NCBI GenBank assembly: GCA_900316305.1 | Contig: ONCM01000025.1 | Span: 1 to 55,853 of the forward strand | Reading direction: 5' to 3' | Length of the DNA: 55,853 bases | Origin: an uncultured Bacteroidales bacterium | GTDB lineage: Bacteria > Bacteroidota > Bacteroidia > Bacteroidales > WCHB1-69 | Notes under the pieces: generated by a model | The model's database searches: none | What the model was told of the DNA's origin: nothing | Seen by the model: only the letters and a program-made list of their open reading frames with translations | In this document: positions 1-55,853 of the stretch, piece by piece | Position numbering within the stretch: position 1 is the first letter of the stretch | Layout of the letters: each line of letters starts with the position of its first letter | Program-made: the position numbers and the translations under genes

Positions 1-1
1 C

Positions 2-181
2 TACACCTTCGACAACGTGGTGAAGACCACCTGTCTGCTCAGCGACATCGCCAACTTCGGCGCGATGAACGAGGTCTATGCGACCCGCTTCCCCTCCAAT
101 CCGCCTGCTCGCGCCGCCTTCGCCGTGCGCGACCTCCCCAAAGGCGTGATGGTAGAAATTGAAGTCATCGCTGTGAAATAA
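2..181 (+). CDS. RidA/YjgF family protein, C-terminal part (5' truncated by window)
   Basis: The first 59 codons visible are open from base 2 to a TAA at 179-181. The translation (VVKTTCLLSDIANFGAMNEV, then a FPSNPPARAAFAV segment and an ending EIEVIAVK) matches the C-terminal half of RidA/YjgF/YER057c enamine/imine deaminases, including the arginine of the PARAAFAV segment that binds the substrate carboxylate in this family. RidA proteins hydrolyse reactive 2-aminoacrylate and related enamines in the cytoplasm. The start lies outside the window. The identification is by motif recognition and is fairly secure. Confidence 0.85.
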   Translation, partial: YTFDNVVKTTCLLSDIANFGAMNEVYATRFPSNPPARAAFAVRDLPKGVMVEIEVIAVK

Positions 182-206
182 GACAATCTGTAGGGACGAA
201 AAAATG

Positions 207-234
207 GTAGAGACGCAAAATTTTGCGTCTCTAC
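207..234. repeat. 28-bp palindrome (GTAGAGACG family), core CAAAATTTTG
   Basis: This is a perfect 28-bp palindrome with arms GTAGAGACG and CGTCTCTAC around a self-complementary core. It lies between the RidA-like gene and the ABC-F gene. A degenerate half site (TGTAGGGACGA) is at 189-199. An in-frame ATG inside the palindrome (223) would add 7 repeat-derived residues to the ABC-F protein and is rejected as its start. Confidence 0.9.
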
Positions 235-243
235 GTTCTGTTT

Positions 244-2127
244 ATGAATTATTTAACCGTCGATAAGGTTTCCAAGTCCGTGGGCGAAAAGGAACTCTTC
301 CACCAGATCACCTTTGGTCTGGAGAAGGGACAGAAAAGTGCCCTCATCGCCCGCAACGGCACTGGAAAAAGTACACTCCTCAATATCATTGCTGGATTCG
401 ACACCCCCGACGAGGGACAGGTGATCATCCGCAATGATATTGTGGTTTCGTATTTGCCGCAACGGGACGACTTCAATGATGACAGCTCGGTGCTGGATAC
501 CCTTTTCGACACGCAGACTCCTGTGTTCGAGGCAATTAAGGAGTACGAGACCTGCCTTACGCTGATGGAGAGTGGTCATGAGGTGCCGCAGGAGCGCATG
601 GAGAAGGCTATCTCCGACCTCGACCGGCTGCAAGCGTGGGACTACGAATCGAAGGTCAAGGAGATCCTGTCGAAGTTCGGTATTAACGATGTGCTGAAGA
701 ATGTGGGCGAACTCTCTGGTGGTCAGCGGAAAAAGGCCGCCCTTGCCAAGACGCTCATCGCCGACACAGACCTGCTCATCCTCGACGAGCCGACCAACCA
801 CCTCGATATCGAGATGACCGAATGGTTGGAGAACTATCTCTCCTCTGCCAACATCACCCTGCTGATGGTCACCCACGACCGTTCCTTCCTCGACCGCGTA
901 TGCAACGACATTTTCGAGCTTTCCAACGGCAATCTGTACCATTATCGGGGCAAATACGACTACTTTTTGGAGAAGAAGGCTGAACGGTTGGCCAATGCCG
1001 CTGCCGAGCAGGAGAAATTGCGGCAGCTCTACCGTCGCGAGCTCGCGTGGGTGCATACCTCCCCGCAAGCCCGCACCTCCAAGGCCCGCGCCCGCATCAA
1101 CAATTTCGAAAAACTGCAGGAACAGGTAAGTGTGCGCAGCGAGGCCGCCCCCGAAGCGTTCAAAGTGCAAGCGGAACGTATTGGTCACAAAATTCTGGAA
1201 ATCAGTCATCTGGACTTCGCTTATCCGGATCAGACCATCGTCAAGGACTTTTCCTACATTTTCAAGAGAGGGGAGAAATGTGGTATTGTAGGCAAGAACG
1301 GCTCCGGAAAGAGCACCTTCCTGAAGATGATTATGGGCGAAGTGATTCCTGACGGCGGCAAGATCACTCCCGGACAGACTATCAAATTCGGCTATTTTTC
1401 GCAGAACGGTATGCTCTACGCGGGTAACAAAATCGTGTTAGAGCTGGTGAAGGAACATGCTGAGGTGATTCGGATGGAAAATGGCAACTATATGAGTGCT
1501 AGCAATTTCCTGAACCATTTCGGCTTTCCGTACAGTCTGCAATATACCTATTACGACGACCTCAGCGGCGGCGAGAAACGGAAACTTCACCTGCTCATTA
1601 CGCTGCTGAAAAACCCCAATTTTCTCATCCTTGACGAGCCTACCAACGACTTCGACATCGACACGCTGAACTTGTTGGAGGACTTCCTCGGCAACTTCGA
1701 AGGCTGTCTGCTCATCGTCTCCCACGACCGCTGGCTGATGAACAAGCTGGTGGATCATCTGTTTGTGTTTGAGGGCGATGGCGTTATTCGCGACTGCTGG
1801 GGCAACTACGAGGACTATCGGCAACAGCGCGAGAAAGAGTTGCGCATCCAGAAACGCATCGAAAAAGCGTCGCGCCCTGAGCCGGTGAAAACACAACGCA
1901 TACCTCAACCCAATAAGCTGACCTACAAGGAGAAACGGGAACTGGAAATGCTGGAGACTGACATCGCCAATATGGAAATCGAGAAGAAGATTCTCGAAGA
2001 GAAGATGTCAATTGGTAAAGGTTCTCCCGAAGATTTCGCCGAGTGGGGCAAGCGTTACAATGAACTCAACCAGCTGTTGGACGAAAAGACCGAACGCTGG
2101 ATGGAATTATCCGAAAAAGAATCGTAA
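244..2127 (+). CDS. ABC-F family ATPase, Uup-like
   Basis: This soluble protein of 627 aa has two tandem ABC ATPase domains and no membrane segments, the ABC-F layout. These proteins act on ribosomes or, for Uup, are linked to genome stability and translation. The first domain has a Walker A region ARNGTGKST near residue 38 (Ala replaces the usual first Gly), signature LSGGQ and Walker B ILDEPTNHLD. The second has GKNGSGKST, signature LSGGE and ILDEPTNDFD. The charged C-terminal tail (about residues 550-627, rich in E, K and L) is predicted coiled coil, as in Uup. The start at 244 is chosen because the upstream ATG at 223 sits in a palindromic repeat. rsmE follows after 2 bp, so the two are probably co-transcribed. 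The exact subfamily is inferred. Confidence 0.88.
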   Translation: MNYLTVDKVSKSVGEKELFHQITFGLEKGQKSALIARNGTGKSTLLNIIAGFDTPDEGQVIIRNDIVVSYLPQRDDFNDDSSVLDTLFDTQTPVFEAIKEYETCLTLMESGHEVPQERMEKAISDLDRLQAWDYESKVKEILSKFGINDVLKNVGELSGGQRKKAALAKTLIADTDLLILDEPTNHLDIEMTEWLENYLSSANITLLMVTHDRSFLDRVCNDIFELSNGNLYHYRGKYDYFLEKKAERLANAAAEQEKLRQLYRRELAWVHTSPQARTSKARARINNFEKLQEQVSVRSEAAPEAFKVQAERIGHKILEISHLDFAYPDQTIVKDFSYIFKRGEKCGIVGKNGSGKSTFLKMIMGEVIPDGGKITPGQTIKFGYFSQNGMLYAGNKIVLELVKEHAEVIRMENGNYMSASNFLNHFGFPYSLQYTYYDDLSGGEKRKLHLLITLLKNPNFLILDEPTNDFDIDTLNLLEDFLGNFEGCLLIVSHDRWLMNKLVDHLFVFEGDGVIRDCWGNYEDYRQQREKELRIQKRIEKASRPEPVKTQRIPQPNKLTYKEKRELEMLETDIANMEIEKKILEEKMSIGKGSPEDFAEWGKRYNELNQLLDEKTERWMELSEKES

Positions 2128-2129
2128 CC

Positions 2130-2825
2130 ATGCATTATTTCTACGCTCTCGACATATCGCAACCGTTTGTTACGTTAAGTAACGAAGAATCAGAACATTG
2201 CGTGCGTGTGATGCGCCACCGCGAAGGTGATGTCGTGCGCGTCACCGACGGTTGTGGGCATGTGGCGGAAGCTGTTATAGCGGAAGCGCATCCCAAAAAG
2301 TGCCTGTTAGAGATTCGCGAAACTGTCACCGACAATGTCCTCACCCACAACGGATTGCATCTCGCTATCGCACCCACCAAGAATGCTGACCGCATGGAGT
2401 GGCTGTTGGAGAAGGCCATCGAAATCGGCATCTGCTCGCTGACGTTCCTGCAGTGCGACCATTCCGAGCGCACGCACCTCAACCTCGACCGGTTTCAACG
2501 GTTGGCCATAGCGGCATTAAAGCAGTCACAAACGGCATGGCTGCCACAACTTAAAATGACAACTTTTCAAGATTTTATCAAACAAAACACAGATACACAA
2601 GCAGATAAGTTCATTGCTTGGTGCGACGAAAACAACCAAAAACAATTGGTGAATGCACCACGTAATTATCCCGAAATGATTCTGTTAATCGGGCCGGAAG
2701 GCGATTTCAGCGAGGCTGAGATTGCTATGGCACGAGAAGCCGGCTATACCGAAGTGAAGCTCGGCGCTCGCCGCTTACGCACGGAGACTGCCGGACTGTA
2801 CGGATGTTTGGTGGCCGGACTTTAG
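2130..2825 (+). CDS. rsmE: 16S rRNA (uracil(1498)-N(3))-methyltransferase RsmE
   Basis: The 231-aa protein matches the SPOUT methyltransferase RsmE, which makes m3U1498 in 16S rRNA using SAM. Visible landmarks are the N-terminal PUA-like part (CVRVMRHREGDVVRVTDG), the substrate segment APTKNADRMEWLLEKAIEIG, and the knotted SAM-binding end with LLIGPEGDFSEAEI and LGARRLRTETA. The length is usual for the family. It starts 2 bp after the ABC-F gene. Its stop overlaps the stop of the converging polA reading frame by 2 bp (2823-2824). Confidence 0.95.
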   Translation: MHYFYALDISQPFVTLSNEESEHCVRVMRHREGDVVRVTDGCGHVAEAVIAEAHPKKCLLEIRETVTDNVLTHNGLHLAIAPTKNADRMEWLLEKAIEIGICSLTFLQCDHSERTHLNLDRFQRLAIAALKQSQTAWLPQLKMTTFQDFIKQNTDTQADKFIAWCDENNQKQLVNAPRNYPEMILLIGPEGDFSEAEIAMAREAGYTEVKLGARRLRTETAGLYGCLVAGL

Positions 2826-3010
2826 TGCGCTTCCAACCAGTTACTTCCGCTGTTGATGTTCACATCTAACGGCACTGACAGCTGCATGGCGTTCGACATG
2901 CAGTCTCTGACGATTTCCGTGAGTGTTTCCAACTCGTCGGGACAAGTGTCGAAGATGAGCTCGTCGTGGACTTGCAGGATCATCTTGCTGCGCATATTCC
3001 GCTCGTTCAT
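2822..3010 (-). pseudogene. polA: DNA polymerase I, detached C-terminal fragment
   Basis: The 62-codon frame (MNERNMRSKMILQVHDELIF and on to NSGSNWLEAH) is the extreme C-terminus of polymerase I and contains motif C (QVHDE, with the catalytic Asp/Glu). It is in a different frame from the main polA frame, which stops at 3007. Reading this frame upstream gives R-I-Y-Q-A before MNER, the expected polA sequence, so the Met is probably internal and not a true start. See the main polA entry and the deletion finding. Confidence 0.8.
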
Positions 3011-5433
3011 AGCTTGATAGATGCGGCGGCGGCTCGTAAAACCCCGTTTTTGGCGTTGATGTCGCGGATATTGCGGCGACGACCCATGAGGGTTTCCACA
3101 TACTCGTGCTCCCGGGCAAAATCCAATGTGTCGTTCAGATAATCAGAGATTTTCGGGAAACTGCGGAAGTAGTCGGTGATGAGCTGTTTGGCCTCTGACT
3201 GCGGTATCTGCAGCCTATCGGCGAGACCGAAGGCAGAGATGCCGTACAAAATCCCGAAGTTGACGGTTTTGGCAGCACGGCGCATATCTGCAGTAACTTC
3301 CTCTTTTTCAACACCGTAGATGTGCGCAGCCATCGTCGCGTGGATGTCCTCGTTGTTGCGGAAGGTCTCGATCATGCGCTTGTCCTGGCAGACGTGGGCC
3401 ACGATGCGGAGCTCGATTTGGGAGTAGTCGGCTGCAAGCAGCACGTTGCCGTCGGAGGGCACGAATGCCTTGCGGATGTCGCGGCCGCGCTCGGTGCGCA
3501 CGGGGATGTTCTGCAGGTTCGGGTTGAGGGAGCTGAGCCGACCCGTAGCCGTAATCGTCTGGGTGAATGTCGAATGGATGCGCCCCGTTTTGGGGTTGAT
3601 GAGCTGCGGCAGCGCATCGATGTAGGTGGATTTCAGCTTCGACAGCTTGCGCCATTCCAAAATCAGCGGCACAATCGGGTGCTTGTAGGCCATCTTCTTG
3701 AGCACCTCTTCGCCAGTCTGGTACTGCTTGCTCTTGGTCAGACGGGCGTTCTTCACGAGGTTCATCTTCTCGAAGAGAATCTCCCCTAACTGCTTGGGCG
3801 AACCGATGTTGAAGGTCTCGCCAGCGTATTCGTAAATCTGCTGCTCGATGGCGGCAATCTCGGCGTTCATCGTTTCGGAGTTCTGCTGCAAAGTATCGAC
3901 ATCGACCTTCACACCAGTGTATTCCATGTCGGCCAGAACCGGTACAAGCGGCATTTCCATCTGCGTAAATAAATCCGACAATTTATTCTCTTTCAGTTCT
4001 TTATCCAACAAAGGATAGAGCTTTTGCAGTAGTAGGAGCTGTTCGTTTTCGGGTGCGGGCGACGGTTTGCTTGTCTCCATTAACTCGCAGTCGAAATAGC
4101 TGAGGGCGAGGTCGCTGAGCTGGTGCTTGCGCTCAGGCTGCAACAGGTAGTGGGCAATCTGCACGTCCCAGAAGGTGCATTTCGGCTCCACACGGAACGA
4201 TTTGAGGTATTTGTAAGTGTTCTTGCAGTCGTGCATCACCACCGTGCGCGGCTCCCCGAAAATCAGCTTTATAAACTCCTGATAGTGACGATGTTCGCTC
4301 TCCACCCAATGGTAGTAAGTTTTCGTTTCATCCGTGGCGAAGGCGAAACCGGCGATGCGTTCCTGTTGGAAAATCCATGTAAAGAAGATGGTGTCATTCT
4401 TTTTTATGGGAATATCTTTAACGGATTGTACCTCAATAGTTTGTGGAAGCACGAAGACGGTTTTTGGTGCTTCGACTTCCATCGGGGTATGTGACTCTGT
4501 TTCCTCAATAGGAGAGAAGAGGTCCGGGGCGGCTTGGGGTTGCGGTACCTGTAGGGACAAATCCGTGAAGATGCGTTTCGTGAGGGCCTTGAATTCCAGT
4601 TCGTCGAAGATGTCTTTAAGTTTCGCGGGGTTGGGACCGTTATAGGTCATCTGGTCGAAATCGTAATCCATCGGGATGTCTATCATGATGGTAGCCAGCT
4701 CTTTGGAGAGGAAGGCCTGCTCCTTGTACTGGTTCATCAGCGCACGCGTCTTCTCGTTGTCCTTGTCGAAATTGCGGGCGTACATTTCCTCGATGCTGCC
4801 GTAGTTGGCGAGCAGTTTCTGGGCACGCACCTGTCCGATGCCCGGCACGCCGGGGATGTTGTCGGAGGTGTCGCCCCAGAGACCGAGCATATCGATCAGC
4901 TGCTCCGGCCGTTCGATCTTGTACTTCTCGCAGATTTCCGCCACGCCGAGGATCTCCGCCGGCTGCCCGAACTTGCCGGGCTTGTACATACGGATGTGGT
5001 CGGAAACGAGCTGGCCATAGTCCTTGTCGGAGGTAAGCATCAGCACCTCAAAGCCTTCGATTTCAGCGTGTTTGGCCAACGAACCGACCAGGTCGTCCGC
5101 CTCATAGCCGTCGATGCCGACCATCTTGATCTGGAAGGCGTCGAGGATGCGCTTGATGTAAGGGATGGATGTTACGATGTCGTCGGGCGTGGCCTCGCGG
5201 TTCTCCTTGTAGTGTTCGTACTCGACGTGTCGGAAGGTGGGCGCGCCGGTGTCGAAGGCCACGGCCACGTGGGTGGGCTTCTCGTTCTTGAGCACCTCGT
5301 ACAGCGAGTTGGTGAAGCCGAGCATCGCGGAGGTGTTCAGCCCCTTGGTGGTGAATCGCGGACTCTTGATCATCGCGTAGTACGCTCTGAAAATCAAGCC
5401 CATAGCATCTATCAGGAGAATTTTTTTCGTCAT
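3007..5433 (-). CDS. polA: DNA polymerase I, frameshifted and lacking the Q-helix segment
   Basis: The 808-aa frame has a complete 5' nuclease (flap endonuclease) domain at about residues 1-290 (KILLIDAMGLIFRAYYAM, VAFDTGAPTFR, DGYEADDLVG, GDTSDNIPGVPGIG). A degenerate 3'-5' exonuclease-like domain follows, then the polymerase domain with motif A (LLAADYSQIELR) and motif B (RRAAKTVNFGILYG). It breaks right after GVLRAAA. The family-standard stretch ERNAINAPIQGTAADI plus the following helix is missing, and the frame ends at ASIKL-stop. Motif C is in the separate frame at 2822-3010. The first exonuclease motif (FDTET) is not visible, so proofreading is probably absent. A -7 box lies at 5459-5466. 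If real, the lesion would destroy polymerase activity but leave the 5' nuclease; assembly error is the main alternative. Confidence 0.85.
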   Translation of the reverse strand: MTKKILLIDAMGLIFRAYYAMIKSPRFTTKGLNTSAMLGFTNSLYEVLKNEKPTHVAVAFDTGAPTFRHVEYEHYKENREATPDDIVTSIPYIKRILDAFQIKMVGIDGYEADDLVGSLAKHAEIEGFEVLMLTSDKDYGQLVSDHIRMYKPGKFGQPAEILGVAEICEKYKIERPEQLIDMLGLWGDTSDNIPGVPGIGQVRAQKLLANYGSIEEMYARNFDKDNEKTRALMNQYKEQAFLSKELATIMIDIPMDYDFDQMTYNGPNPAKLKDIFDELEFKALTKRIFTDLSLQVPQPQAAPDLFSPIEETESHTPMEVEAPKTVFVLPQTIEVQSVKDIPIKKNDTIFFTWIFQQERIAGFAFATDETKTYYHWVESEHRHYQEFIKLIFGEPRTVVMHDCKNTYKYLKSFRVEPKCTFWDVQIAHYLLQPERKHQLSDLALSYFDCELMETSKPSPAPENEQLLLLQKLYPLLDKELKENKLSDLFTQMEMPLVPVLADMEYTGVKVDVDTLQQNSETMNAEIAAIEQQIYEYAGETFNIGSPKQLGEILFEKMNLVKNARLTKSKQYQTGEEVLKKMAYKHPIVPLILEWRKLSKLKSTYIDALPQLINPKTGRIHSTFTQTITATGRLSSLNPNLQNIPVRTERGRDIRKAFVPSDGNVLLAADYSQIELRIVAHVCQDKRMIETFRNNEDIHATMAAHIYGVEKEEVTADMRRAAKTVNFGILYGISAFGLADRLQIPQSEAKQLITDYFRSFPKISDYLNDTLDFAREHEYVETLMGRRRNIRDINAKNGVLRAAAASIKL

Positions 5434-5458
5434 TGCCTTTGATGTTTTTTAAGAAAGG

Positions 5459-5466
5459 CAAAAGTA
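5459..5466 (-). promoter_or_regulatory. polA promoter -7 box (TACTTTTG)
   Basis: On the minus strand TACTTTTG lies 26 bp upstream of the polA ATG and matches the Bacteroidetes -7 consensus TAnnTTTG. Confidence 0.6.
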
Positions 5467-5471
5467 CGAAA

Positions 5472-5562
5472 AAATGAGACGTGAGACGTAAGACTTGGGA
5501 CTTATGATTTGAGACGTAAGACTTGGGACTTGGGACTTGAGACTTGAGACTTAAGACTTTGG
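5472..5562. repeat. Low-complexity direct repeats (GAGACTT / GGGACTT units)
   Basis: The stretch consists of about a dozen imperfect 7-bp units of the form RRGACTT or GAGACGT, between the polA promoter and a small lipoprotein gene. It is open in some frames but does not look coding. Confidence 0.75.
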
Positions 5563-5588
5563 AGGGGAATGGGGTGGGCAATGGGGTC

Positions 5589-5879
5589 TCACTTTTCCTG
5601 GCACTCAAAGACATAATACATCTGAATACCGTATTTCGGTATATATTGCCCAATGGTATCCCTTGAGTTCCAGAAGGAACACTCCATGGCAGATTCCCTT
5701 TCGTATAGAACAGAATTATCATAGATAGGGTAAGGAACACTGTCATGCAATGCCGTGTCGATAATGTCAAAATAACTATTATCCATACAGTAGCATGTTC
5801 TGATTTTTCCGCATCCCGCCGCCATTATCGCGATAATTACCAAAATAACACAAATAATCTTTTTCATCATATCATTCAT
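5589..5879 (-). CDS. Small putative lipoprotein
   Basis: The protein is about 96 aa and starts MNDMMKKIICVILVIIAIMA, followed by a lipobox-like AAGC, so it is predicted to be a lipoprotein with a mature part of about 74 aa. That part is rich in Tyr, Asp and Cys (CYCMDNSYFDIID, FECQEK). I recognise no domain. The start at 5879 is chosen because the longer frame (from 5924) runs into a repeat-like GC-rich stretch. MKK at 5867 is also possible. The function is unknown. Confidence 0.6.
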   Translation of the reverse strand: MNDMMKKIICVILVIIAIMAAGCGKIRTCYCMDNSYFDIIDTALHDSVPYPIYDNSVLYERESAMECSFWNSRDTIGQYIPKYGIQMYYVFECQEK

Positions 5880-5899
5880 CGTTAATTCATCGTCATCCG

Positions 5900-5962
5900 A
5901 TCCCAGGGCTCCGCTTCGCTCCACCCTAGGCTGACATACGTCGGGCTTTCAGCCCTTTTTGA
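5900..5962. repeat. GC-rich hairpin-containing intergenic repeat
   Basis: The stretch holds CCCAGGGCT...CCACCCTAGG, then CTGACATACGTCG, then GGGCTTTCAGCCC followed by five T. The last hairpin could end plus-strand transcription. The composition is unlike neighbouring coding DNA and resembles short interspersed repeats of Bacteroidetes genomes, which is inference. A short ATTCTTAATTCTTAATTC direct repeat follows at 5966-5990. Confidence 0.4.
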
Positions 5963-5987
5963 TCATTCTTAATTCTTAATTCTTAAT

Positions 5988-7673
5988 TTAAAAAGCGTAT
6001 CCTATTCCCGCCGAGGCAAATCCCTTGATGCCGATGCCAAGCTCAAAGGAGCCGAAGAGGTGTTCGCCCCCGGCCCGAACTCCAAAAGCCGTGAGTTGGA
6101 AGGAAGGGGTTACCTTGCTGCTTTTTTCCCAACGGTAATCCCCAAAATTCCCCATATACAATTCCTTCCCCAAAAACAGGGTCGTTCCGGCAGCAACGGC
6201 CGAATAAAGGGTCACGTGCGGACGGTTAAAGTAGGAAAACCGCAGTTCAGGCATCAAGGTGAGGCAATTCATCCTCCGTTGAGTGTAAACGGCGTCTGTG
6301 TGAAACGGATAGTCCGTGTGGTCTTTGTAGTAGGCGTAATTCACCATGGCGCCGACCCAAAACCACTTGCTCAACCGATAATGGTAGTTGAACGAGAAAA
6401 CAGGGGTGGTGCGGAACGCAAAGCCCAGTCCGTCATCTGGATTAATTTCGTATCCTGCTTGACCGTAATCAAGGAGTTTATGCAAGTGCATCCTGATGAA
6501 GAGTCCAAAGGGATCACTGATTTCGAAACGAATTTCATGGCGGTGGTGCATCCCGTCGAAAGTGCTCCAGTGCGGTTGTGCCTGCATCCGCTTCCGATGT
6601 TTGTCAAAACTCTGGATATAAGCGATCTGGAAATAGAGGTGGTTGTTCCGTTGGCGTGTTTCGGTGGGCTCATCTTGGCCGGGAATTGAAATCCAACCAA
6701 TACTCTCGTTTGTCGTGGCAAAGTTCAGTCCGGCGGTGAAGCGCAAGTAATCGTTGTTGTGTAACCGATAGTAGATTCCCGCATCGAGCATGATGTCCGC
6801 GTATGGGATATTCCTTTCGTAAATACCCTCTGTACGTGCACCTGTTTCTGTATCCGTTCCGTAACCCCAATACCCATTGTTTCTGTCGAATCCTTCCAGA
6901 AAAGTCCGCGCGGGCACGCGAAGGCGGACGCCAGCATTAGCCGTAAACAGCACTTTTTCGCTCACCGGATAGTGGAATTCGAATTTCACAGGCGCGGAAA
7001 AACGTAAGAAACGAGATGCTGTAGTTCCGAAGTTTAGTGCCGCCGAAATCCCGAAAAAGTCGTCGAAATGGTAGGAACACTCCACCCCGACATGAAAGCC
7101 GGAATGCGGGATTCCCCATGCTTGCCAATCCGCGCCGAAGTCCCTTTTCATGGCAGGTTCTATCAAGTCATACTGGATAGTGTAGCCGAGGTGGAAACCG
7201 TTTATAGGATTGTCGAAAAGGTGGGTTTTATGCTTTTTGGGGGAATCATGCGGTTTGCCTGCCGCGGTGCTGTCCGTTTGCGCCGGCGACATCGCGTTGA
7301 GTCCTAAGATGATCAGTCCGGCCAATCCGTATTTCTTGATGCTGTCCATACTTGAAAAAGTTTGCTGTTCATCCTGTAGGACGCGGTTTTCCCAAAAAGT
7401 TACGGTCTGTTGCAGCAGCTTTTCCTTCAATGAGTCCGTAAGCGATAGATTGTCAACATATTCCGAACTGTAAAAGAGTCGCTCGAACTCTTCGCTGCGG
7501 AGGTAGTCGGCGATGTTCAGGGTGTCGTGAACGCGCACAGTGTCATACACGGTGACGGTGTCGTAGGTCACGGTCTCGCGCTCCACATACACGGTGTCGC
7601 GGTGCTGGGCGGCGAGAGGACAGGTGATGGACAGGATGGAAAAGAAAAAAAGAAATATATTTCTAATGTTCAT
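5988..7673 (-). CDS. Outer-membrane beta-barrel protein with periplasmic N-terminal region
   Basis: The 561-aa protein has a signal peptide (FLFFFSILSITCPLAAQ). A valine/threonine-rich repeat region follows (DTVYVERETVTYDTVTVYDT), then an alpha-helical stretch with a hydrophobic segment (GLAGLIILGLNA). The C-terminal two thirds alternate aromatic residues as in outer-membrane barrels (GFHVGVECSYHFDDFFGISA, FEFHYPVSEKVLFTANAGVR) and end in an aromatic residue (GIGYAF). It resembles the 35991-36785 protein in its barrel, with shared GF-H, YHF-YYG-S and F-FHYP patterns. It lies 51 bp downstream of the membrane-tethered sigma factor gene and is probably in the same operon. The sigma factor tail carries a similar TVxVxDTI stretch. 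The function is unknown; porin-like or adhesin roles are possible. Confidence 0.75.
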   Translation of the reverse strand: MNIRNIFLFFFSILSITCPLAAQHRDTVYVERETVTYDTVTVYDTVRVHDTLNIADYLRSEEFERLFYSSEYVDNLSLTDSLKEKLLQQTVTFWENRVLQDEQQTFSSMDSIKKYGLAGLIILGLNAMSPAQTDSTAAGKPHDSPKKHKTHLFDNPINGFHLGYTIQYDLIEPAMKRDFGADWQAWGIPHSGFHVGVECSYHFDDFFGISAALNFGTTASRFLRFSAPVKFEFHYPVSEKVLFTANAGVRLRVPARTFLEGFDRNNGYWGYGTDTETGARTEGIYERNIPYADIMLDAGIYYRLHNNDYLRFTAGLNFATTNESIGWISIPGQDEPTETRQRNNHLYFQIAYIQSFDKHRKRMQAQPHWSTFDGMHHRHEIRFEISDPFGLFIRMHLHKLLDYGQAGYEINPDDGLGFAFRTTPVFSFNYHYRLSKWFWVGAMVNYAYYKDHTDYPFHTDAVYTQRRMNCLTLMPELRFSYFNRPHVTLYSAVAAGTTLFLGKELYMGNFGDYRWEKSSKVTPSFQLTAFGVRAGGEHLFGSFELGIGIKGFASAGIGYAF

Positions 7674-7724
7674 AATTCACTCAAATATCGAAATCCTAAT
7701 TCAGTTCGAAACCTAAATAATTCT

Positions 7725-8759
7725 TCATTCTACATTCTTCATTAAAAAAATGGTGTCGGTAACGGTGATGGTGTCGTGTAGGACGACGGTGCGGGTGACG
7801 GGAATCTCGCGGGTGATGACCACCGGTTCGGGTTGTAGAGACGTGCCATGGCGTGTCTCTATGGGTGCGGAGACGTTTTCCGCAATCGAGGTATCCGCAA
7901 TAGGGGTCTGTTCCGGTTCCTCTGGTTGTAGAGACGCAAAATTTTGCGTCTCTACACCGGGGGGCATCGCATTTTCCCCCGGTGTATTCCGCACCATCTG
8001 CCACACGCAAATTCCTCCCGCGATGGTGGTTGCGGCAGCAATTACGGCGGCGGTCTTGTGGGTGGCAAGGGCTATTCCCGCACTGACGGGCGAGGCGGCG
8101 ACAGCGGAGCGGATTTCCGCTTCCGAAAGACGGTGTGCGGGGGACATCCGCAGCTGCGACAGCTCAGAACGGTAGAGCCGATCGAGGTGGTGGGCGGAAT
8201 TTCGTTTCATCATGAATAGAAGTGCAATCATAAGCAGTCCTTTCTTTTTGGATTCTTTTTCTTGGGCTTTGATGGCGAGCAGCTGCTGCAGGCGCGTGCG
8301 GGCTCGGAGGAACAGCTGCTTGGAGTTGGTGACGGAGATATCCATCAGGTCGGCAATTTGCTGGTGCGAAACGCGGTCGATGGCGTGGAGGTTGAAGACC
8401 ATGCGTTGTCGTTCAGAGAGTTTCTGGATGGTTTCCAACAGTTCTTGCTTCGTGAATCCGGTCTGCCAGTTGGGTTCGTCTTCCTGGTCGGTGGGGTCGG
8501 GGGTGAGCTCCTCCTCCAACGGCACGGTTTCGGGTCGCGTGCGCAGGTAGGAGATGCACCGGTTGACCGTGATGCGGGTCAGCCAGGCGTCGAAAGGACC
8601 TGTGGCGCGGTAGGTGTCGGCCCGTTCAATGGCCTTCAAGAACGCCTCGTGCGCGAGATCCTCCGCCGTCTGCCGCTCTCCGACATACCGGTAGCATATC
8701 GCCACCAGCCGGTCGATGTTGCCCTCGTACTTCCGTGACCAAAATTTCGTTTTGTCCAT
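7725..8759 (-). CDS. ECF-type sigma-70 factor with C-terminal transmembrane segment and extracytoplasmic tail
   Basis: The 344-aa protein has sigma region 2 at about 12-75 (YRYVGERQTAEDLAHEAFLK, FDAWLTRITVNR) and region 4 at about 107-162 (LSERQRMVFNLHAIDRVSHQ, IADLMDIS). Normal ECF factors end near here. This one continues with a conserved linker (HHLDRLYRSELSQLRMSPAH), one transmembrane helix at about 236-254 (AAVIAAATTIAGGICVW), and an outside tail ending VVLHDTITVTDTIFLMKNVE. Two 28-bp palindromes are read in frame in the tail, as VETQNFASL and IETRHGTSL. The start at 8759 agrees with the paralogue at 10475 and lies downstream of a -7 box at 8790-8797. Tethering would keep the factor inactive until proteolysis, by analogy with membrane-released regulators; that is inference. 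Confidence 0.88.
   Translation of the reverse strand: MDKTKFWSRKYEGNIDRLVAICYRYVGERQTAEDLAHEAFLKAIERADTYRATGPFDAWLTRITVNRCISYLRTRPETVPLEEELTPDPTDQEDEPNWQTGFTKQELLETIQKLSERQRMVFNLHAIDRVSHQQIADLMDISVTNSKQLFLRARTRLQQLLAIKAQEKESKKKGLLMIALLFMMKRNSAHHLDRLYRSELSQLRMSPAHRLSEAEIRSAVAASPVSAGIALATHKTAAVIAAATTIAGGICVWQMVRNTPGENAMPPGVETQNFASLQPEEPEQTPIADTSIAENVSAPIETRHGTSLQPEPVVITREIPVTRTVVLHDTITVTDTIFLMKNVE
7835..7862. repeat. 28-bp palindrome inside sigma factor gene, NcoI-like core
   Basis: The arms GTAGAGACG and CGTCTCTA flank a core with CCATGG, with small departures from perfect symmetry. On the minus strand it is translated as I-E-T-R-H-G-T-S-L in the extracytoplasmic tail. Confidence 0.85.
7928..7955. 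repeat. 28-bp palindrome inside sigma factor gene, core CAAAATTTTG
   Basis: This perfect palindrome is identical in core to the one at 207-234. On the minus strand it encodes V-E-T-Q-N-F-A-S-L just after the transmembrane segment. Confidence 0.9.
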
Positions 8760-8789
8760 TATGCCAAAAGCCTCTATCCAATGATGACG

Positions 8790-8797
8790 CAAAAATA
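8790..8797 (-). promoter_or_regulatory. -7 box of the first tethered sigma factor gene (TATTTTTG)
   Basis: TATTTTTG on the minus strand lies about 30 bp upstream of the ATG at 8759. An upstream in-frame ATG at 8792 overlaps the box and cannot be the start. Confidence 0.6.
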
Positions 8798-8861
8798 CAA
8801 AAAGGTTACGGTGCAGTGAAAAAATTTCTTATCATTTTGTAACATAATGAGTATTTTATTA

Positions 8862-8960
8862 TCCGCCTATTTGCATTGTTGTTTTCATGAATAGGCGGAT
8901 TATAAAATTATATTCCGCCTATTCATATAAAAAATGTATCTTTGCGGCGGATTATAAAAC
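8862..8960. promoter_or_regulatory. Promoter and palindromic operator of the DUF234-type ATPase gene
   Basis: A perfect inverted repeat TGAATAGGCGGA (8888-8899) / TCCGCCTATTCA (8914-8925) has a 14-bp A/T spacer. A further half site TCCGCCTATT is at 8862-8871, and GGCGGATTATAAAA occurs at both 8894 and 8946. The -7 box TATCTTTG is at 8937-8944, between the palindrome and the ATG at 8967. Such an arrangement suggests repression, perhaps by the gene's own product; that is inference. Confidence 0.65.
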
Positions 8961-8966
8961 TACTAT

Positions 8967-10418
8967 ATGGCAAAACTTATCGGCAGAAAACACGAGATTG
9001 AAGAACTTAACAGACTGTATAACAGCGATAAAGCACAATTTGTTGCTGTCTATGGGCGCAGGCGGGTCGGCAAAACATTTTTGGTAAACCAGACTTTTAA
9101 GCAACGTATTATTTTCCATCACACGGGATTGTCACCTTTAGAGGATGGGAAAAAACCAACTTTGAGTGACCAACTTCAAGCATTTCATTATTCAATGCTG
9201 CGAAGTGGACTTCACGAATCTACTCCAGCGCCAAAGTCGTGGTTGGAGGCTTTTTTCTTGTTGGAAAAGTTGCTCGTTGAAAAAGACAATGGGAAACGTC
9301 AAGTGGTGTTTTTGGACGAACTTCCATGGATGGACACCCCGAAAAGCGGATTTCTTACGGCTTTTGAGAGTTTTTGGAACGGTTGGGCATCTTCAAGGGA
9401 TAACATCATGTTGGTGGTATGCGGTTCCTCTTCCTCTTGGATAGTGAACAATCTGATTAACAATCCTGGTGGATTGTATGGCCGTTTGACATACGAAATG
9501 AAGCTGTCGCCCTTCACCCTTTCCGAATGTGAAGCGTTTTTCAAATCAAATAGCATTGTGCTGTCCCAGCGTGACGTGGTTCAAGCTTATATGGCGTTCG
9601 GTGGTATTCCTTACTATCTTGGATATTTTGAACCTGGTTTAAGTCTTGCACAAAATGTGGATAAAATATTATTTGCGCCAAACGGTCCGCTTGTTCACGA
9701 GTATAATCGACTATTCCAATCCTTATTCACTCACAGCGAGGAGTATCAAAAGATTGTGACCATGTTAGCTACTCGAAACTACGGTTCTACCCGAAAGGAG
9801 ATTTCAGAAGCGTGTGGCATCTCTATGGGTGGAAACCTCTCTTTGATGTTGAAGACTTTGATAGATAGCGATTTCGTAATCAGCTATACTCCAATTGTAC
9901 AGCAACGGAAGAGTGAATATTTTAGGTTGTGTGATCCTTTTTGTTTATTTTATTTACGGTTTGCCCATCAAAAAAAGGGCATAGATCCGCACTATTGGCA
10001 AAACAGCCAAAACTTGCCGTCGGTGGCCAGTTGGCGTGGTGTGGCTTTTGAGCAGGTCTGTTTCAACCATATTCCGCAAATCAAAGCTGCTTTGGGTGTA
10101 TTAGGGGTAGTGACTCAAACATCCACGTTATTGTCAAAAGGAGACCAAACGCATTCAGGAGTACAGATTGATTTGTTGATTGAACGTGCAGATAACGTTA
10201 TAAATCTCTGTGAAATAAAATATTACAATCGCCCTTATACTATTACCCGAACAGAAAGAATGGCTTTTGAGTATAAAATCGACTTGTTGAATGAAATGAA
10301 GAAATTCAAGAAAAATATTCATTTCACATTGATTGCTGCGGAGGGACTGGCAGTCAACGAAAACAGCTCGGTGGTTCAGAAAGTGATTACGTTGTACGAC
10401 CTTTTCCGCGAAAGCTAA
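8967..10418 (+). CDS. P-loop ATPase of the archaeal-ATPase/DUF234 type with PD-(D/E)XK-like C-terminus
   Basis: The 483-aa protein has a Walker A region GRRRVGKTFLVNQ near residue 32, a Walker B-like VVFLDELPWMD near 113, sensor-like VCGSSSSWI, and the GGLYGRLTYEMKLSPFTLSE segment typical of AAA_14-like/archaeal ATPases. A winged-helix region follows (GSTRKEISEACGISMGGNLS). The C-terminal third has a nuclease-like pattern (QIDLLIERADNVINLCEIKY, i.e. D...E-I-K) as in DUF234. No function is established for this family in bacteria; roles in mobile elements or defence have been suggested on context. It stands alone with its own palindromic promoter region (8862-8960). Base composition is more A/T-rich than in the flanking sigma factor genes, which fits horizontal acquisition. 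Confidence 0.85.
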   Translation: MAKLIGRKHEIEELNRLYNSDKAQFVAVYGRRRVGKTFLVNQTFKQRIIFHHTGLSPLEDGKKPTLSDQLQAFHYSMLRSGLHESTPAPKSWLEAFFLLEKLLVEKDNGKRQVVFLDELPWMDTPKSGFLTAFESFWNGWASSRDNIMLVVCGSSSSWIVNNLINNPGGLYGRLTYEMKLSPFTLSECEAFFKSNSIVLSQRDVVQAYMAFGGIPYYLGYFEPGLSLAQNVDKILFAPNGPLVHEYNRLFQSLFTHSEEYQKIVTMLATRNYGSTRKEISEACGISMGGNLSLMLKTLIDSDFVISYTPIVQQRKSEYFRLCDPFCLFYLRFAHQKKGIDPHYWQNSQNLPSVASWRGVAFEQVCFNHIPQIKAALGVLGVVTQTSTLLSKGDQTHSGVQIDLLIERADNVINLCEIKYYNRPYTITRTERMAFEYKIDLLNEMKKFKKNIHFTLIAAEGLAVNENSSVVQKVITLYDLFRES

Positions 10419-10442
10419 CAGCCAACTTTTGGCCCTTTTTCG

Positions 10443-10450
10443 TATTTTTG
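10443..10450 (+). promoter_or_regulatory. -7 box of the second tethered sigma factor gene (TATTTTTG)
   Basis: TATTTTTG lies 24 bp upstream of the ATG at 10475 and overlaps the upstream in-frame ATG at 10448, supporting the downstream start. Confidence 0.55.
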
Positions 10451-10474
10451 CGTCTTCATTATAAAACAGCAAAA

Positions 10475-11875
10475 ATGCAGGCGAAACAGTTTTGGACGAA
10501 AGCGTATCAGCGGAACATCGGGAAGATGGTCGGGGTGTGCTGCCGCTATGTGGGCGACCGTGCGGTGGCCGAAGACCTCGCGCACGAGGCCTTCCTCAAG
10601 GCTATCGAGAAGTCCGAAACTTACCGCCGCCTCGGCAGCTTCGACGGCTGGCTGATGCGCATCAACCTCAACACCACAATGGATTACCTGCGGCGGCAAC
10701 CACAATTTCTGTCGATGGATGACGATACCGTGGGGACGCGATTTATCGCGTCCGAATCCGATGTTGTAGAGACGTGCCATGGCGCGTCTCTACAGGACGA
10801 ACCTGATGAAACCTGTATCTCCGAATCCGACCTCACCGAATCCGAAATCCTCGATGCCATCTGCGCCCTGCCCGACAAACAACGGGCTGTTTTCAACCTG
10901 TATATTTTTGAAAACCAATCTCATGCGAAAATCGCGGAGACCTTGCAAATCGGGGTGCGCAGTTCCAAACGATACCTCTCGGAGGCGCGAGAGCAGCTGC
11001 AAATCGCCCTGAACAACCTTGTCCGCCACAAAAAATCTGGACTTATGATACTGCTCCCCTTTCTCCCTTGGAAATCGCACGCTATCGACCGTCTCTGCCG
11101 TGCGAAGCTGAAACATCTGGCGTTGTCGCCCGCCGCACCGTCGCCTTTGTCCGCCGTCAACTGGACCGCCGCGCCCAAGCCGGGCGTCTGGATGGCCGTC
11201 ACCGCTGCGAAAGCCCCCGCCATCGCCACGGGTGTGGTCGCCACCGCCGTGACGGGTTCCGTCGTCGCGTGGCAAGCGCAACCCGCACCCACACCCACAG
11301 GCCAGACCCCGCAGGAAACGGCGGTAACCACGTGTGTTTCAACCGATTCCGTAACCGTAAACAACGATACCGTCGTTGTAGAGACGCGGCGCGCCGCGTC
11401 TCTACCGAACACCCCCATATCCGTCGTAGAGACGCACGGCCGTGCGTCTCTACAGGAACCCCAAAATCCTCAACAGCAAGTAAAAGGAACCGAATCATCC
11501 CTTTCACCATTGCCCGCAACGTCCCCGACGTCCGCGCCGGCTTCTAATCATAGCCTGAGGAAGTTCGAGCGCAACGGTTTCCACGGTCTCAAGGACGCAC
11601 GCGGGAACGTGGTCGTATATCCGAAATATTCGGACATACAGCCGTTTGACGAATACCGGACCGGCTGGGCAATGGTGGAGATATTCGGGTTCAAGGGGTT
11701 TGTCGATAGCAGCGGCAAGGAGGTCGTGTCCCCGCAGTACGACGACATCGGGAAGTTCGGGCGATACCGCGACGGCTGCGCATTGGTGCAGAAGGGAAAA
11801 TTCTACGGTTTCATCGACATCACCGGCAAGGAGGTGGTGCCGGTGAAATTTCCGTTGCAAGAATTGACGAAATAA
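10475..11875 (+). CDS. ECF-type sigma-70 factor with transmembrane segment and periplasmic WG repeats
   Basis: The 466-aa protein is a paralogue of the 7725-8759 protein. It has sigma region 2 (CRYVGDRAVAEDLAHEAFLK, about 12-75), region 4 (LPDKQRAVFNLYIFENQSHA, about 125-180), the same post-sigma linker (HAIDRLCRAKLKHLALSPA, about 202-220), and a transmembrane helix at about 248-266 (PAIATGVVATAVTGSVVAW). A Pro/Thr/Ser-rich stretch follows, then WG/KWG-type repeats at about 362-460 (GLKDARGNVVVYPKYSDIQP, FKGFVDSSGKEVVSPQYDDI, FYGFIDITGKEVVPVKF). WG repeats are usually extracytoplasmic, consistent with the topology. Three palindromes are read in frame: one between regions 2 and 4 (VETCHGASL) and two in the outer linker (VETRRAASL, VETHGRASL). 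It is followed by two DUF2807 genes on the same strand. A sensing role is inferred. Confidence 0.88.
   Translation: MQAKQFWTKAYQRNIGKMVGVCCRYVGDRAVAEDLAHEAFLKAIEKSETYRRLGSFDGWLMRINLNTTMDYLRRQPQFLSMDDDTVGTRFIASESDVVETCHGASLQDEPDETCISESDLTESEILDAICALPDKQRAVFNLYIFENQSHAKIAETLQIGVRSSKRYLSEAREQLQIALNNLVRHKKSGLMILLPFLPWKSHAIDRLCRAKLKHLALSPAAPSPLSAVNWTAAPKPGVWMAVTAAKAPAIATGVVATAVTGSVVAWQAQPAPTPTGQTPQETAVTTCVSTDSVTVNNDTVVVETRRAASLPNTPISVVETHGRASLQEPQNPQQQVKGTESSLSPLPATSPTSAPASNHSLRKFERNGFHGLKDARGNVVVYPKYSDIQPFDEYRTGWAMVEIFGFKGFVDSSGKEVVSPQYDDIGKFGRYRDGCALVQKGKFYGFIDITGKEVVPVKFPLQELTK
10766..10793. repeat. 28-bp palindrome inside second sigma factor gene
   Basis: Arms GTAGAGACG and CGTCTCTAC with a CCATGG centre. 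It is read as V-E-T-C-H-G-A-S-L in the linker between sigma regions 2 and 4. A degenerate relative (GGACGCGATTTATCGCGTCC) lies at 10734-10753, read as G-T-R-F-I-A-S. Confidence 0.85.
11378..11405. repeat. 28-bp palindrome, core CGGCGCGCCG
   Basis: Perfect palindrome with an AscI-like centre, read as V-E-T-R-R-A-A-S-L in the extracytoplasmic linker of the second sigma factor. Confidence 0.9.
11426..11453. repeat. 28-bp palindrome, core CACGGCCGTG
   Basis: Perfect palindrome 20 bp after the previous one, read as V-E-T-H-G-R-A-S-L. Two members so close together with different cores argue against simple tandem copying. Confidence 0.9.
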
Positions 11876-11896
11876 TAACCCATAAATCAAATCATT

Positions 11897-12763
11897 ATGA
11901 AAAAATCAACCCTGTTATGCGTCATATTATTGGCAATGAGCATGTTAAATGCTCAAACAACCATTGTGGGCAGCGGAAGGATTGAGACCCAACATCGTGA
12001 ACTAGAAGCGTTCACCTCTGTAAACTCCCCCTCCACGGTGGATGTCACCATAATAAAAAACGAGAAATCCTGTGCCGAAGTGACAGCAGACAACAACCTG
12101 ATGGAGTTCGTTCTCACCGAAGTGGAGAACGGCGTTCTCACCATCTCCATGAAACGAGGCTTTTCCTATAACAGTCCTCACATCACTGTCACCATCTACA
12201 CACCGCATTTGAGCGAGGTGGTCATGAAAGGTACTGGCAATGTGACTGTCCTTTCGGTGAAAGAGGAGTATTTCACCCTCACGACTAAAGGTACTGGCAA
12301 CTTCAAAAGCGACTGTTTGGTGGTGGAAAAGGATCTGGTTTTGCAGTGCAGAGGCACGGGTAATATTGACGTGTCGTATATGTGCCCAAACAACGTGACC
12401 GTCCAAAACTCCGGCGCGGGCAATATGAACATAAAAATGCTTCAAAACGTTACATCAAGCATGAAGATTCAGAATTTGGGTACGGGTGACATCGACCTAA
12501 AAAAACTGTCTGTCGGCGATTTGCAGCTGATGATCCGCGGAACAGGAAACGTCACATTGTCTGGGAAAGCCGACAACATGACCTTGGTGAACAGCGGCTG
12601 CGGAAATGTGCGGGCAAACATATTAAAGGTGAAAACCGCACACATCACGCAAAACGGTATCGGCAACATCATAGCGACCGTTACGGACACTGCTTACTTG
12701 ACACAGAAAAACAGAATCGGGAAGGTGACCATTCATGGCGGCGGGAAAATCATTGAAGAGTAA
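11897..12763 (+). CDS. DUF2807 (head GIN domain) adhesin-like secreted protein
   Basis: The 288-aa protein has a signal peptide (MKKSTLLCVILLAMSMLNAQ) and then a DUF2807/GIN-domain solenoid. The G-[TCAI]-G-[ND] motif recurs about every 18-22 residues (GTGNVTV, GTGNFKS, GTGNIDV, GAGNMNI, GTGDIDL, GTGNVTL, GCGNVRA, GIGNIIA), the pattern of a right-handed beta solenoid. DUF2807 proteins are found on Bacteroidetes surfaces; their function is not established. It starts 21 bp after the second tethered sigma factor gene, so co-transcription is likely. The gene at 13086 is a paralogue, with a nearly identical C-terminus (AHI, GNIIATVT, TAYLT, VTIHGGGKI). Confidence 0.85.
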   Translation: MKKSTLLCVILLAMSMLNAQTTIVGSGRIETQHRELEAFTSVNSPSTVDVTIIKNEKSCAEVTADNNLMEFVLTEVENGVLTISMKRGFSYNSPHITVTIYTPHLSEVVMKGTGNVTVLSVKEEYFTLTTKGTGNFKSDCLVVEKDLVLQCRGTGNIDVSYMCPNNVTVQNSGAGNMNIKMLQNVTSSMKIQNLGTGDIDLKKLSVGDLQLMIRGTGNVTLSGKADNMTLVNSGCGNVRANILKVKTAHITQNGIGNIIATVTDTAYLTQKNRIGKVTIHGGGKIIEE

Positions 12764-12781
12764 TGTTGTCCTCTTGCGAGT

Positions 12782-12978
12782 CGGAGATTCCGCCAGCTCC
12801 TATCGTCGCCTGGCGGAATGGTGCATCATGTTTGGGGTCAAAAGGGGAAAAAGATGGGCGGCGGCCGAAAGTTTTTTGGTTAAGGCACTCACTCCCCCGC
12901 CGCCCATCTTTTTCCCCCTGCTACGCCTAGCGGTGCGCACCATTCCGCCGCGAACGTAGTGAGCGAGCGGAATCTCCG
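12782..12978. mobile_element. Nested inverted-repeat element (MITE-like), 197 bp
   Basis: The ends are perfect 12-bp inverted repeats: CGGAGATTCCGC (12782-12793) and GCGGAATCTCCG (12967-12978). Inside, TGGCGGAATGGTGC on the left faces GCACCATTCCGCC on the right. At the centre a 21-bp perfect stem (12844-12864 with 12897-12917, GGGGAAAAAGATGGGCGG...) closes a 32-nt loop. It has no coding capacity. Partial copies of the left end lie at 14038-14078 and of the right end at 13034-13056. It fills most of the 322-bp gap between the two DUF2807 genes. Confidence 0.6.
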
Positions 12979-13033
12979 TCTTACCTCTGGGAATGCCTTT
13001 TCCTCCAACCACATTGAATGTGACCGGCTCCTA

Positions 13034-13056
13034 ATCGTAGTGAGCGAGCGGAATCC
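13034..13056. repeat. Second copy of the element's right-end motif (CGTAGTGAGCGAGCGGAATC)
   Basis: The 20-bp motif GTAGTGAGCGAGCGGAATC with its preceding C occurs here and at the right end of the 12782-12978 element (about 12954-12974). Confidence 0.7.
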
Positions 13057-13085
13057 CAATCGAATCATTTAAAAATCCAAATACA

Positions 13086-14021
13086 ATGAAAAAGTCAACA
13101 TTAATCATCGCCATCTTATTGTCCATCAGCGTAATCTATGCGCAAGAACGTATCACCGCCAGCGGGGACATCGTCACAGAGGAATACAATTTGGATGCCT
13201 TCACCTCCGTGGACATCCGCTTCGTGGGGGATGTGATTATCCATCAGAGCCCTCATCACAAAACGAAGGTGACCACGAATGAAAATGTGATCCAGCATGT
13301 CCGTTTTCAGGTGGAAAATGGAAAGTTGTCTGTTTATGCAGATAAAAACTTCAACAATGTGAAAAAACTGGTGGTGGAGATTTATATGCCAACGCTGGAG
13401 GAACTCTATATGCGCGGGCCGGGTGACGTGACGGTAGAAAAGCGGAACGAACCGCAGTTGACAATCATCAATATGGGTGCGGGCGACTGCGCTCTCCAAT
13501 GTCTGAAGATTGAAGGAACGCTTGAACTGCATAACAAAGGCGCGGGCTCTATCAAAGTCAAATCTCCTGACCCGATCAGACAACAGACCTTGCTCATCGA
13601 CAACACAGGTGCAGGGGATGTGTCCATTCTCGGAAGTCACGTTAGTAATTCGTTGATTGTCAACAATAAGGGAGCAGGCGATGTCTCAGTAAACCTGATG
13701 AGCATCCCTACCGAAGAGTTGCTTCTCCAAAACCAAGGTGTGAGCAATATCACAATACAAAATATTTCGGCAAACAGGATGGTGTTGCGTAATCAAGGTG
13801 CCGGTGATATGAAGTTGATGAATGGCAAGGCAGAAGAGATGACACTGGAAAGTATCGGTGCCGGAAATGCCCATCTGCTCTTAAAAGTCACAACTGCGCA
13901 CATCTCACACGCCGGTGTCGGCAACATCATAGCAACTGTGACAGGCACCGCCTACCTCACCAACAAGTCCGAACTTGGGAGGGTCACCATTCATGGTGGC
14001 GGGAAAATTGTCCGGGAATAA
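13086..14021 (+). CDS. DUF2807 (head GIN domain) adhesin-like secreted protein, paralogue
   Basis: The 311-aa protein has a signal peptide (MKKSTLIIAILLSISVIYAQ) and a GIN-domain solenoid with repeating G-x-G-D/N turns (GPGDVTV, GAGDCAL, GAGSIKV, GAGDVSI, GAGDVSV, GAGDMKL, GAGNAHL, GVGNIIA). It is a diverged tandem duplicate of the 11897 gene. The homology continues past the stop codons for about 60 bp, into the same GCGAGTCGGAGATTCCGCC sequence. So the duplication unit probably included the gene and the left end of the downstream element. Its role is unknown; a surface location is inferred from the signal peptide. Confidence 0.85.
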   Translation: MKKSTLIIAILLSISVIYAQERITASGDIVTEEYNLDAFTSVDIRFVGDVIIHQSPHHKTKVTTNENVIQHVRFQVENGKLSVYADKNFNNVKKLVVEIYMPTLEELYMRGPGDVTVEKRNEPQLTIINMGAGDCALQCLKIEGTLELHNKGAGSIKVKSPDPIRQQTLLIDNTGAGDVSILGSHVSNSLIVNNKGAGDVSVNLMSIPTEELLLQNQGVSNITIQNISANRMVLRNQGAGDMKLMNGKAEEMTLESIGAGNAHLLLKVTTAHISHAGVGNIIATVTGTAYLTNKSELGRVTIHGGGKIVRE

Positions 14022-14037
14022 CATCGTGCCCTTGCGA

Positions 14038-14078
14038 GTCGGAGATTCCGCCGGCTCCTATCGTCGCCTGGCGGAATG
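14038..14078. repeat. Left-end fragment of the nested inverted-repeat element
   Basis: CGGAGATTCCGCC, a short spacer and GCCTGGCGGAATGG repeat the left end of the 12782-12978 element with one or two differences, at the same distance downstream of the paralogous gene. Confidence 0.75.
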
Positions 14079-14092
14079 GCGAGACGATAAAT

Positions 14093-14120
14093 AAAAAAAG
14101 GCCGCCAGAATATGACGGCC
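14093..14120 (-). terminator. Rho-independent terminator of grpE-dnaJ
   Basis: On the minus strand GGCCGTC, a 7-nt loop (ATATTCT) and GGCGGCC form a 7-bp stem (one T-G pair) followed by a run of seven T. It lies about 30 bp beyond the dnaJ stop. Confidence 0.7.
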
Positions 14121-14125
14121 CTACA

Positions 14126-14152
14126 GGGAGACGCAATGCATTGCGTCTCTAC
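14126..14152. repeat. Palindrome of the GTAGAGACG family, core CAATGCATTG
   Basis: GGGAGACG / CGTCTCTAC arms around an NsiI-like centre. It overlaps the dnaJ stop codon region and sits next to the terminator. Confidence 0.8.
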
Positions 14153-15309
14153 TGGAAGAATTGCCGAACTCGGTTAAAGACGCTCTTGTCGTTTTTGCCG
14201 GGTTTCGGCACAAAATTTTCGTGGGTGCTCAGCTGTTCCAACATGGCCTTCTCTTCGCGGGTCAGCGATTTCGGAGTCCAGACGTTGACGTTGACGATGA
14301 GGTCGCCGACGATGCGCGAGTTGACCTGCGGCAATCCCTTGCCTTGCAAACGCAGAATTTGTCCGCTCTGCGTGCCCGGGGCAATCTTGATCTTGGCTTT
14401 GCCGGTGAGCGTGGGAATCTCCACAGAGGCACCGAGCGCGGCCTGCGGAACACTGATGTAGTAGTTGAGGTACAGGTTGTTACCGTCGCGCTCAAAGACA
14501 TCGTGGTCGGCGACTTCGAAGACGACGAGCAGGTCGCCATTGACACCGCCACGTTGCGCGGCATGTCCCTTCTGTGGCACTGTCATCTGCATGCCGTTAT
14601 CGACGCCGGCAGGGATGTTGATGGTGATGATCTCCTCACCCGACACTGTGCCGTTACCGTGACAATGTGGACAAGGATCCTTGATGACCTCGCCCGTGCC
14701 GCCACATCTCGGGCAGACGGATGCCTGCTGGATGATGCCGAACATGCTGCGTTGCTGGCGCACCACCTGACCGCTGCCGTGACAGTCGGGACAGGTCGTA
14801 ACGCTGTTCGGATCCTTCGCGCCCGTACCATTGCAATGCGGACATACCACCTGTTTGTTGATTTTCACCTTCTTTTCGATGGGCGCGGCCACTTCCTCCA
14901 ACGTGAGTTTCACTTTGATACGGATGTCACCGCCCCGGCGCACGCGCCGTTGCTGGCCACCGCCGCCACCGAAGCCGCCGAAATTAAATCCGCTGAAACC
15001 GCCACCGAAGCCACCACCGAACACATCTGCAAAGTGGCTGAAGATGTCGTTGAAGTTCATGCCGGAAAAGTCGCTGGCTTCGGCACCCATGCCCGCGTGA
15101 CCGAACTGGTCGTAACGCGCCTTCTTGTCAGGGTTGCTCAGCACGTCGTACGCCTCTGCCGCCTCCTTGAACTTCTCCTCGGCTTCCTTGTCGCCGGGGT
15201 TGCGGTCAGGGTGGTACTGCATGGCCTTTTTACGGTAGGCCTTCTTTATTTCATCGGCGGAAGCGTCTTTCGACACGCCCAGCACCTCGTAGTAATCTCT
15301 TTTTTCCAT
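14149..15309 (-). CDS. dnaJ: Chaperone protein DnaJ
   Basis: The 386-aa protein is a full type I DnaJ, co-chaperone of DnaK. The J domain is at 1-70 with the HPD motif ([20 protein letters not shown]). A Gly/Phe-rich region follows ([20 protein letters not shown]). Four zinc-binding CxxCxGxG repeats come next ([32 protein letters not shown]), then the substrate-binding C-terminal domains with [20 protein letters not shown]. It begins 16 bp after grpE and is in the same operon. The terminator is at 14093-14120. dnaK is not in the window. Confidence 0.97.
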
Positions 15310-15325
15310 CGTTCAGTCTCCTTTC

Positions 15326-15955
15326 TTATTGACCCACAACCACTTTCGCGTAACGGATAACCTTGTCTTTCAGCTTGTAGCCTTTTTCCGTCACATCGAT
15401 GACCTTACCTTTGTCTTCCTCCTTCTGTGCCGGGAAGTGGGTCACGGCTTCGTGGAAATCAGTGTTAAATTCCTCGCCTTTGGCCTGAATTTCCTCCACG
15501 TCAAAGCGTTTCATCATCTGGACTAACTTGTTGTAGATCAAGTTAAACCCTTCTTTAATAGAATCCACATCATCGACTTTTTCGTTAGCGGCGATGGCAC
15601 GCTCAAAATCGTCAATAACAGGCAGCAGATTCACCAATACTTTTTCGGAAGCGGTGGAAATCAGATCCAACTTCTCTTTGCTGACACGTTTTTTGTAGTT
15701 GTCGAATTCGGAGAAAAGACGCAGAAAACGGTCGTTCAGCTCTGCTTTTTCGGCCTTCAGCTGCTCAATCTTCTTTTCCAAATCCTGGATTTTCATTTTA
15801 TCTTTGTCCTTCTTTTTGGAGAAAAAAGATTTTTTGCCTTTGTCAGTATTTTCTTCGTTATCCGCCAAATTGTCAGTATTTTCCTGCACTTCCTCTTGCA
15901 CTTCAGGATTCTGCACTTGCTCATCCTGAATCATTTCTTCTTGATTGTTTTCCAT
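15326..15955 (-). CDS. grpE: Nucleotide exchange factor GrpE
   Basis: The 209-aa protein has a long acidic, disordered N-terminus (residues 1-45), a Lys-rich stretch (KKSFFSKKKDKDKMK), then the GrpE coiled coil and head (LNDRFLRLFSEFDNYKKRVS, VLVNLLPVIDDFERAI, EGFNLIYNKLVQMMKRFDVE, FNTDFHEAVTHFPA, GYKLKDKVIRYAKVVVGQ). It releases ADP from DnaK. It is followed by dnaJ after 16 bp. hrcA is not adjacent, and I see no CIRCE-type inverted repeat upstream. Confidence 0.96.
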   Translation of the reverse strand: MENNQEEMIQDEQVQNPEVQEEVQENTDNLADNEENTDKGKKSFFSKKKDKDKMKIQDLEKKIEQLKAEKAELNDRFLRLFSEFDNYKKRVSKEKLDLISTASEKVLVNLLPVIDDFERAIAANEKVDDVDSIKEGFNLIYNKLVQMMKRFDVEEIQAKGEEFNTDFHEAVTHFPAQKEEDKGKVIDVTEKGYKLKDKVIRYAKVVVGQ

Positions 15956-16059
15956 ACTATACTTATTTTCAATTACTTACAAACACAATGATAGTGCGGC
16001 ATCGAATCCCACATTCGACCCGCCGAGGGGTTATAGCAAAAAATTTGCCAAAAATGTCA

Positions 16060-17364
16060 TTATTTGAAAAAATGACGTTCACTGCTATGGCAACCCGCCT
16101 CCATGAAAGAGATGTACTCCAGAAAAATGTCGTCCTTGTTGGCTGGAAACATTATTCCAAAGCGTTTTGCAATTTCTGTAATTTGTTGTAAATTGTTGTA
16201 ATCTAGGATATTATCGTTTTCAGTTACGAAATTGTGCGGAGTTTTCGCAGTATCGGTGTAGGTGCCGGAAATCTCCTCGGGCAGATTCGCGGGCAGAATC
16301 ACATCATACAAGTTGGCATTGTCGGGCAAATATGCGGTTTGCAGAACCGAAAAATCGGCCTTATCCAATTGGTTGACAATATCTTGCGGTATTTCAGCAC
16401 CCAGCGCGTTCCAAAGCAAGACATTACGGAAACCGGCACGATCAAGGGTGGCGGGCACGTCAACCGCTTCCGCGCAAACGGTGACCCCCAACACGTTCTC
16501 CATTTTCTGTTTCGTTGGAGCGTCCAGTTTGTGCCCACCAGGCGCGATGTGCGGGAACATGCCCATGTCGAACAGCCCCTGACTGTTCAGCTCGCTTTTG
16601 ATGGTCAGGAACCCGGCGGCAGGCTTCGACTGCACGTCAAGCAACATACACATATTCTCCAATTCGTGGTAGGCCGCTTCCGTCAGCCATTTCTCCCACA
16701 CGATGAACGCAGGGGCGGGAATAGATGTCAAATCCTCAACAAAAGTTTGTATATCAGCATCTTGCAGATTGTTCTTCTGCAAAAGAGCAGCATAATCATC
16801 TGCCATCAGCGCCTGTTTGTAAGCATCGTAATTCTTCCCCAAAACTTCCACGTAAATTCCTTTTTCCAAATGATGTTGGATCAGGTAGAAATTGACGCTG
16901 CGGAAAAAGGCATAATAATCCGTAATATTCAGGGTATCAGAGGTGTTGAACCAATATTTCGGGGTGTCTGGGCAGCGATTAAGGATTTCATAAACGGCCT
17001 TTAACGTTTCCGGGATCTGTAGAGACGTTTCATGAAACGTCTCTACATTCGGGAAAATGCAATAAAATTTGTCCGACAGGAACATTTCCGCAAACGGCAG
17101 AAGATCGTTTTTGTCGGCAAAAAAATCGGTGCCACGACGGTAGTAGTCGAACGACCCCAACGCATTGGTGTTCAACACGGTGCGGGCAAATCTTTGCAAT
17201 AGGTAGAGCGTTTCGTTGGAGTAGCTACCGGAACTCATCACCAACGTCTCGTTGACTTTAGGCGCCTGTAATTTCTGTGCCGCAACCGCAAACGCCTCCT
17301 CAAACGAGGCTTCCATCAATTGCCCGTTTTTTTTGATATATGGTGTTGTAATTCGTTGATTCAT
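16060..17364 (-). CDS. Molybdopterin-oxidoreductase-like protein, probably without cofactor
   Basis: The 434-aa protein starts like the middle of formate dehydrogenase/NuoG-type large subunits (ITTPYIKKNGQLMEASFEEA) and has the late-family pattern LQTAYLPDNANLYDVILPAN then ISGTYTDTAKTPHNF. It lacks the N-terminal iron-sulphur cluster cysteines and is much shorter than catalytic members (over 650 aa). Together with weak conservation of the cofactor-binding loops, this suggests a structural or degenerate NuoG/FdhA-like subunit. A palindrome is inserted in frame at about residues 106-114 (VETFHETSL). It ends about 105 bp upstream of grpE and starts 7 bp after the GldA-like gene, so these may be read together. 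The assignment is a family-level guess. Confidence 0.6.
   Translation of the reverse strand: MNQRITTPYIKKNGQLMEASFEEAFAVAAQKLQAPKVNETLVMSSGSYSNETLYLLQRFARTVLNTNALGSFDYYRRGTDFFADKNDLLPFAEMFLSDKFYCIFPNVETFHETSLQIPETLKAVYEILNRCPDTPKYWFNTSDTLNITDYYAFFRSVNFYLIQHHLEKGIYVEVLGKNYDAYKQALMADDYAALLQKNNLQDADIQTFVEDLTSIPAPAFIVWEKWLTEAAYHELENMCMLLDVQSKPAAGFLTIKSELNSQGLFDMGMFPHIAPGGHKLDAPTKQKMENVLGVTVCAEAVDVPATLDRAGFRNVLLWNALGAEIPQDIVNQLDKADFSVLQTAYLPDNANLYDVILPANLPEEISGTYTDTAKTPHNFVTENDNILDYNNLQQITEIAKRFGIMFPANKDDIFLEYISFMEAGCHSSERHFFK
17019..17046. repeat. 28-bp palindrome inside a coding sequence, core TTTCATGAAA
   Basis: Perfect palindrome with a BspHI-like centre inside the molybdopterin-oxidoreductase-like gene, read on the minus strand as V-E-T-F-H-E-T-S-L. 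Confidence 0.9.
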
Positions 17365-17370
17365 CGCTTT

Positions 17371-18120
17371 TCATCGTTCATTCATCGTTAACCGGTGGAA
17401 CAACTGCTCCATGCCCAGCGCGTCGAGGTCCGCGGCGGTTTTAAGGCCGACCTTTTCGGCGAGGAGATGGAGGTCCTTGGTCATGGTGTCGGCCACCAGT
17501 TTGCCCTTGTTGATGATGACCACGTGGTCGCACAGGGCTTGCACCTCCTGCATGATGTGGGTGGAGAGGAGCACGGTGCGGTCTTTGCCAAAGGAACGGA
17601 TAAGTTCCCGGATTTCAATGAGTTGGTTCGGGTCGAGACCGGTGGTGGGCTCGTCGAGGATCAGCACCTCGGGGTTGTGGATGAGGGCTTGTGCGATACC
17701 CACGCGTTGTTTGTAACCGCGTGACAGTGCCCCGATCTTCTTGTGCTGTTCGGGGGTGAGCCCCGTGCGCTCAATCACTTCGTCAACACATTTTTTTACC
17801 TCCTTCAAGTGGAAGACGCCAGCCACAAATTCCAGGAACTCACGCACATACATGTCGTAGTAGAGCGGGTTAGCCTCCGAGAGGTAACCGATGATTTGCC
17901 GCAGTTTCAGGGAATCCTTCCAAATGTCGAGACCGCAGACGGTGACATCGCCCTCCGTGGGCGGAATCAGTCCGGTGATGATCTTCATCATGGTGGTCTT
18001 TCCGGCGCCGTTCGGTCCTAAAAAACCGACAATTTCGCCTTTTTTGGCTTCAAAACTGACCTTGTCGAGGGCATATTGCTCTCCGAAAACCTTAGTGACG
18101 TTGTTAACTATAATAGACAT
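17371..18120 (-). CDS. ABC transporter ATP-binding protein, GldA-like
   Basis: The 249-aa protein is a single ABC ATPase domain: Walker A GPNGAGKTT near residue 36, Q-loop region GYLSEANPLYYDMYVREFL, signature LSRGYKQR (Arg-Gly instead of Gly-Gly), Walker B VLILDEPTTGLD and switch His in STHIMQEV. The YLSEANPLYYDMYVREFLEF stretch is typical of GldA, the ATPase tied to gliding/T9SS in Bacteroidetes. The gldF/gldG permeases are not here and the protein is shorter than GldA's usual ~300 aa, so a related exporter is possible. The start at 18120 is chosen because a -7 box TACCTTTG (18145-18152) overlaps the upstream ATG at 18147. Confidence 0.88.
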   Translation of the reverse strand: MSIIVNNVTKVFGEQYALDKVSFEAKKGEIVGFLGPNGAGKTTMMKIITGLIPPTEGDVTVCGLDIWKDSLKLRQIIGYLSEANPLYYDMYVREFLEFVAGVFHLKEVKKCVDEVIERTGLTPEQHKKIGALSRGYKQRVGIAQALIHNPEVLILDEPTTGLDPNQLIEIRELIRSFGKDRTVLLSTHIMQEVQALCDHVVIINKGKLVADTMTKDLHLLAEKVGLKTAADLDALGMEQLFHRLTMNER

Positions 18121-18144
18121 GTTCGTACTTTTCAAATAAGGGCG

Positions 18145-18152
18145 CAAAGGTA
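18145..18152 (-). promoter_or_regulatory. -7 box of the GldA-like gene (TACCTTTG)
   Basis: TACCTTTG on the minus strand, 24 bp upstream of the ATG at 18120. Confidence 0.6.
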
Positions 18153-18164
18153 CAAATTTTTAGG

Positions 18165-19235
18165 TTAGGAACGAACCGCAGGAATTAGGTTCCGATCATC
18201 GGCTCTTTGTGTCGCGCGCGTGCTGAAAGCACGAAATCTCAATAACCCCACACTGCGCTTCACTTCGTTACGCTTATGTGGGGTTATTGAGATTTCGTGC
18301 CTCCGGCACGCTTTGTGGATCACGTTACTTTTTGATTTAATACAACGACTAATATTCGTAATAGCGGGTAAAATACGGTTCGCCGTCGTTCGTGGCACCT
18401 TCACAGGATATTTTCCGTCGTATTCGTAAGTGTATTCCGTGGCAATGTGGTCATATTCCGTCCCTGCATCCTTATAACTATAGACAGCGGTCAACACATT
18501 TCCGGTGTTTGTATAGGTGAAATACTCGTCATCCCATGTCCCAATCACATAATCAAACCAAAGCTGAGTCCAACCTTTCAAGGGATTGATTTTGTTGTCG
18601 TATGTGAAAGTGGCCTCCATGACATCCTCGTTGTCCCCTTCAAGATACGCCAAAATACGACTGACATTCTTGCCTTCCCATGTGAACTCAAGGATGATTT
18701 TTTGGTCTCCTTTTTGGCTGGATTTCAGCTTTTGAATCTGCTTTTCCAGAACCTCAGCCCCCTGCGGAATCAACCTTGACAAAGGATTAAGGTTACTTTT
18801 ATGATTGTTTTTGTATTCAGGTATATCATAGGCCACAAATTCGATTTTTGACAGTTTTTTATTGTCATAATACAGCTTGTATGTCTGCTCCAACTCTTCA
18901 TAATCTATCCAATAATAGTTAATGGTTGTAAGGAGGTCGTTTTCGTAGCTGAATTCAAGAAAATCCTCATCTTCTTTGATCATCTTGATTCGATTGTCTT
19001 CATCATAGAAATATTGATCTACATACCAAACCGCCCCGTTATAATAATAATCTATGCTGGAAAGGGTTTTATCATTCCAATTCCACACTTGGTCCAGCAC
19101 TTTTTCACCATTGTTTTCGTAATAAATCTTCTGGATTTTCTTTTTCGGGTTGTACACTCCGGATTTCTCCTTCTCGCAGGAGGTCAGGGCGGCGCATAAC
19201 ACAGCGCACAAACTTAAAATCAAAACCTTCTTCAT
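18165..19235 (-). CDS. Putative lipoprotein with YD-like tandem segments, 3' frameshifted
   Basis: The N-terminus MKKVLILSLCAVLCAALTSC is a signal peptide with a lipobox, so it is a lipoprotein. The mature part is rich in Tyr, Asn and Asp with recurring strands (WNDKTLSSIDYYYNG, YYDNKKLSKIEF, FTYTNTGNVLTAVYSY), resembling Bacteroidetes DUF4595-type lipoproteins of unknown function. After KYPVKV the reading frame appears shifted. The neighbouring frame reads ATNDGEPYFTRYYEY and stops at 18349-18351, as expected for the family. The frame as written instead runs about 60 codons on through an inverted repeat (18229-18300). A single missing base near 18393-18399 explains both. The natural gene is therefore probably about 18349-19235. 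Confidence 0.7.
   Translation of the reverse strand: MKKVLILSLCAVLCAALTSCEKEKSGVYNPKKKIQKIYYENNGEKVLDQVWNWNDKTLSSIDYYYNGAVWYVDQYFYDEDNRIKMIKEDEDFLEFSYENDLLTTINYYWIDYEELEQTYKLYYDNKKLSKIEFVAYDIPEYKNNHKSNLNPLSRLIPQGAEVLEKQIQKLKSSQKGDQKIILEFTWEGKNVSRILAYLEGDNEDVMEATFTYDNKINPLKGWTQLWFDYVIGTWDDEYFTYTNTGNVLTAVYSYKDAGTEYDHIATEYTYEYDGKYPVKVPRTTANRILPAITNISRCIKSKSNVIHKACRRHEISITPHKRNEVKRSVGLLRFRAFSTRATQRADDRNLIPAVRS
18229..18300. repeat. 72-bp hairpin repeat with 24-bp perfect arms (GAAATCTCAATAACCCC family)
   Basis: The arms 18229-18252 and 18277-18300 are perfectly complementary over 24 bp, with a 24-nt loop. It contains GAAATCTCAATAACCCCACA, shared with copies near 20919, 32140 and 35343. It lies just downstream of the probable real stop of the frameshifted lipoprotein gene, so it may also act as a terminator. 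Confidence 0.9.
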
Positions 19236-19314
19236 AATCATGTTTTTTATACGTTTATACTTATAGGATGCAAAAAAACGAAAAGGTAACAAAAATATTG
19301 TGAAATAAATACAA

Positions 19315-20457
19315 TTATTTGGTTTTCAACCATTTCTTTGCCTTACCCCCCTTTGCATCGGTTAACCGAACGGAAGAGAGCGACTTGTTGTCGATGACAT
19401 TGCGATGGATAAAGAACTGGTATTTGCCGTCGGGGGCGTCCGCCAGCTGGGTGCGGAATTCCTCCAAATACTGCTTCTTCAGGTTCGCATCCTTCATCTT
19501 ATACCCTTTTTTGGACTTCTCCACCCAAACGGAAGTCTTGGTGGAGGTGATGTGATAGCGAATCTCCTCCTTCACAGGTATGGAAAAACCGTAGCGATAC
19601 GGCTGCATCATCTTCACTTGTGCCGCCTCCAGCAATCGTTCGCCGAATGGGTTTAGGTTATCTGCTTGACTTTCATCGATATACATCTCAACGATGCCGT
19701 TGGTGTCCAGCGAAAGCACGAATGTGACATCTGACTCAATCGGATGTGGGTTGTCGCAGGCCGCCTTGTCCAATAGCTCGAACAGGTAGTTGTCCATCAC
19801 CACATAGTCATCAGGAAAAACAGTCCGGTAGGGGAGAATGATGTTTCGTTCGTCTTCCAGAAAATCGGTGATGGAATCGACTTTTTGAACAAAGTCAGCG
19901 GGAAATTGGTATTTTGTCCACTTATACCCGTAACTATCCGCTTGTTCCACCCATTTCATGTACTGGTTCCGGGCTTTCTCATAGTCGCCCTCCAGATTCA
20001 GCATCTCAATCAGGCAAAGCGATTTGCAAAGATCGGCAGTCTGTTCCACCACCAGCAACCGCATTCTCAAAGAGTCTTTTCCAGGAATCGTAAGATCCTC
20101 GTAATCAGCATAATCCAGCGCATCATCGTAGTATTTGAAGGCGCTCTCAAAATCCTGCATCTGCTCCAATTGTTGGGCTTGGTTCCAAAGATGGTAAAAA
20201 TGTTGGTAGCACTCCATCAGCTGGATTTTCGCCTTGATGGTTTTCTGTGCATCGCGGGAAAGCCGGGCTTTGGATGTGTTTCCTGCCTGCAAAGCGGCAT
20301 AATAGTAATCCTTAGCGACATCATATATCGCACTTTGAGCTAAAATCTCCGCTTCGGAATAGAGTTCTTTATAATCAGCATTTGTTTTCTGCGCAAAAAC
20401 AGACAGGCATAAACCCATCATTACCAATAAGATAGAATGTCTTGCAAATTTTTGCAT
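19315..20457 (-). CDS. Secreted protein with TPR-like helical region, unknown function
   Basis: The 380-aa protein has a signal peptide (SILLVMMGLCLSVFAQ). Residues about 25-190 are helical and TPR-like (ILAQSAIYDVAKDYYYAALQ, FESAFKYYDDALDYADYEDL, EGDYEKARNQYMKWVEQADS). The C-terminal half is mixed, with strands including VTFVLSLDTNGIVEMYIDES, a pattern reminiscent of TonB C-terminal-like folds but not firmly assignable. The gene is monocistronic with its own -7 box (20499-20506), divergent from the TM1266-like gene. A periplasmic location is inferred; the function is unknown. Confidence 0.75.
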   Translation of the reverse strand: MQKFARHSILLVMMGLCLSVFAQKTNADYKELYSEAEILAQSAIYDVAKDYYYAALQAGNTSKARLSRDAQKTIKAKIQLMECYQHFYHLWNQAQQLEQMQDFESAFKYYDDALDYADYEDLTIPGKDSLRMRLLVVEQTADLCKSLCLIEMLNLEGDYEKARNQYMKWVEQADSYGYKWTKYQFPADFVQKVDSITDFLEDERNIILPYRTVFPDDYVVMDNYLFELLDKAACDNPHPIESDVTFVLSLDTNGIVEMYIDESQADNLNPFGERLLEAAQVKMMQPYRYGFSIPVKEEIRYHITSTKTSVWVEKSKKGYKMKDANLKKQYLEEFRTQLADAPDGKYQFFIHRNVIDNKSLSSVRLTDAKGGKAKKWLKTK

Positions 20458-20498
20458 ACTTTAATTTTAACAGAAAACAGTAAATTTTTTTGAGGCTG

Positions 20499-20506
20499 CA
20501 AAAATA
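20499..20506 (-). promoter_or_regulatory. -7 box of the TPR-like secreted protein gene (TATTTTTG)
   Basis: TATTTTTG on the minus strand, about 41 bp upstream of the ATG. It is 13 bp from the divergent plus-strand box at 20520-20527. Confidence 0.6.
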
Positions 20507-20519
20507 CGGAAAAAAATGA

Positions 20520-20554
20520 TACTTTTGCCCGCTCATTCGGGTACACAATACCCG
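20520..20554 (+). promoter_or_regulatory. TM1266/hydG promoter -7 box and leader hairpin
   Basis: TACTTTTG at 20520-20527 is a good -7 box. The predicted leader of about 65 nt contains a perfect hairpin CGGGTA-CACAA-TACCCG (20538-20554) before the ATG at 20599. I cannot assign it to a known riboswitch class. Confidence 0.5.
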
Positions 20555-20598
20555 CGTGACATCTTGAAGTGTAATAACCTGATCCTAAAGAAGTTCTG

Positions 20599-20844
20599 AT
20601 GGAAAAGCGAATAGGCACCATAACTATATTATTGTCAGACAAAGCGGCCGCTCCGCAAGTGAACGAAGTGATTTCCAGTCACTCCGCTATCGTTTTGGCA
20701 CGTCAAGGCCTGCCCTTCCACGACCGCCCCGTGGCCGTCATCTCCCTCATTGTCGAAGGCGATGTCAACGAGATCAATTCCCTGTCGGGACAGTTGGGGA
20801 AGATTCCGGATGTGACCACGAAGGTGGTAGTGACACGGCGATGA
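20599..20844 (+). CDS. TM1266 family iron-only hydrogenase system regulator
   Basis: The 81-aa protein (KRIGTITILLSDKAAAPQVN, then ISSHSAIVLARQGLPFHDRP and VAVISLIVEGDVNEINSLSG) matches the small ACT-like TM1266 family, often encoded beside [FeFe]-hydrogenase maturation genes and annotated as a putative iron-only hydrogenase system regulator. Its length is normal for the family. It is followed after 169 bp by hydG on the same strand, which fits the family context. No DNA-binding domain is visible, so regulation, if any, would be indirect. Confidence 0.9.
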   Translation: MEKRIGTITILLSDKAAAPQVNEVISSHSAIVLARQGLPFHDRPVAVISLIVEGDVNEINSLSGQLGKIPDVTTKVVVTRR

Positions 20845-20887
20845 AACGATGAACAAACGATGAACAAACGATGAACAAACGATGAAC
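20844..20887. repeat. Four tandem copies of AAACGATGAAC
   Basis: Four perfect 11-bp units directly follow the TM1266-like gene; the first begins at the stop codon (TGA). Confidence 0.9.
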
Positions 20888-20918
20888 AAAATGATTCATT
20901 AAGCAGCCTCGAAGAGGC

Positions 20919-20972
20919 AAAACGCACGAAGTGCAAATAACCCCACACAAGGCGTAAGCCGCAGTGTGGGGC
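20919..20972. repeat. GAAATCTCAATAACCCC-family repeat, diverged copy
   Basis: The stretch has GCCTCGAAGAGGC, then GCACGAAGTGCAAATAACCCC and CCCCACAC...GTGTGGGG, giving two short hairpins in the order seen in the other copies. A CAGTAAACAGTAAAC simple repeat follows at 20981-21008. Confidence 0.65.
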
Positions 20973-21013
20973 CCAACAAACGGTAAACAGTAAACAGTAA
21001 ACAATAAACCAAT

Positions 21014-22468
21014 ATGAAATTCAACCCCGAAAAATGCCGCATCCCCGATGAAATCGGGAGACCCTTTATCGACCCGGAAGAGATCTGGGATTATATCAAC
21101 AAGACCGAAAGCACGCCCGAGCGGGTTCGTGAGATCATAGCCAAGTCGTTGAACAAGAATCGTTTGACAATGGAAGAGACGGCCGTCCTCATCAACACCA
21201 CCGACCCCGAGTTGGTGGAGGAGATCAAGGAGGGCGCGCGCACGCTGAAGCGCAACGTCTATGGCAACCGCATTGTCCTGTTCGCCCCGCTGTACGTGGG
21301 TAACTACTGCGTGAACAACTGCAAATACTGCGGTTTCCGTTCTTCCAACCACGAGCAGGTGCGCACCACATTGACGGACGAGGAGTTCGTGCACAACATT
21401 GAGGCTCTGGAAGAAGACGGTCAGAAACGACTGATCCTCGTCTATGGCGAATCGCCGAAATACTCCCCCGAATTCATCGCGCACACCACGAAATTGGCCT
21501 ACTCCGTCCATAAGGGCAACGGCTCCATCCGTCGCGTCAACATCAACGCCGCCCCGCTGGATGTGGAGGGTTTCCGCACCGTAAAAGAAGCCGGCATAGG
21601 CACTTACCAAATCTTCCAGGAGACCTACCATCCGGAAGCTTACTCCTGGTATCATCCCGCCAACACCATCAAGGGCAACTACGAGTGGCGTCTTACCTCC
21701 ATGGACCGCGCCCAGCAGGCCGGCATCGACGACAACGGCCTCGGCATCCTCTTCGGTCTTTACGACTGGCGTTTCGAGGTGCTGGCTATGATTCGTCATA
21801 CCAACCACTTAGAGGCTTGCTTCAACGTGGGACCGCACACGATTTCCTTCCCGCGCATCAAGGACGCTTCAGGCCTCGACATTGACAAGAAGTACTTTGT
21901 GGATGACGACACCTTCGAGAAGATCATCGCCATTTTCCGTCTGGCCGTGCCTTACACCGGCATGATTCTCACGGCTCGCGAGACCTCCGAATTCCGCGCC
22001 AAAGCCATCCAGTACGGTATTTCGCAAATCGACGGCGGCACCAACCTGCAGATCGGCGACTACAAATACCACCACGAGGAGACCGAGAAGAACAGCGACA
22101 AGCAGGAGGACCAGAACCTGCATCGCGAGCAGTTCAAGATCGGCGACGACCGCTCTTTGGGCGAGATCATCGACGAACTGTTGGACAACAACTTCATCCC
22201 GAGTTTCTGCACCGCCTGCTACCGTTTGGGCCGCACCGGCGAGCACTTCATGGAGTTCAGCGTGCCCGGCTTCATCAAACGCTACTGCACGCCCAACGCC
22301 ATCCTGACATTGTCAGAGTATCTGGTCGATTACGCCACGCCCGAAGTGGCGGCCAAAGGCTGGAAGGTGATTGAAAACAACATGGTGAACGTGGATGAGA
22401 AGTTCCACGACGAGCTGCTGAAGCGCATCGAGCGCATCAAGGCCGGCGAGCGCGACCTCTATTTCTAG
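21014..22468 (+). CDS. hydG: [FeFe] hydrogenase H-cluster radical SAM maturase HydG
   Basis: The 484-aa protein is HydG. This radical SAM tyrosine lyase makes the CO and cyanide ligands of the H-cluster from tyrosine. The radical SAM motif CVNNCKYC (CxxxCxxC) is near residue 96. The C-terminal CTAC...C motif with 22 residues between the second and third Cys distinguishes HydG from ThiH. The length is typical. It is preceded by the TM1266-like gene, and a strong terminator follows (22547-22583). HydE, HydF and the hydrogenase itself are not in the window. Its presence implies an anaerobe with [FeFe]-hydrogenase. Confidence 0.96.
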   Translation: MKFNPEKCRIPDEIGRPFIDPEEIWDYINKTESTPERVREIIAKSLNKNRLTMEETAVLINTTDPELVEEIKEGARTLKRNVYGNRIVLFAPLYVGNYCVNNCKYCGFRSSNHEQVRTTLTDEEFVHNIEALEEDGQKRLILVYGESPKYSPEFIAHTTKLAYSVHKGNGSIRRVNINAAPLDVEGFRTVKEAGIGTYQIFQETYHPEAYSWYHPANTIKGNYEWRLTSMDRAQQAGIDDNGLGILFGLYDWRFEVLAMIRHTNHLEACFNVGPHTISFPRIKDASGLDIDKKYFVDDDTFEKIIAIFRLAVPYTGMILTARETSEFRAKAIQYGISQIDGGTNLQIGDYKYHHEETEKNSDKQEDQNLHREQFKIGDDRSLGEIIDELLDNNFIPSFCTACYRLGRTGEHFMEFSVPGFIKRYCTPNAILTLSEYLVDYATPEVAAKGWKVIENNMVNVDEKFHDELLKRIERIKAGERDLYF

Positions 22469-22546
22469 CTATTAGCTATTGGCTTTTAGCTGTTGGCTAA
22501 TGAATTGAGACTTTTTTTAATATTTTGTTTTTTCCATACATACGAC

Positions 22547-22583
22547 AAGCGGCCGTCCCGATTGGGGCGACCGCTTGGTTTTT
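22547..22583 (+). terminator. Rho-independent terminator after hydG
   Basis: AAGCGGCCGTCCC-GATT-GGGGCGACCGCTT forms a 12-13 bp stem with one mismatch, followed by GGTTTTT. It lies between the converging hydG and GH3 genes. Just upstream (22465-22500) is a simple repeat of TAGCTATTGGC type. Confidence 0.8.
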
Positions 22584-22590
22584 ATGCCGC

Positions 22591-24720
22591 TTACAAATTG
22601 ATTTCCAGCTCTTGGTCGCCGCAGCGGAAGAGATATTGGTTTGAGTGTTTCTCAAAATGTTGATATTCATCCACGAAAGTGTGGAAGAATTCGGGATCTA
22701 CGGTAAATGTGATGACGCGGGTCGCACCTGCCGGGATGTTGACGCGCTCAAATCCTACCAGCGTTTTCACCGGACTACGCGGGTCGTTTTTGTTGGTCAT
22801 ATAGAGTTGCGCCACCTCTTCGCCATCGCGGTTGCCCGTATTCGTAATTCTGCAATAGAAAACCTGTTGTCCGGCATCAAATGAGAAATCCGAATACTTG
22901 AAATTCGTGTAACTCAGTCCATAACCGAACGGATACAGCGGCTCTTCCGTCATGAAGCGATAGGTGCGATGCTCCATTTCGTAACTGTCAAAGGGAGGGA
23001 TATAATTCTTTGTGCTATAAAATGTTACGGGTAATTTGCCGCTAGGATTGACCTTGCCGAAAAGGACATCCGCCACGGCTGTGCCCGCCGCCTGTCCGCC
23101 GTACCAGGCCGCCAGAATTGCATCCAAATTTTCGTCTTCCCAATCCAATGCCACCGCGCCGCCGGAGCAGAGCACGAACACAACGGGTTTTCCCATCTTC
23201 TTGATTTTCATTAACATACCTTCTTGAATGCGTGGTAGGTCGATGTTGGTTCTGTCGCCACCATGGAAACCGTCCATCTCCACTTTCAACTCCTCGCCCT
23301 CCAGTTCCGGGGAGAGCCCTCCGACGAAAATAACGAGGTCGCACTTCGCTATCTGCTTGTCGAAATCGTTGGGAATAAGATACTTGCCGTCCACATGATG
23401 GCAGACCGTGTCAAAGTAGATTTCCGGACGTTGGTTAGCAGGCAGGGTTTTGATATAGTTCGTAATGCCCTCATAAATGGTGACGGCATGGCGCGGCGTG
23501 CCGTTGTAATTGCCGCACAGCATTGCGGAATCCGCCGCATTGGGTCCGAGAATCGCAATCCGTTTGTACTTTCCAGGCTGCAAAGGCAGAATTTTCTCCT
23601 TGTTTTGCAGCAGGACGATACTCTTTTGCGCCATTTCGAGGGCTTTTTTCTCAAATAGCGTAGTGTCCGGAATCTCTTTGAAGGGCTGTTCTGGGTCGAA
23701 CATGCCTAAGGCGATACGTGCTTTGAGAATCTTAAGTACATGAGCATCAATAATATATTCGGGTATAAGTCCTTGTTCCACAGCTTCTTTCAGGGCGGGC
23801 AGACCGCTGCCGCACTCTAAGTCAACCACCGAGCCGAATGCGGCTGCGGCGGCATCCGCGGCGGTGGCGTGCGTCTCGTGCCTCGGAATCACCGTGTCGC
23901 GCTCCCAACAGTCATTCAACGCCCAGCAGTCGGTCACGAAAATCCGGTCATACCCCCACAGGTTCTGGAGAATATCGACCAGCAGACTCTCGTTGGTGCA
24001 GCATGGTACGTTGTTCAATCGGTTGTAGCCGCACATCACCATGCCGACATCCGTGTGTTTCACAATGTACTTAAACGCAGGCAGATAGGTGGTCCATAGG
24101 GCGCGTCCGCTGACGGTGGCATCGAAGGAATGGCGGTCGGCTTCGGGACCGCTGTGCACGGCGAAATGCTTGATGCAGGCCAGTGCCTTGTAACGACCGT
24201 TGACCTGCTGCTGCAACCCGTTCACGCAGGCAGTGCCCATGCGTGCGGTAAGATACGGGTCCTCGCCGTAAGTTTCCATGCCGCGACCCCAGCGCGGATC
24301 GCGGAAAATGTTGATATTCGGGGTGAAGAAGGTGAGTCCGGTGTAGTCGTCGTATTGTCCGGCTTGCTGCGAACGGTAGTACTTCATCCGGGCCTCGTCC
24401 GCAATCATGCCAAACATCTCCTGCACCAATTTGTCGTCGAAGGTGGCGGCCAGTGCCGTGGGCATCGGATAGACGGTGGCGAAACCGTTGCGGGCAACTC
24501 CATGCAGCGCCTCGTTCCACCAGCTGTAAGCCGGAATTCCCAACCGCTCCACGGCTGGATTTCGGTGCTCCATCATCCCTAACTTCTCATCCAGAGTAAG
24601 CTGGTTCAGAAGCAGTTGCGCACGCTCCTCTATTGGAAGATTGGGGTTTCGGAAATCCTGCTGCGCCATCGTGCAAGCGGCGAGGGCGAAGGTTATGATG
24701 CTGACGAATAATTTTTTCAT
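22591..24720 (-). CDS. Glycoside hydrolase family 3 (beta-xylosidase/beta-glucosidase type)
   Basis: The protein of about 709 aa has a signal peptide (MKKLFVSIITFALAACTMAQ; the Cys at residue 16 could also be a lipobox). The (beta/alpha)8 domain has FTPNINIFRDPRWGRGMETY, ALACIKHFAVHSG and the nucleophile region RIFVTDCWALNDC, with Asp in the family TD/SD position. The second domain has IAILGPNAADSAMLCGNYNG and VFVLCSGGAVALDWEDENLD. An FnIII-like C-terminal domain follows (PLYPFGYGLSYTNFKYSDF). The closest visible resemblance is to xylan 1,4-beta-xylosidases. A role in hemicellulose oligosaccharide use outside the cytoplasm is inferred. The start at 24720 is chosen because the upstream ATG at 24765 lies inside a palindromic repeat. 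Confidence 0.92.
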   Translation of the reverse strand: MKKLFVSIITFALAACTMAQQDFRNPNLPIEERAQLLLNQLTLDEKLGMMEHRNPAVERLGIPAYSWWNEALHGVARNGFATVYPMPTALAATFDDKLVQEMFGMIADEARMKYYRSQQAGQYDDYTGLTFFTPNINIFRDPRWGRGMETYGEDPYLTARMGTACVNGLQQQVNGRYKALACIKHFAVHSGPEADRHSFDATVSGRALWTTYLPAFKYIVKHTDVGMVMCGYNRLNNVPCCTNESLLVDILQNLWGYDRIFVTDCWALNDCWERDTVIPRHETHATAADAAAAAFGSVVDLECGSGLPALKEAVEQGLIPEYIIDAHVLKILKARIALGMFDPEQPFKEIPDTTLFEKKALEMAQKSIVLLQNKEKILPLQPGKYKRIAILGPNAADSAMLCGNYNGTPRHAVTIYEGITNYIKTLPANQRPEIYFDTVCHHVDGKYLIPNDFDKQIAKCDLVIFVGGLSPELEGEELKVEMDGFHGGDRTNIDLPRIQEGMLMKIKKMGKPVVFVLCSGGAVALDWEDENLDAILAAWYGGQAAGTAVADVLFGKVNPSGKLPVTFYSTKNYIPPFDSYEMEHRTYRFMTEEPLYPFGYGLSYTNFKYSDFSFDAGQQVFYCRITNTGNRDGEEVAQLYMTNKNDPRSPVKTLVGFERVNIPAGATRVITFTVDPEFFHTFVDEYQHFEKHSNQYLFRCGDQELEINL

Positions 24721-24750
24721 AAGAATTTGTTTATCAAATATTTCCGTTTT

Positions 24751-24778
24751 GTAGAGACGTGCCATGGCGCGTCTCTAC
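24751..24778. repeat. 28-bp palindrome, NcoI-like core, upstream of GH3 gene
   Basis: Perfect GTAGAGACG...CGTCTCTAC palindrome with centre CCATGG, 30 bp upstream of the GH3 start. Confidence 0.9.
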
Positions 24779-24804
24779 ATCGTAACAATTACATTATCCA
24801 TTCT

Positions 24805-24832
24805 GTAGAGACGCAATGCATTGCGGCTCTAC
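24805..24832. repeat. 28-bp palindrome, core CAATGCATTG, supplying a stop codon
   Basis: GTAGAGACG / CGGCTCTAC arms with one mismatch. The last CTA is the TAG stop of the T9SS-exported protein on the minus strand. A second palindrome lies 26 bp away. Confidence 0.85.
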
Positions 24833-26271
24833 CGGACAATCAATTTCTTGGCAATAAACGTGTTATCCTTTTGTATATAAACCAAATACACACCCGGTTT
24901 TAATGTGTTGGTGGCGATGCGGGTCGTTCCCAGTTGTGCCTTACCGTTCATCACACATTGTCCTGCTGAGGTGAAAATTTGCCATTGCAACACCTCCTCT
25001 GTCGGATTCTCCAACGTGAAATAGCCTTGTGAAACTGGATTCGGAGCAAGGTTAATTTTCGTTAAAACAGTAGAACTTATCCCTTCTGGCTCTAACACGT
25101 AGATAGGCAAATAGTTGACAAGTCCTAACGAAGCGTCATCAGCCTGATGGTAAATCACCGCTTCTGCAGCCTCCGCATTGTCGCAGCCCCAATAATTGCC
25201 CACGGCGTCCATATCGCTCAATGCATTGTTGTACAATTCATAGTCCACACCGCTGTTTCCGTTGTTATACAGCAGATTATAGCCGGGCTCATCTGTCGTA
25301 CCCATATCTACATGGTGATAATAAATGGCCGTTACGCCCCAAAGGTTGCCCGTGATGAGGTTGCGGCGCAGTTTGGCGGCACAGGTGTTGTCGTAGCCAT
25401 AGATGCTAATACCACTGCCACCATTATTTGGATTAACTTCCAAATTATTGTCAATAAATTGATTATCAAATATATCTGAAGAGATAAGATAGCCGTTCTG
25501 CGTATAACCGTAACGGTTGTTTTTAATTATATTGTCCTTCAACAGCACCTTCGAAACATTTGGATTACTCAAGTTCATGATGCCAATGCCGCCCGACATG
25601 TTGCTGGCCACGCCTTCGATGGTGTTACCGATGATGCGGATGGTGTCTGTCGTGCCCGGACCGATATTGATTTGCGGCGTGTTGGCATTGCCTAAAACAT
25701 TGTTATAGAATACATTATTCAAAATACTTGGACAGCCGTCCGCGTTAACAGCCGACTGTATGGCGCATGCCTGGTTGTCGTGGATATAGCTGTTCTGAAT
25801 CACAGGATTGCAGTTCATATAGCTGATGACATGTCCCGAAAAATGGTCCAACTCACAGTCGTCAATCAATATATTGCTGTTTATCAGCGTAATATGGCTG
25901 CAATATTGGATATGTGCTTTAGAGAGAATACTTGGCGCGGCATCTTCAAAACGAATTTCAAAATAGTTGTTTTGGGTCGAATCTCCTTGGATCAGAAGCA
26001 TTTGGTCCCTATTTTCGGTAAGAACCGTACCCAAGAATGTCAACGTCACGTCATGATCAACCGATACAGATACGGCCGAGGATTCGAGAATCAGGGTGTC
26101 TTCGGCAAGGAGTGTTAAATTTTGCAAAATTCGGTATTGGTTCGGTTGGGTGCTTTGCACGGCATTTGGTAAATACTGAGTTAACGATTGCAGCGTGTAA
26201 GATTGTCCGGTCTGTGCAACCGCCTGACACACAAAAAACAATGCAACGAAAACGAATAAAAATCTTTTCAT
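24829..26271 (-). CDS. T9SS-exported right-handed beta-helix protein
   Basis: The 480-aa protein has a signal peptide (MKRFLFVFVALFFVCQAVAQ). The central region is parallel beta-helix, with strand repeats such as HIQYCSHITLINSNILIDDC, VIQNSYIHDNQACAIQ, ILNNVFYNNVLGN, KVLLKDNIIKNNRYGYTQNG and KLRRNLITGNLWGVTAIYYH. The end is a type A T9SS sorting domain (NLAPNPVSQGYFTLENPTEE to GVYLVYIQKDNTFIAKKLIV). It is therefore exported by type IX secretion and probably displayed on the cell surface. The ligand or substrate is unknown. A -7 box TACCTTTG (26293-26300) supports the start at 26271 over upstream ATGs. The stop codon is part of a palindromic repeat. Confidence 0.88.
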   Translation of the reverse strand: MKRFLFVFVALFFVCQAVAQTGQSYTLQSLTQYLPNAVQSTQPNQYRILQNLTLLAEDTLILESSAVSVSVDHDVTLTFLGTVLTENRDQMLLIQGDSTQNNYFEIRFEDAAPSILSKAHIQYCSHITLINSNILIDDCELDHFSGHVISYMNCNPVIQNSYIHDNQACAIQSAVNADGCPSILNNVFYNNVLGNANTPQINIGPGTTDTIRIIGNTIEGVASNMSGGIGIMNLSNPNVSKVLLKDNIIKNNRYGYTQNGYLISSDIFDNQFIDNNLEVNPNNGGSGISIYGYDNTCAAKLRRNLITGNLWGVTAIYYHHVDMGTTDEPGYNLLYNNGNSGVDYELYNNALSDMDAVGNYWGCDNAEAAEAVIYHQADDASLGLVNYLPIYVLEPEGISSTVLTKINLAPNPVSQGYFTLENPTEEVLQWQIFTSAGQCVMNGKAQLGTTRIATNTLKPGVYLVYIQKDNTFIAKKLIVR

Positions 26272-26292
26272 AACAAGCCATTTTGAACGCCG

Positions 26293-26300
26293 CAAAGGTA
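26293..26300 (-). promoter_or_regulatory. -7 box of the T9SS beta-helix gene (TACCTTTG)
   Basis: TACCTTTG on the minus strand, 21 bp upstream of the ATG at 26271. Confidence 0.6.
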
Positions 26301-26399
26301 CATAATTTTCAAAAACAGGGAGAGAATGGTTTTTCTCTTGTCCTGAAGTGCGGTTTTGATATTTTTTGCATTTTTGCGGAGAATTGTTGAGCATTAAAT

Positions 26400-27089
26400 A
26401 TGGAGACGCAAATCACTGAAACAGTTGTCATTGCGCGTGCCCGCAGCGAATTTCCGTCGAAGTTCGGGATTCCGAGGCAGAGCGGGTTAGTGCCGTCGTT
26501 GCGTACGCGCATCGTGTTCGAGCCCGAGTTCCGCAATGCGGAGGCGTTGCGCGGCATCGAGGAGTTCTCCCATCTCTGGCTGATTTGGGGTTTCTCGGAG
26601 GTGCATCAGGAAGGATGGTCACCGACAGTGCGGCCTCCGAGGCTCGGTGGCAACCGGCGCATGGGCGTCTTCGCCACGCGCTCGCCTTTCCGTCCTAACC
26701 CAATTGGACTCTCCTGCGTGGAGCTCATCGAGGCCGACCTCAATCCCAAGAATCCGACCCTCCTTGTGGGTGGTGCCGATCTTATGGACGGCACTCCAAT
26801 TTACGACATCAAACCCTACCTGCTCACCACCGACTGTCACCCGGAGGCATCGAAAGGGTTCACGCAAGAGCACGAGGACTACCAGCTTAACGTGGAGATT
26901 CCCGAACAGATAATCAAGAAGTTACCAACGGATAAGATTACGAAACTGCGGGAAGTCTTAGCCCAGGACCCTCGTCCCGCCTACCACCACGACGAGTCCC
27001 GCGTCTATGGTTTCCCGTTCGACGGGTACGAGGTGCGGTTTGCCGTGACGGATGGGAAGGTGGTGGTGAAAGAGGTGAAAAAAGGATGA
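26400..27089 (+). CDS. trmO: tRNA (N6-threonylcarbamoyladenosine(37)-N6)-methyltransferase TrmO
   Basis: The 229-aa protein matches the TsaA/TrmO family: RARSEFPSKFGIPRQSGLVP at the N-terminus, FSHLWLIWGF, RPPRLGGNRRMGVFATRSPF, RPNPIGLS and DLMDGTPIYDIKPY. TrmO uses SAM to methylate t6A37 in tRNAs. The C-terminal part (AYHHDESRVYGFPFDGYEVR) is the small domain seen in bacterial TrmO. It is divergent from the T9SS beta-helix gene. A poor -7-like T-rich region lies upstream (26359-26380). Confidence 0.93.
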   Translation: METQITETVVIARARSEFPSKFGIPRQSGLVPSLRTRIVFEPEFRNAEALRGIEEFSHLWLIWGFSEVHQEGWSPTVRPPRLGGNRRMGVFATRSPFRPNPIGLSCVELIEADLNPKNPTLLVGGADLMDGTPIYDIKPYLLTTDCHPEASKGFTQEHEDYQLNVEIPEQIIKKLPTDKITKLREVLAQDPRPAYHHDESRVYGFPFDGYEVRFAVTDGKVVVKEVKKG

Positions 27090-27181
27090 AAGACGATGAA
27101 TGATGCGATGAAATCAATGACAATTCTTGACCCGTCAATGTTGGTGTTGTCCATCTTGACAAAGCCGTAGATGTCATTGTA

Positions 27182-27640
27182 CTAGGCTGTGAGGTAGGTC
27201 TTTCCGATGCGGCTTTGGGCCACAGCCTCCACCGTTTGATTATAGTCTTTACTGAAAGGCTTAGCTGTGCATAAGACTTCTACCTCATAGTGATTGATGC
27301 AAGAGTCTTTCGCGTCAAAAACATCCGAAAAGGAAAAATCCGCCACATAATAGGTATATGTGTTGGTATCACCCATTTCTGTAAGTTCATACCCCTGTTT
27401 TGGAATCCGTTCGTACCGCATATAACGTTCCTTGCCCTGTGGATCGTAATAGTGGAACCCGAAAGTGAACTCCCGCTCCGCCTGATAGATTTTGTTGTCT
27501 TCGGTGTAGCGGCAAGGATTCGCGGTGTCGTTTCTCACCTCAAACCAAACGGACCCGCTCCGCGAATATTCGGTGTTTTGTGAAAAGGCCGGAAGACAGG
27601 TGTAAGCTGTCAGGATGACGATGGTGATGAGTTTTTTCAT
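27182..27640 (-). CDS. Secreted protein of unknown function
   Basis: The 152-aa protein has a signal peptide (MKKLITIVILTAYTCLPAFS). The mature domain is beta-rich (VWFEVRNDTANPCRYTEDNK, REFTFGFHYYDPQGKERYMR, YTYYVADFSF) and has a short Cys-containing end (DSCINHYEVEVLCTAKPF). I recognise no family. The start at 27640 is the MKK after the longer in-frame MNFKIHNN prefix. It lies in a run of small secreted proteins on the minus strand. Confidence 0.65.
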   Translation of the reverse strand: MKKLITIVILTAYTCLPAFSQNTEYSRSGSVWFEVRNDTANPCRYTEDNKIYQAEREFTFGFHYYDPQGKERYMRYERIPKQGYELTEMGDTNTYTYYVADFSFSDVFDAKDSCINHYEVEVLCTAKPFSKDYNQTVEAVAQSRIGKTYLTA

Positions 27641-27785
27641 GTTGTTATGGATTTTGAAGTTCAAGTATGTATTCGTGGATTACCTGTGCAGATCCGCGTG
27701 ATATGTGGAGATAAAAATCCCCGCATATCGCGCGTATCTTCACGTATAATTCTGCGTTAGTCTGCGAGTTCTGCGGGAATTATTC

Positions 27786-28277
27786 CTATTCCGGCAACGA
27801 CTTGGCCAGATAGGACTTCAGCGTCCCTTTGTCGCGCATCTTGAGGAACTGTTCTGCGCCCTTGTCCTTTCCAAGCTCTTTCTTGTACTTCACATAGTAA
27901 TCGAGCGCAGTGTTCACACCAGCAAAACAGCCTTCCAGCTGGCTGTCATCCTTCTGTTGGATGGCATACTGTCCCCAGCCACTAAGGAACAGCAACAGGA
28001 GGTTTCCGTCCTCGAACTTCATCACATCGGTGTTCAGCACCATGTGCACGTCGGGGGTGCCGGAGAGCCACCACAAAGCAAACGCCGCCACATTCTGACG
28101 TTTGGGGTCGCTCGGGGAATGGGTTTTCAGCCAGTCGATGCAGTTCATGGCATCTTCCGTGTATTTGGCATACTCGGACTTTTCAATGTCACCGGGAATT
28201 TCCGGGACAACAAACTTCTGTGCACTCACGCCTTGCGCGAGGAGCAGACTGAAAATGATAACGGCAATTTTTTTCAT
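27786..28277 (-). CDS. Secreted protein of unknown function, helical
   Basis: The 163-aa protein has a signal peptide (KKIAVIIFSLLLAQGVSA). The mature part is alpha-helical, with AMNCIDWLKTHSP, VAAFALWWLSGTPDVHMVL, LLLLFLSGWGQYAI and CFAGVNTALDYYVKYKKELG. It resembles small Bacteroidetes periplasmic proteins without an assigned function. I cannot name the family. Confidence 0.7.
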   Translation of the reverse strand: MKKIAVIIFSLLLAQGVSAQKFVVPEIPGDIEKSEYAKYTEDAMNCIDWLKTHSPSDPKRQNVAAFALWWLSGTPDVHMVLNTDVMKFEDGNLLLLFLSGWGQYAIQQKDDSQLEGCFAGVNTALDYYVKYKKELGKDKGAEQFLKMRDKGTLKSYLAKSLPE

Positions 28278-28336
28278 ATCAAGAATTTTTTGGGTTTATA
28301 CTATGAGTCATACACCGGAGTCCCTCCTGCCTAATA

Positions 28337-28858
28337 CTAACGTTGAATGGCATTTTGATAGTCAACACTGTCAACAGCATATTCAACTTCGTGATCAGAT
28401 CTGTGTTTTGTATCGGAGGAACTCAATATATTCCAACATCTTATAAGGTAAGGGTGTTTGTCGGTGTTGATTTGATTTGACAAATCCCATTGCCATAGAG
28501 TGCCGTCCGAAAAGGTGACCGTATGACAATAGTTGTTGGTGGGTATTTGTAATTCATCACAATAAGAAGAGGCCGCGCCAGGTTCAAATTGTGAATCCCT
28601 TCCGACATACTCATAAACCAGTTTGCTTTCTCCTGGTTGAATGGTGACCAGGTTGCGCTGGGTGCTGTCTTTGGTGTTGAATTGCGAATAGGTGATGGGG
28701 GTGTCCAGCGTGTTTTTCAAATAAAACTTATCGTGACATGCGGGGTCGCAAGCTACGGACATCAGGGACAGCCAGCAAAAAAGCGCCGCTATGCAGAGGA
28801 ATAATCTTGTTGTCTCTTTTTTGATAAAGAATATTACTCGTTTCATTACTTTTTTCAT
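28337..28858 (-). CDS. Putative lipoprotein of unknown function
   Basis: The protein of about 173 aa starts MKKVMKRVIFFIKKETTRLF and has a hydrophobic segment (LFLCIAALFCWLSLMSVAC) with a lipobox-like VAC. The mature part contains several Cys (CDPACHD) and a beta-rich region (TPITYSQFNTKDSTQRNLVT). No family is recognised. Its start codon and 5' leader (28840-28886) are nearly identical to those of the lipoprotein gene at 34857-35207. Confidence 0.65.
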   Translation of the reverse strand: MKKVMKRVIFFIKKETTRLFLCIAALFCWLSLMSVACDPACHDKFYLKNTLDTPITYSQFNTKDSTQRNLVTIQPGESKLVYEYVGRDSQFEPGAASSYCDELQIPTNNYCHTVTFSDGTLWQWDLSNQINTDKHPYLIRCWNILSSSDTKHRSDHEVEYAVDSVDYQNAIQR

Positions 28859-28886
28859 TGTTGTTATTGATTTTGATGAATGTTGC
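28840..28886. repeat. ~46-bp leader/start-codon sequence shared with 35190-35235 (copy A)
   Basis: The 46 bp around the start codon of the 28337 gene match those of the 34857 gene with one clear mismatch (CATTACT versus CATTGCT). They include GTTGTTATTGATTTTGATG upstream of the start on the minus strand. The bodies of the two proteins are unrelated. Confidence 0.8.
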
Positions 28887-28947
28887 ACCTTTTATTATAA
28901 TTTTCCTATCAACCATTTTGATTTTTATAAGACACAGCATTCGGCCA

Positions 28948-31539
28948 TCAGTTCTTCAGACAGCGAATTGAATGCCACTGATACCATTGGTTGTAATCAT
29001 CGTTCTCGAAAAACTCACTGGAGGCACTGCCCAACCCATAAAGGTAAGCATAACCTCCGTATGCAGTGCTGTACGAGGCAGTGGAAGTCCAAAAAGCGGC
29101 ATCGCGCCCGAAATCCATGTACTCGCCGCCTGCAGGGTATGCGTTAAACCCTGTCTCGTTGTTTGCTTCCTGAATGTGCCCCACGGTACATGCGGTACCG
29201 TAGTACTGCCAGCCGGATCTGGAAGCCAAGGCCTTGCCAATGGATGCCGCGCTTGTGTTGCAATGGTACTGGTCTTGGCCGCTGACATAGGTTTTCATTG
29301 CCTGCCACTCTGCCCTGCTTGGCAGATGCCATCCGTCAGGACAGACACCTTGTATTCCCGAAGGGACACTGTTACTAGAACCGGCACCATGCATGGCAGC
29401 TTTCCAATTATAGTGAAAACCATAAACATCCACAATGGTGCTGTCCTCGTTGGGATAATAACGGTAATAGTTGTAATTGCTTTCTTCCGTACCGACGGGA
29501 ATGAAAGTGCCATCGGCGAAGTGGGTGGTCCGCAGGTTCTCGGCCATCCAGCATTGCGTACCCAATTGCACGGTGTTATAGACATTCCCGTCGTAATCGG
29601 TGACCGTTGGAGCGTCTGGACAGGTTTGCCCGTAATTCACACGCGCCCGGAACAGGTACTCCTGTCCGTAACTGGTACCGAAACTATTGGTGGCGTATGC
29701 GCGGAGATAGTAGATTGAATCTGCGGAAAGCCCGGTGAGGGTCAGCAGGAAATGGCCGATGGTGTCGCTGACACTGACATGGCTGTCGCTATAAGTAGGG
29801 TTCGGGGAAGTACTCCAACAAACACCCGCATCCATGATGGGAAGGCTGCCGTTATGCAGGATATTTCCGCCCGTCATCACCGACGAATCGGCCACGGCAA
29901 CAACGGAGTCGGTCTCAATCACGGGCAATGTCAGTGTCGTGAAAACCTTCTGTCCTGAGCTATAGCTCGTGCCGACAATGTTCGTGACGAATGTGCGGAC
30001 ATAATACGTGGTGCCGGGCTCAAGTCCCGTGATGACTCCGGAGAAATTGCCGCCTCCTGTCAACGACGAGGTGTTCACGACATACTGATCCGCCAAGGTG
30101 GGGTCCGGAGAGGTGCTCCAACAAAATCCCTTTGCCGAATAAGAGGGGTTGCCATTGGCAATACGACCAGTGGCCCTGACGGACACATTTGTGGTGTCCG
30201 ACAAACTAAGGATATGCGTGGTGAGCAAGTATGCAGATTTGAAAGATGTCACATTGCCGTAAGAGGTGCCAAGTGCATTGGTAGCGTAGGCACGGAGGTA
30301 GTAATTGGTATTTGGGGTAAGCCCTGTCATATCACAGGTGAATGTGTCACCTGTGTCTGTGGAAATCACATGCGGTCCGGATATGGTTGGATAAGGATAG
30401 GATTCAGTACTCCAACAGATTCCTTTTTCAAGGATAGGAAGTCCTCCGTCATCCGTGACGGTGCCTCCGCAAGTTGCGGAATATCCCACGTTATTGGTGA
30501 CCGACGCTGTGGTAACCGTCGGGAGGCTGTTCGGAAGAGTGGTCAGCACCGAATCTTCGCCATAGATGGTTTCAACCGCATTGGAGGCGTATGCACGATA
30601 GTGATAGGTCATGTCGGCGGCGAGGCCGGTGAGTGTAGAGGTGAAAACGCCGATTTCCCCGCCTTCATCGGTATGTGGATCCGACAAGGTAGGGTTGGAT
30701 GCGGTTCCCCAGCAGATACCGCGTGCCGTCACGGGCAACAGTCCGTCGGAGGTCACGGTGCCCTCGCAGACCGCCTCATGGTAGGTCGTGCCGATGCAAC
30801 TGCCCGTCTCCACCGTCAGGTTGGAAGAGATATAGAAAGTGAGAATCACGGTAGAGGAGCCTTCAAACGGTTGCTCCAGTGTTTCGCTGGCGACATAGTT
30901 GCCGTTGGCGAGGAGCATGTAGCCTGTGATGCGGAATATGTCGCCCGGATTATGCGGATGCTCGTCTCGGAAGCCCGACTTCAGCACCCCCGATTCTCCC
31001 AACCAAACGATGCGGTCAGTGCCGCTGCCACCATTATTCAGCATCTTCAAAGAAGCGATATCATTCGAGGTACGCACATTCAGGAGATACGGCTGAGGGG
31101 AGCGCAACCACACCCGGAAGGTATGTTCGCCTGCCGCCAGTCGCTGTGACAAGCCCGTCACCTTACGTCCCGAAAGGTCAACAATCTCAATGTCCACCAA
31201 TTCCGTTTGAGGCAAAGTCATCACGAAATCCGTAACCCCGCTGAAAGGATTTGGGATGTTTTGCGACACGGAGAAGGATCCCGCTTCCGGATGTGTCGGA
31301 ACACCGACATTGGACAGCAGCAGGATGGTGTCTGGGAAAAAGAGCGTGTCCGTCCACCCTTGTGTAACATCCTCCGCCACAATGTGATGCATTTGCACAT
31401 ATCCGCCCGAATTGTCGCGTCCTGTAAAAGCAACCCCATACTGCGCCCACACGGGGAAAGCCAGAGCCAAAAACCAGCAGATGACGAACCATTTTCTGAT
31501 ATCTCTCTTCTCATTCGTTTTTTTGATTGAAATCCTCAT
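28948..31539 (-). CDS. FISUMP-domain surface protein with four FnIII-like repeats and an internal sorting-like domain
   Basis: The 863-aa protein has a signal peptide (WFVICWFLALAFPVWAQ). Next, at about residues 87-170, is a module like a T9SS type A sorting domain (SVSQNIPNPFSGVTDFVMTL, VDIEIVDLSGRKVTGLSQRL), unusual because these are normally C-terminal. Four ~95-aa FnIII-like repeats follow (about 245-650), each with GICW/GVCWST-NPT and a YYLRAYATN-GTSYG ending. The C-terminal ~210 aa form a FISUMP (Fibrobacter succinogenes major paralogous) domain (VTDYDGNVYNTVQLGTQCWM, ENLRTTHFADG, GVCPDGWHLPSRAEW, RCLKN). Surface attachment or substrate binding is inferred. Its promoter is the first ~200-bp block copy (31675-31884), leaving a leader of about 145 nt. 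Confidence 0.85.
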   Translation of the reverse strand: MRISIKKTNEKRDIRKWFVICWFLALAFPVWAQYGVAFTGRDNSGGYVQMHHIVAEDVTQGWTDTLFFPDTILLLSNVGVPTHPEAGSFSVSQNIPNPFSGVTDFVMTLPQTELVDIEIVDLSGRKVTGLSQRLAAGEHTFRVWLRSPQPYLLNVRTSNDIASLKMLNNGGSGTDRIVWLGESGVLKSGFRDEHPHNPGDIFRITGYMLLANGNYVASETLEQPFEGSSTVILTFYISSNLTVETGSCIGTTYHEAVCEGTVTSDGLLPVTARGICWGTASNPTLSDPHTDEGGEIGVFTSTLTGLAADMTYHYRAYASNAVETIYGEDSVLTTLPNSLPTVTTASVTNNVGYSATCGGTVTDDGGLPILEKGICWSTESYPYPTISGPHVISTDTGDTFTCDMTGLTPNTNYYLRAYATNALGTSYGNVTSFKSAYLLTTHILSLSDTTNVSVRATGRIANGNPSYSAKGFCWSTSPDPTLADQYVVNTSSLTGGGNFSGVITGLEPGTTYYVRTFVTNIVGTSYSSGQKVFTTLTLPVIETDSVVAVADSSVMTGGNILHNGSLPIMDAGVCWSTSPNPTYSDSHVSVSDTIGHFLLTLTGLSADSIYYLRAYATNSFGTSYGQEYLFRARVNYGQTCPDAPTVTDYDGNVYNTVQLGTQCWMAENLRTTHFADGTFIPVGTEESNYNYYRYYPNEDSTIVDVYGFHYNWKAAMHGAGSSNSVPSGIQGVCPDGWHLPSRAEWQAMKTYVSGQDQYHCNTSAASIGKALASRSGWQYYGTACTVGHIQEANNETGFNAYPAGGEYMDFGRDAAFWTSTASYSTAYGGYAYLYGLGSASSEFFENDDYNQWYQWHSIRCLKN

Positions 31540-31674
31540 AACTGTTGTATTAAATAATGAATAATTATTCTGGGTACTCTATTTGCAACTGTTCATTTAT
31601 ACAAGTATGATGTAAATAATGCAAATGGTTGCACTTAATCGAAAATTTTTTCAGGTAGGTCTTAGACATCATCC

Positions 31675-31884
31675 CGCTCATTTTTCCGCCGCAAAAATAC
31701 CATCATTTCGCCCACAAAATATTCCGTCATTCCCAAGATATGTTCCGTCTCAACTAAAAATATGACGAGTGGGGTATTATTTGAGGCTTAACGGATAAAA
31801 ACAGCGTTGAAAATCAAGATGTTATCGAAAGTTGTCAATTTTGGAAGTGAGATGGAATAAAGCGGGATTTTGAGAGGCATTAAG
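31675..31884 (-). promoter_or_regulatory. ~200-bp conserved promoter block, copy 1
   Basis: Read on the minus strand, the block ends in the -7 box TATTTTTG (31692-31699). On the plus strand, direct repeats ATATTCCGTC (31719-31728) and ATGTTCCGTC (31740-31749) start 21 bp apart, 19 bp from the box. Further upstream are a conserved ~100-bp A/T-rich stretch and an inverted GATGGAATA (31851-31859). Copies 2 and 3 are at 33240 and 36815. It accounts for most of the 347-bp gap upstream of the FISUMP gene; the rest is leader. Confidence 0.8.
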
Positions 31885-31886
31885 GT

Positions 31887-32051
31887 TCAATGGCAGATTT
31901 TGAAATTCCGGTCCAAGCCGGAAGTAATCATCTGATCATAATCTTTTTGGTCAAACTGTTTCAAGGGTTTGTAACCATACAGCACTCCACAGCCTGCCAG
32001 CAGTATTACGATGGCAAAACACAAAGTTGCAATATGGCTTTTATTCTTCAT
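31887..32051 (-). CDS. Small putative lipoprotein (54 aa)
   Basis: The start at 32051 gives MKNKSHIATLCFAIVILLAG followed by the lipobox Cys, then a short polar tail (YKPLKQFDQKDYDQMITSGL, then DRNFKICH). The longer frame upstream (to 32240) is repeat-derived and is rejected. The gene ends only 3 bp from promoter block copy 1. The function is unknown. Confidence 0.55.
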   Translation of the reverse strand: MKNKSHIATLCFAIVILLAGCGVLYGYKPLKQFDQKDYDQMITSGLDRNFKICH

Positions 32052-32136
32052 AATTCTGTGATGATTTGTTTGATGCGGCGAAGATACTATTTTATTCGTT
32101 CCGTAACTTACACTCACGATGGTATTTGCCTGTACC

Positions 32137-32204
32137 TCGTGCCAGAGGCACGAAATCTCAATAACCCCACACGAAACGAATGGAGTGAGTGCCGTGTGGG
32201 GTAA
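32137..32204. repeat. GAAATCTCAATAACCCC-family repeat, copy upstream of small lipoprotein
   Basis: GTGCCAGAGGCAC hairpin, then GAAATCTCAATAACCCC, then CCCCACAC...GTGTGGGG hairpin. It is nearly the same as the copy at 35343-35406. Confidence 0.85.
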
Positions 32205-32246
32205 GCGGCGGGTACGAAAGGCTGTGTGTCGGAGACACACTACTAT

Positions 32247-33218
32247 TCAATCGCGGACACAACGGACCGAATATCCGCATTTCATACTGCTGAGGTCTCT
32301 GTTTACACGCGCTTCGTTGAAAAACAGGTCGCGGCACCATGCGGAATTGTAAACATCCTGAGTTGCACTCCAAAAGTGAGCATATCGTCCCATATAAAGA
32401 GGCGTAGGAAAACCGGTGTCAAAAAAACCTGCAGGAAAGGCGGAAAAACCCGAAGCGTTGTGGTTGGGATCTGACTCATTGCCAGGTGCCCCCACCTTGG
32501 AGGAAGCGTCCCAACCTTCGCCTGCCAGCTTGCCCGCATGGTCGCCGCGCCAATCGAAATCCGACACATCCATCGCGGTCAGCGTCTGCTCCATCGTTGT
32601 CCACTCCGCATCGCTTGGCAAATGCCAACCCGACGGACAGACACCCTGCACGCCGCTTGGGCTGGCGCTGCTGGAAGCCTCTCCATGCATCGCCGCCGGC
32701 CAGTTATAGTAGTGGCCCAGTTTTTCCAGCGGATGATAAAGGCCGGAGTAGCTGTAATAGTACGGATCGGTCAAACTTGAGTTGAGACATTCGAAGGGAA
32801 TTTCTGTGCCATCGGCATAGTGCGTTGTACGCAGGTTCTCTCTCATCCACAGCTGCCTGCCTATCCATACTGCGTCATAACGGTTGCCGTCGTAATCTAT
32901 CACCGCATCGTGTACAATGGTACCTGTTAAATCCTCGCCGCCAGTCGTGTCGCTGAACATCGCGACGTACTCGGCATCTCCGCACACCACAATCTGGCGC
33001 GGATTGGCGGCATCGCCGTCGTTCCAGCGGATAAAAGAGTGACCTTCCGCAGGTACAGCCGCAATAGTGACCGTTTCGCCATCCTTATAACTGCCTGATC
33101 CTGTAACAGATCCCCATTCTGTGTTGTTGGATTTCACCATGATGGTGTAACTTTTCTTACAGCCCGTCAAGGACAGGAGGAGCACTATGCCCAACATCAA
33201 AATTGATCTTTTTTCCAT
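32247..33218 (-). CDS. FISUMP-domain lipoprotein
   Basis: The 323-aa protein has a lipoprotein signal (MEKRSILMLGIVLLLSLTGC). A ~70-aa small domain follows (KSYTIMVKSNNTEWGSVTGS, GETVTIAAVPAEGHSFIRWN) like the InlB B-repeat/'SVTGSGSYKDGETVTI' modules of surface proteins. The FISUMP domain comes last (VIDYDGNRYDAVWIGRQLWM, ENLRTTHYADGTEIP, GVCPSGWHLPSDAEWTTMEQ, CGYSVRCVRD). The start at 33218 lies 37 bp downstream of the -7 box of promoter block copy 2; the upstream ATG at 33278 lies inside that block. Outer-surface location and ligand binding are inferred. Confidence 0.87.
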   Translation of the reverse strand: MEKRSILMLGIVLLLSLTGCKKSYTIMVKSNNTEWGSVTGSGSYKDGETVTIAAVPAEGHSFIRWNDGDAANPRQIVVCGDAEYVAMFSDTTGGEDLTGTIVHDAVIDYDGNRYDAVWIGRQLWMRENLRTTHYADGTEIPFECLNSSLTDPYYYSYSGLYHPLEKLGHYYNWPAAMHGEASSSASPSGVQGVCPSGWHLPSDAEWTTMEQTLTAMDVSDFDWRGDHAGKLAGEGWDASSKVGAPGNESDPNHNASGFSAFPAGFFDTGFPTPLYMGRYAHFWSATQDVYNSAWCRDLFFNEARVNRDLSSMKCGYSVRCVRD

Positions 33219-33239
33219 TGTATTAAGATACTTGTTAAA

Positions 33240-33449
33240 CGTTATTTTCCGCTGCAAAAATACCATTCTTTCGCCCATAAATGTTCCGTCATCCCTAAAA
33301 TATGTTCCGTCTCAACCAAAAATATGACGAGTGGGGTATTATTTGAGGCTTAACGGATAAAAACAGCGTTGAAAATCAAGATGTTGTCGAAAACCGCCAG
33401 GTTATGGATGTGAGACGGAATAAAGCGGGGTTTTGAGAGGGAATTAAGA
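33240..33449 (-). promoter_or_regulatory. ~200-bp conserved promoter block, copy 2
   Basis: The -7 box TATTTTTG on the minus strand is at 33255-33262. Two identical direct repeats ATGTTCCGTC (33281-33290 and 33302-33311) start 21 bp apart, 18 bp from the box. An inverted GACGGAATA is at 33414-33422. It is nearly identical to copy 1 over 200 bp. It drives the FISUMP lipoprotein gene (ATG 33218). Confidence 0.82.
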
Positions 33450-33474
33450 AAAAAAGACGGCATTTTCGGGTTCG

Positions 33475-34689
33475 TCACACTGACGGGATCCCTTCCTTGA
33501 GAAACTTTCTTAAGGACAAATGAGTGATTCCATTTTCGTCTCTTGTATTCAACAACGGTGTTGCACTGATGACGAATTTCGGGTGATTGTCGCGAATCTT
33601 TTCCAAAGGGCCGAATTCCCGCTTGCGGGTGGACTCTTCGGCTATAATATAGCTCGCCTGAATGTAAACAGTCTTGCCGGGCTTGGTGCAGACGAAATCC
33701 ACCTCCCCTGCATTCAGCACGCCCACCTTCACCTCGTAGCCGAGAAAGCGCAGATGCTTGTAAATGGCATTCTCGATTACTTTCTCAATATAAGAATCCA
33801 TGCCACCCTCCGCTTTGAGATTGCGAAGCCCCAAGTCGTCCCAATAGACCTTTTCTTTGGACTCGAAAATCTTCTTCCCGTGTATGTCGTAACGGGGCAC
33901 GATGTCTAACAGGTAAGCTTCGGCATAGAAGCCCCGATAGAGTAGGACAAGGTTGGCCGACACATTCTCATGTTGCGACTTCATGTATTTGGCAATGCTG
34001 TTGGCCGAGGTGAGTTTGCCGGTGGTATCAGCATAGAAGGCGATGAGGTTGTTTAAGAAGGGGATGTTGCGGATGTCGTGCCGCTCGATGATATCCTTGA
34101 GCATGATCGTATTGAAGACACTGGTGAGATAGGCCCAAACCTGCTCGTCACTGTCAAGCCCCACTTTCCTGAGACCAGGAAGACCGCCGTAGGTCAGATA
34201 AATCATGAGGCTTTCTTCTCTGTCGGGAAGGTTGTGAAATTCCAGAAACTCGGAATAGGTGAGCGGATGGATGCGCACCTCCACATGTCGTCCGGAAATC
34301 AAGGTGGCCAACTCGCCGGAAAGCATCTTGGAATTGCTGCCGGTAATGATGACATCCGTGTTATCCTCTGAGTACCAGTTGCAAATGCTCTCTTCAAAGT
34401 GCTCAATTTCCTGCACCTCGTCAATGAGGATAAAGTTGTGCTTTCCCGGGATGAAGCGTGCTTCAATCCAGTTATCCAAGTCGTCTTTGGTCTTGATGTC
34501 TTTGAACGCCTTCTTTTCCTTGTCTATGAAAATAATATTGACATCCGGCTCATCCTTGTGACGCTGCACAAAGTCTTTGAGAACAAAGCTTTTGCCAACG
34601 CGGCGCGAGCCAACCAAGGCGATGATGTTGCCTTTGCCTATCCACGAATCCACAATATCCGCATAGTGCTTCCTTGTAAGTACTTCCAT
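33475..34689 (-). CDS. AAA_14/DUF4143-type P-loop ATPase
   Basis: The 404-aa protein has Walker A VGSRRVGKSFVLKDF near residue 28, Walker B-like NFILIDEVQEIEHFE, sensor ITGSNSKMLSGELATLISGR and HPLTYSEFLEFHNLP, the signature of the AAA_14 plus DUF4143 family. The C-terminal DUF4143 region has a nuclease-fold-like strand pattern (GEVDFVCTKPGKTVYIQASY), in which the usual catalytic Lys position is Ser/Ala-like, so nuclease activity is doubtful. The family's function is not established. The gene stands alone behind a promoter with two palindromes (34714-34790). The ATG at 34716 overlaps the -7 box, so 34689 is the start. Confidence 0.87.
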   Translation of the reverse strand: MEVLTRKHYADIVDSWIGKGNIIALVGSRRVGKSFVLKDFVQRHKDEPDVNIIFIDKEKKAFKDIKTKDDLDNWIEARFIPGKHNFILIDEVQEIEHFEESICNWYSEDNTDVIITGSNSKMLSGELATLISGRHVEVRIHPLTYSEFLEFHNLPDREESLMIYLTYGGLPGLRKVGLDSDEQVWAYLTSVFNTIMLKDIIERHDIRNIPFLNNLIAFYADTTGKLTSANSIAKYMKSQHENVSANLVLLYRGFYAEAYLLDIVPRYDIHGKKIFESKEKVYWDDLGLRNLKAEGGMDSYIEKVIENAIYKHLRFLGYEVKVGVLNAGEVDFVCTKPGKTVYIQASYIIAEESTRKREFGPLEKIRDNHPKFVISATPLLNTRDENGITHLSLRKFLKEGIPSV

Positions 34690-34713
34690 TTTCCTTTGTA
34701 TTATAACTGGCGG

Positions 34714-34790
34714 CAAAGATAATAATTTTTATTGTCCATAGACAACAAAAATGAAAAAATATGATTTTTATTGTTTATGGACAATAAAAT
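34714..34790 (-). promoter_or_regulatory. Promoter and double palindromic operator of the DUF4143 ATPase gene
   Basis: The -7 box TATCTTTG on the minus strand is at 34714-34721. Overlapping the -33 region is TTTTATTGTCCATAGACAAC (centre about 34738). A second copy, TTTTATTGTTTATGGACAAT, follows about 37 bp away, ending in AAAA. Two near-identical palindromes over the promoter suggest repressor binding. Confidence 0.65.
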
Positions 34791-34856
34791 CGATATTTTG
34801 GGCGAATCAAACAAACAAGACATCCAACACACCGTGTCGAAGGGCATCGGTCCGAA

Positions 34857-35207
34857 CTACTTATACTTCACCAAGTCCCCTTCCGCGTACGGAATCCCTA
34901 TCAGAATGGCGGGGATGTAGGAGAACCGGACGTTCACGATGGCATCTGCCTGTTGCTTCTGCGCCTGCTTCTGCAAAGCATAAACGAGCTGCTTGTTCGA
35001 GGTGAAAATAAATCCGCTTGCTTCCACGTGGCCGATGACCTCGTAGGCCCTGTCGGGCTTCTCTGTGGAATAGTAGCACTGGATGGTCTTCGTTGAGGTG
35101 TCGTTCTTGGCTTTCGGGGTGGTTGACACGAAACTCCCCGTCGCGCAGGAGGTAACCAATATCGCACAAGCGATAAAGAACATTACTCTTTTCATTGCTT
35201 TTTTCAT
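34857..35207 (-). CDS. Small lipoprotein of unknown function
   Basis: The 116-aa protein has MKKAMKRVMFFIACAILVTS and then the lipobox Cys. The mature part includes YEVIGHVEASGFIFTSNKQL and LQKQAQKQQADAIVNVRFSY, an alpha/beta pattern like small stress-related outer-membrane lipoproteins that sum 'ADAIVNV' helices and strands. I cannot name the family with confidence. Its start region is shared with the 28337 gene (see the repeats). A GAAATCTCAATAACCCC-family repeat separates it from the upstream thioredoxin-like lipoprotein gene. Confidence 0.75.
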   Translation of the reverse strand: MKKAMKRVMFFIACAILVTSCATGSFVSTTPKAKNDTSTKTIQCYYSTEKPDRAYEVIGHVEASGFIFTSNKQLVYALQKQAQKQQADAIVNVRFSYIPAILIGIPYAEGDLVKYK

Positions 35208-35235
35208 TGTTGTTATTGATTTTGATGAATGTTGC
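35190..35235. repeat. ~46-bp leader/start-codon sequence shared with 28840-28886 (copy B)
   Basis: Second copy of the 5' sequence described for the 28337 gene. It covers the first four codons and the untranslated leader of the 34857 gene. Confidence 0.8.
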
Positions 35236-35342
35236 TTTTTCGGATTGTCATGCGGTCATAACAACGGTCACAGACACCGTCTTATTATTTCATTAGATAT
35301 ATTTTCCTCAACTATCTTGATTCTCAGCAACTTGCGCCGCAT

Positions 35343-35406
35343 GCCAGAGGTACGAAATCTCAATAACCCCACACGAAACGAACGGAGTAAGTGCCGGGTG
35401 GGGTTT
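35343..35406. repeat. GAAATCTCAATAACCCC-family repeat, copy at end of thioredoxin-like gene
   Basis: GCCAGAGGTAC, GAAATCTCAATAACCCC and CCCCACAC...GGGTGGGG in the same order as the 32137-32204 copy. It overlaps the last codon of the 35405 gene and could act as a terminator hairpin for it. Confidence 0.8.
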
Positions 35407-35962
35407 AAGGAAAAATATCTTCGGCTTTTTCATACGATTGTACTAAATGTTCATTGGAGAACAGCAGAAAACGATGGTGAGAAACACTTTGTAGTTGGTC
35501 GTTCGGAATCAACTCCGACAGAAATCGCTTCATGTATGAATTACAATAGCTGGTTTTATAGTAAAATTCGTTGACACTCAGCATCGGACGAGACAAAAAT
35601 TCATTCTGCAGGAATGCATCTGTGTAATACTCGGTTAAGACATATAAGTTAAGATTCACGCTGTCACAAAAATCTTGAATGGTTTTCAAAGGAATGCAAA
35701 CGCTGCTCGAACAATGAGGTGACCATAGGTATAGTAGCGTGCTTCCGCTTCTTGCCAACAAGACAGACAGTTGATTTGCGGTGATCGCCATGATTTTTCC
35801 GTTATTTTGATCAGGGATTTCATCCACTGAACTCACAAAGCAGATCTTCCCTTGCTCGTCAGCCGGCAATCGTTTGTAACCGCTATTGAAGCCAGGCGTA
35901 TGAATTATGGCACAAGCTTGGAACAGCACAATTAGAGACAGAAATACTAAAACCCTTTTCAT
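35405..35962 (-). CDS. Thioredoxin-fold-like lipoprotein
   Basis: The 185-aa protein starts MKRVLVFLSLIVLFQACAII with a lipobox. A thioredoxin-like strand and first helix follow: STLLYLWSPHCSSSVCIPLK, where W-S-P-H-C resembles the WCxxC start but the second Cys is spaced further (C-S-S-S-V-C). Later parts (LNLYVLTEYYTDAFLQNEFL, RPMLSVNEFYY, HHRFLLFSNEHLV) fit a thioredoxin/AhpC-TSA-like fold. Redox activity is therefore possible but uncertain. It begins 28 bp after the barrel gene (35991) and is probably in its operon, under promoter block copy 3. The start at 35962 is preferred over upstream ATGs. Confidence 0.65.
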   Translation of the reverse strand: MKRVLVFLSLIVLFQACAIIHTPGFNSGYKRLPADEQGKICFVSSVDEIPDQNNGKIMAITANQLSVLLARSGSTLLYLWSPHCSSSVCIPLKTIQDFCDSVNLNLYVLTEYYTDAFLQNEFLSRPMLSVNEFYYKTSYCNSYMKRFLSELIPNDQLQSVSHHRFLLFSNEHLVQSYEKAEDIFP

Positions 35963-35990
35963 AACAGGAGGAGATCTGTCGTGGTAGGTC

Positions 35991-36785
35991 TTATTTCGAT
36001 GTTTTACGCGCCCTCTTTTTGAAACAATGCACGTAAGCGAGCTCAAAACCGATATGGTTGTGACGGTAGCTGTAGGCGCCGTATGCGTTGTCCACTAGCA
36101 GGAATGTGTATTCCCCATGGAACGTGTCCTTAAACGAATAGTTCGCCAGAATGCTGAAGCGAATGAGATCATTATAGGGCAGTTTGTAGTAAAAACCAAG
36201 GTTGAGTTGCAAATCTGCGCGTACTTTGTCGCCATCCAACTCTTCTAAATAGTGCTTATAAGGAGATGTCGGATCATGGCCACCACTAAAAACATGCCAA
36301 CTGAAGAGATTCTCGCCGATGATCTTGGACAGAATACTTTCCCTGACATTGATCAGGTTAACGCCTAGTGCCCCATAAAAGAAGAAGTTGCTATGCATTA
36401 TGGGGTAATGAAACTCTGCTTTGATAGGAATTTGAAATGCATAAACATCAAAGCGCGCATTAGCAGGCCCGATGGGCATATATCCATCACCATCCCACCG
36501 CCACAGCTTCCATTGCGCCTCCGTGCCGTAATTCAAACCAACGGAGACCCCGTAATACTTTGCGAAATGGTAGGAGAACTCCAGTCCAGCCTGCCACCCC
36601 AATGTAGGTTCAGACAATGGTGCGGGCCAGTTTTGTCCGATGGCGACAACCGTCATTCGTTGAGCCAAGTTTCCTTCTCCGGTAATACCGATGTGAAACC
36701 CATCGGGAAACAAAGAACGGTTTTCCTGTCCGTAGGAAACGGAAAGGAGAATCGCAAACAATACGATGAATGGGATTCTTTTCAT
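35991..36785 (-). CDS. Outer-membrane beta-barrel protein
   Basis: The 264-aa protein has a signal peptide (MKRIPFIVLFAILLSVSYGQ). The barrel strands include GFHIGITGEGNLAQ, LGWQAGLEFSYHFAKYYGVS, IPIKAEFHYPIMHSNFFFYG, DLIRFSILANYSF and HNHIGFELAYVHCF. It resembles the barrel of the 5988-7673 protein in order and pattern. It is the first gene downstream of promoter block copy 3 (-7 box 36829-36836), with a leader of about 37 nt. The ATG at 36893 lies inside the promoter block and is rejected. The function is unknown. Confidence 0.78.
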   Translation of the reverse strand: MKRIPFIVLFAILLSVSYGQENRSLFPDGFHIGITGEGNLAQRMTVVAIGQNWPAPLSEPTLGWQAGLEFSYHFAKYYGVSVGLNYGTEAQWKLWRWDGDGYMPIGPANARFDVYAFQIPIKAEFHYPIMHSNFFFYGALGVNLINVRESILSKIIGENLFSWHVFSGGHDPTSPYKHYLEELDGDKVRADLQLNLGFYYKLPYNDLIRFSILANYSFKDTFHGEYTFLLVDNAYGAYSYRHNHIGFELAYVHCFKKRARKTSK

Positions 36786-36814
36786 ATGTGATAATTTAGT
36801 TTGATTATTATCGC

Positions 36815-37023
36815 TCATTTTTCCGCTGCAAAAATACCATCCTTTCGCCCGCAAATATTCCGTCATTTCCAAAATATGTTCCGTCTCAGCCAAAAATATG
36901 ACGGACAGGTTGAATTTTGAGGATTAACGGATGAAAATAGTATTGAAAATCAAGATATTGTCGAAAACCGCCAGGTTGTGGATGTGAGACGGAATAAAGC
37001 GGTAAATTGAGACGGTTTAAGGG
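36815..37023 (-). promoter_or_regulatory. ~200-bp conserved promoter block, copy 3, divergent from the LytTR gene
   Basis: The -7 box TATTTTTG on the minus strand is at 36829-36836. Direct repeats ATATTCCGTC (36855-36864) and ATGTTCCGTC (36876-36885) start 21 bp apart, 18 bp from the box. On the other strand GACGGAATA (36988-36996) and GACGGTTTA (37011-37019) lie 23 bp apart, facing the regulator gene. The intergenic region 36786-37088 holds nothing else but the regulator's promoter. Confidence 0.82.
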
Positions 37024-37055
37024 TTGAAAACAGGGTTTTGAATGGAAATAATGTG

Positions 37056-37063
37056 TATCTTTG
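37056..37063 (+). promoter_or_regulatory. -7 box of the LytTR regulator gene (TATCTTTG)
   Basis: TATCTTTG with TTTG 15 bp upstream (37037-37040). It lies 26 bp before the ATG at 37089 and overlaps the upstream in-frame ATG frame starting at 37038, which is therefore rejected. Confidence 0.6.
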
Positions 37064-37088
37064 CCTCCTGATTTTAACACTTTTGGTT

Positions 37089-38180
37089 ATGAAAAAACAA
37101 ACGCGCACCATTATCATCGTCCTGCTGAACGTTCTGTTCTGCGCCTACATGCTTTGGTTTTCCGCCCGCAACACCTATCTCCGCCCGTATGCAGGTAGCA
37201 CGACTCGGGAACTGCTGGCGGGACTGATTCTGCTGATCACCTTGTATGCCAACTATTTCCTTCTCTATCCGAAACTCCACAAAAAGCACCCGGTAGTCTA
37301 TTGGGTGGTATTGATTAGCCTTTGTATCATAGCCGCAGCAATTGACTTTGCAATCGCCCATCGCTTTATGATGTATTGCAACGGTGCGATTATTGAAGAA
37401 ATCGGCGCTTCCCGTTTCTTTTTCCATCATTACAAGCTTATAGTGATGCGAAACTTGGCTTTTAACGCTTTTCCGTTTATCTTCCGTGAGCGGCAAGAGC
37501 TACAGAAAGCGCTTGACAAGGAGGTGCAGATTGTCTATCAGGATGCCCGGCTGTTGGATGTGTCTGACAAGGACCACAATGCGCGCCTCATTCCCAGGGA
37601 CAACATCTACTACTGTCAGCAAGACGGGAACTACACCCGTATCTACGTAACGCAGGACGACCTATATTACTCCCGCTACGGCTCCATGAAGTATCTTGAG
37701 CAACTGTTTGGGCCAGAGGAGTTTGTACGCGTCACCAACACATTGCTGATTCCTTACCGATATATCCATTCCTGCAACGGCACCGAGGTGCTCATGAAAC
37801 GGTTACCCTGGCAGAAAGAACCGCTCTCCTTCGCCATCGAGCCCAAGTACCTTGACCAGGCTCCCGGACAGATCGCCCTCTACCTCCTCACCTCCAAGGG
37901 GCAGGAGACCATGAAACCTCCCAAACAAAACCGTAAGAGACGGAAACCTGTCAAACCTTCTCAGGATAAAACAGACGCTGTGCTTCAGTACATTAAGGAG
38001 CACGCGGGCAGCCAGACCAAGGAAATTGCCGAAAACACCCAATTCTCCCCGACCACAGTGGAACGTTGCCTGGCTGAACTCCGCAAGCAGGAGCTCGTCA
38101 CGTACAAGGGGAGCAAGAAAATGGGTGGGTATCACGCGGTCAACCTTCGCGAAACTCCCACCCAAATATCTAATTCCTAA
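37089..38180 (+). CDS. Membrane-embedded LytTR transcription regulator with C-terminal winged helix
   Basis: The 363-aa protein has three to four transmembrane helices (about 8-25, 42-60, 69-92 and possibly 110-131), then a short cytoplasmic helix. A LytTR-type DNA-binding domain is at about 155-238 (RLIPRDNIYYCQQDGNYTRI, YGSMKYLEQLFGPEEFVRVT, NTLLIPYRYIHSC). A basic linker (KQNRKRRKPVKPSQ) leads to a winged-helix domain at about 294-352 (DAVLQYIKEHAGSQTKEIAE, TTVERCLAELRKQELVTYKG). No histidine kinase or receiver domain is present, so sensing and DNA binding seem joined in one protein. The adjacent and nearby promoter blocks have paired 10-bp direct repeats 21 bp apart, the geometry LytTR proteins bind, so it probably controls them and itself; this is inference. 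Confidence 0.82.
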   Translation: MKKQTRTIIIVLLNVLFCAYMLWFSARNTYLRPYAGSTTRELLAGLILLITLYANYFLLYPKLHKKHPVVYWVVLISLCIIAAAIDFAIAHRFMMYCNGAIIEEIGASRFFFHHYKLIVMRNLAFNAFPFIFRERQELQKALDKEVQIVYQDARLLDVSDKDHNARLIPRDNIYYCQQDGNYTRIYVTQDDLYYSRYGSMKYLEQLFGPEEFVRVTNTLLIPYRYIHSCNGTEVLMKRLPWQKEPLSFAIEPKYLDQAPGQIALYLLTSKGQETMKPPKQNRKRRKPVKPSQDKTDAVLQYIKEHAGSQTKEIAENTQFSPTTVERCLAELRKQELVTYKGSKKMGGYHAVNLRETPTQISNS

Positions 38181-38184
38181 CAGA

Positions 38185-39195
38185 TTAGAATCGATTTACC
38201 CACTCCGCCACTTCCGTTGCGGAGATGTTTTTCATGCACTTGAAGTGTTTCCGCTTGCATTTGGAGCTGCCGAACTTGGAACAGGGACGGCAACGGAGCG
38301 GACAAACTTCGAAATTGCGGAATAAATTGCGCTCGCCGGGCATATAAGGATAGTAGCCGTATTCGGGAATGGTGGAACCGAAAATGGCGGCGGTCGGCTT
38401 ATGTAATGCCGCTGAGATGTGCATCAAGCCAGTGTCGCCAGTAATCACGCAATCAGCATGTTGCAAGATAGCTGCCGACTGGTAGAGGGAATATTTCCCG
38501 CAGCCGTTGGTGGCGCGCTCGCCCAGTTGCGACACAACCTGCTCGCCTTCCTCGAACACATCCTTGCCGCCCAACAGCATGATGGGCTTGTGTAGAATGC
38601 TCGCAATCTCCACCACTTTGGAGACCGGAATGCGCTTGGTGAAATGCTGGGCCGCCAACACGATAGCCACGAATCCGTCGTCGAACATCATCGGCAAATC
38701 GTCCTCTTCAAAACCTTGGTTTTCAGGAATGTAAAACTCCAAACCTTTGTGGTCGTTGTGTACATTCAGCATCTTCACGGCCTCGAAGTAGCGCTCCACG
38801 ATATGCGTCTCAGGCAGGCCGTTCATCTTCAAACGATAGCACATCCATTTGGAGAAGTTGTGCTTGTTGAAGGTGTAGGACGGGCATTTCAGACGGCGCA
38901 CGACCTGACGCGAACGAAGGGTCTTCTGCAGGTCAATCACCACTTCGAATTGCTCGTTTTTCAATTCCTCGATGGTTTGACTTACATTTTCGGGATCGTA
39001 AGCGTGCACTTTGTGAATGTGCGGATTGGTCTCCACGACAGGCACATAGTCTTTTCTAACCAAATAGTGGACTTCCATTTGCGGCAACTGTTCGTTCACC
39101 GCTCTGACAACGGGCGTGGTCAACACGATGTCTCCAATGGAGCTAAGCCGGATAATTAAAATCTTTGATTGCGACGGGGGTTGTATATCATCCAT
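38185..39195 (-). CDS. Glycosyltransferase family 9 (heptosyltransferase-like)
   Basis: The 336-aa protein has ILIIRLSSIGDIVLTTPVVR at the N-terminus, VVIDLQKTLRSRQVVRRLKC, FVAIVLAAQHFTKRIPVSKV, PIMLLGGKDVFEEGEQVV and DCVITGDTGLMHISAALHKP, all typical of GT9 ADP-heptose:LPS heptosyltransferases. It acts on the inner face of the cytoplasmic membrane in LPS core or similar glycan assembly. A Cys-rich end (CPLRCRPCSKFGSSKCKRKH, then FKCMK) is common in Bacteroidetes members. It follows the acyltransferase gene after 14 bp, so they form an operon of envelope lipid/glycan functions. Confidence 0.93.
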   Translation of the reverse strand: MDDIQPPSQSKILIIRLSSIGDIVLTTPVVRAVNEQLPQMEVHYLVRKDYVPVVETNPHIHKVHAYDPENVSQTIEELKNEQFEVVIDLQKTLRSRQVVRRLKCPSYTFNKHNFSKWMCYRLKMNGLPETHIVERYFEAVKMLNVHNDHKGLEFYIPENQGFEEDDLPMMFDDGFVAIVLAAQHFTKRIPVSKVVEIASILHKPIMLLGGKDVFEEGEQVVSQLGERATNGCGKYSLYQSAAILQHADCVITGDTGLMHISAALHKPTAAIFGSTIPEYGYYPYMPGERNLFRNFEVCPLRCRPCSKFGSSKCKRKHFKCMKNISATEVAEWVNRF

Positions 39196-39209
39196 ATTGC
39201 GATAAAAAA

Positions 39210-40346
39210 TTAATTTTGTTCTGATATAGCTTGATAATGATTATCGACCGGGGTGGCGTAGATTTTCAGCAGATTTTCGAGCATTTTCTCCTCGGGAACG
39301 TCGGGAGTTTGCGACTGCCGCTTCAAATAGCCTTCAAATTTTGCTTTTTCCTCCGGTGTGTAGAAATGGGAATATGCTTGATTCTGATGAAGAATGTCAT
39401 GAGCAATGTAGTTGTTGGGGTAGAGGGCGTAGTTTTTATATATCTGATTGTCAATTAATTGGCAAACGTAATAGAGTTTGTCGTTGTTGTTCAAATGTTC
39501 GGGCACCGTGTCCAGTTCCTCCTGCAGCGGTTTGCAGATGGCGAGGGAGATGCGGCCTTTTTGACCAAAAATGCCCTGCTTGATGCTGTCGAAGTCCTCA
39601 CCGGGCTGTTTGTGGTACGGCCCCTCCTCGCTCAATGCCAGTTCGCGGGCCTTTAATTTGTCGCATGGTTCGTATTCGTAGGAGATGGACACTGGGGTAA
39701 TGTTCATCCGGCGCATGGCTTCCACCAGCTGTTTGTCGTTGCCCAAGGTGATCATTTTCAGCAGTCCCTGCTTGGTGTGGTCGTTGCCGTCTTTGGTGCG
39801 GCCGTCGCGTTGGGCAATCCATACGGACTCTTTATCCTCGAAAAGCGAATATTGGATATAAGCGGCCAAATGTTTAGAATTCAGCAATTTATCGCGCATA
39901 GAACCGCCGCGTTTCACCTTGATCATTTTGTTCAGTTTCGCGATTTCACCCAGCAACGGGGTGGTGAAGAGGTTGTCGCCCATCGCGATGCGGGAGGTTT
40001 TGCGGTGTTCGATGAAAAAGTAGTACTGCAGCAGGGCCGGATCCAGCGTGATGTCGCGATGATTGCCGATGAACATGTACGCTTCGTCTTCTTTCAGGTT
40101 CTCAATCCCGGACAGCGAAATGCCTTTGGAAGTTTGGGATAGAAAAGCGTCGAGGAAGCGCTTGTCGAAATCCACTTGCGCATCTTCAATGGTATGGAAA
40201 TGTTCGAGATCCTGACGGAAGGCCTCCACGGAATAGTTGGGCACACAGAGCTTGATAGCCTGCCCGAAACGCGGGTCGTCCATCAAATGGTAGTATGCTT
40301 CCTTGAATTCGTCGTCCGTATAAGGTCGTATTTCGTCAAATTCCAT
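39210..40346 (-). CDS. 1-acyl-sn-glycerol-3-phosphate acyltransferase-like protein
   Basis: The 378-aa protein has an acyltransferase core: MFIGNHRDITLDPALLQYYF, where the catalytic His-Asp pair is spaced HxxxxxD, MIKVKRGGSM, SVWIAQRDGRTKDGNDHTKQ and MNITPVSISYEYEPCDKLKA. Large acyltransferases with GNHRDI are common in Bacteroidetes and are annotated as PlsC-like; the precise acceptor is not established. It is likely at the cytoplasmic membrane. It has a -7 box TATCTTTG at 40366-40373 and is the first gene of an operon with the GT9 gene. Confidence 0.85.
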   Translation of the reverse strand: MEFDEIRPYTDDEFKEAYYHLMDDPRFGQAIKLCVPNYSVEAFRQDLEHFHTIEDAQVDFDKRFLDAFLSQTSKGISLSGIENLKEDEAYMFIGNHRDITLDPALLQYYFFIEHRKTSRIAMGDNLFTTPLLGEIAKLNKMIKVKRGGSMRDKLLNSKHLAAYIQYSLFEDKESVWIAQRDGRTKDGNDHTKQGLLKMITLGNDKQLVEAMRRMNITPVSISYEYEPCDKLKARELALSEEGPYHKQPGEDFDSIKQGIFGQKGRISLAICKPLQEELDTVPEHLNNNDKLYYVCQLIDNQIYKNYALYPNNYIAHDILHQNQAYSHFYTPEEKAKFEGYLKRQSQTPDVPEEKMLENLLKIYATPVDNHYQAISEQN

Positions 40347-40365
40347 CTTTAAACTTTTCAGGCGG

Positions 40366-40373
40366 CAAAGATA
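40366..40373 (-). promoter_or_regulatory. -7 box of the acyltransferase-GT9 operon (TATCTTTG)
   Basis: TATCTTTG on the minus strand, 19 bp upstream of the ATG at 40346. Confidence 0.6.
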
Positions 40374-40422
40374 GCATTTTTTCGATAGTGCTCAGCAGGG
40401 TTCCTTAGAGGTTACCAAACGA

Positions 40423-43400
40423 CTACTGTTTTTTTACGTTCTGTTGCAATGTCTTGTTAATGAGTGTCTTCAATTCCAAAATTTGAGCCTCCAACACTTT
40501 TTGCTTTTCGGGTTTGAACATGGTGGGGTATTTCGCCTTGCCCACTTTGAACTTCCGTTCATCTTCCAACCCGATGATGTCCAAGCCAATACGGATAGGT
40601 TTCACTAATGAGATATTGTAGTCGTAGGTCATGTCGAGGTTGAGCCGACCGGAGATGATCGCGCTGTATTTGTCGATGGAAACCAAGAACGGATAAATGT
40701 CGATTTCATTCCGGAAAATGGTAATTTCTGCCGACAGGCTGTCAATCTTATTTTCCGTTTTCTTGTTGAATAGCAGCTTTTTGGCAATCTTTTGATAGGT
40801 TTCGTTGTCGAGGACCACCAAGTCGCAACCGTTGATGGCGGCGGCACCTCTGAGGGTTGAGAATTTGATGTCGTAGTTGGATTTGAGGTAAGTTTCAGCT
40901 GCGCAATGGAACTCCGCGTAGCCGTTGAAGGACTTCAGCGTGGGAAGGAGAGTGTCAATCTCCGGAATCATGTCGATAAGCTTATCTATCTTGATTTCAA
41001 GTAAATGGAAGTCGAAGCCGAGGAACAGGTGGTTCATGCGCGGGGTGCGGTACATGGCCGTAAGTTGCATCCGCACGGCCTCGTTGGTGAGACCCATCTC
41101 TTCCAGCACTAAAATGCCGTCCTTCACATAGACGCGCCCGGCGATGTTGTTAAACTCCGTTTCCTCAAACAGTGCCCTCTGGATGGTGGTGTTCATATTG
41201 ACATCCACGCCGAACGGAACGATGAACGGGTTGTCGCCGGTTTCCGCCGCAATCTGCTCCGCCTGTTCCAGCAAGGAGTCGGGAGCGCCATAACCGTTGA
41301 AGATGTCTATCAACTCGTTCAGGTTCAGGTAGCTGGCGTTCAACTCCAGATTGCCTTTGAGCAAATCTTTGTCTTGCAGGTAATCGGCGATGCCGGTAAT
41401 GGTGCCCGTCACCGAAGCTTTGGACTCCCCATAGCCGATATTTGCTTTTTTTAACACACATTTCTGCGGGTTGAAGTCGAGGTTCAACGTGGAACATTCC
41501 AAAAGCCCAAAATCTCGAATTCCTATCTCTGCATTTTTAGTCTGTAGTTGGACCTTTGGCGACCACTGTAATAACGGATGTTCCTCCTTGTCTTTATGAT
41601 CTGTTTCAACATGCAATTGGATGGCTTCCGTGTAAAAATCATACAGGTTGTAATAATGCGGGCTTTTGAGGTCTTCCGCGTTACAAACAGATAATCTGAT
41701 AGCGTCGCCAGCGTAGTCCAGCCGCATTTGATTCTTGTTTTTCAAAACAAAAATACCTTCTGGATCAAATAGTTGCGCGTTAACAGTGTCCCATTCTACA
41801 AGAAGTTGGCTAAGCTGGTAGGTGGTAGCAAACTTGAGTTCTGTAGAGCTGTCAAGGAAGTTGTTCGTAAATGCATCCAGTTGAACAGTGGAAGCTATGA
41901 TGTCCTCTTTTGTCTGCGAACGCTCATTTTTAATCCGTATCAAGTTGGTTTTCACTTTTGCACTCATCCATTCGTCGATTTTGTACGGTTTGTCGTTCAC
42001 CGGGAATGTCAAATCTACGTGCAAATCAGGCGAATACAAAGACATGGTGTCGTGGTAGAGCAATTCCAAATCCTCAAATTGTCCCTTGATATCGGCTTTT
42101 TCGATATGGTCAACAGAAAACTTGGTTTCAGGGTCATAGCTCAGCTGCGTTTTCACTTGAAGGTCTGCTTGGCCTTTGTATTGGGTGAAATCTTCGGGCA
42201 GGAGGTCTTTGAAGTCGTCGATATGCAATTTCCCCGTGGCGAGAATGTTGCATAACATCTTGCCCAACAGGTTTTTGACGGTTCCAGAAGCCGTGATTTT
42301 GTTGCGCTTTCTTGTGGTGGCCGACAGGGATTTTATAGTCACGTCCGACTGGTTGTTGAGGTCCAAGTGAAGGTCGAAAAGTCCGTCCGCGTCGGTGAAG
42401 TCGAGTGGCAGATCCTTCATCGCAAAACGGCCGTGATGCCATGCCACGTCGGAGCTGACGATCGGTTTCTGTGTGTCGCTGAGGGTTCCTTTGACCTTTC
42501 CTTCGAGGGCAATACCGCCGCTTATCTCTATGTCATCCAGCTTGTTACCGATGAGCGCATCGGGAATCAGTGGCAGAATCTCAGCAATCTTCCAGTTGCC
42601 GGTTTTGTAGTGCAAGTCAGTGTGGATATCGCCGTTCAGCGTGTCAATGCCGACGGTTCCGTTGACATTAAGTTCTTGTTTGTCAAGCGATAGGGTAGTT
42701 TCCTGAAGCGAGAACTGCTTTCCAGCCAAGTCGGCTTCTAAATCAGAGGTAAAGGAAAGAGGCAAATGGTTGATATAGCGTGCGGTATCAATTTTCAATA
42801 CGGCATCTTCGATGTCCGCTTCCACCTTGCCATCCAGAAGGTTAAAATTTGTGAAAGAGCCGTTGTAAGAAGCTTTCACCTCTTTTCCGGAGAAGCGCAA
42901 TGTGGCGTTGTCGGCCATCGCAAAGAGCAAGGTTTCCGCCTCAAGGTCTGCCTGACCGTCAATATCACTTTTTTCGTATTTCCCTTTCACCGTCAGATCC
43001 ACCCCTTTGGCTGTCGCATGTTGTCTGGTTTGCGCATTCAAATAGCGAACATCCAGATTTTTGGCTTTAATCTTTTGCAAATCAATGGTATAGTCAAAAG
43101 AGGTGGTGTCGTCAGGATTAGTGACAAATACGAGGTAGTTGCCATTTCCCTGCTCGTCGATGTAGAGATTCACCAAACCTTCATTCAGTGAAAAATCGTT
43201 AATTTCCACGTGTTTGTCGTTCAACAGTTTTTGGATGTTGAGTGCGGCCACGCAATCCTTGACATATAGCAAAGTGTCGGAAACACTCGCTTTTTGCGGA
43301 TTTTTCAGCACCACGTTCTTCAAATCCAGCCCAATTTTGGGAAAAGTCTTGAAAAAAGTCAATCCGACCTCCTCAATTTGGAAATCGCAGGTCAGGTATC

Positions 43401-43536
43401 TGTCCGCCTGATTGTTGACGATTTTAGCCAGTTTGGAAGGTGAAAAAATGCTAAAAAGCAGGATAGCAACGGCAATGGCGACCACCAATACGAGCGATCC
43501 CAGCGAAATCAATCCTATTTTCAGCGCCTTTTTCAT
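40423..43536 (-). CDS. AsmA-like family protein
   Basis: The 1037-aa protein has an N-terminal membrane anchor (KIGLISLGSLVLVVAIAVAI) and an AsmA-type beginning (LAKIVNNQADRYLTCDFQIE, then LTFFKTFPKIGLDLKNV). A long run of alternating beta strands follows, with the late AsmA motif (YDIKFSTLRGAAAINGCDLV, VDKYSAIISGRLNLDM-like SIDKYSAIISGRLNLDM). AsmA/TamB-related proteins are thought to bridge the periplasm and help move phospholipids to the outer membrane. Its start codon overlaps the stop of the upstream lipoprotein by 1 bp (TAATG), implying translational coupling. The C-terminal KTLQQNVKKQ tail is basic. Confidence 0.87.
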   Translation of the reverse strand: MKKALKIGLISLGSLVLVVAIAVAILLFSIFSPSKLAKIVNNQADRYLTCDFQIEEVGLTFFKTFPKIGLDLKNVVLKNPQKASVSDTLLYVKDCVAALNIQKLLNDKHVEINDFSLNEGLVNLYIDEQGNGNYLVFVTNPDDTTSFDYTIDLQKIKAKNLDVRYLNAQTRQHATAKGVDLTVKGKYEKSDIDGQADLEAETLLFAMADNATLRFSGKEVKASYNGSFTNFNLLDGKVEADIEDAVLKIDTARYINHLPLSFTSDLEADLAGKQFSLQETTLSLDKQELNVNGTVGIDTLNGDIHTDLHYKTGNWKIAEILPLIPDALIGNKLDDIEISGGIALEGKVKGTLSDTQKPIVSSDVAWHHGRFAMKDLPLDFTDADGLFDLHLDLNNQSDVTIKSLSATTRKRNKITASGTVKNLLGKMLCNILATGKLHIDDFKDLLPEDFTQYKGQADLQVKTQLSYDPETKFSVDHIEKADIKGQFEDLELLYHDTMSLYSPDLHVDLTFPVNDKPYKIDEWMSAKVKTNLIRIKNERSQTKEDIIASTVQLDAFTNNFLDSSTELKFATTYQLSQLLVEWDTVNAQLFDPEGIFVLKNKNQMRLDYAGDAIRLSVCNAEDLKSPHYYNLYDFYTEAIQLHVETDHKDKEEHPLLQWSPKVQLQTKNAEIGIRDFGLLECSTLNLDFNPQKCVLKKANIGYGESKASVTGTITGIADYLQDKDLLKGNLELNASYLNLNELIDIFNGYGAPDSLLEQAEQIAAETGDNPFIVPFGVDVNMNTTIQRALFEETEFNNIAGRVYVKDGILVLEEMGLTNEAVRMQLTAMYRTPRMNHLFLGFDFHLLEIKIDKLIDMIPEIDTLLPTLKSFNGYAEFHCAAETYLKSNYDIKFSTLRGAAAINGCDLVVLDNETYQKIAKKLLFNKKTENKIDSLSAEITIFRNEIDIYPFLVSIDKYSAIISGRLNLDMTYDYNISLVKPIRIGLDIIGLEDERKFKVGKAKYPTMFKPEKQKVLEAQILELKTLINKTLQQNVKKQ

Positions 43537-43931
43537 TATTCTCTGGTGAAGGTGTAGGTTTTTCCGTAATCATCCCGATACTCCAACGTACTGGAATTCA
43601 GTTTAATAACGGTGTAAACTTTCGGTACGTTGCCACCCATTTCCATCTTGTGGATTTGGGTCAGCGTGGCATTTTCGAGCGTCCAAGTGAAGGGTTGTGC
43701 CTCCTCTTCGGTCACATCGTCCCAAGTGTCCCACGTGTAGCCAGTGCCATTGGCGTTGTAATATTCGTGCAGGGTGCCGCTTACCCAGTAGCCACTCATC
43801 AGGGACTTGTCGAACTTCTCTTCATGGTTGAATAGGTCGCAGCCGGCCATCAACAGCGCGAGACAGCAGAGAAACAGTCCGAAAGGCAGACGGTTTCTGT
43901 TTTTTTGGGTGATATGGGGTGTTTTTTTCAT
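43536..43931 (-). CDS. Lipocalin-like lipoprotein
   Basis: The 131-aa protein has a signal region (LPFGLFLCCLALLMAGC) with a lipobox. The mature part follows the small lipocalin-like pattern common in Bacteroidetes lipoproteins: SLMSGYWVSGTLHEYYNANG, WTLENATLTQIHKMEMGG, KVYTVIKLNSSTLEYRDDYG and KTYTFTRE. It is coupled to the AsmA-like gene by a 1-bp stop/start overlap, which suggests a shared outer-membrane role. A palindromic repeat (43957-43984) lies upstream of its start. Confidence 0.8.
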   Translation of the reverse strand: MKKTPHITQKNRNRLPFGLFLCCLALLMAGCDLFNHEEKFDKSLMSGYWVSGTLHEYYNANGTGYTWDTWDDVTEEEAQPFTWTLENATLTQIHKMEMGGNVPKVYTVIKLNSSTLEYRDDYGKTYTFTRE

Positions 43932-43956
43932 TAATTATTATCGATTTTTCCGTTTG

Positions 43957-43984
43957 GTAGAGACGTTTCATGAAACGTCTCTAC
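43957..43984. repeat. 28-bp palindrome, core TTTCATGAAA
   Basis: Perfect palindrome identical in core to that at 17019-17046. It lies between murB's end and the lipoprotein start. Confidence 0.9.
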
Positions 43985-44009
43985 AAGGACGAGGTTCATC
44001 CTCTTTCGT

Positions 44010-45020
44010 TTAAATCCGATTGATTTCCATTTCCAACGTGACATTAAACATCATTTTAACATCTTTTATGATAGTTTCCGCCACATCCAATACCTCTTTC
44101 GGAGTGGCGCCGCCGTAGTTCACCAGCACCAGTGCCTGATTTTTCCACGTGCCCGCGTTGCCCACACGTTTGCCTTTCCATCCTGCCTTCTCAATCAACT
44201 GACCAGCAGAGAGTTTCTTGCCGCCGTCGGGCGCATCGTAAGCCACCAAATCAGGATGTTGCGTTTGAAGATCTTTGTATTTTTCTGCAGGGACGACGGG
44301 ATTCTTAAAGAAACTACCGCCGTTGCCAACGAGTTGTGGATCAGGGAGTTTGCTGTCGCGAATTTGCCGCACACAGTCGGAGACATTGCGCAAGGTCAAA
44401 GGCAATTCCCGCTCCTGCAACGCTTTCGCCAATCCTTGATATGTTAGAGTAAAATGCTGTTTCTTCGATAGTTGGAACCAAACGTAGGTGATGATGCAGT
44501 CGTTTTTGAGGGTCTGTTTGAAGATGGAGTTGCGGTAGCCGAACAGACAGTCGGCATTGGATAACTCAAATGGATTGCGGGTCGAGAGGATGTAGCCTTG
44601 CACCTTTTGGACGGTGTCTTTCACTTCCACGCCATAGGCGCCAATATTCTGCACGGGCGCACTGCCCACAAGTCCAGGAATAGCGGTAAGGTTCTCTATC
44701 CCAAAGTATTGCCGTCTGATACAGTATTGGATGAGGTTGTCCCATGGTTCCCCAGCTGCCACGCGCAGGAGCACGTTGTCACTATTCTCCTCCATTACTT
44801 CAATGCCCTGGAAGGCGGGGTGCACGATGGTTCCACAAAAGTCGTTGGTAAACAGCGTGTTGCTCCCTCCACCAAGGATGTAGTAAGGCCATTGTTGAAG
44901 ATATTCGGCTACCGCCGCTGGAGTTTCTTCCGCCGTTTCCAACTCCACAAAACGCTGGGCATACACCTCCATCCCGAAGGTGTTATAGGGTTTAAGGTTT
45001 TGGTTCTCAAATATTTTCAT
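44010..45020 (-). CDS. murB: UDP-N-acetylenolpyruvoylglucosamine reductase MurB
   Basis: The 336-aa protein matches type I MurB, the FAD enzyme that reduces UDP-GlcNAc-enolpyruvate to UDP-MurNAc. Visible motifs are the N-terminal NTFGMEVYAQ, FAD-binding YILGGGSNTLF, LTAIPGLVGSAPVQNIGAYG, the catalytic-domain segment FGYRNSIFK, VGNGGSFFKNPVV (with the proton-donor Ser) and QLIEKAGWKGKRVGNAGTWK. It starts 3 bp after the upstream Omp85-like gene and is in its operon. The length is usual for the family. Confidence 0.97.
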   Translation of the reverse strand: MKIFENQNLKPYNTFGMEVYAQRFVELETAEETPAAVAEYLQQWPYYILGGGSNTLFTNDFCGTIVHPAFQGIEVMEENSDNVLLRVAAGEPWDNLIQYCIRRQYFGIENLTAIPGLVGSAPVQNIGAYGVEVKDTVQKVQGYILSTRNPFELSNADCLFGYRNSIFKQTLKNDCIITYVWFQLSKKQHFTLTYQGLAKALQERELPLTLRNVSDCVRQIRDSKLPDPQLVGNGGSFFKNPVVPAEKYKDLQTQHPDLVAYDAPDGGKKLSAGQLIEKAGWKGKRVGNAGTWKNQALVLVNYGGATPKEVLDVAETIIKDVKMMFNVTLEMEINRI

Positions 45021-45023
45021 TGG

Positions 45024-46451
45024 TTAGAACATATATCCTACGTTGATGTAAAAGTTGGCGTAACCGTCGTTGTCGCGCTTGTCGAACGGAGCAGCCCAAT
45101 CGACGGAGAGGACGAAGTTGTCGTTCATCATTATTTTGAGGCCAAGACCGCCGGAAAAGTGCGGACGATAAACGTTCTTACTCTCATCGAAAACGATGAA
45201 GTCGGACAGATTATCCAGATCGAATTCAGGGTCGTTTTGCTGGATGTTGTTGACAATCACGTTTTTATCAAGGTTGTAAGGTTGCAGAATCAAGCCCATA
45301 TCGACAAAGGGGTTCAGTCCGATGGCAAAATGTTCTTTACCGACATCGAATTTGTAAATGTTGAAGCGGAACTCGACATTAGCGAGGGCATACCCTTTGG
45401 AGGTGATACGGTTCCGAAGAATACCCCGGTTGGTGTTGGATCCGCCGAGTCCTTCGTACAACACTCTCTGTATAAACAAGTTATTGTAATAATTGTTGAT
45501 ATAGAAAGGGGCGTCTCCAGCCACATTCAGTTGCGTGGCGAGACGATAGGCGAAGGTAATATAATCTTTGTAAACCGGAACAAAATGACGGAAAGAAGCA
45601 TTGAAAATCAAGCTATTGGCATTTTTGTCTTCCCCAAAACCGGCAAAATAGGTCAGAAAGGCATCGGCATAAATACCTTTTTTGGTGTTTTGCAGACGGT
45701 CGCGGCTGTCAAAGGAGAGACCGCCGTGGATGAAGGGATGCCAGCCGCCGTTGGCTTCAGCTTCCGGTATGATGCCCCATTTCACGTATTTATCGTACAT
45801 GCCGTCCACGTATGGCAGCAGATTTTCCTCTTTTTTACCTTTGTTGAGCATGTCAAGGTTGACGGGGGCGATTTTGTATCCGAGTACGCCAAGACCTGCA
45901 TTCCAGTACCAATTGCCACCGATTTTTCCATTGATGTCGGCGACAAAACGGAACAGATCGCGTTGCGATTTGTAGAAGGCGCGGGAGATGTAATCTTCGC
46001 TTTTCTTTCTTACCCAGTTGCCATTATAGACTGTCTGGTAGCCGTTATAGCCGTAGAAATCACACAGTGCGTCAGGCAGATACGAGACGTCGATGTTGAA
46101 ACGGTGCCCGGGAATCAGGTACTTGGAGTCATAGGCGAAGCGGAAAAGTCCTGACCGTTTGGTGGTGTAGGCGGCCTCAAAATAGAGCGAATGGAGGTAC
46201 TCGGGGTACGTGGATCCGTCGCCGAAATAATAGACATTGCTCAGCACACCGTATTTGAAACCTTTATCCACATCGTAGGCCACACTCGGCAAGATGCCGA
46301 ACGTCCATCCGGTACGGATTTCGCTTTTTTCCTTTTTGGGTTTCGGTTTCTTGTCCCGCAGAACAGCCGTTGTATCACCGTCGTTTGCATACGCGCAAAG
46401 ACTTCCGATAAAGAGTGAGAAAACCAGGAAAAGTGTAGTTTTTTTGACCAT
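45024..46451 (-). CDS. Outer-membrane Omp85/BamA-superfamily barrel without POTRA domains
   Basis: The 475-aa protein has a signal peptide (LFLVFSLFIGSLCAYA) and a short charged Lys-rich linker (DKKPKPKKEKSE). A long barrel follows, ending in FYINVGYMF. The segments GGSNTNRGILRNR (loop 6-like) and FSGGLGLKIMMNDNFVLSVD followed by WAAPF are Omp85-superfamily features. No POTRA repeats are present, so it is a short Omp85-like ('surface antigen'/DUF5982-type) barrel. Its exact role is unknown. It precedes murB by 3 bp. The start at 46451 (MVKKTTLF) is chosen over MSRILST upstream. Confidence 0.85.
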   Translation of the reverse strand: MVKKTTLFLVFSLFIGSLCAYANDGDTTAVLRDKKPKPKKEKSEIRTGWTFGILPSVAYDVDKGFKYGVLSNVYYFGDGSTYPEYLHSLYFEAAYTTKRSGLFRFAYDSKYLIPGHRFNIDVSYLPDALCDFYGYNGYQTVYNGNWVRKKSEDYISRAFYKSQRDLFRFVADINGKIGGNWYWNAGLGVLGYKIAPVNLDMLNKGKKEENLLPYVDGMYDKYVKWGIIPEAEANGGWHPFIHGGLSFDSRDRLQNTKKGIYADAFLTYFAGFGEDKNANSLIFNASFRHFVPVYKDYITFAYRLATQLNVAGDAPFYINNYYNNLFIQRVLYEGLGGSNTNRGILRNRITSKGYALANVEFRFNIYKFDVGKEHFAIGLNPFVDMGLILQPYNLDKNVIVNNIQQNDPEFDLDNLSDFIVFDESKNVYRPHFSGGLGLKIMMNDNFVLSVDWAAPFDKRDNDGYANFYINVGYMF

Positions 46452-46521
46452 AGTTGATAGTATTCGTGACAAAACAAACTCAAAATATGTCTCGTGTAGT
46501 TTATTCTACATTCTTAATTCA

Positions 46522-47196
46522 TCATTCTACATTATAATTTCTCGGTCCGAAAATAGCACTCCCAATACGAACAAGAGTACTGCCCTCCTCGATAGCAATA
46601 GGATAGTCTTCGCTCATACCCATCGAAATCTCCTTAAAGTCAGGCTCTTGTGCGAAATACTGGACTTTCAGATCCTGAAAAATCTGATGGAGGTGGCGGA
46701 ATTCCCCGCGCACCTGCTCTTGGTCGTCGGTGAAAGTGGCCATGCCCATGACGCCGTGGATTTTAACGTTTTTTAGCTCTTGAAATTCGGAACTGTTGAG
46801 CATCGTGGCGCACTCCTCGAATGTGAATCCGAACTTCGTCTCCTCGTCGGCAATGTGGAACTGTAGCAGACAGGGGATCACGCGGTTGTTTTTGACGGCG
46901 TGTTTGTTCACCTCCTTCAGCAGGTCCAGACTGTCAATGCTGTGAATCAGAGAGACATACGGGGCGATATATTTGACCTTGTTGGTCTGTAGGTGGCCAA
47001 TGAAATGCCATTCGATGTCTTGGGGAAGAATTTCGTGTTTGGCTTTCATCTCCTGCGCGTGATTCTCGCCAAAAACGCGCTGCCCGTGTTGGTACAGCGC
47101 GGAAATATCTTCCGCCGGTTTGAATTTGGAAACGGCGACCAGGCGCACACCGGCGGGCAGGGAAGCCCGGATTTCGTCGTATTTTTCTATGTTCAT
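46522..47196 (-). CDS. yggS: YggS family pyridoxal phosphate-dependent protein (PLP homeostasis)
   Basis: The 224-aa protein matches the YggS/PROSC (PLPBP) family: RLVAVSKFKPAEDISALYQH (PLP-binding Lys in VSKFK), FGENHAQEMKAKHEIL, WHFIGHLQTNKVKYI, LIHSIDSLDLLKEVNKHA, GVMGMATFTDD and ISMGMSEDYPIAIEEGSTLV followed by RIGSAIFG. It keeps free PLP levels balanced in the cytoplasm. It lies just downstream of tRNA-Arg on the same strand and may share its promoter. Confidence 0.95.
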   Translation of the reverse strand: MNIEKYDEIRASLPAGVRLVAVSKFKPAEDISALYQHGQRVFGENHAQEMKAKHEILPQDIEWHFIGHLQTNKVKYIAPYVSLIHSIDSLDLLKEVNKHAVKNNRVIPCLLQFHIADEETKFGFTFEECATMLNSSEFQELKNVKIHGVMGMATFTDDQEQVRGEFRHLHQIFQDLKVQYFAQEPDFKEISMGMSEDYPIAIEEGSTLVRIGSAIFGPRNYNVE

Positions 47197-47211
47197 ACGG
47201 ACTGTATTTAG

Positions 47212-47285
47212 TGACCCCGGCGGGATTCAAACCCACGACTTTCAGAACCGGAATCTGACGTTCTATTCAGCTGAACTACGGGGCC
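47212..47285 (-). tRNA. tRNA-Arg (anticodon CCG)
   Basis: The minus strand folds as a cloverleaf: acceptor GGCCCCG with CGGGGTC (one G-T pair), D arm GTTC...GAAC, anticodon stem TCAGA/TCTGA around loop TTCCGGT (anticodon CCG, U33 present), and T stem GTGGG/CCCGC with loop TTTGAAT. The discriminator is A and CCA is not encoded. It is 74 nt. The -7 box TACTTTTG lies 12 bp upstream (47297-47304). Confidence 0.95.
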
Positions 47286-47296
47286 AGATTAGGGCG

Positions 47297-47304
47297 CAAA
47301 AGTA
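47297..47304 (-). promoter_or_regulatory. -7 box of tRNA-Arg (TACTTTTG)
   Basis: TACTTTTG on the minus strand, ending 12 bp before the tRNA 5' end, as expected for a tRNA promoter. Confidence 0.65.
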
Positions 47305-47469
47305 CAAAAAATATGATATGGTACTGAAATGATTTCTTTTTTTACTTTAGTTATTGGCTATTAGCCTTTGGCTTTATTTGGATAAGGACATTTTGTTACA
47401 CAAAAACAGTAATTTATTTTAAACTTTGATACTGATGGCAAGTCGGCTTATTGTTTTTAATTGTTTTAC

Positions 47470-48792
47470 ATGAAAAAATATGTTGTGATATTTTGGGCTT
47501 TATTGCTGACTGCAAGTTTGGTTTATGCCCAAGATAATACCTCAGAAAAAAAATCTTTCACCCTTGAAGAGTGTCTGCAATACGCAGAAAGCAACAATTT
47601 TTCCATTCAATCCTCCAGCATCAACATTTCCACCTCGGAGCTGAGCTATAAGCAGGCTAAAATGAACATTGCGCCTTCCGTTTCGGCATCGGCCACCCAA
47701 GGCTTCAACTTCGGCAACTACGAGAAGTCGGTCGGCTGGAACGGCAACTACGGCATCAGCGCAGGGATGACCCTCTTCAATGGTTTGAGCAATGCCAACA
47801 AGATCAAACAGAACAAGTTGAACGTCGAGCAGTCGCAGCTCTCGCTCGAAAGCAGCAAGAACAACATCCGCGTTGCCGTGATACAGGCTTTTTTAGCCAT
47901 CATGATGAACGAGGAATTGCTTGGCTACCAGCAGCAAGTGCTCACCGCCAGCCGAGAGCAGATGGAGCAAGGCCGGCAGCAGCTGGATGTGGGGCAAATT
48001 TTGGAAAGCGACTACAAGATGCTACAGGCGCAATACACTTCGGATTTATACAACATTGAAAACACAAAAAACAACATTCAGGCTAATTATCTGACACTAA
48101 AGAATTTGCTTTCCATGAATCCCTCCACGGAGATTTCCATTACCCTTCCCGACAGCGCAACATTGTTCAAAAGTTTGGAACTTCCTTCGCTACAGGAACT
48201 TATCGAACGTTCCACCAACTATTTGCCCGAATTGAAGATGAGCGAGAACGACATTGCGAGTGCGGAATATGACGTGAAAATCCAGAAGGCCAACTACTAT
48301 CCCACTCTCACTGCGAACGCGAGCATCAGCACAGGCTACAACGGTTCCAACCTCACTGCGCCCAACACGGCTTGGGGCACGCAGCTGTGGCACGGACTGG
48401 GCGAGAACATCGGACTGAGCCTCAACATCCCGATCTACCAGCGCGGAACCGTCCGCAACAACGTGAAAATGGCGGAATATCGTGTGGAGCAGCTCGAACT
48501 GGAGCAAAAGGAGACGGAATATTCGGTCAACCAAGAGCTGCAACAGAGCTACTTGGATGTGATGAGCTCCCAAAACGACTTCATCGCGGCAGAAGCCAAA
48601 ACCGACGCCTACCTCGCCAACTACAAAACCTACAATCTACGTTTCAAATACGGCTCGGTGACCGCCGTTGACCTCATCCAACAGCAGACCAATTACCTCA
48701 ACCAACTCAACCAATACATGCGCGCCAAATATTCTTATGTGCTGAGACGCAAGATTTTAGATGTCTATATGGGAATTCCCGTAACCTTATAA
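47470..48792 (+). CDS. TolC family outer-membrane efflux protein
   Basis: The 440-aa protein has a signal peptide (VVIFWALLLTASLVYA). Two outer-membrane efflux repeats follow, with helical coiled-coil segments (FTLEECLQYAESNNFSIQSS, LTASREQMEQGRQQLDVGQI, YTSDLYNIENTKNNIQANYL, ELEQKETEYSVNQELQQSYL) and LSLNIPIYQRGTVRNNV. It forms the outer-membrane channel of the tripartite exporter whose other parts follow (48855-52192). The start at 47470 (ATG) is preferred to TTG at 47461. Upstream (47286-47469) I see only A/T-rich simple repeats (GTTATTGGCTATTAGCCTTTG) and no clear -7 box. Confidence 0.95.
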   Translation: MKKYVVIFWALLLTASLVYAQDNTSEKKSFTLEECLQYAESNNFSIQSSSINISTSELSYKQAKMNIAPSVSASATQGFNFGNYEKSVGWNGNYGISAGMTLFNGLSNANKIKQNKLNVEQSQLSLESSKNNIRVAVIQAFLAIMMNEELLGYQQQVLTASREQMEQGRQQLDVGQILESDYKMLQAQYTSDLYNIENTKNNIQANYLTLKNLLSMNPSTEISITLPDSATLFKSLELPSLQELIERSTNYLPELKMSENDIASAEYDVKIQKANYYPTLTANASISTGYNGSNLTAPNTAWGTQLWHGLGENIGLSLNIPIYQRGTVRNNVKMAEYRVEQLELEQKETEYSVNQELQQSYLDVMSSQNDFIAAEAKTDAYLANYKTYNLRFKYGSVTAVDLIQQQTNYLNQLNQYMRAKYSYVLRRKILDVYMGIPVTL

Positions 48793-48793
48793 T

Positions 48794-48826
48794 GGTTATA
48801 GGTTATTGGTTATAGGTTATTGAAGT
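48794..48826. repeat. Simple direct repeat GGTTATAGGTTATTGG
   Basis: Two copies of GGTTATAGGTTATTG in the TolC-MacA gap, of the same style as the strings near 22468 and 47341. Confidence 0.75.
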
Positions 48827-48854
48827 TAATAGATAATAGTTAATTGTTAATATA

Positions 48855-50090
48855 ATGAAGAAATCGAAAAAATTATGGTGGATTTTGGGAATTATCGTGG
48901 TGGTGATCCTCGCGTTGATCCTGACTTCCGTGTTCAAGAAAGGCAAGAAAGGCGAACTGCGGGTGATGACCGAGCGCAGCCGCATCGACAGCATCGAAGT
49001 GACGGTGACCGCCACCGGCGAGCTGCAGCCCGTCTATAAGGTCGATGTCGGCACACAGGTGTCCGGTATCCTGGAGCGCATCTACGTCGATTTCAACTCC
49101 GTGGTGAAGAAGGGGCAGTTGCTGGCCGAGCTCGACCGCTCCAACCTCAACGAACAGCTGAAAACGGCCCAGGCCAGCGTGTCGAACGCGCAAAGCAACC
49201 TGACGTTGGCCCAACAGCAGTACGACCGCATCAAGGTGCTATACGACAACAAAGCGGCCACGCTGGAAGCTTACGAATCGGCGGTCAACTCGCTGAACCT
49301 GGCCAAGAACCAGCTCAAAACCGCCCAATCCGAACTGTCGCGCGCGCAGACGAACCTCTCCTACGCCACCATCTATTCGCCCATCGACGGCGTTGTCATG
49401 AACAAGGCCGTGGAGGAGGGACAAACGGTGGCGGCCTCCTTCAACACGCCCACGCTGTTCACCATCGCCAACGACCTGACCAAGATGCAGGTGGAGGCAA
49501 AGGTGGATGAGGCCGACATCGGCGAAGTGAAGGCCGGACAACCCGTCATCTTCACCGTCGATGCCTTCCCCGACGACGTCTTCACCGGCACCGTCAAGGA
49601 GGTCCGCATCAACCCGACGGTGACCGCCAACGTGGTGACCTACACCGTCATCATCGACGCGCCCAACCCGGAAAGCAAGCTCTTCCCGGGCATGACCGCC
49701 AGCGTGACCATCACCACCAAGAAAGAGAGCGGCGTCTGCATTCCTATGACCGCTTTGTTCGCCTCCATTGATCCGGAAATGATGCAGCAATTAGAGAAAA
49801 AGGGCTATACGTTCAAGTCGCTCTACAAAAACCAAGAGGAACTCGCTCAGGGACTGAAAGATGTGACGAAAAAGACCGTTTGGGTGAAGAGAGGGGAAAA
49901 CGTATACGAACAGGTGAGCGTGACCGTGGGGTTGAACAACGGTGTCAACACCCTGATAACCGACGGTTTGCGCGACGGCGAAGAGGTGGTCGTCAATGTC
50001 AGCGAGGCCATGGAGGGAATGCCGGGCAAAGGTTCGGACGGAGGCGGTTCCCCCTTCAAAATGGGCCCGCCCCAACGCAAAACCCGGTAG
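48855..50090 (+). CDS. Membrane fusion protein, MacA/HlyD-like
   Basis: The 411-aa protein has one N-terminal membrane helix (LWWILGIIVVVILALILTSV). It then has the MacA layout: lipoyl half (VTATGELQPVYKVDVGTQVS, GILERIYVDFNSVVKKGQLL), a coiled-coil hairpin (about 95-160), lipoyl half (ATIYSPIDGVVMNKAVEEGQ, TVAASFNTPTLFTIANDLTK), a barrel domain (MQVEAKVDEADIGEVKAGQP) and a membrane-proximal end. It links the MacB transporter to the TolC channel in the periplasm. A unique 17-bp tandem array follows its stop. The C-terminal tail is Gly/Ser/Pro-rich. Confidence 0.94.
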   Translation: MKKSKKLWWILGIIVVVILALILTSVFKKGKKGELRVMTERSRIDSIEVTVTATGELQPVYKVDVGTQVSGILERIYVDFNSVVKKGQLLAELDRSNLNEQLKTAQASVSNAQSNLTLAQQQYDRIKVLYDNKAATLEAYESAVNSLNLAKNQLKTAQSELSRAQTNLSYATIYSPIDGVVMNKAVEEGQTVAASFNTPTLFTIANDLTKMQVEAKVDEADIGEVKAGQPVIFTVDAFPDDVFTGTVKEVRINPTVTANVVTYTVIIDAPNPESKLFPGMTASVTITTKKESGVCIPMTALFASIDPEMMQQLEKKGYTFKSLYKNQEELAQGLKDVTKKTVWVKRGENVYEQVSVTVGLNNGVNTLITDGLRDGEEVVVNVSEAMEGMPGKGSDGGGSPFKMGPPQRKTR

Positions 50091-50092
50091 GG

Positions 50093-50202
50093 ACGTATCG
50101 CATACGTCCACGTATCGCATACGTCCACGTATCGCATACGTCCACGTATCGCATACGTCCGCATACGTATCGCATACGTCCACATACGTATCGCATACGC
50201 CC
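50093..50202. repeat. Tandem array of ACGTATCGCATACGTCC, six units
   Basis: Four contiguous 17-bp units (50093-50160) are followed by a fifth and sixth, each preceded by a 4-bp insert (GCAT, ACAT). The last unit has one change. Each unit is nearly self-complementary (ACGTAT...ATACGT). It sits between the macA-like stop (50090) and the ATPase start (50225). It begins GTAGGGACG, like a diverged arm of the dispersed 28-bp palindrome. Confidence 0.92.
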
Positions 50203-50224
50203 CACCCAATTCAAAAAACACATT

Positions 50225-50968
50225 ATGGCAAAAGACATATTACGAGTAGAGAAATTAGAGCGCATATTCCGTGTAGGCAGCGAGGATGTGCACGCCTTGC
50301 GCGGCATCTCCTTCTCCGTCACGGAGGGCGAGTTCGTCAGCATCATGGGCACCAGCGGCTCGGGCAAATCGACCCTGCTGAACATCCTGGGCTGTTTAGA
50401 CACGCCTTCCGCCGGTGACTACATCATCGACGGCGTCTCTATCAAAAACTTGAGCAAGAACGAGTTATCGACCCTTCGAAACCGCAAGATCGGCTTTGTG
50501 TTCCAGAACTACAACCTTCTGGCCCGCACCACAGCCGTGGAAAACGTGGAGTTGCCCTTGTTCTACAACAACGAGGTGCCCGCCAAGGAGCGACGCGACC
50601 GTGCCGTGGCCGCGCTGAAATTAGTGGGACTTGAAAGCCGTATGGAGCACATGCCCAACCAGCTCTCCGGCGGTCAGCAGCAGCGCGTCGCCATCGCCCG
50701 CGCATTAGTCAACGACCCCGTCATCCTGCTCGCCGACGAGGCCACCGGCAACCTCGACACCCGCACCTCCTACGAAATCATGAGTCTGTTCCAAGACCTT
50801 CACCATCAGGGCAAAACCATCGCGTTCGTGACCCACGAGCCCGACATCGCCACCTTCACCACCCGCAAAATCAAGCTCCGCGATGGACAAATCATCGAAG
50901 ACGCGCCCATCGACACGCAGTCGGCAGCGGACGCGTTAGCCGCCATCAACCTCCAAAAAGAAGACTAA
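50225..50968 (+). CDS. ABC transporter ATP-binding protein, MacB/LolD type
   Basis: The 247-aa protein is a single ABC ATPase: Walker A GTSGSGKST near residue 42, Q-loop FVFQNYNLLARTTAVENVEL, signature LSGGQQQR, Walker B ILLADEATGNLD and switch His VTHEP. It is of the MacB/LolD/FtsE class that powers mechanotransmission exporters. In E. coli MacB the ATPase and permease are fused; here they are separate adjacent genes (4 bp apart), as in many Bacteroidetes. The frame is open further upstream through the tandem array, but ATG 50225 is the normal family start. Confidence 0.95.
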   Translation: MAKDILRVEKLERIFRVGSEDVHALRGISFSVTEGEFVSIMGTSGSGKSTLLNILGCLDTPSAGDYIIDGVSIKNLSKNELSTLRNRKIGFVFQNYNLLARTTAVENVELPLFYNNEVPAKERRDRAVAALKLVGLESRMEHMPNQLSGGQQQRVAIARALVNDPVILLADEATGNLDTRTSYEIMSLFQDLHHQGKTIAFVTHEPDIATFTTRKIKLRDGQIIEDAPIDTQSAADALAAINLQKED

Positions 50969-50971
50969 GCC

Positions 50972-52192
50972 ATGAACATCGGAAATCTTATCAAAATAGC
51001 CATCAACTCGCTGTTCCGCAACAAGATGCGCACCGCCCTCACCATGCTTGGCATCGTGATCGGCATCGCGTCGGTCATCGCCATGGTCAGCATCGGACAA
51101 GCCTCCACCCAAAGCGTCAAATCGGAGCTCTCCACCATGGGCTCCAACATGATCATGATTATGCCCGCCCGTCAACAGCGGGGCGGTGTGGATATGGGCA
51201 TGTCAGCTTCCAAATCGTTGGACAACAAAGACCTGGAATCCCTGGTACAGAACACCCGCTATGTGGCTGCCGTGTCGCCGATGGTGAGTTCCAGCAAGCA
51301 GCTGATCTACGGCAACAACAACCACAGCTGTTCCATCAGCGGGGTGTCGGCCTCCTACCTCGACATCCGCAAATACGAGATGCAGGAGGGCGTGATGTTC
51401 ACCGAAGAGGATGTGAAACGCTACAACAAGGTGTGCGTCATCGGCAAGACGGTGGTGGAGAAGCTTTTCACCAACGGGGAGAACCCGATTGGCAAGTCCA
51501 TCCGGGTCGGTTCCATCCCGATGACCGTCATCGGGGTGCTGGCCTCCAAGGGACAGAACGGCATGGGTAACGACCAGGACGACATCGTGTTGGCGCCTTA
51601 TACCACCATCCAGAAACGGTTTCTGGGCATCACCTACTTCAACATGATGTTTGCTTCGGCCACCTCGGAGGAGGAATCGGAGTTGGCGGCCACCGAAATC
51701 ACCTACATCCTGCGCAGCAACCACGGCATCAAGAGCGGCGACGCCGACGACTTTGAAATCCGCACGCAGGAGGAGCTGGTCTCCACCATCAGCTCCGTCA
51801 CCGGCCTGATGACCACGCTGCTGGCCGCCATCGCCTCCATTTCGTTGATTGTGGGCGGCATCGGCATCATGAACATCATGTACGTCACCGTGACCGAGCG
51901 CACCAAGGAGATCGGCTTGCGCATGGCCATCGGGGCGCACAACCGCGACATCAAGCTCCAGTTCCTGTGCGAAAGCGTGATCTTGAGCCTGATAGGCGGC
52001 ATCATCGGCATCATTTTGGGACTGATTATCGCCTATGCCGCCTCCAAGCTGATGAACATGCCGTTTGTGGTGAGCGAAATGGCCATTTTCGCCTCGTTCG
52101 TCGTCTGCGCCCTCACCGGCATCTTCTTCGGCTGGTACCCCGCCAAAAAGGCCGCCAACATGGACCCGATCTCCGCGCTAAGGTACGAGTGA
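50972..52192 (+). CDS. ABC transporter permease, MacB type
   Basis: The 406-aa protein has the MacB topology. TM1 is at about 20-42 (TALTMLGIVIGIASVIAMVS), and a large periplasmic MacB-PCD domain is at about 50-270 (SELSTMGSNMIMIMPARQQR, VCVIGKTVVEKLFTNGENPI, GKSIRVGSIPMTVIGVL). Three C-terminal TMs form the FtsX domain (about 285-395: LLAAIASISLIVGGIGIMNI, MYVTVTERTKEIGLRMAIGA, ILSLIGGIIGIILGLIIAYA, IFFGWYPAKKAANMDPISAL). It works with the upstream ATPase, MacA-like and TolC-like proteins to export a peptide, lipid or drug. The substrate cannot be told. Confidence 0.95.
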   Translation: MNIGNLIKIAINSLFRNKMRTALTMLGIVIGIASVIAMVSIGQASTQSVKSELSTMGSNMIMIMPARQQRGGVDMGMSASKSLDNKDLESLVQNTRYVAAVSPMVSSSKQLIYGNNNHSCSISGVSASYLDIRKYEMQEGVMFTEEDVKRYNKVCVIGKTVVEKLFTNGENPIGKSIRVGSIPMTVIGVLASKGQNGMGNDQDDIVLAPYTTIQKRFLGITYFNMMFASATSEEESELAATEITYILRSNHGIKSGDADDFEIRTQEELVSTISSVTGLMTTLLAAIASISLIVGGIGIMNIMYVTVTERTKEIGLRMAIGAHNRDIKLQFLCESVILSLIGGIIGIILGLIIAYAASKLMNMPFVVSEMAIFASFVVCALTGIFFGWYPAKKAANMDPISALRYE

Positions 52193-52319
52193 TGCTTCAC
52201 AACACGTGCAAGAACTCGAAGAGATTATCAAAGCTATCGCTGTGAAATAACGGGTTCTTTTTGATTTTCCTCGACAGATATCTGTTTCGTGGAAGAAGGT
52301 TATTATTATGATTTTTTTG

Positions 52320-52361
52320 TACTTTTGCATTTCAGTTTTTCCGTTACGGAAATTACGTAAT
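52320..52361 (+). promoter_or_regulatory. Promoter and palindromes in front of the third P-loop ATPase gene
   Basis: The -7 box TACTTTTG is at 52320-52327. Two palindromes follow: TTTCCGTTACGGAAA (52338-52352) and ATTACGTAAT (52352-52361), between the box and the ATG at 52391. The rest of the gap from 52193 shows no gene I can support. Confidence 0.6.
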
Positions 52362-52390
52362 GAATATTGAACATTTATAGTCTGAATATT

Positions 52391-53518
52391 ATGAAGAAAA
52401 AGGTTGTAAATCCCTTTATATGCCAAGGTTACGAGAGCCCAGAGTACTTCTGTGACCGTATTGAAGAGACCAAAATTATGACTTCAACGCTCTATAATGG
52501 ACGCAATATCACGCTGATTTCTCCCAGAAGATTAGGAAAAACTGGGCTGATTTGGAACACTTTTTACCATATCAAATCCGAAAACAAGGACGCGATTTGC
52601 ATCTACATTGACATCTTCCCTACCAAAAGCCAAAGCGAATTTGTGCGTATACTTGGTACGGCGGTGCTCAACGAAACGCTCTCCAAAAGTAAAATGTTGG
52701 GCAAAAAGCTATTGGAGATGCTCGGCTCTTTGAGACCGGTTCTGGGTATGGATGCCCTCACCGGGATGCCGAATGTGACATTAAATGTGGATCCAACGCA
52801 ATCGGAAATGACCATTCGGAGCATTTTCACCTATCTCAACAAGATTCAGCGCGAAGTTTTCATCGCCATCGACGAGTTCCAGCAAATCAATGAATATCCC
52901 GAATCCGGTACCGAGGCGATGCTCCGATCCTACATTCAGTTCTCGCATAACATCCATTTCATCTTCTCGGGGAGTCGGAAGCATCTTATGTCCGAGATGT
53001 TCGCTTCACCCAAACGGCCATTCTATCAAAGCACTGATATGATGAATCTTACGCCTCTTGTCGAAGAGACTTACTATCAATTTGCCAACCGGTTTTTCGA
53101 GGCGAGAAAGGGTGTGCTGGATCGTGAAGTGTTTCATGAACTTTACGACATCTACGATGGCTATACCTGGTATATCCAATCTGTTTTGAACAGACTCTAC
53201 GAAAAGTTCAAGTCCGTGTCGTCTTCCGCGCAACTTCGAGAAACGATATTGAATGTTGTGGAGAGCAAATCGCCCCAGTATGAGAGCATTGTGTCATTCC
53301 TTACCGAAAACCAATTCTCATTGCTCCGAGCTGTGGCCAAAGAAGGGTTGGTAGAACAGCCCATGGGCAAAGAGTTCATCAAGAAGCATGGTTTGCCGGG
53401 TGCCAGCAGTGTAAAAACCGCCTTGGAGGTTTTGAACGACAAAGAGTTGCTTTATCAAACGCCCAACGGCTACATTGTTTATGACCGGTTCATGAACCAG
53501 TGGTTGCAGCGAATCTGA
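52391..53518 (+). CDS. AAA_16-like P-loop ATPase with C-terminal winged helix
   Basis: The 375-aa protein has NPFICQGYESPEYFCDRIEE at the N-terminus, an R-rich Walker A-like loop ISPRRLGKTGLIWNT near residue 40, a Walker B-like REVFIAIDEFQQINEYPES, sensor HFIFSGSRKHLMSEMFASPK and FYQSTDMMNLTPL. A winged-helix-like C-terminus follows (SLLRAVAKEGLVEQPMGKEF, then SSVKTALEVLNDKELLYQ). Such ATPases are frequent, usually solitary, genes in Bacteroidetes with no proven function. It has its own palindromic promoter region (52320-52361). The start at 52391 (MKKK) is chosen, but the ATG at 52367 is possible. Confidence 0.85.
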   Translation: MKKKVVNPFICQGYESPEYFCDRIEETKIMTSTLYNGRNITLISPRRLGKTGLIWNTFYHIKSENKDAICIYIDIFPTKSQSEFVRILGTAVLNETLSKSKMLGKKLLEMLGSLRPVLGMDALTGMPNVTLNVDPTQSEMTIRSIFTYLNKIQREVFIAIDEFQQINEYPESGTEAMLRSYIQFSHNIHFIFSGSRKHLMSEMFASPKRPFYQSTDMMNLTPLVEETYYQFANRFFEARKGVLDREVFHELYDIYDGYTWYIQSVLNRLYEKFKSVSSSAQLRETILNVVESKSPQYESIVSFLTENQFSLLRAVAKEGLVEQPMGKEFIKKHGLPGASSVKTALEVLNDKELLYQTPNGYIVYDRFMNQWLQRI

Positions 53519-53926
53519 AAACAATGACTATATCACGTCTAAGGGATTTCAATGGCTTGCTTAATGTTATGAAAACGGTCAGATTTTTGCTTTGCGCGAT
53601 GTGGCGGGAGTTTTGCCGTAAGTGAAATCTCCGCGGGCGCAAGGTATGTGCCGGGGGCGAGGGTGGCGATACAGAAATTGCACCCTCACGAACAAAATCT
53701 TCCAAAATTCCAGGCGACCAATCCTAGGCACCGCCAAGTGCTGCAATTTGCAAAAAATGGAAATTGCCATTTTCTTTTCGGAAACAGCCACTTTTCAATC
53801 GGAAAATGTCACTTTTATCGTTTTGATACTTAGCGAGTTAATTTGATTTTGTTCTTGTTTTTCTCGAAATGATTTTGTATGTTTGCCGATAAAAATTCAT
53901 AAAACTCAAAATAAAAGGGATCTATT
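53519..53926. other. Intergenic region of 408 bp before the RhuM-PLD gene
   Basis: I see no convincing gene. It includes a GC-rich stretch (53595-53680) and then A/T-rich DNA with the -7 box TATGTTTG at 53878-53885 for the downstream gene. Short imperfect repeats TCGGAAA...CCACTTTT and TCGGAAA...TCACTTTT occur at about 53778-53820. The change in base composition fits an insertion boundary but does not prove one. Confidence 0.4.
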
Positions 53927-54817
53927 ATGAAGCAAAATGAACTAATGGCAGAAAACGGTCCATTCACCACGAACACTGGCGAAATCATCCTCTACCAACC
54001 GGACAGCAGCATTAGGTTGGAGGTGCGGATGGAAGAAGAGACGGTGTGGTTGAATCGCAAACAAATGTCAATCTTGTTCAACAGAGACAAAAAGACTATC
54101 GGCAAACACGTGAACAATGCTTTAAAGGAAGAATTGGCAGGTTTTCCAGTTGTCGCAAAATTTGCGACAACTGCCGATGATGGAAAGAATTACCAGACAG
54201 AGTATTATAATCTTGATATGATACTGTCGGTCGGGTATCGCGTGAAATCCAAGCGAGGCATTGAGTTCCGACGTTGGGCGACTTCCGTACTGAAAAAATA
54301 TCTCCTTCGTGGATATGCCATCAATCAACGTATCCAGTATGTGGAACAACGCATAAATACGCAACTACAAGAACATACAGAACGAATCCACAACCTTGAG
54401 AACAAGGTTGATTTCTTCGTGCAAAGCGCCCTGCCGCCAAAAGAGGGCATTTTCTTCGACGGCCAAATCTTCGACGCATACGCCTTCGTCTCCGACCTGA
54501 TTCGTTCCGCAAAAAGACGCATCATCCTCATTGACAACTATATCGACGATTCGGTGCTCCTGATGTTGGCGAAACGAGGTGATGGCATAACGGCGGAGAT
54601 TGTCACGCGACGTATTACAGAAACGCTATCTTTGGACCTTGAGCGGCACAACCGTCAGTATCCGCCCATAACTGTAAGGGAATGCGACCGTTACCACGAC
54701 CGCTTCCTCATCATCGACGACACGGTGTATCACATAGGTGCATCGCTCAAAGACCTGGGGAAGAGACTCTTTGCATTTAACAGGATGGGAATAGGGGCGG
54801 AGGAGATACTGATTTAG
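53927..54817 (+). CDS. RhuM family protein fused to a phospholipase D-like domain
   Basis: The 296-aa protein starts like the RhuM family (GEIILYQPDSSIRLEVRMEE, ETVWLNRKQMSILFNRDKKT, IGKHVNNALKEEL, YNLDMILSVGYRVKSKRGIE, FRRWATSVLKKYLLRGYAIN; about residues 15-135). A coiled coil follows at about 140-168. The C-terminal part is PLD-like (IFDAYAFVSDLIRSAKRRII, LIDNYIDDSVLLMLAKR) with a single motif YHDRFLIIDD (H-x-R instead of H-x-K). One HxK/R motif implies a dimeric active site if active. RhuM genes are often in defence or mobile regions, so a toxin or nuclease role is inferred. The last 8 residues (GIGAEEIL) are typical of such domains. An ATG at 53945 (MAENGPF) is an alternative start. Confidence 0.82.
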   Translation: MKQNELMAENGPFTTNTGEIILYQPDSSIRLEVRMEEETVWLNRKQMSILFNRDKKTIGKHVNNALKEELAGFPVVAKFATTADDGKNYQTEYYNLDMILSVGYRVKSKRGIEFRRWATSVLKKYLLRGYAINQRIQYVEQRINTQLQEHTERIHNLENKVDFFVQSALPPKEGIFFDGQIFDAYAFVSDLIRSAKRRIILIDNYIDDSVLLMLAKRGDGITAEIVTRRITETLSLDLERHNRQYPPITVRECDRYHDRFLIIDDTVYHIGASLKDLGKRLFAFNRMGIGAEEILI

Positions 54818-54896
54818 GCCGACAGAGGGTGACAAATCGGCATAGTGGCGTTTTGAACATCTTCGAGACGAAAATGGCTCCATACCTAAAAAATTG

Positions 54897-54904
54897 TATC
54901 TTTG
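54897..54904 (+). promoter_or_regulatory. -7 box of ileS (TATCTTTG)
   Basis: TATCTTTG 29 bp before the ileS ATG. Confidence 0.6.
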
Positions 54905-54932
54905 CAAGTTTTTTGGAAAAATCTATACTTCG

Positions 54933-55853
54933 ATGAAATATACTGAATACAAAGGTCTTAATCTCCCTGCCCTTGGGGAGGAAATGAGAAAATATTGGGA
55001 AGACAATGACATCTTCGCCAAGAGTCTATCGACCCGCGAGGGACACAAACGTTTCGTTTTCTTTGAGGGACCGCCGTCCGCCAACGGCATGCCCGGCATC
55101 CACCACGTGATGGCCCGCACCATCAAGGACATCGTCTGCCGCTACCAGACCCTCACCGGCAAGTACGTCGGACGTAAGGGCGGCTGGGACACGCACGGAC
55201 TGCCCGTGGAGCTCGGCGTGGAGAAGACGCTCGGCATCACCAAGGAGGACATCGGCAAGAAGATCTCCGTGGAAGACTACAACAAGGCCTGTCGCCGCGA
55301 GGTGATGAAATTCAAGGACAAATGGGATGACCTCACCCGCGAAATGGGCTACTGGGTCGATCTCGAACACCCCTACATCACTTTCGACAACAAGTACATC
55401 GAAACCGTATGGTATTTACTGTCAGAACTTTACAAGAAAGGTCTGCTCTATAAGGGCTACTCCATCCAGCCCTACTCCCCCGCCGCCGGCACCGGCCTCA
55501 GCTCCCACGAGCTCAACCTGCCCGGCTGCTATCGCGATGTGAAAGACCTGACTTGCGTGGCATTATTTAAGTTAGCAGTTAGCAGTGAGCAGTTAGCAGT
55601 TGGTGCTGACGCGAATATTCCCGTCTATGCTATTGCATGGACCACAACCCCGTGGACACTGCCGAGCAACACGGCGTTGTGCGTGGGTCCGAACATCGAC
55701 TATGTGCTGCTGAAGACCGTGCATCCTTACACGGAACAGCCTTGCTATATCCTGATGGCCAAAGCGTTGGTTTCCACGATGTTCAAGGAGGCCCCGGAGG
55801 TTGTGAAGGAGTTCAAGGGCAAAGACCTCGTGGGCATCTCCTACGAGCAGCTC
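54933..55853 (+). CDS. ileS: Isoleucine--tRNA ligase, N-terminal part (truncated by window end)
   Basis: The first 307 codons of IleRS are present, from ATG 54933 to the window end without a stop. Landmarks are YKGLNLPALGEEMRKYWEDN, the HIGH-class motif region EGPPSANGMPGIHHVMARTI, RKGGWDTHGLPVELGVEK, GYSIQPYSPAAGTGLSSHEL and the start of the editing domain (IAWTTTPWTLPSNTALCVGP). It charges tRNA-Ile. Within the region just before WTTTPWT a simple repeat (55571-55602) is read in frame as KLAVSSEQLAVGAD, a stretch that varies among relatives. Confidence 0.96.
   Translation, partial: MKYTEYKGLNLPALGEEMRKYWEDNDIFAKSLSTREGHKRFVFFEGPPSANGMPGIHHVMARTIKDIVCRYQTLTGKYVGRKGGWDTHGLPVELGVEKTLGITKEDIGKKISVEDYNKACRREVMKFKDKWDDLTREMGYWVDLEHPYITFDNKYIETVWYLLSELYKKGLLYKGYSIQPYSPAAGTGLSSHELNLPGCYRDVKDLTCVALFKLAVSSEQLAVGADANIPVYAIAWTTTPWTLPSNTALCVGPNIDYVLLKTVHPYTEQPCYILMAKALVSTMFKEAPEVVKEFKGKDLVGISYEQL
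55571..55602. repeat. GTTAGCAGTTAGCAGTGAGCAG simple repeat inside ileS
   Basis: About four imperfect copies of the heptamer CAGTTAG/CAGTGAG, of the style seen in intergenic strings (22468, 47341, 48794), lie within the ileS coding frame without breaking it. Confidence 0.8.

Follow-up and report, generated by a model that had tools for sequence, protein, structure and literature searches.

Three duplicated control blocks in an uncultured Bacteroidales bacterium as probable operators of a LytTR/winged-helix regulator

The 55,853-bp stretch of contig ONCM01000025.1 analyzed here (the window) contains three similar promoter blocks in front of different genes. A sequence-only reading had described three blocks of ~200 bp with ATRTTCCGTC repeats 21 bp apart, -7 boxes and an inverted GAYGGAAT(A) motif, and all of these were recovered when the sequence was re-read. 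Its proposal of a duplicated control region agrees with the identities to block 2 over about 200 bp (89% for block 1, 85% for block 3), and its FISUMP gene calls agree with Pfam. The statement that the blocks precede surface-protein genes holds clearly for two of them and probably for the third, where the OMP barrel match is weak and below the Pfam curated cut-offs. The features are as follows.

28948–31539, minus strand: target 1, 863-aa protein with fn3 and FISUMP domains (Pfam)
31675–31884, minus strand: block 1, copy before the FISUMP/fn3 gene (alignment, doublet pattern)
31692–31699, minus strand: block 1 box TATTTTTG
31719–31728 and 31740–31749: block 1 repeats (ATRTTCCGTC, starts 31719 and 31740)
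32247–33218, minus strand: target 2, 323-aa FISUMP protein with a lipoprotein-like N-terminus (Pfam; lipobox-like start by eye)
33240–33449, minus strand: block 2, copy before the FISUMP lipoprotein-like gene (alignment, doublet pattern)
33255–33262, minus strand: block 2 box TATTTTTG
33281–33290 and 33302–33311: block 2 repeats
35991–36785, minus strand: target 3, OMP-barrel-like protein, first gene behind block 3 (weak Pfam match)
36815–37023, no strand assigned: block 3, bidirectional control region between regulator gene and barrel operon (alignment, divergent LytTR gene)
36829–36836, minus strand: -7 box TATTTTTG of the barrel operon
36855–36864, minus strand: proximal repeat GACGGAATAT, putative operator
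36876–36885, minus strand: second repeat GACGGAACAT, putative operator, 21 bp upstream of the proximal one
36890–36903, minus strand: distal half-similar element CGTCATATTTTTGG
36948–36960, plus strand: central IHF-like match AATCAAGATATTG between both operator sets
36986–36995, plus strand: regulator-facing repeat GAGACGGAAT
37009–37018, plus strand: second regulator-facing repeat GAGACGGTTT, 23 bp on from GAGACGGAAT
37056–37063, plus strand: -7 box TATCTTTG of the regulator gene
37089–38180, plus strand: proposed regulator, 363 aa, divergent from block 3 (Pfam, hydropathy)

The TATTTTTG box lies 19 bp from the repeats, which are two helical turns apart and directly upstream of it, as had been claimed. 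The earlier description included neither the half-similar element (CGTCATATTTTTGG or ..TAG), which lies roughly one step further upstream, nor the second inverted repeat of block 3, which is directed towards the regulator gene. The inverted upstream motif is best read as a regulator-side site, which faces the regulator in block 3 but lacks a divergent gene in the other two blocks. The exact doublet occurs three times in the 3.28-Mb genome, each time within one of these blocks (reversed-pattern control: none), and a genome-wide scattered regulon was rejected on this basis. A 17-bp half-site with up to three mismatches gave five matches in the window, all within the three blocks (mean of 100 shuffles 0.16). 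With up to two mismatches the doublet gave 72 matches as compared to 29 for the reversed control; the blocks were the sole exact matches among them, and the remaining 69 are presumed to be mainly unrelated. Separately, the 5' leader of the block-1 gene contains a conserved 43-bp element, which occurs once in this genome and therefore does not represent a second regulon here.

The gene at 37089–38180, which the sequence-only reading had passed over, is the likely regulator gene. Its product has a LytTR match at residues 166–235 (Pfam E 2.7e-6; 27.9 bits against a curated cut-off of 22.6), a C-terminal winged helix (HTH_24, residues 298–338, E 2.9e-5, above the curated cut-off) and three N-terminal hydrophobic segments scored by hydropathy. 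Among 43 non-redundant close homologues, all have LytTR at E<=0.01, 36 match the winged-helix family MarR_2, and all have two to four hydrophobic segments in the first 170 residues and none beyond (hydropathy only). Membrane segments and a DNA-binding domain thus occur in one chain, as defines a transmembrane one-component regulator. The receiver domain of a two-component LytTR response regulator was found neither among the seven Pfam families of the window protein nor among 25 of the 28 families listed for the 43 homologues. No partner membrane protein of the type seen in LytTR Regulatory Systems (LRS) was found in the regulator operon; the next gene, at 38185–39195 on the other strand, encodes a glycosyltransferase. 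An AlphaFold model built with seven sequences (the others 81–93% identical to the first) had a mean pLDDT of 51, with the winged helix as sole confident part and the LytTR part of low confidence. Against solved structures, phmmer with the window protein returned no matches, and the family profile three weakly matching chains, all in the winged helix.

Within the genus, 113 matching ORFs in 110 loci were filtered for a length of >=300 aa and an upstream region of >=190 bp; the 105 that remained, 69 close and 36 distant homologues, were reduced by similarity to 43 and 33. In a motif-free repeat scan, an offset of 21 bp was found in 21 of the 43 upstream regions, with a mean of 1.3 over offsets 13–79. 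The 21-bp doublet together with a -7 box towards the divergent gene was present in 28 of the 43 close homologues (dinucleotide shuffles: mean 0.10, maximum 1) and towards the regulator in three; by this rule it was absent from 15 loci, ten of which had none at 20–22 bp either. A doublet at 20–22 bp was also found towards the regulator in nine of the 43 loci. The 33 distant homologues had none at 21 bp and three at 20–22 bp, and 63 of the 69 close ORFs had a 20–22 bp doublet with a 9-of-14 match, a count made without shuffle control. The window locus and most of its close homologues display the direct repeats of ~9–10 bp, 20–22 bp apart near a target promoter, that are characteristic of the LytTR family. 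Most aligned homologous promoters also contain the distal half-similar element, and TA..TTTG is invariant in an alignment whose rows had been selected for carrying it. In line with the central IHF-like match, 10 of 35 loci carry WATCARNNNNTTR on the strand of the regulator gene (mean of shuffles 1.1, maximum 5). Among 247 genomes drawn evenly from the order, at least four of them members of the genus, four had a match at E<=1e-20: three from the genus and a weak one from another family.

The sequence-only reading had suggested a genome scan for more copies. While the exact doublet yielded the three blocks only, a family model found at least five further strong hits in the same genome, four divergent to paralogous regulator genes and one further satellite. 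The model search scored 150 of about 660–2500 candidates per genome, and all hit counts are therefore lower bounds. In 12 genomes (strong hits at E<1e-9), 40 of at least 52 strong hits lay less than 600 bp divergent from a regulator, and all 40 counted regulators had such a hit among the matches listed; by hand count, 19 of these 40 were training loci. This count omits distant homologues and short contig-end fragments (G002:C34, G002:C131, G012:C55, G046:C67) and keeps three partial or broken regulators, two pieces at G050:C85 being merged into a single regulator solely from their coordinates. In 16 genomes that had contributed no training loci (E<1e-6, counted by eye), whose loci may be close kin of the training loci, a hit adjoined 9 of 11 close regulators among the matches listed, the exceptions being in G040 and G051; 9 of at least 12 strong hits adjoined a regulator, and eight of nine genomes without a close regulator had no strong hit, the exception being G011. 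Ruminant-gut relatives most likely carry many regulator-and-switch pairs, each with its own predicted sequence code and mostly before surface-protein genes (the Pfam scan of targets excluded 4 of 64 doubtful ORFs).

The letters of the repeats differ between paralogues and co-vary within loci: in 29 of 36 loci the two repeats resembled each other more than they did the repeats of the remaining loci, which none of 5000 permutations reproduced. For the distal element and its neighbour co-variation was weak (a value as high was seen in 263 of 5000 permutations for the 10 bp and in 91 of 5000 for the core); the element was thus not accepted as a full third site with the specificity of the others and is termed half-similar. 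Operator divergence follows the LytTR domain and not the membrane domain: operator distance correlated with LytTR distance given the membrane domain (partial r 0.38, 0 of 2000 permutations), compared to -0.06 for the membrane domain given LytTR. Residues 246, 228, 180 and 216 are among the positions most strongly associated with the operator. These permutations ignore relatedness among loci, and since a regulator may be passed on together with its intergenic region and target as a single cassette, the loci are not independent. Six of six satellites up to 8 kb from a regulator on the same contig resembled the operator of that regulator more than any other operator in the comparison (linked operators were complete for G000, G002, G012, G013, G017 and G046, and three of seven for G050); two G046 satellites 15–16 kb from a regulator carry a different variant.

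The three blocks are most likely the operators of the LytTR/winged-helix regulator encoded divergently from block 3, a confidence that applies to this regulator-operator pairing and does not extend to the sign of regulation. That the LytTR domain binds the repeats is what we infer from the correlation evidence. The regulator would be membrane-anchored and the blocks would be its operator-promoters, with one LytTR domain on each direct repeat, two helical turns apart on the same DNA face and either adjacent to the -33 region or overlapping it. A cue from the envelope or from outside the cell, sensed by the membrane domain, would then switch on the TATTTTTG-box promoter, and the opposite-facing repeat pair upstream of the regulator's own promoter would serve autoregulation. 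The bidirectional control region of block 3 seems to have been duplicated whole to give blocks 1 and 2, so that two FISUMP genes would come under the same regulator in a local three-promoter regulon.

The sign of regulation is probably positive, activation being favoured appreciably over repression. Repression by the same regulator at the same sites, with the bound LytTR array blocking -33 until a signal releases it, is rather unlikely. It would fit the proximal repeat, which in the window ends 19 bp from the -7 box and thus over the -33 position, and there is a parallel in CoxC, which also combines a membrane domain with LytTR, has three repeats that overlap -35, and represses (PMC11347149). 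However, the same paper states that RcoM1, like most LytTR regulators, activates from sites upstream of -35, and the LRS repeats upstream of -35 are likewise activating (PMC6193735). A TTTG at -33 was found in none of 36 target promoters; since 40 of 42 regulator promoters lack it too, its absence was rejected as a sign of activation.

As to the reader of the 21-bp repeats, the C-terminal winged helix could take the place of the LytTR domain. Besides its confident model and the MarR_2 matches in 36 of 43 homologues, its divergence tracks operator distance (r 0.37, and 0.33 after allowing for the membrane domain; 0 of 2000 permutations). This assignment is nevertheless improbable, as LytTR given the winged helix gave the stronger correlation (0.24, 2 of 2000, as opposed to 0.14, 135 of 2000, for the converse) and direct repeats 20–22 bp apart are a LytTR layout (PMC11347149, PMC6193735). 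An unlinked factor might bind the repeats and control the LytTR genes as well, regulators and operators both being its targets, but a single factor shared by all loci does not readily explain paralogue-specific letters that track the LytTR domain of the linked gene, and we consider this very improbable. Least credible of all is a duplicated or mobile MITE-like repeat with a chance promoter and no dedicated regulator. It would explain why the homology extends over ~200 bp including the regulator-facing half, with no divergent gene there in blocks 1 and 2. Against it, the exact doublet is present merely three times in the genome, 40 of at least 52 family hits are divergent to one gene family, and the repeats co-vary within loci; the copies are not dispersed without relation to gene starts, and this candidate was rejected.

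The preferred reading, a LytTR/winged-helix regulator paired with its operators, may be part of a wider arrangement, which we put forward as a single claim that is conceivable but short of probable. The genus, with as many as seven close paralogues of the membrane LytTR-winged-helix regulator in one genome, or eleven when distant and partial homologues are counted, would possess insulated switches, every regulator reading a private operator code and acting on surface adhesin, lipoprotein or T9SS-type targets that no other regulator shares. Regulons would grow by copying the whole ~200-bp bidirectional block before a further surface gene, and the opposed operator sets with the central bending site would form a membrane-anchored loop for both genes, using the two DNA-binding domains of one protein together. 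The locus suggests such growth by copying of a complete control block, and it links an uncharacterised membrane-regulator family of ruminant-gut Bacteroidales to probable operators and surface-protein targets. Since its dozens of natural regulator-operator pairs differ in letters at nearly fixed geometry, the DNA-recognition code of LytTR becomes directly testable.

In the open-licence literature, nothing was found on this genus or on a LytTR-winged-helix chain, nor on the winged-helix one-component form, paralogue-specific operators or their spread by block duplication. The blocks had been called undescribed, a label that does not hold for their layout: direct repeats 20–22 bp apart beside a promoter are the established LytTR operator arrangement, with spacing as in RcoM, CoxC, LRS and the LRS-like operons of Bacteroides (PMC11347149, PMC6193735), and a likely regulator lies beside block 3. 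According to the available part of the LRS paper (PMC6193735), these systems, among them LRS-like operons in Bacteroides thetaiotaomicron and B. ovatus, share with the present locus a LytTR regulator, the -7 box TATCTTTG and direct repeats with 11–13-bp spacers just upstream of the promoter. The Bacteroides operons have 11-bp repeats with an 11-bp spacer and, as here, several membrane segments ahead of the DNA-binding domain. In contrast to the present case, in which the regulator has no partner gene behind it, LRS operons encode a separate membrane protein. The LRS repeats act in autoregulation, whereas the conserved pair here faces the divergent gene; the C-terminal winged helix and the extra target promoters also set this locus apart. 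CoxC (membrane MHYT-LytTR) and RcoM1 are LytTR regulators with promoter direct repeats as well (every 18–21 bp in CoxC, 12–13-bp spacers in RcoM1), and CoxC carries its membrane sensor in the same chain, but both are CO-responsive with three full repeats, CoxC represses, and the part of the paper available mentions no winged helix (PMC11347149). Transmembrane transcription regulators are, like the proposed regulator, one-component, membrane-acting and enriched in Bacteroidota, although in the part of the survey available LytTR is named for Alphaproteobacteria only and no such operators are described (PMC10269533). The proposed binding mode already has precedents in LRS, RcoM and CoxC.

The three promoter blocks of the window and the gene proposed to encode their regulator are the following:

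31675-31884, minus strand: block 1, upstream of a FISUMP/fn3 gene
33240-33449, minus strand: block 2, upstream of a FISUMP gene
36815-37023: block 3, upstream of a barrel-like gene
37089-38180, plus strand: regulator gene, divergent from block 3

The positions of the blocks, their repeats and their boxes, as described in the sequence-only reading, were confirmed on re-reading of the sequence. Toward the gene, the minus strand of each block reads CGTCATATTTTTGG (TAG in block 1), GACGGAACAT, GACGGAA(T/C)AT and TATTTTTG; the two GACGGAA repeats are spaced by exactly 21 bp and the proximal repeat is separated from the -7 box (TAnnTTTG) by 18-19 bp in all three cases. Relative to block 2, block 1 is 89% and block 3 is 85% identical. 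The genome scan proposed in the earlier reading found the exact doublet (ATRTTCCGTC twice, 21 bp apart) three times in 3.28 Mb, always in blocks 1-3, and the reversed pattern not once in this genome. A model built from 36 promoters recovered the three blocks at E 4e-16 or better and had no further match below E 0.003 in the rest of the window.

A 43-bp element (31591-31633, minus strand; TGCAACC...TCATAC...ATAAATGAAC) is located in the 5' leader of the gene behind block 1; it occurs once in the genome and may be reminiscent of an ECF-sigma -35 region. By eye, the leaders of the related loci L055, L060, L067, and L068 resemble it, and in L067 and L068 such an element is present without a doublet.

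The product of the gene divergent from block 3 contains LytTR (Pfam, 2.7e-6) and winged-helix (HTH_24, 2.9e-5) domains, preceded by hydrophobic segments according to hydropathy; its predicted structure was poor apart from the winged helix. Twelve LytTR matches exist in the genome. Looser forms of the doublet adjoin two further LytTR genes (contigs C55 and C23), which prompted the analysis of the whole family. At least one relative was found in 39 of 40 genus genomes (own genome included), and six named Bacteroidales MAG records, several from goat, yak or reindeer according to their titles, contain close relatives. Among 247 genomes drawn from the order, four had a match at E ≤ 1e-20, including a weak one outside the genus. 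The 69 loci of close homologues comprise 43 non-redundant ones, all of which encode LytTR and most a winged-helix-type family (MarR_2 in 36). One close regulator (G050:C85:55909-56965) is represented by two overlapping fragments that lie in different frames, and its promoter match is strong. Two window ORFs (7725-8792 and 10448-11875) have, by eye, ECF-sigma-like N-termini and a longer C-terminal part.

In the 450-bp upstream regions of the 43 regulators, a motif-free search for direct repeats matching in 10 of 12 positions revealed an offset of 21 bp in 21 loci and of 22 bp in 10, against an average of 1.3 for all offsets between 13 and 79; with matches required in 12 of 14 positions, the corresponding values were 11, 4, and 0.5. 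A 21-bp doublet followed 15-55 bp downstream by TAnnTTTG was oriented away from the regulator in 28/43 loci (dinucleotide shuffles 0.10, maximum 1) and toward it in 3. Spacings of 20-22 bp gave 33 (shuffles 0.22) and 9 loci, respectively. The 33 non-redundant distant homologues yielded three cases at 20-22 bp (shuffles 0.27, maximum 3) and none at 21 bp. When a weaker match was allowed at 20-22 bp, 63 of the 69 close loci qualified, and in 40 of these the distance between the box and the regulator's first in-frame ATG was 238-255 bp (hand count).

Scanning of 12 genomes with the promoter model, which uses sequence only, retrieved at least 52 strong matches (best 150 of ~660-2500 candidates scored per genome), below which E-values jumped from 2.7e-10 to 1.5e-6. 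Forty of them are divergent from and <600 bp away from a close regulator, and all 40 regulators counted have such a match, 19 being training loci of the model. In 16 genomes without any training locus, 9 of 11 close regulators had an adjoining match and 9 of 12 strong matches adjoined a close regulator; one of the nine genomes lacking a close regulator had a strong match, and this genome (G011) contains two contig-edge fragments of a regulator. The eight strong matches in the own genome comprise five beside its five close regulators and three satellites, i.e., matches not adjoining a regulator (block 1, block 2, and C55:17717).

Altogether, 12 of the 52 strong matches were satellites. All six located ≤8 kb from a regulator on the same contig were most similar to the operator of that regulator. 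Two on contig C34 of G046, 15-16 kb from a regulator, were unlike both linked operators compared. The remaining four lay on contigs without a counted regulator, in genomes that consist of many contigs each, and one had almost the same sequence as a linked operator located on a different contig in its genome (G012, contigs C48 and C97). As seen in 15 aligned GACGGAA-type blocks, satellites retain the regulator-facing half including TTTAT(T/C)CC(G/A)TCTCA. In blocks 1 and 2, the neighbouring gene on that side is encoded on the same strand, so that no divergent gene is served by this half; it looks like either a remnant left by duplication of the block or a component of a loop. By eye, the C55 satellite seems to have only the promoter part in common with the blocks.

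On its regulator-facing side, block 3 contains a second repeat pair, GAGACGGAAT and GAGACGGTTT, 23 bp apart, with the regulator gene's own box TATCTTTG 37 bp beyond. A comparable pair exists in part of the other loci, and in one subgroup (L112, L115, L144, L152, L158, and others) a palindrome TTTAATACCCC...GGGGTATTAAA replaces it; offsets 19 and 22-24 each occur in 2-5 of 43 loci. Between the two operator sets, a TTGATAATCAATATTTT-like, putatively IHF-like element is conserved in the window (36948-36960) and homologous loci. On the regulator strand it matched in 10/35 loci (shuffles 1.1, maximum 5), and on the other strand in 7/35 (1.1, maximum 4); a looser pattern matched in 11/35 (3.4, maximum 9), and in nine of them its distance to the -7 box was 111-114 bp.

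The aligned variant promoters broadly share one layout, consisting of a half-similar CATATTT-type element, two repeats and the box, and the repeat cores differ between paralogues (GACGGAA, GAGGGAA, GAAGGAA, GGGGGTT, GGGGCAA, GATGCGA, and others). The paired repeats were more alike within than between loci in 29/36 cases (0/5000 permutations); within-locus likeness of the distal element was weak (17 or 19/36; 263 or 91/5000). In tests that ignore kinship of the loci and in which the proteins' own membrane domain serves as internal control, operator distance correlated with LytTR distance (r 0.42; 0.38 after accounting for the membrane domain, 0/2000 permutations; 0.24 given the winged helix, 2/2000). 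The correlation with winged-helix distance was 0.37 (0.14 given LytTR, 135/2000), and that with membrane-domain distance was -0.06 once LytTR was accounted for. Short tandem repeats (TGAGACTTGAGACT and TTGAACCTTGAA) occur right behind the target promoter, upstream of the regulator, in L107 and L097.

A first target ORF was identified in 64 of the 69 close loci, a set with redundancy and doubtful picks in L134, L155, L156, and L164. A crude N-terminus rule assigned a lipobox or hydrophobic leader to 62, and 25 were read as short lipoproteins of a single type, most of them 162-177 aa long. Domains in the 60 ORFs scanned were fn3 (12), secretion-system C-terminal sorting domain (7), FISUMP (4), BspA-type leucine-rich repeats (2), and outer-membrane barrel (2), with C-terminal domains undercounted because many ORFs are cut by the locus end.

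In the open-licence literature, we found no membrane LytTR regulator with a winged helix for which a divergent surface-gene target, paralogue-specific operators and duplicated operator blocks are described. The 9-bp repeats of LRS operons are separated by 11-13-bp spacers and precede the -35 region; in LRS-like operons of Bacteroides, the LytTR regulators span the membrane, the repeats and their spacers are 11 bp each, and TATCTTTG boxes are present (PMC6193735). In contrast to LRS, the regulator locus of the window lacks the membrane protein that defines these operons, and the regulator is therefore not assigned to them. CoxC, a membrane LytTR protein, is a repressor acting on three direct repeats spaced by 18-21 bp; the site of RcoM1 is a repeat triplet (PMC11347149). 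Considering these precedents, the presumed LytTR-mediated binding of the regulator to its doublets would thus represent an already known mode.
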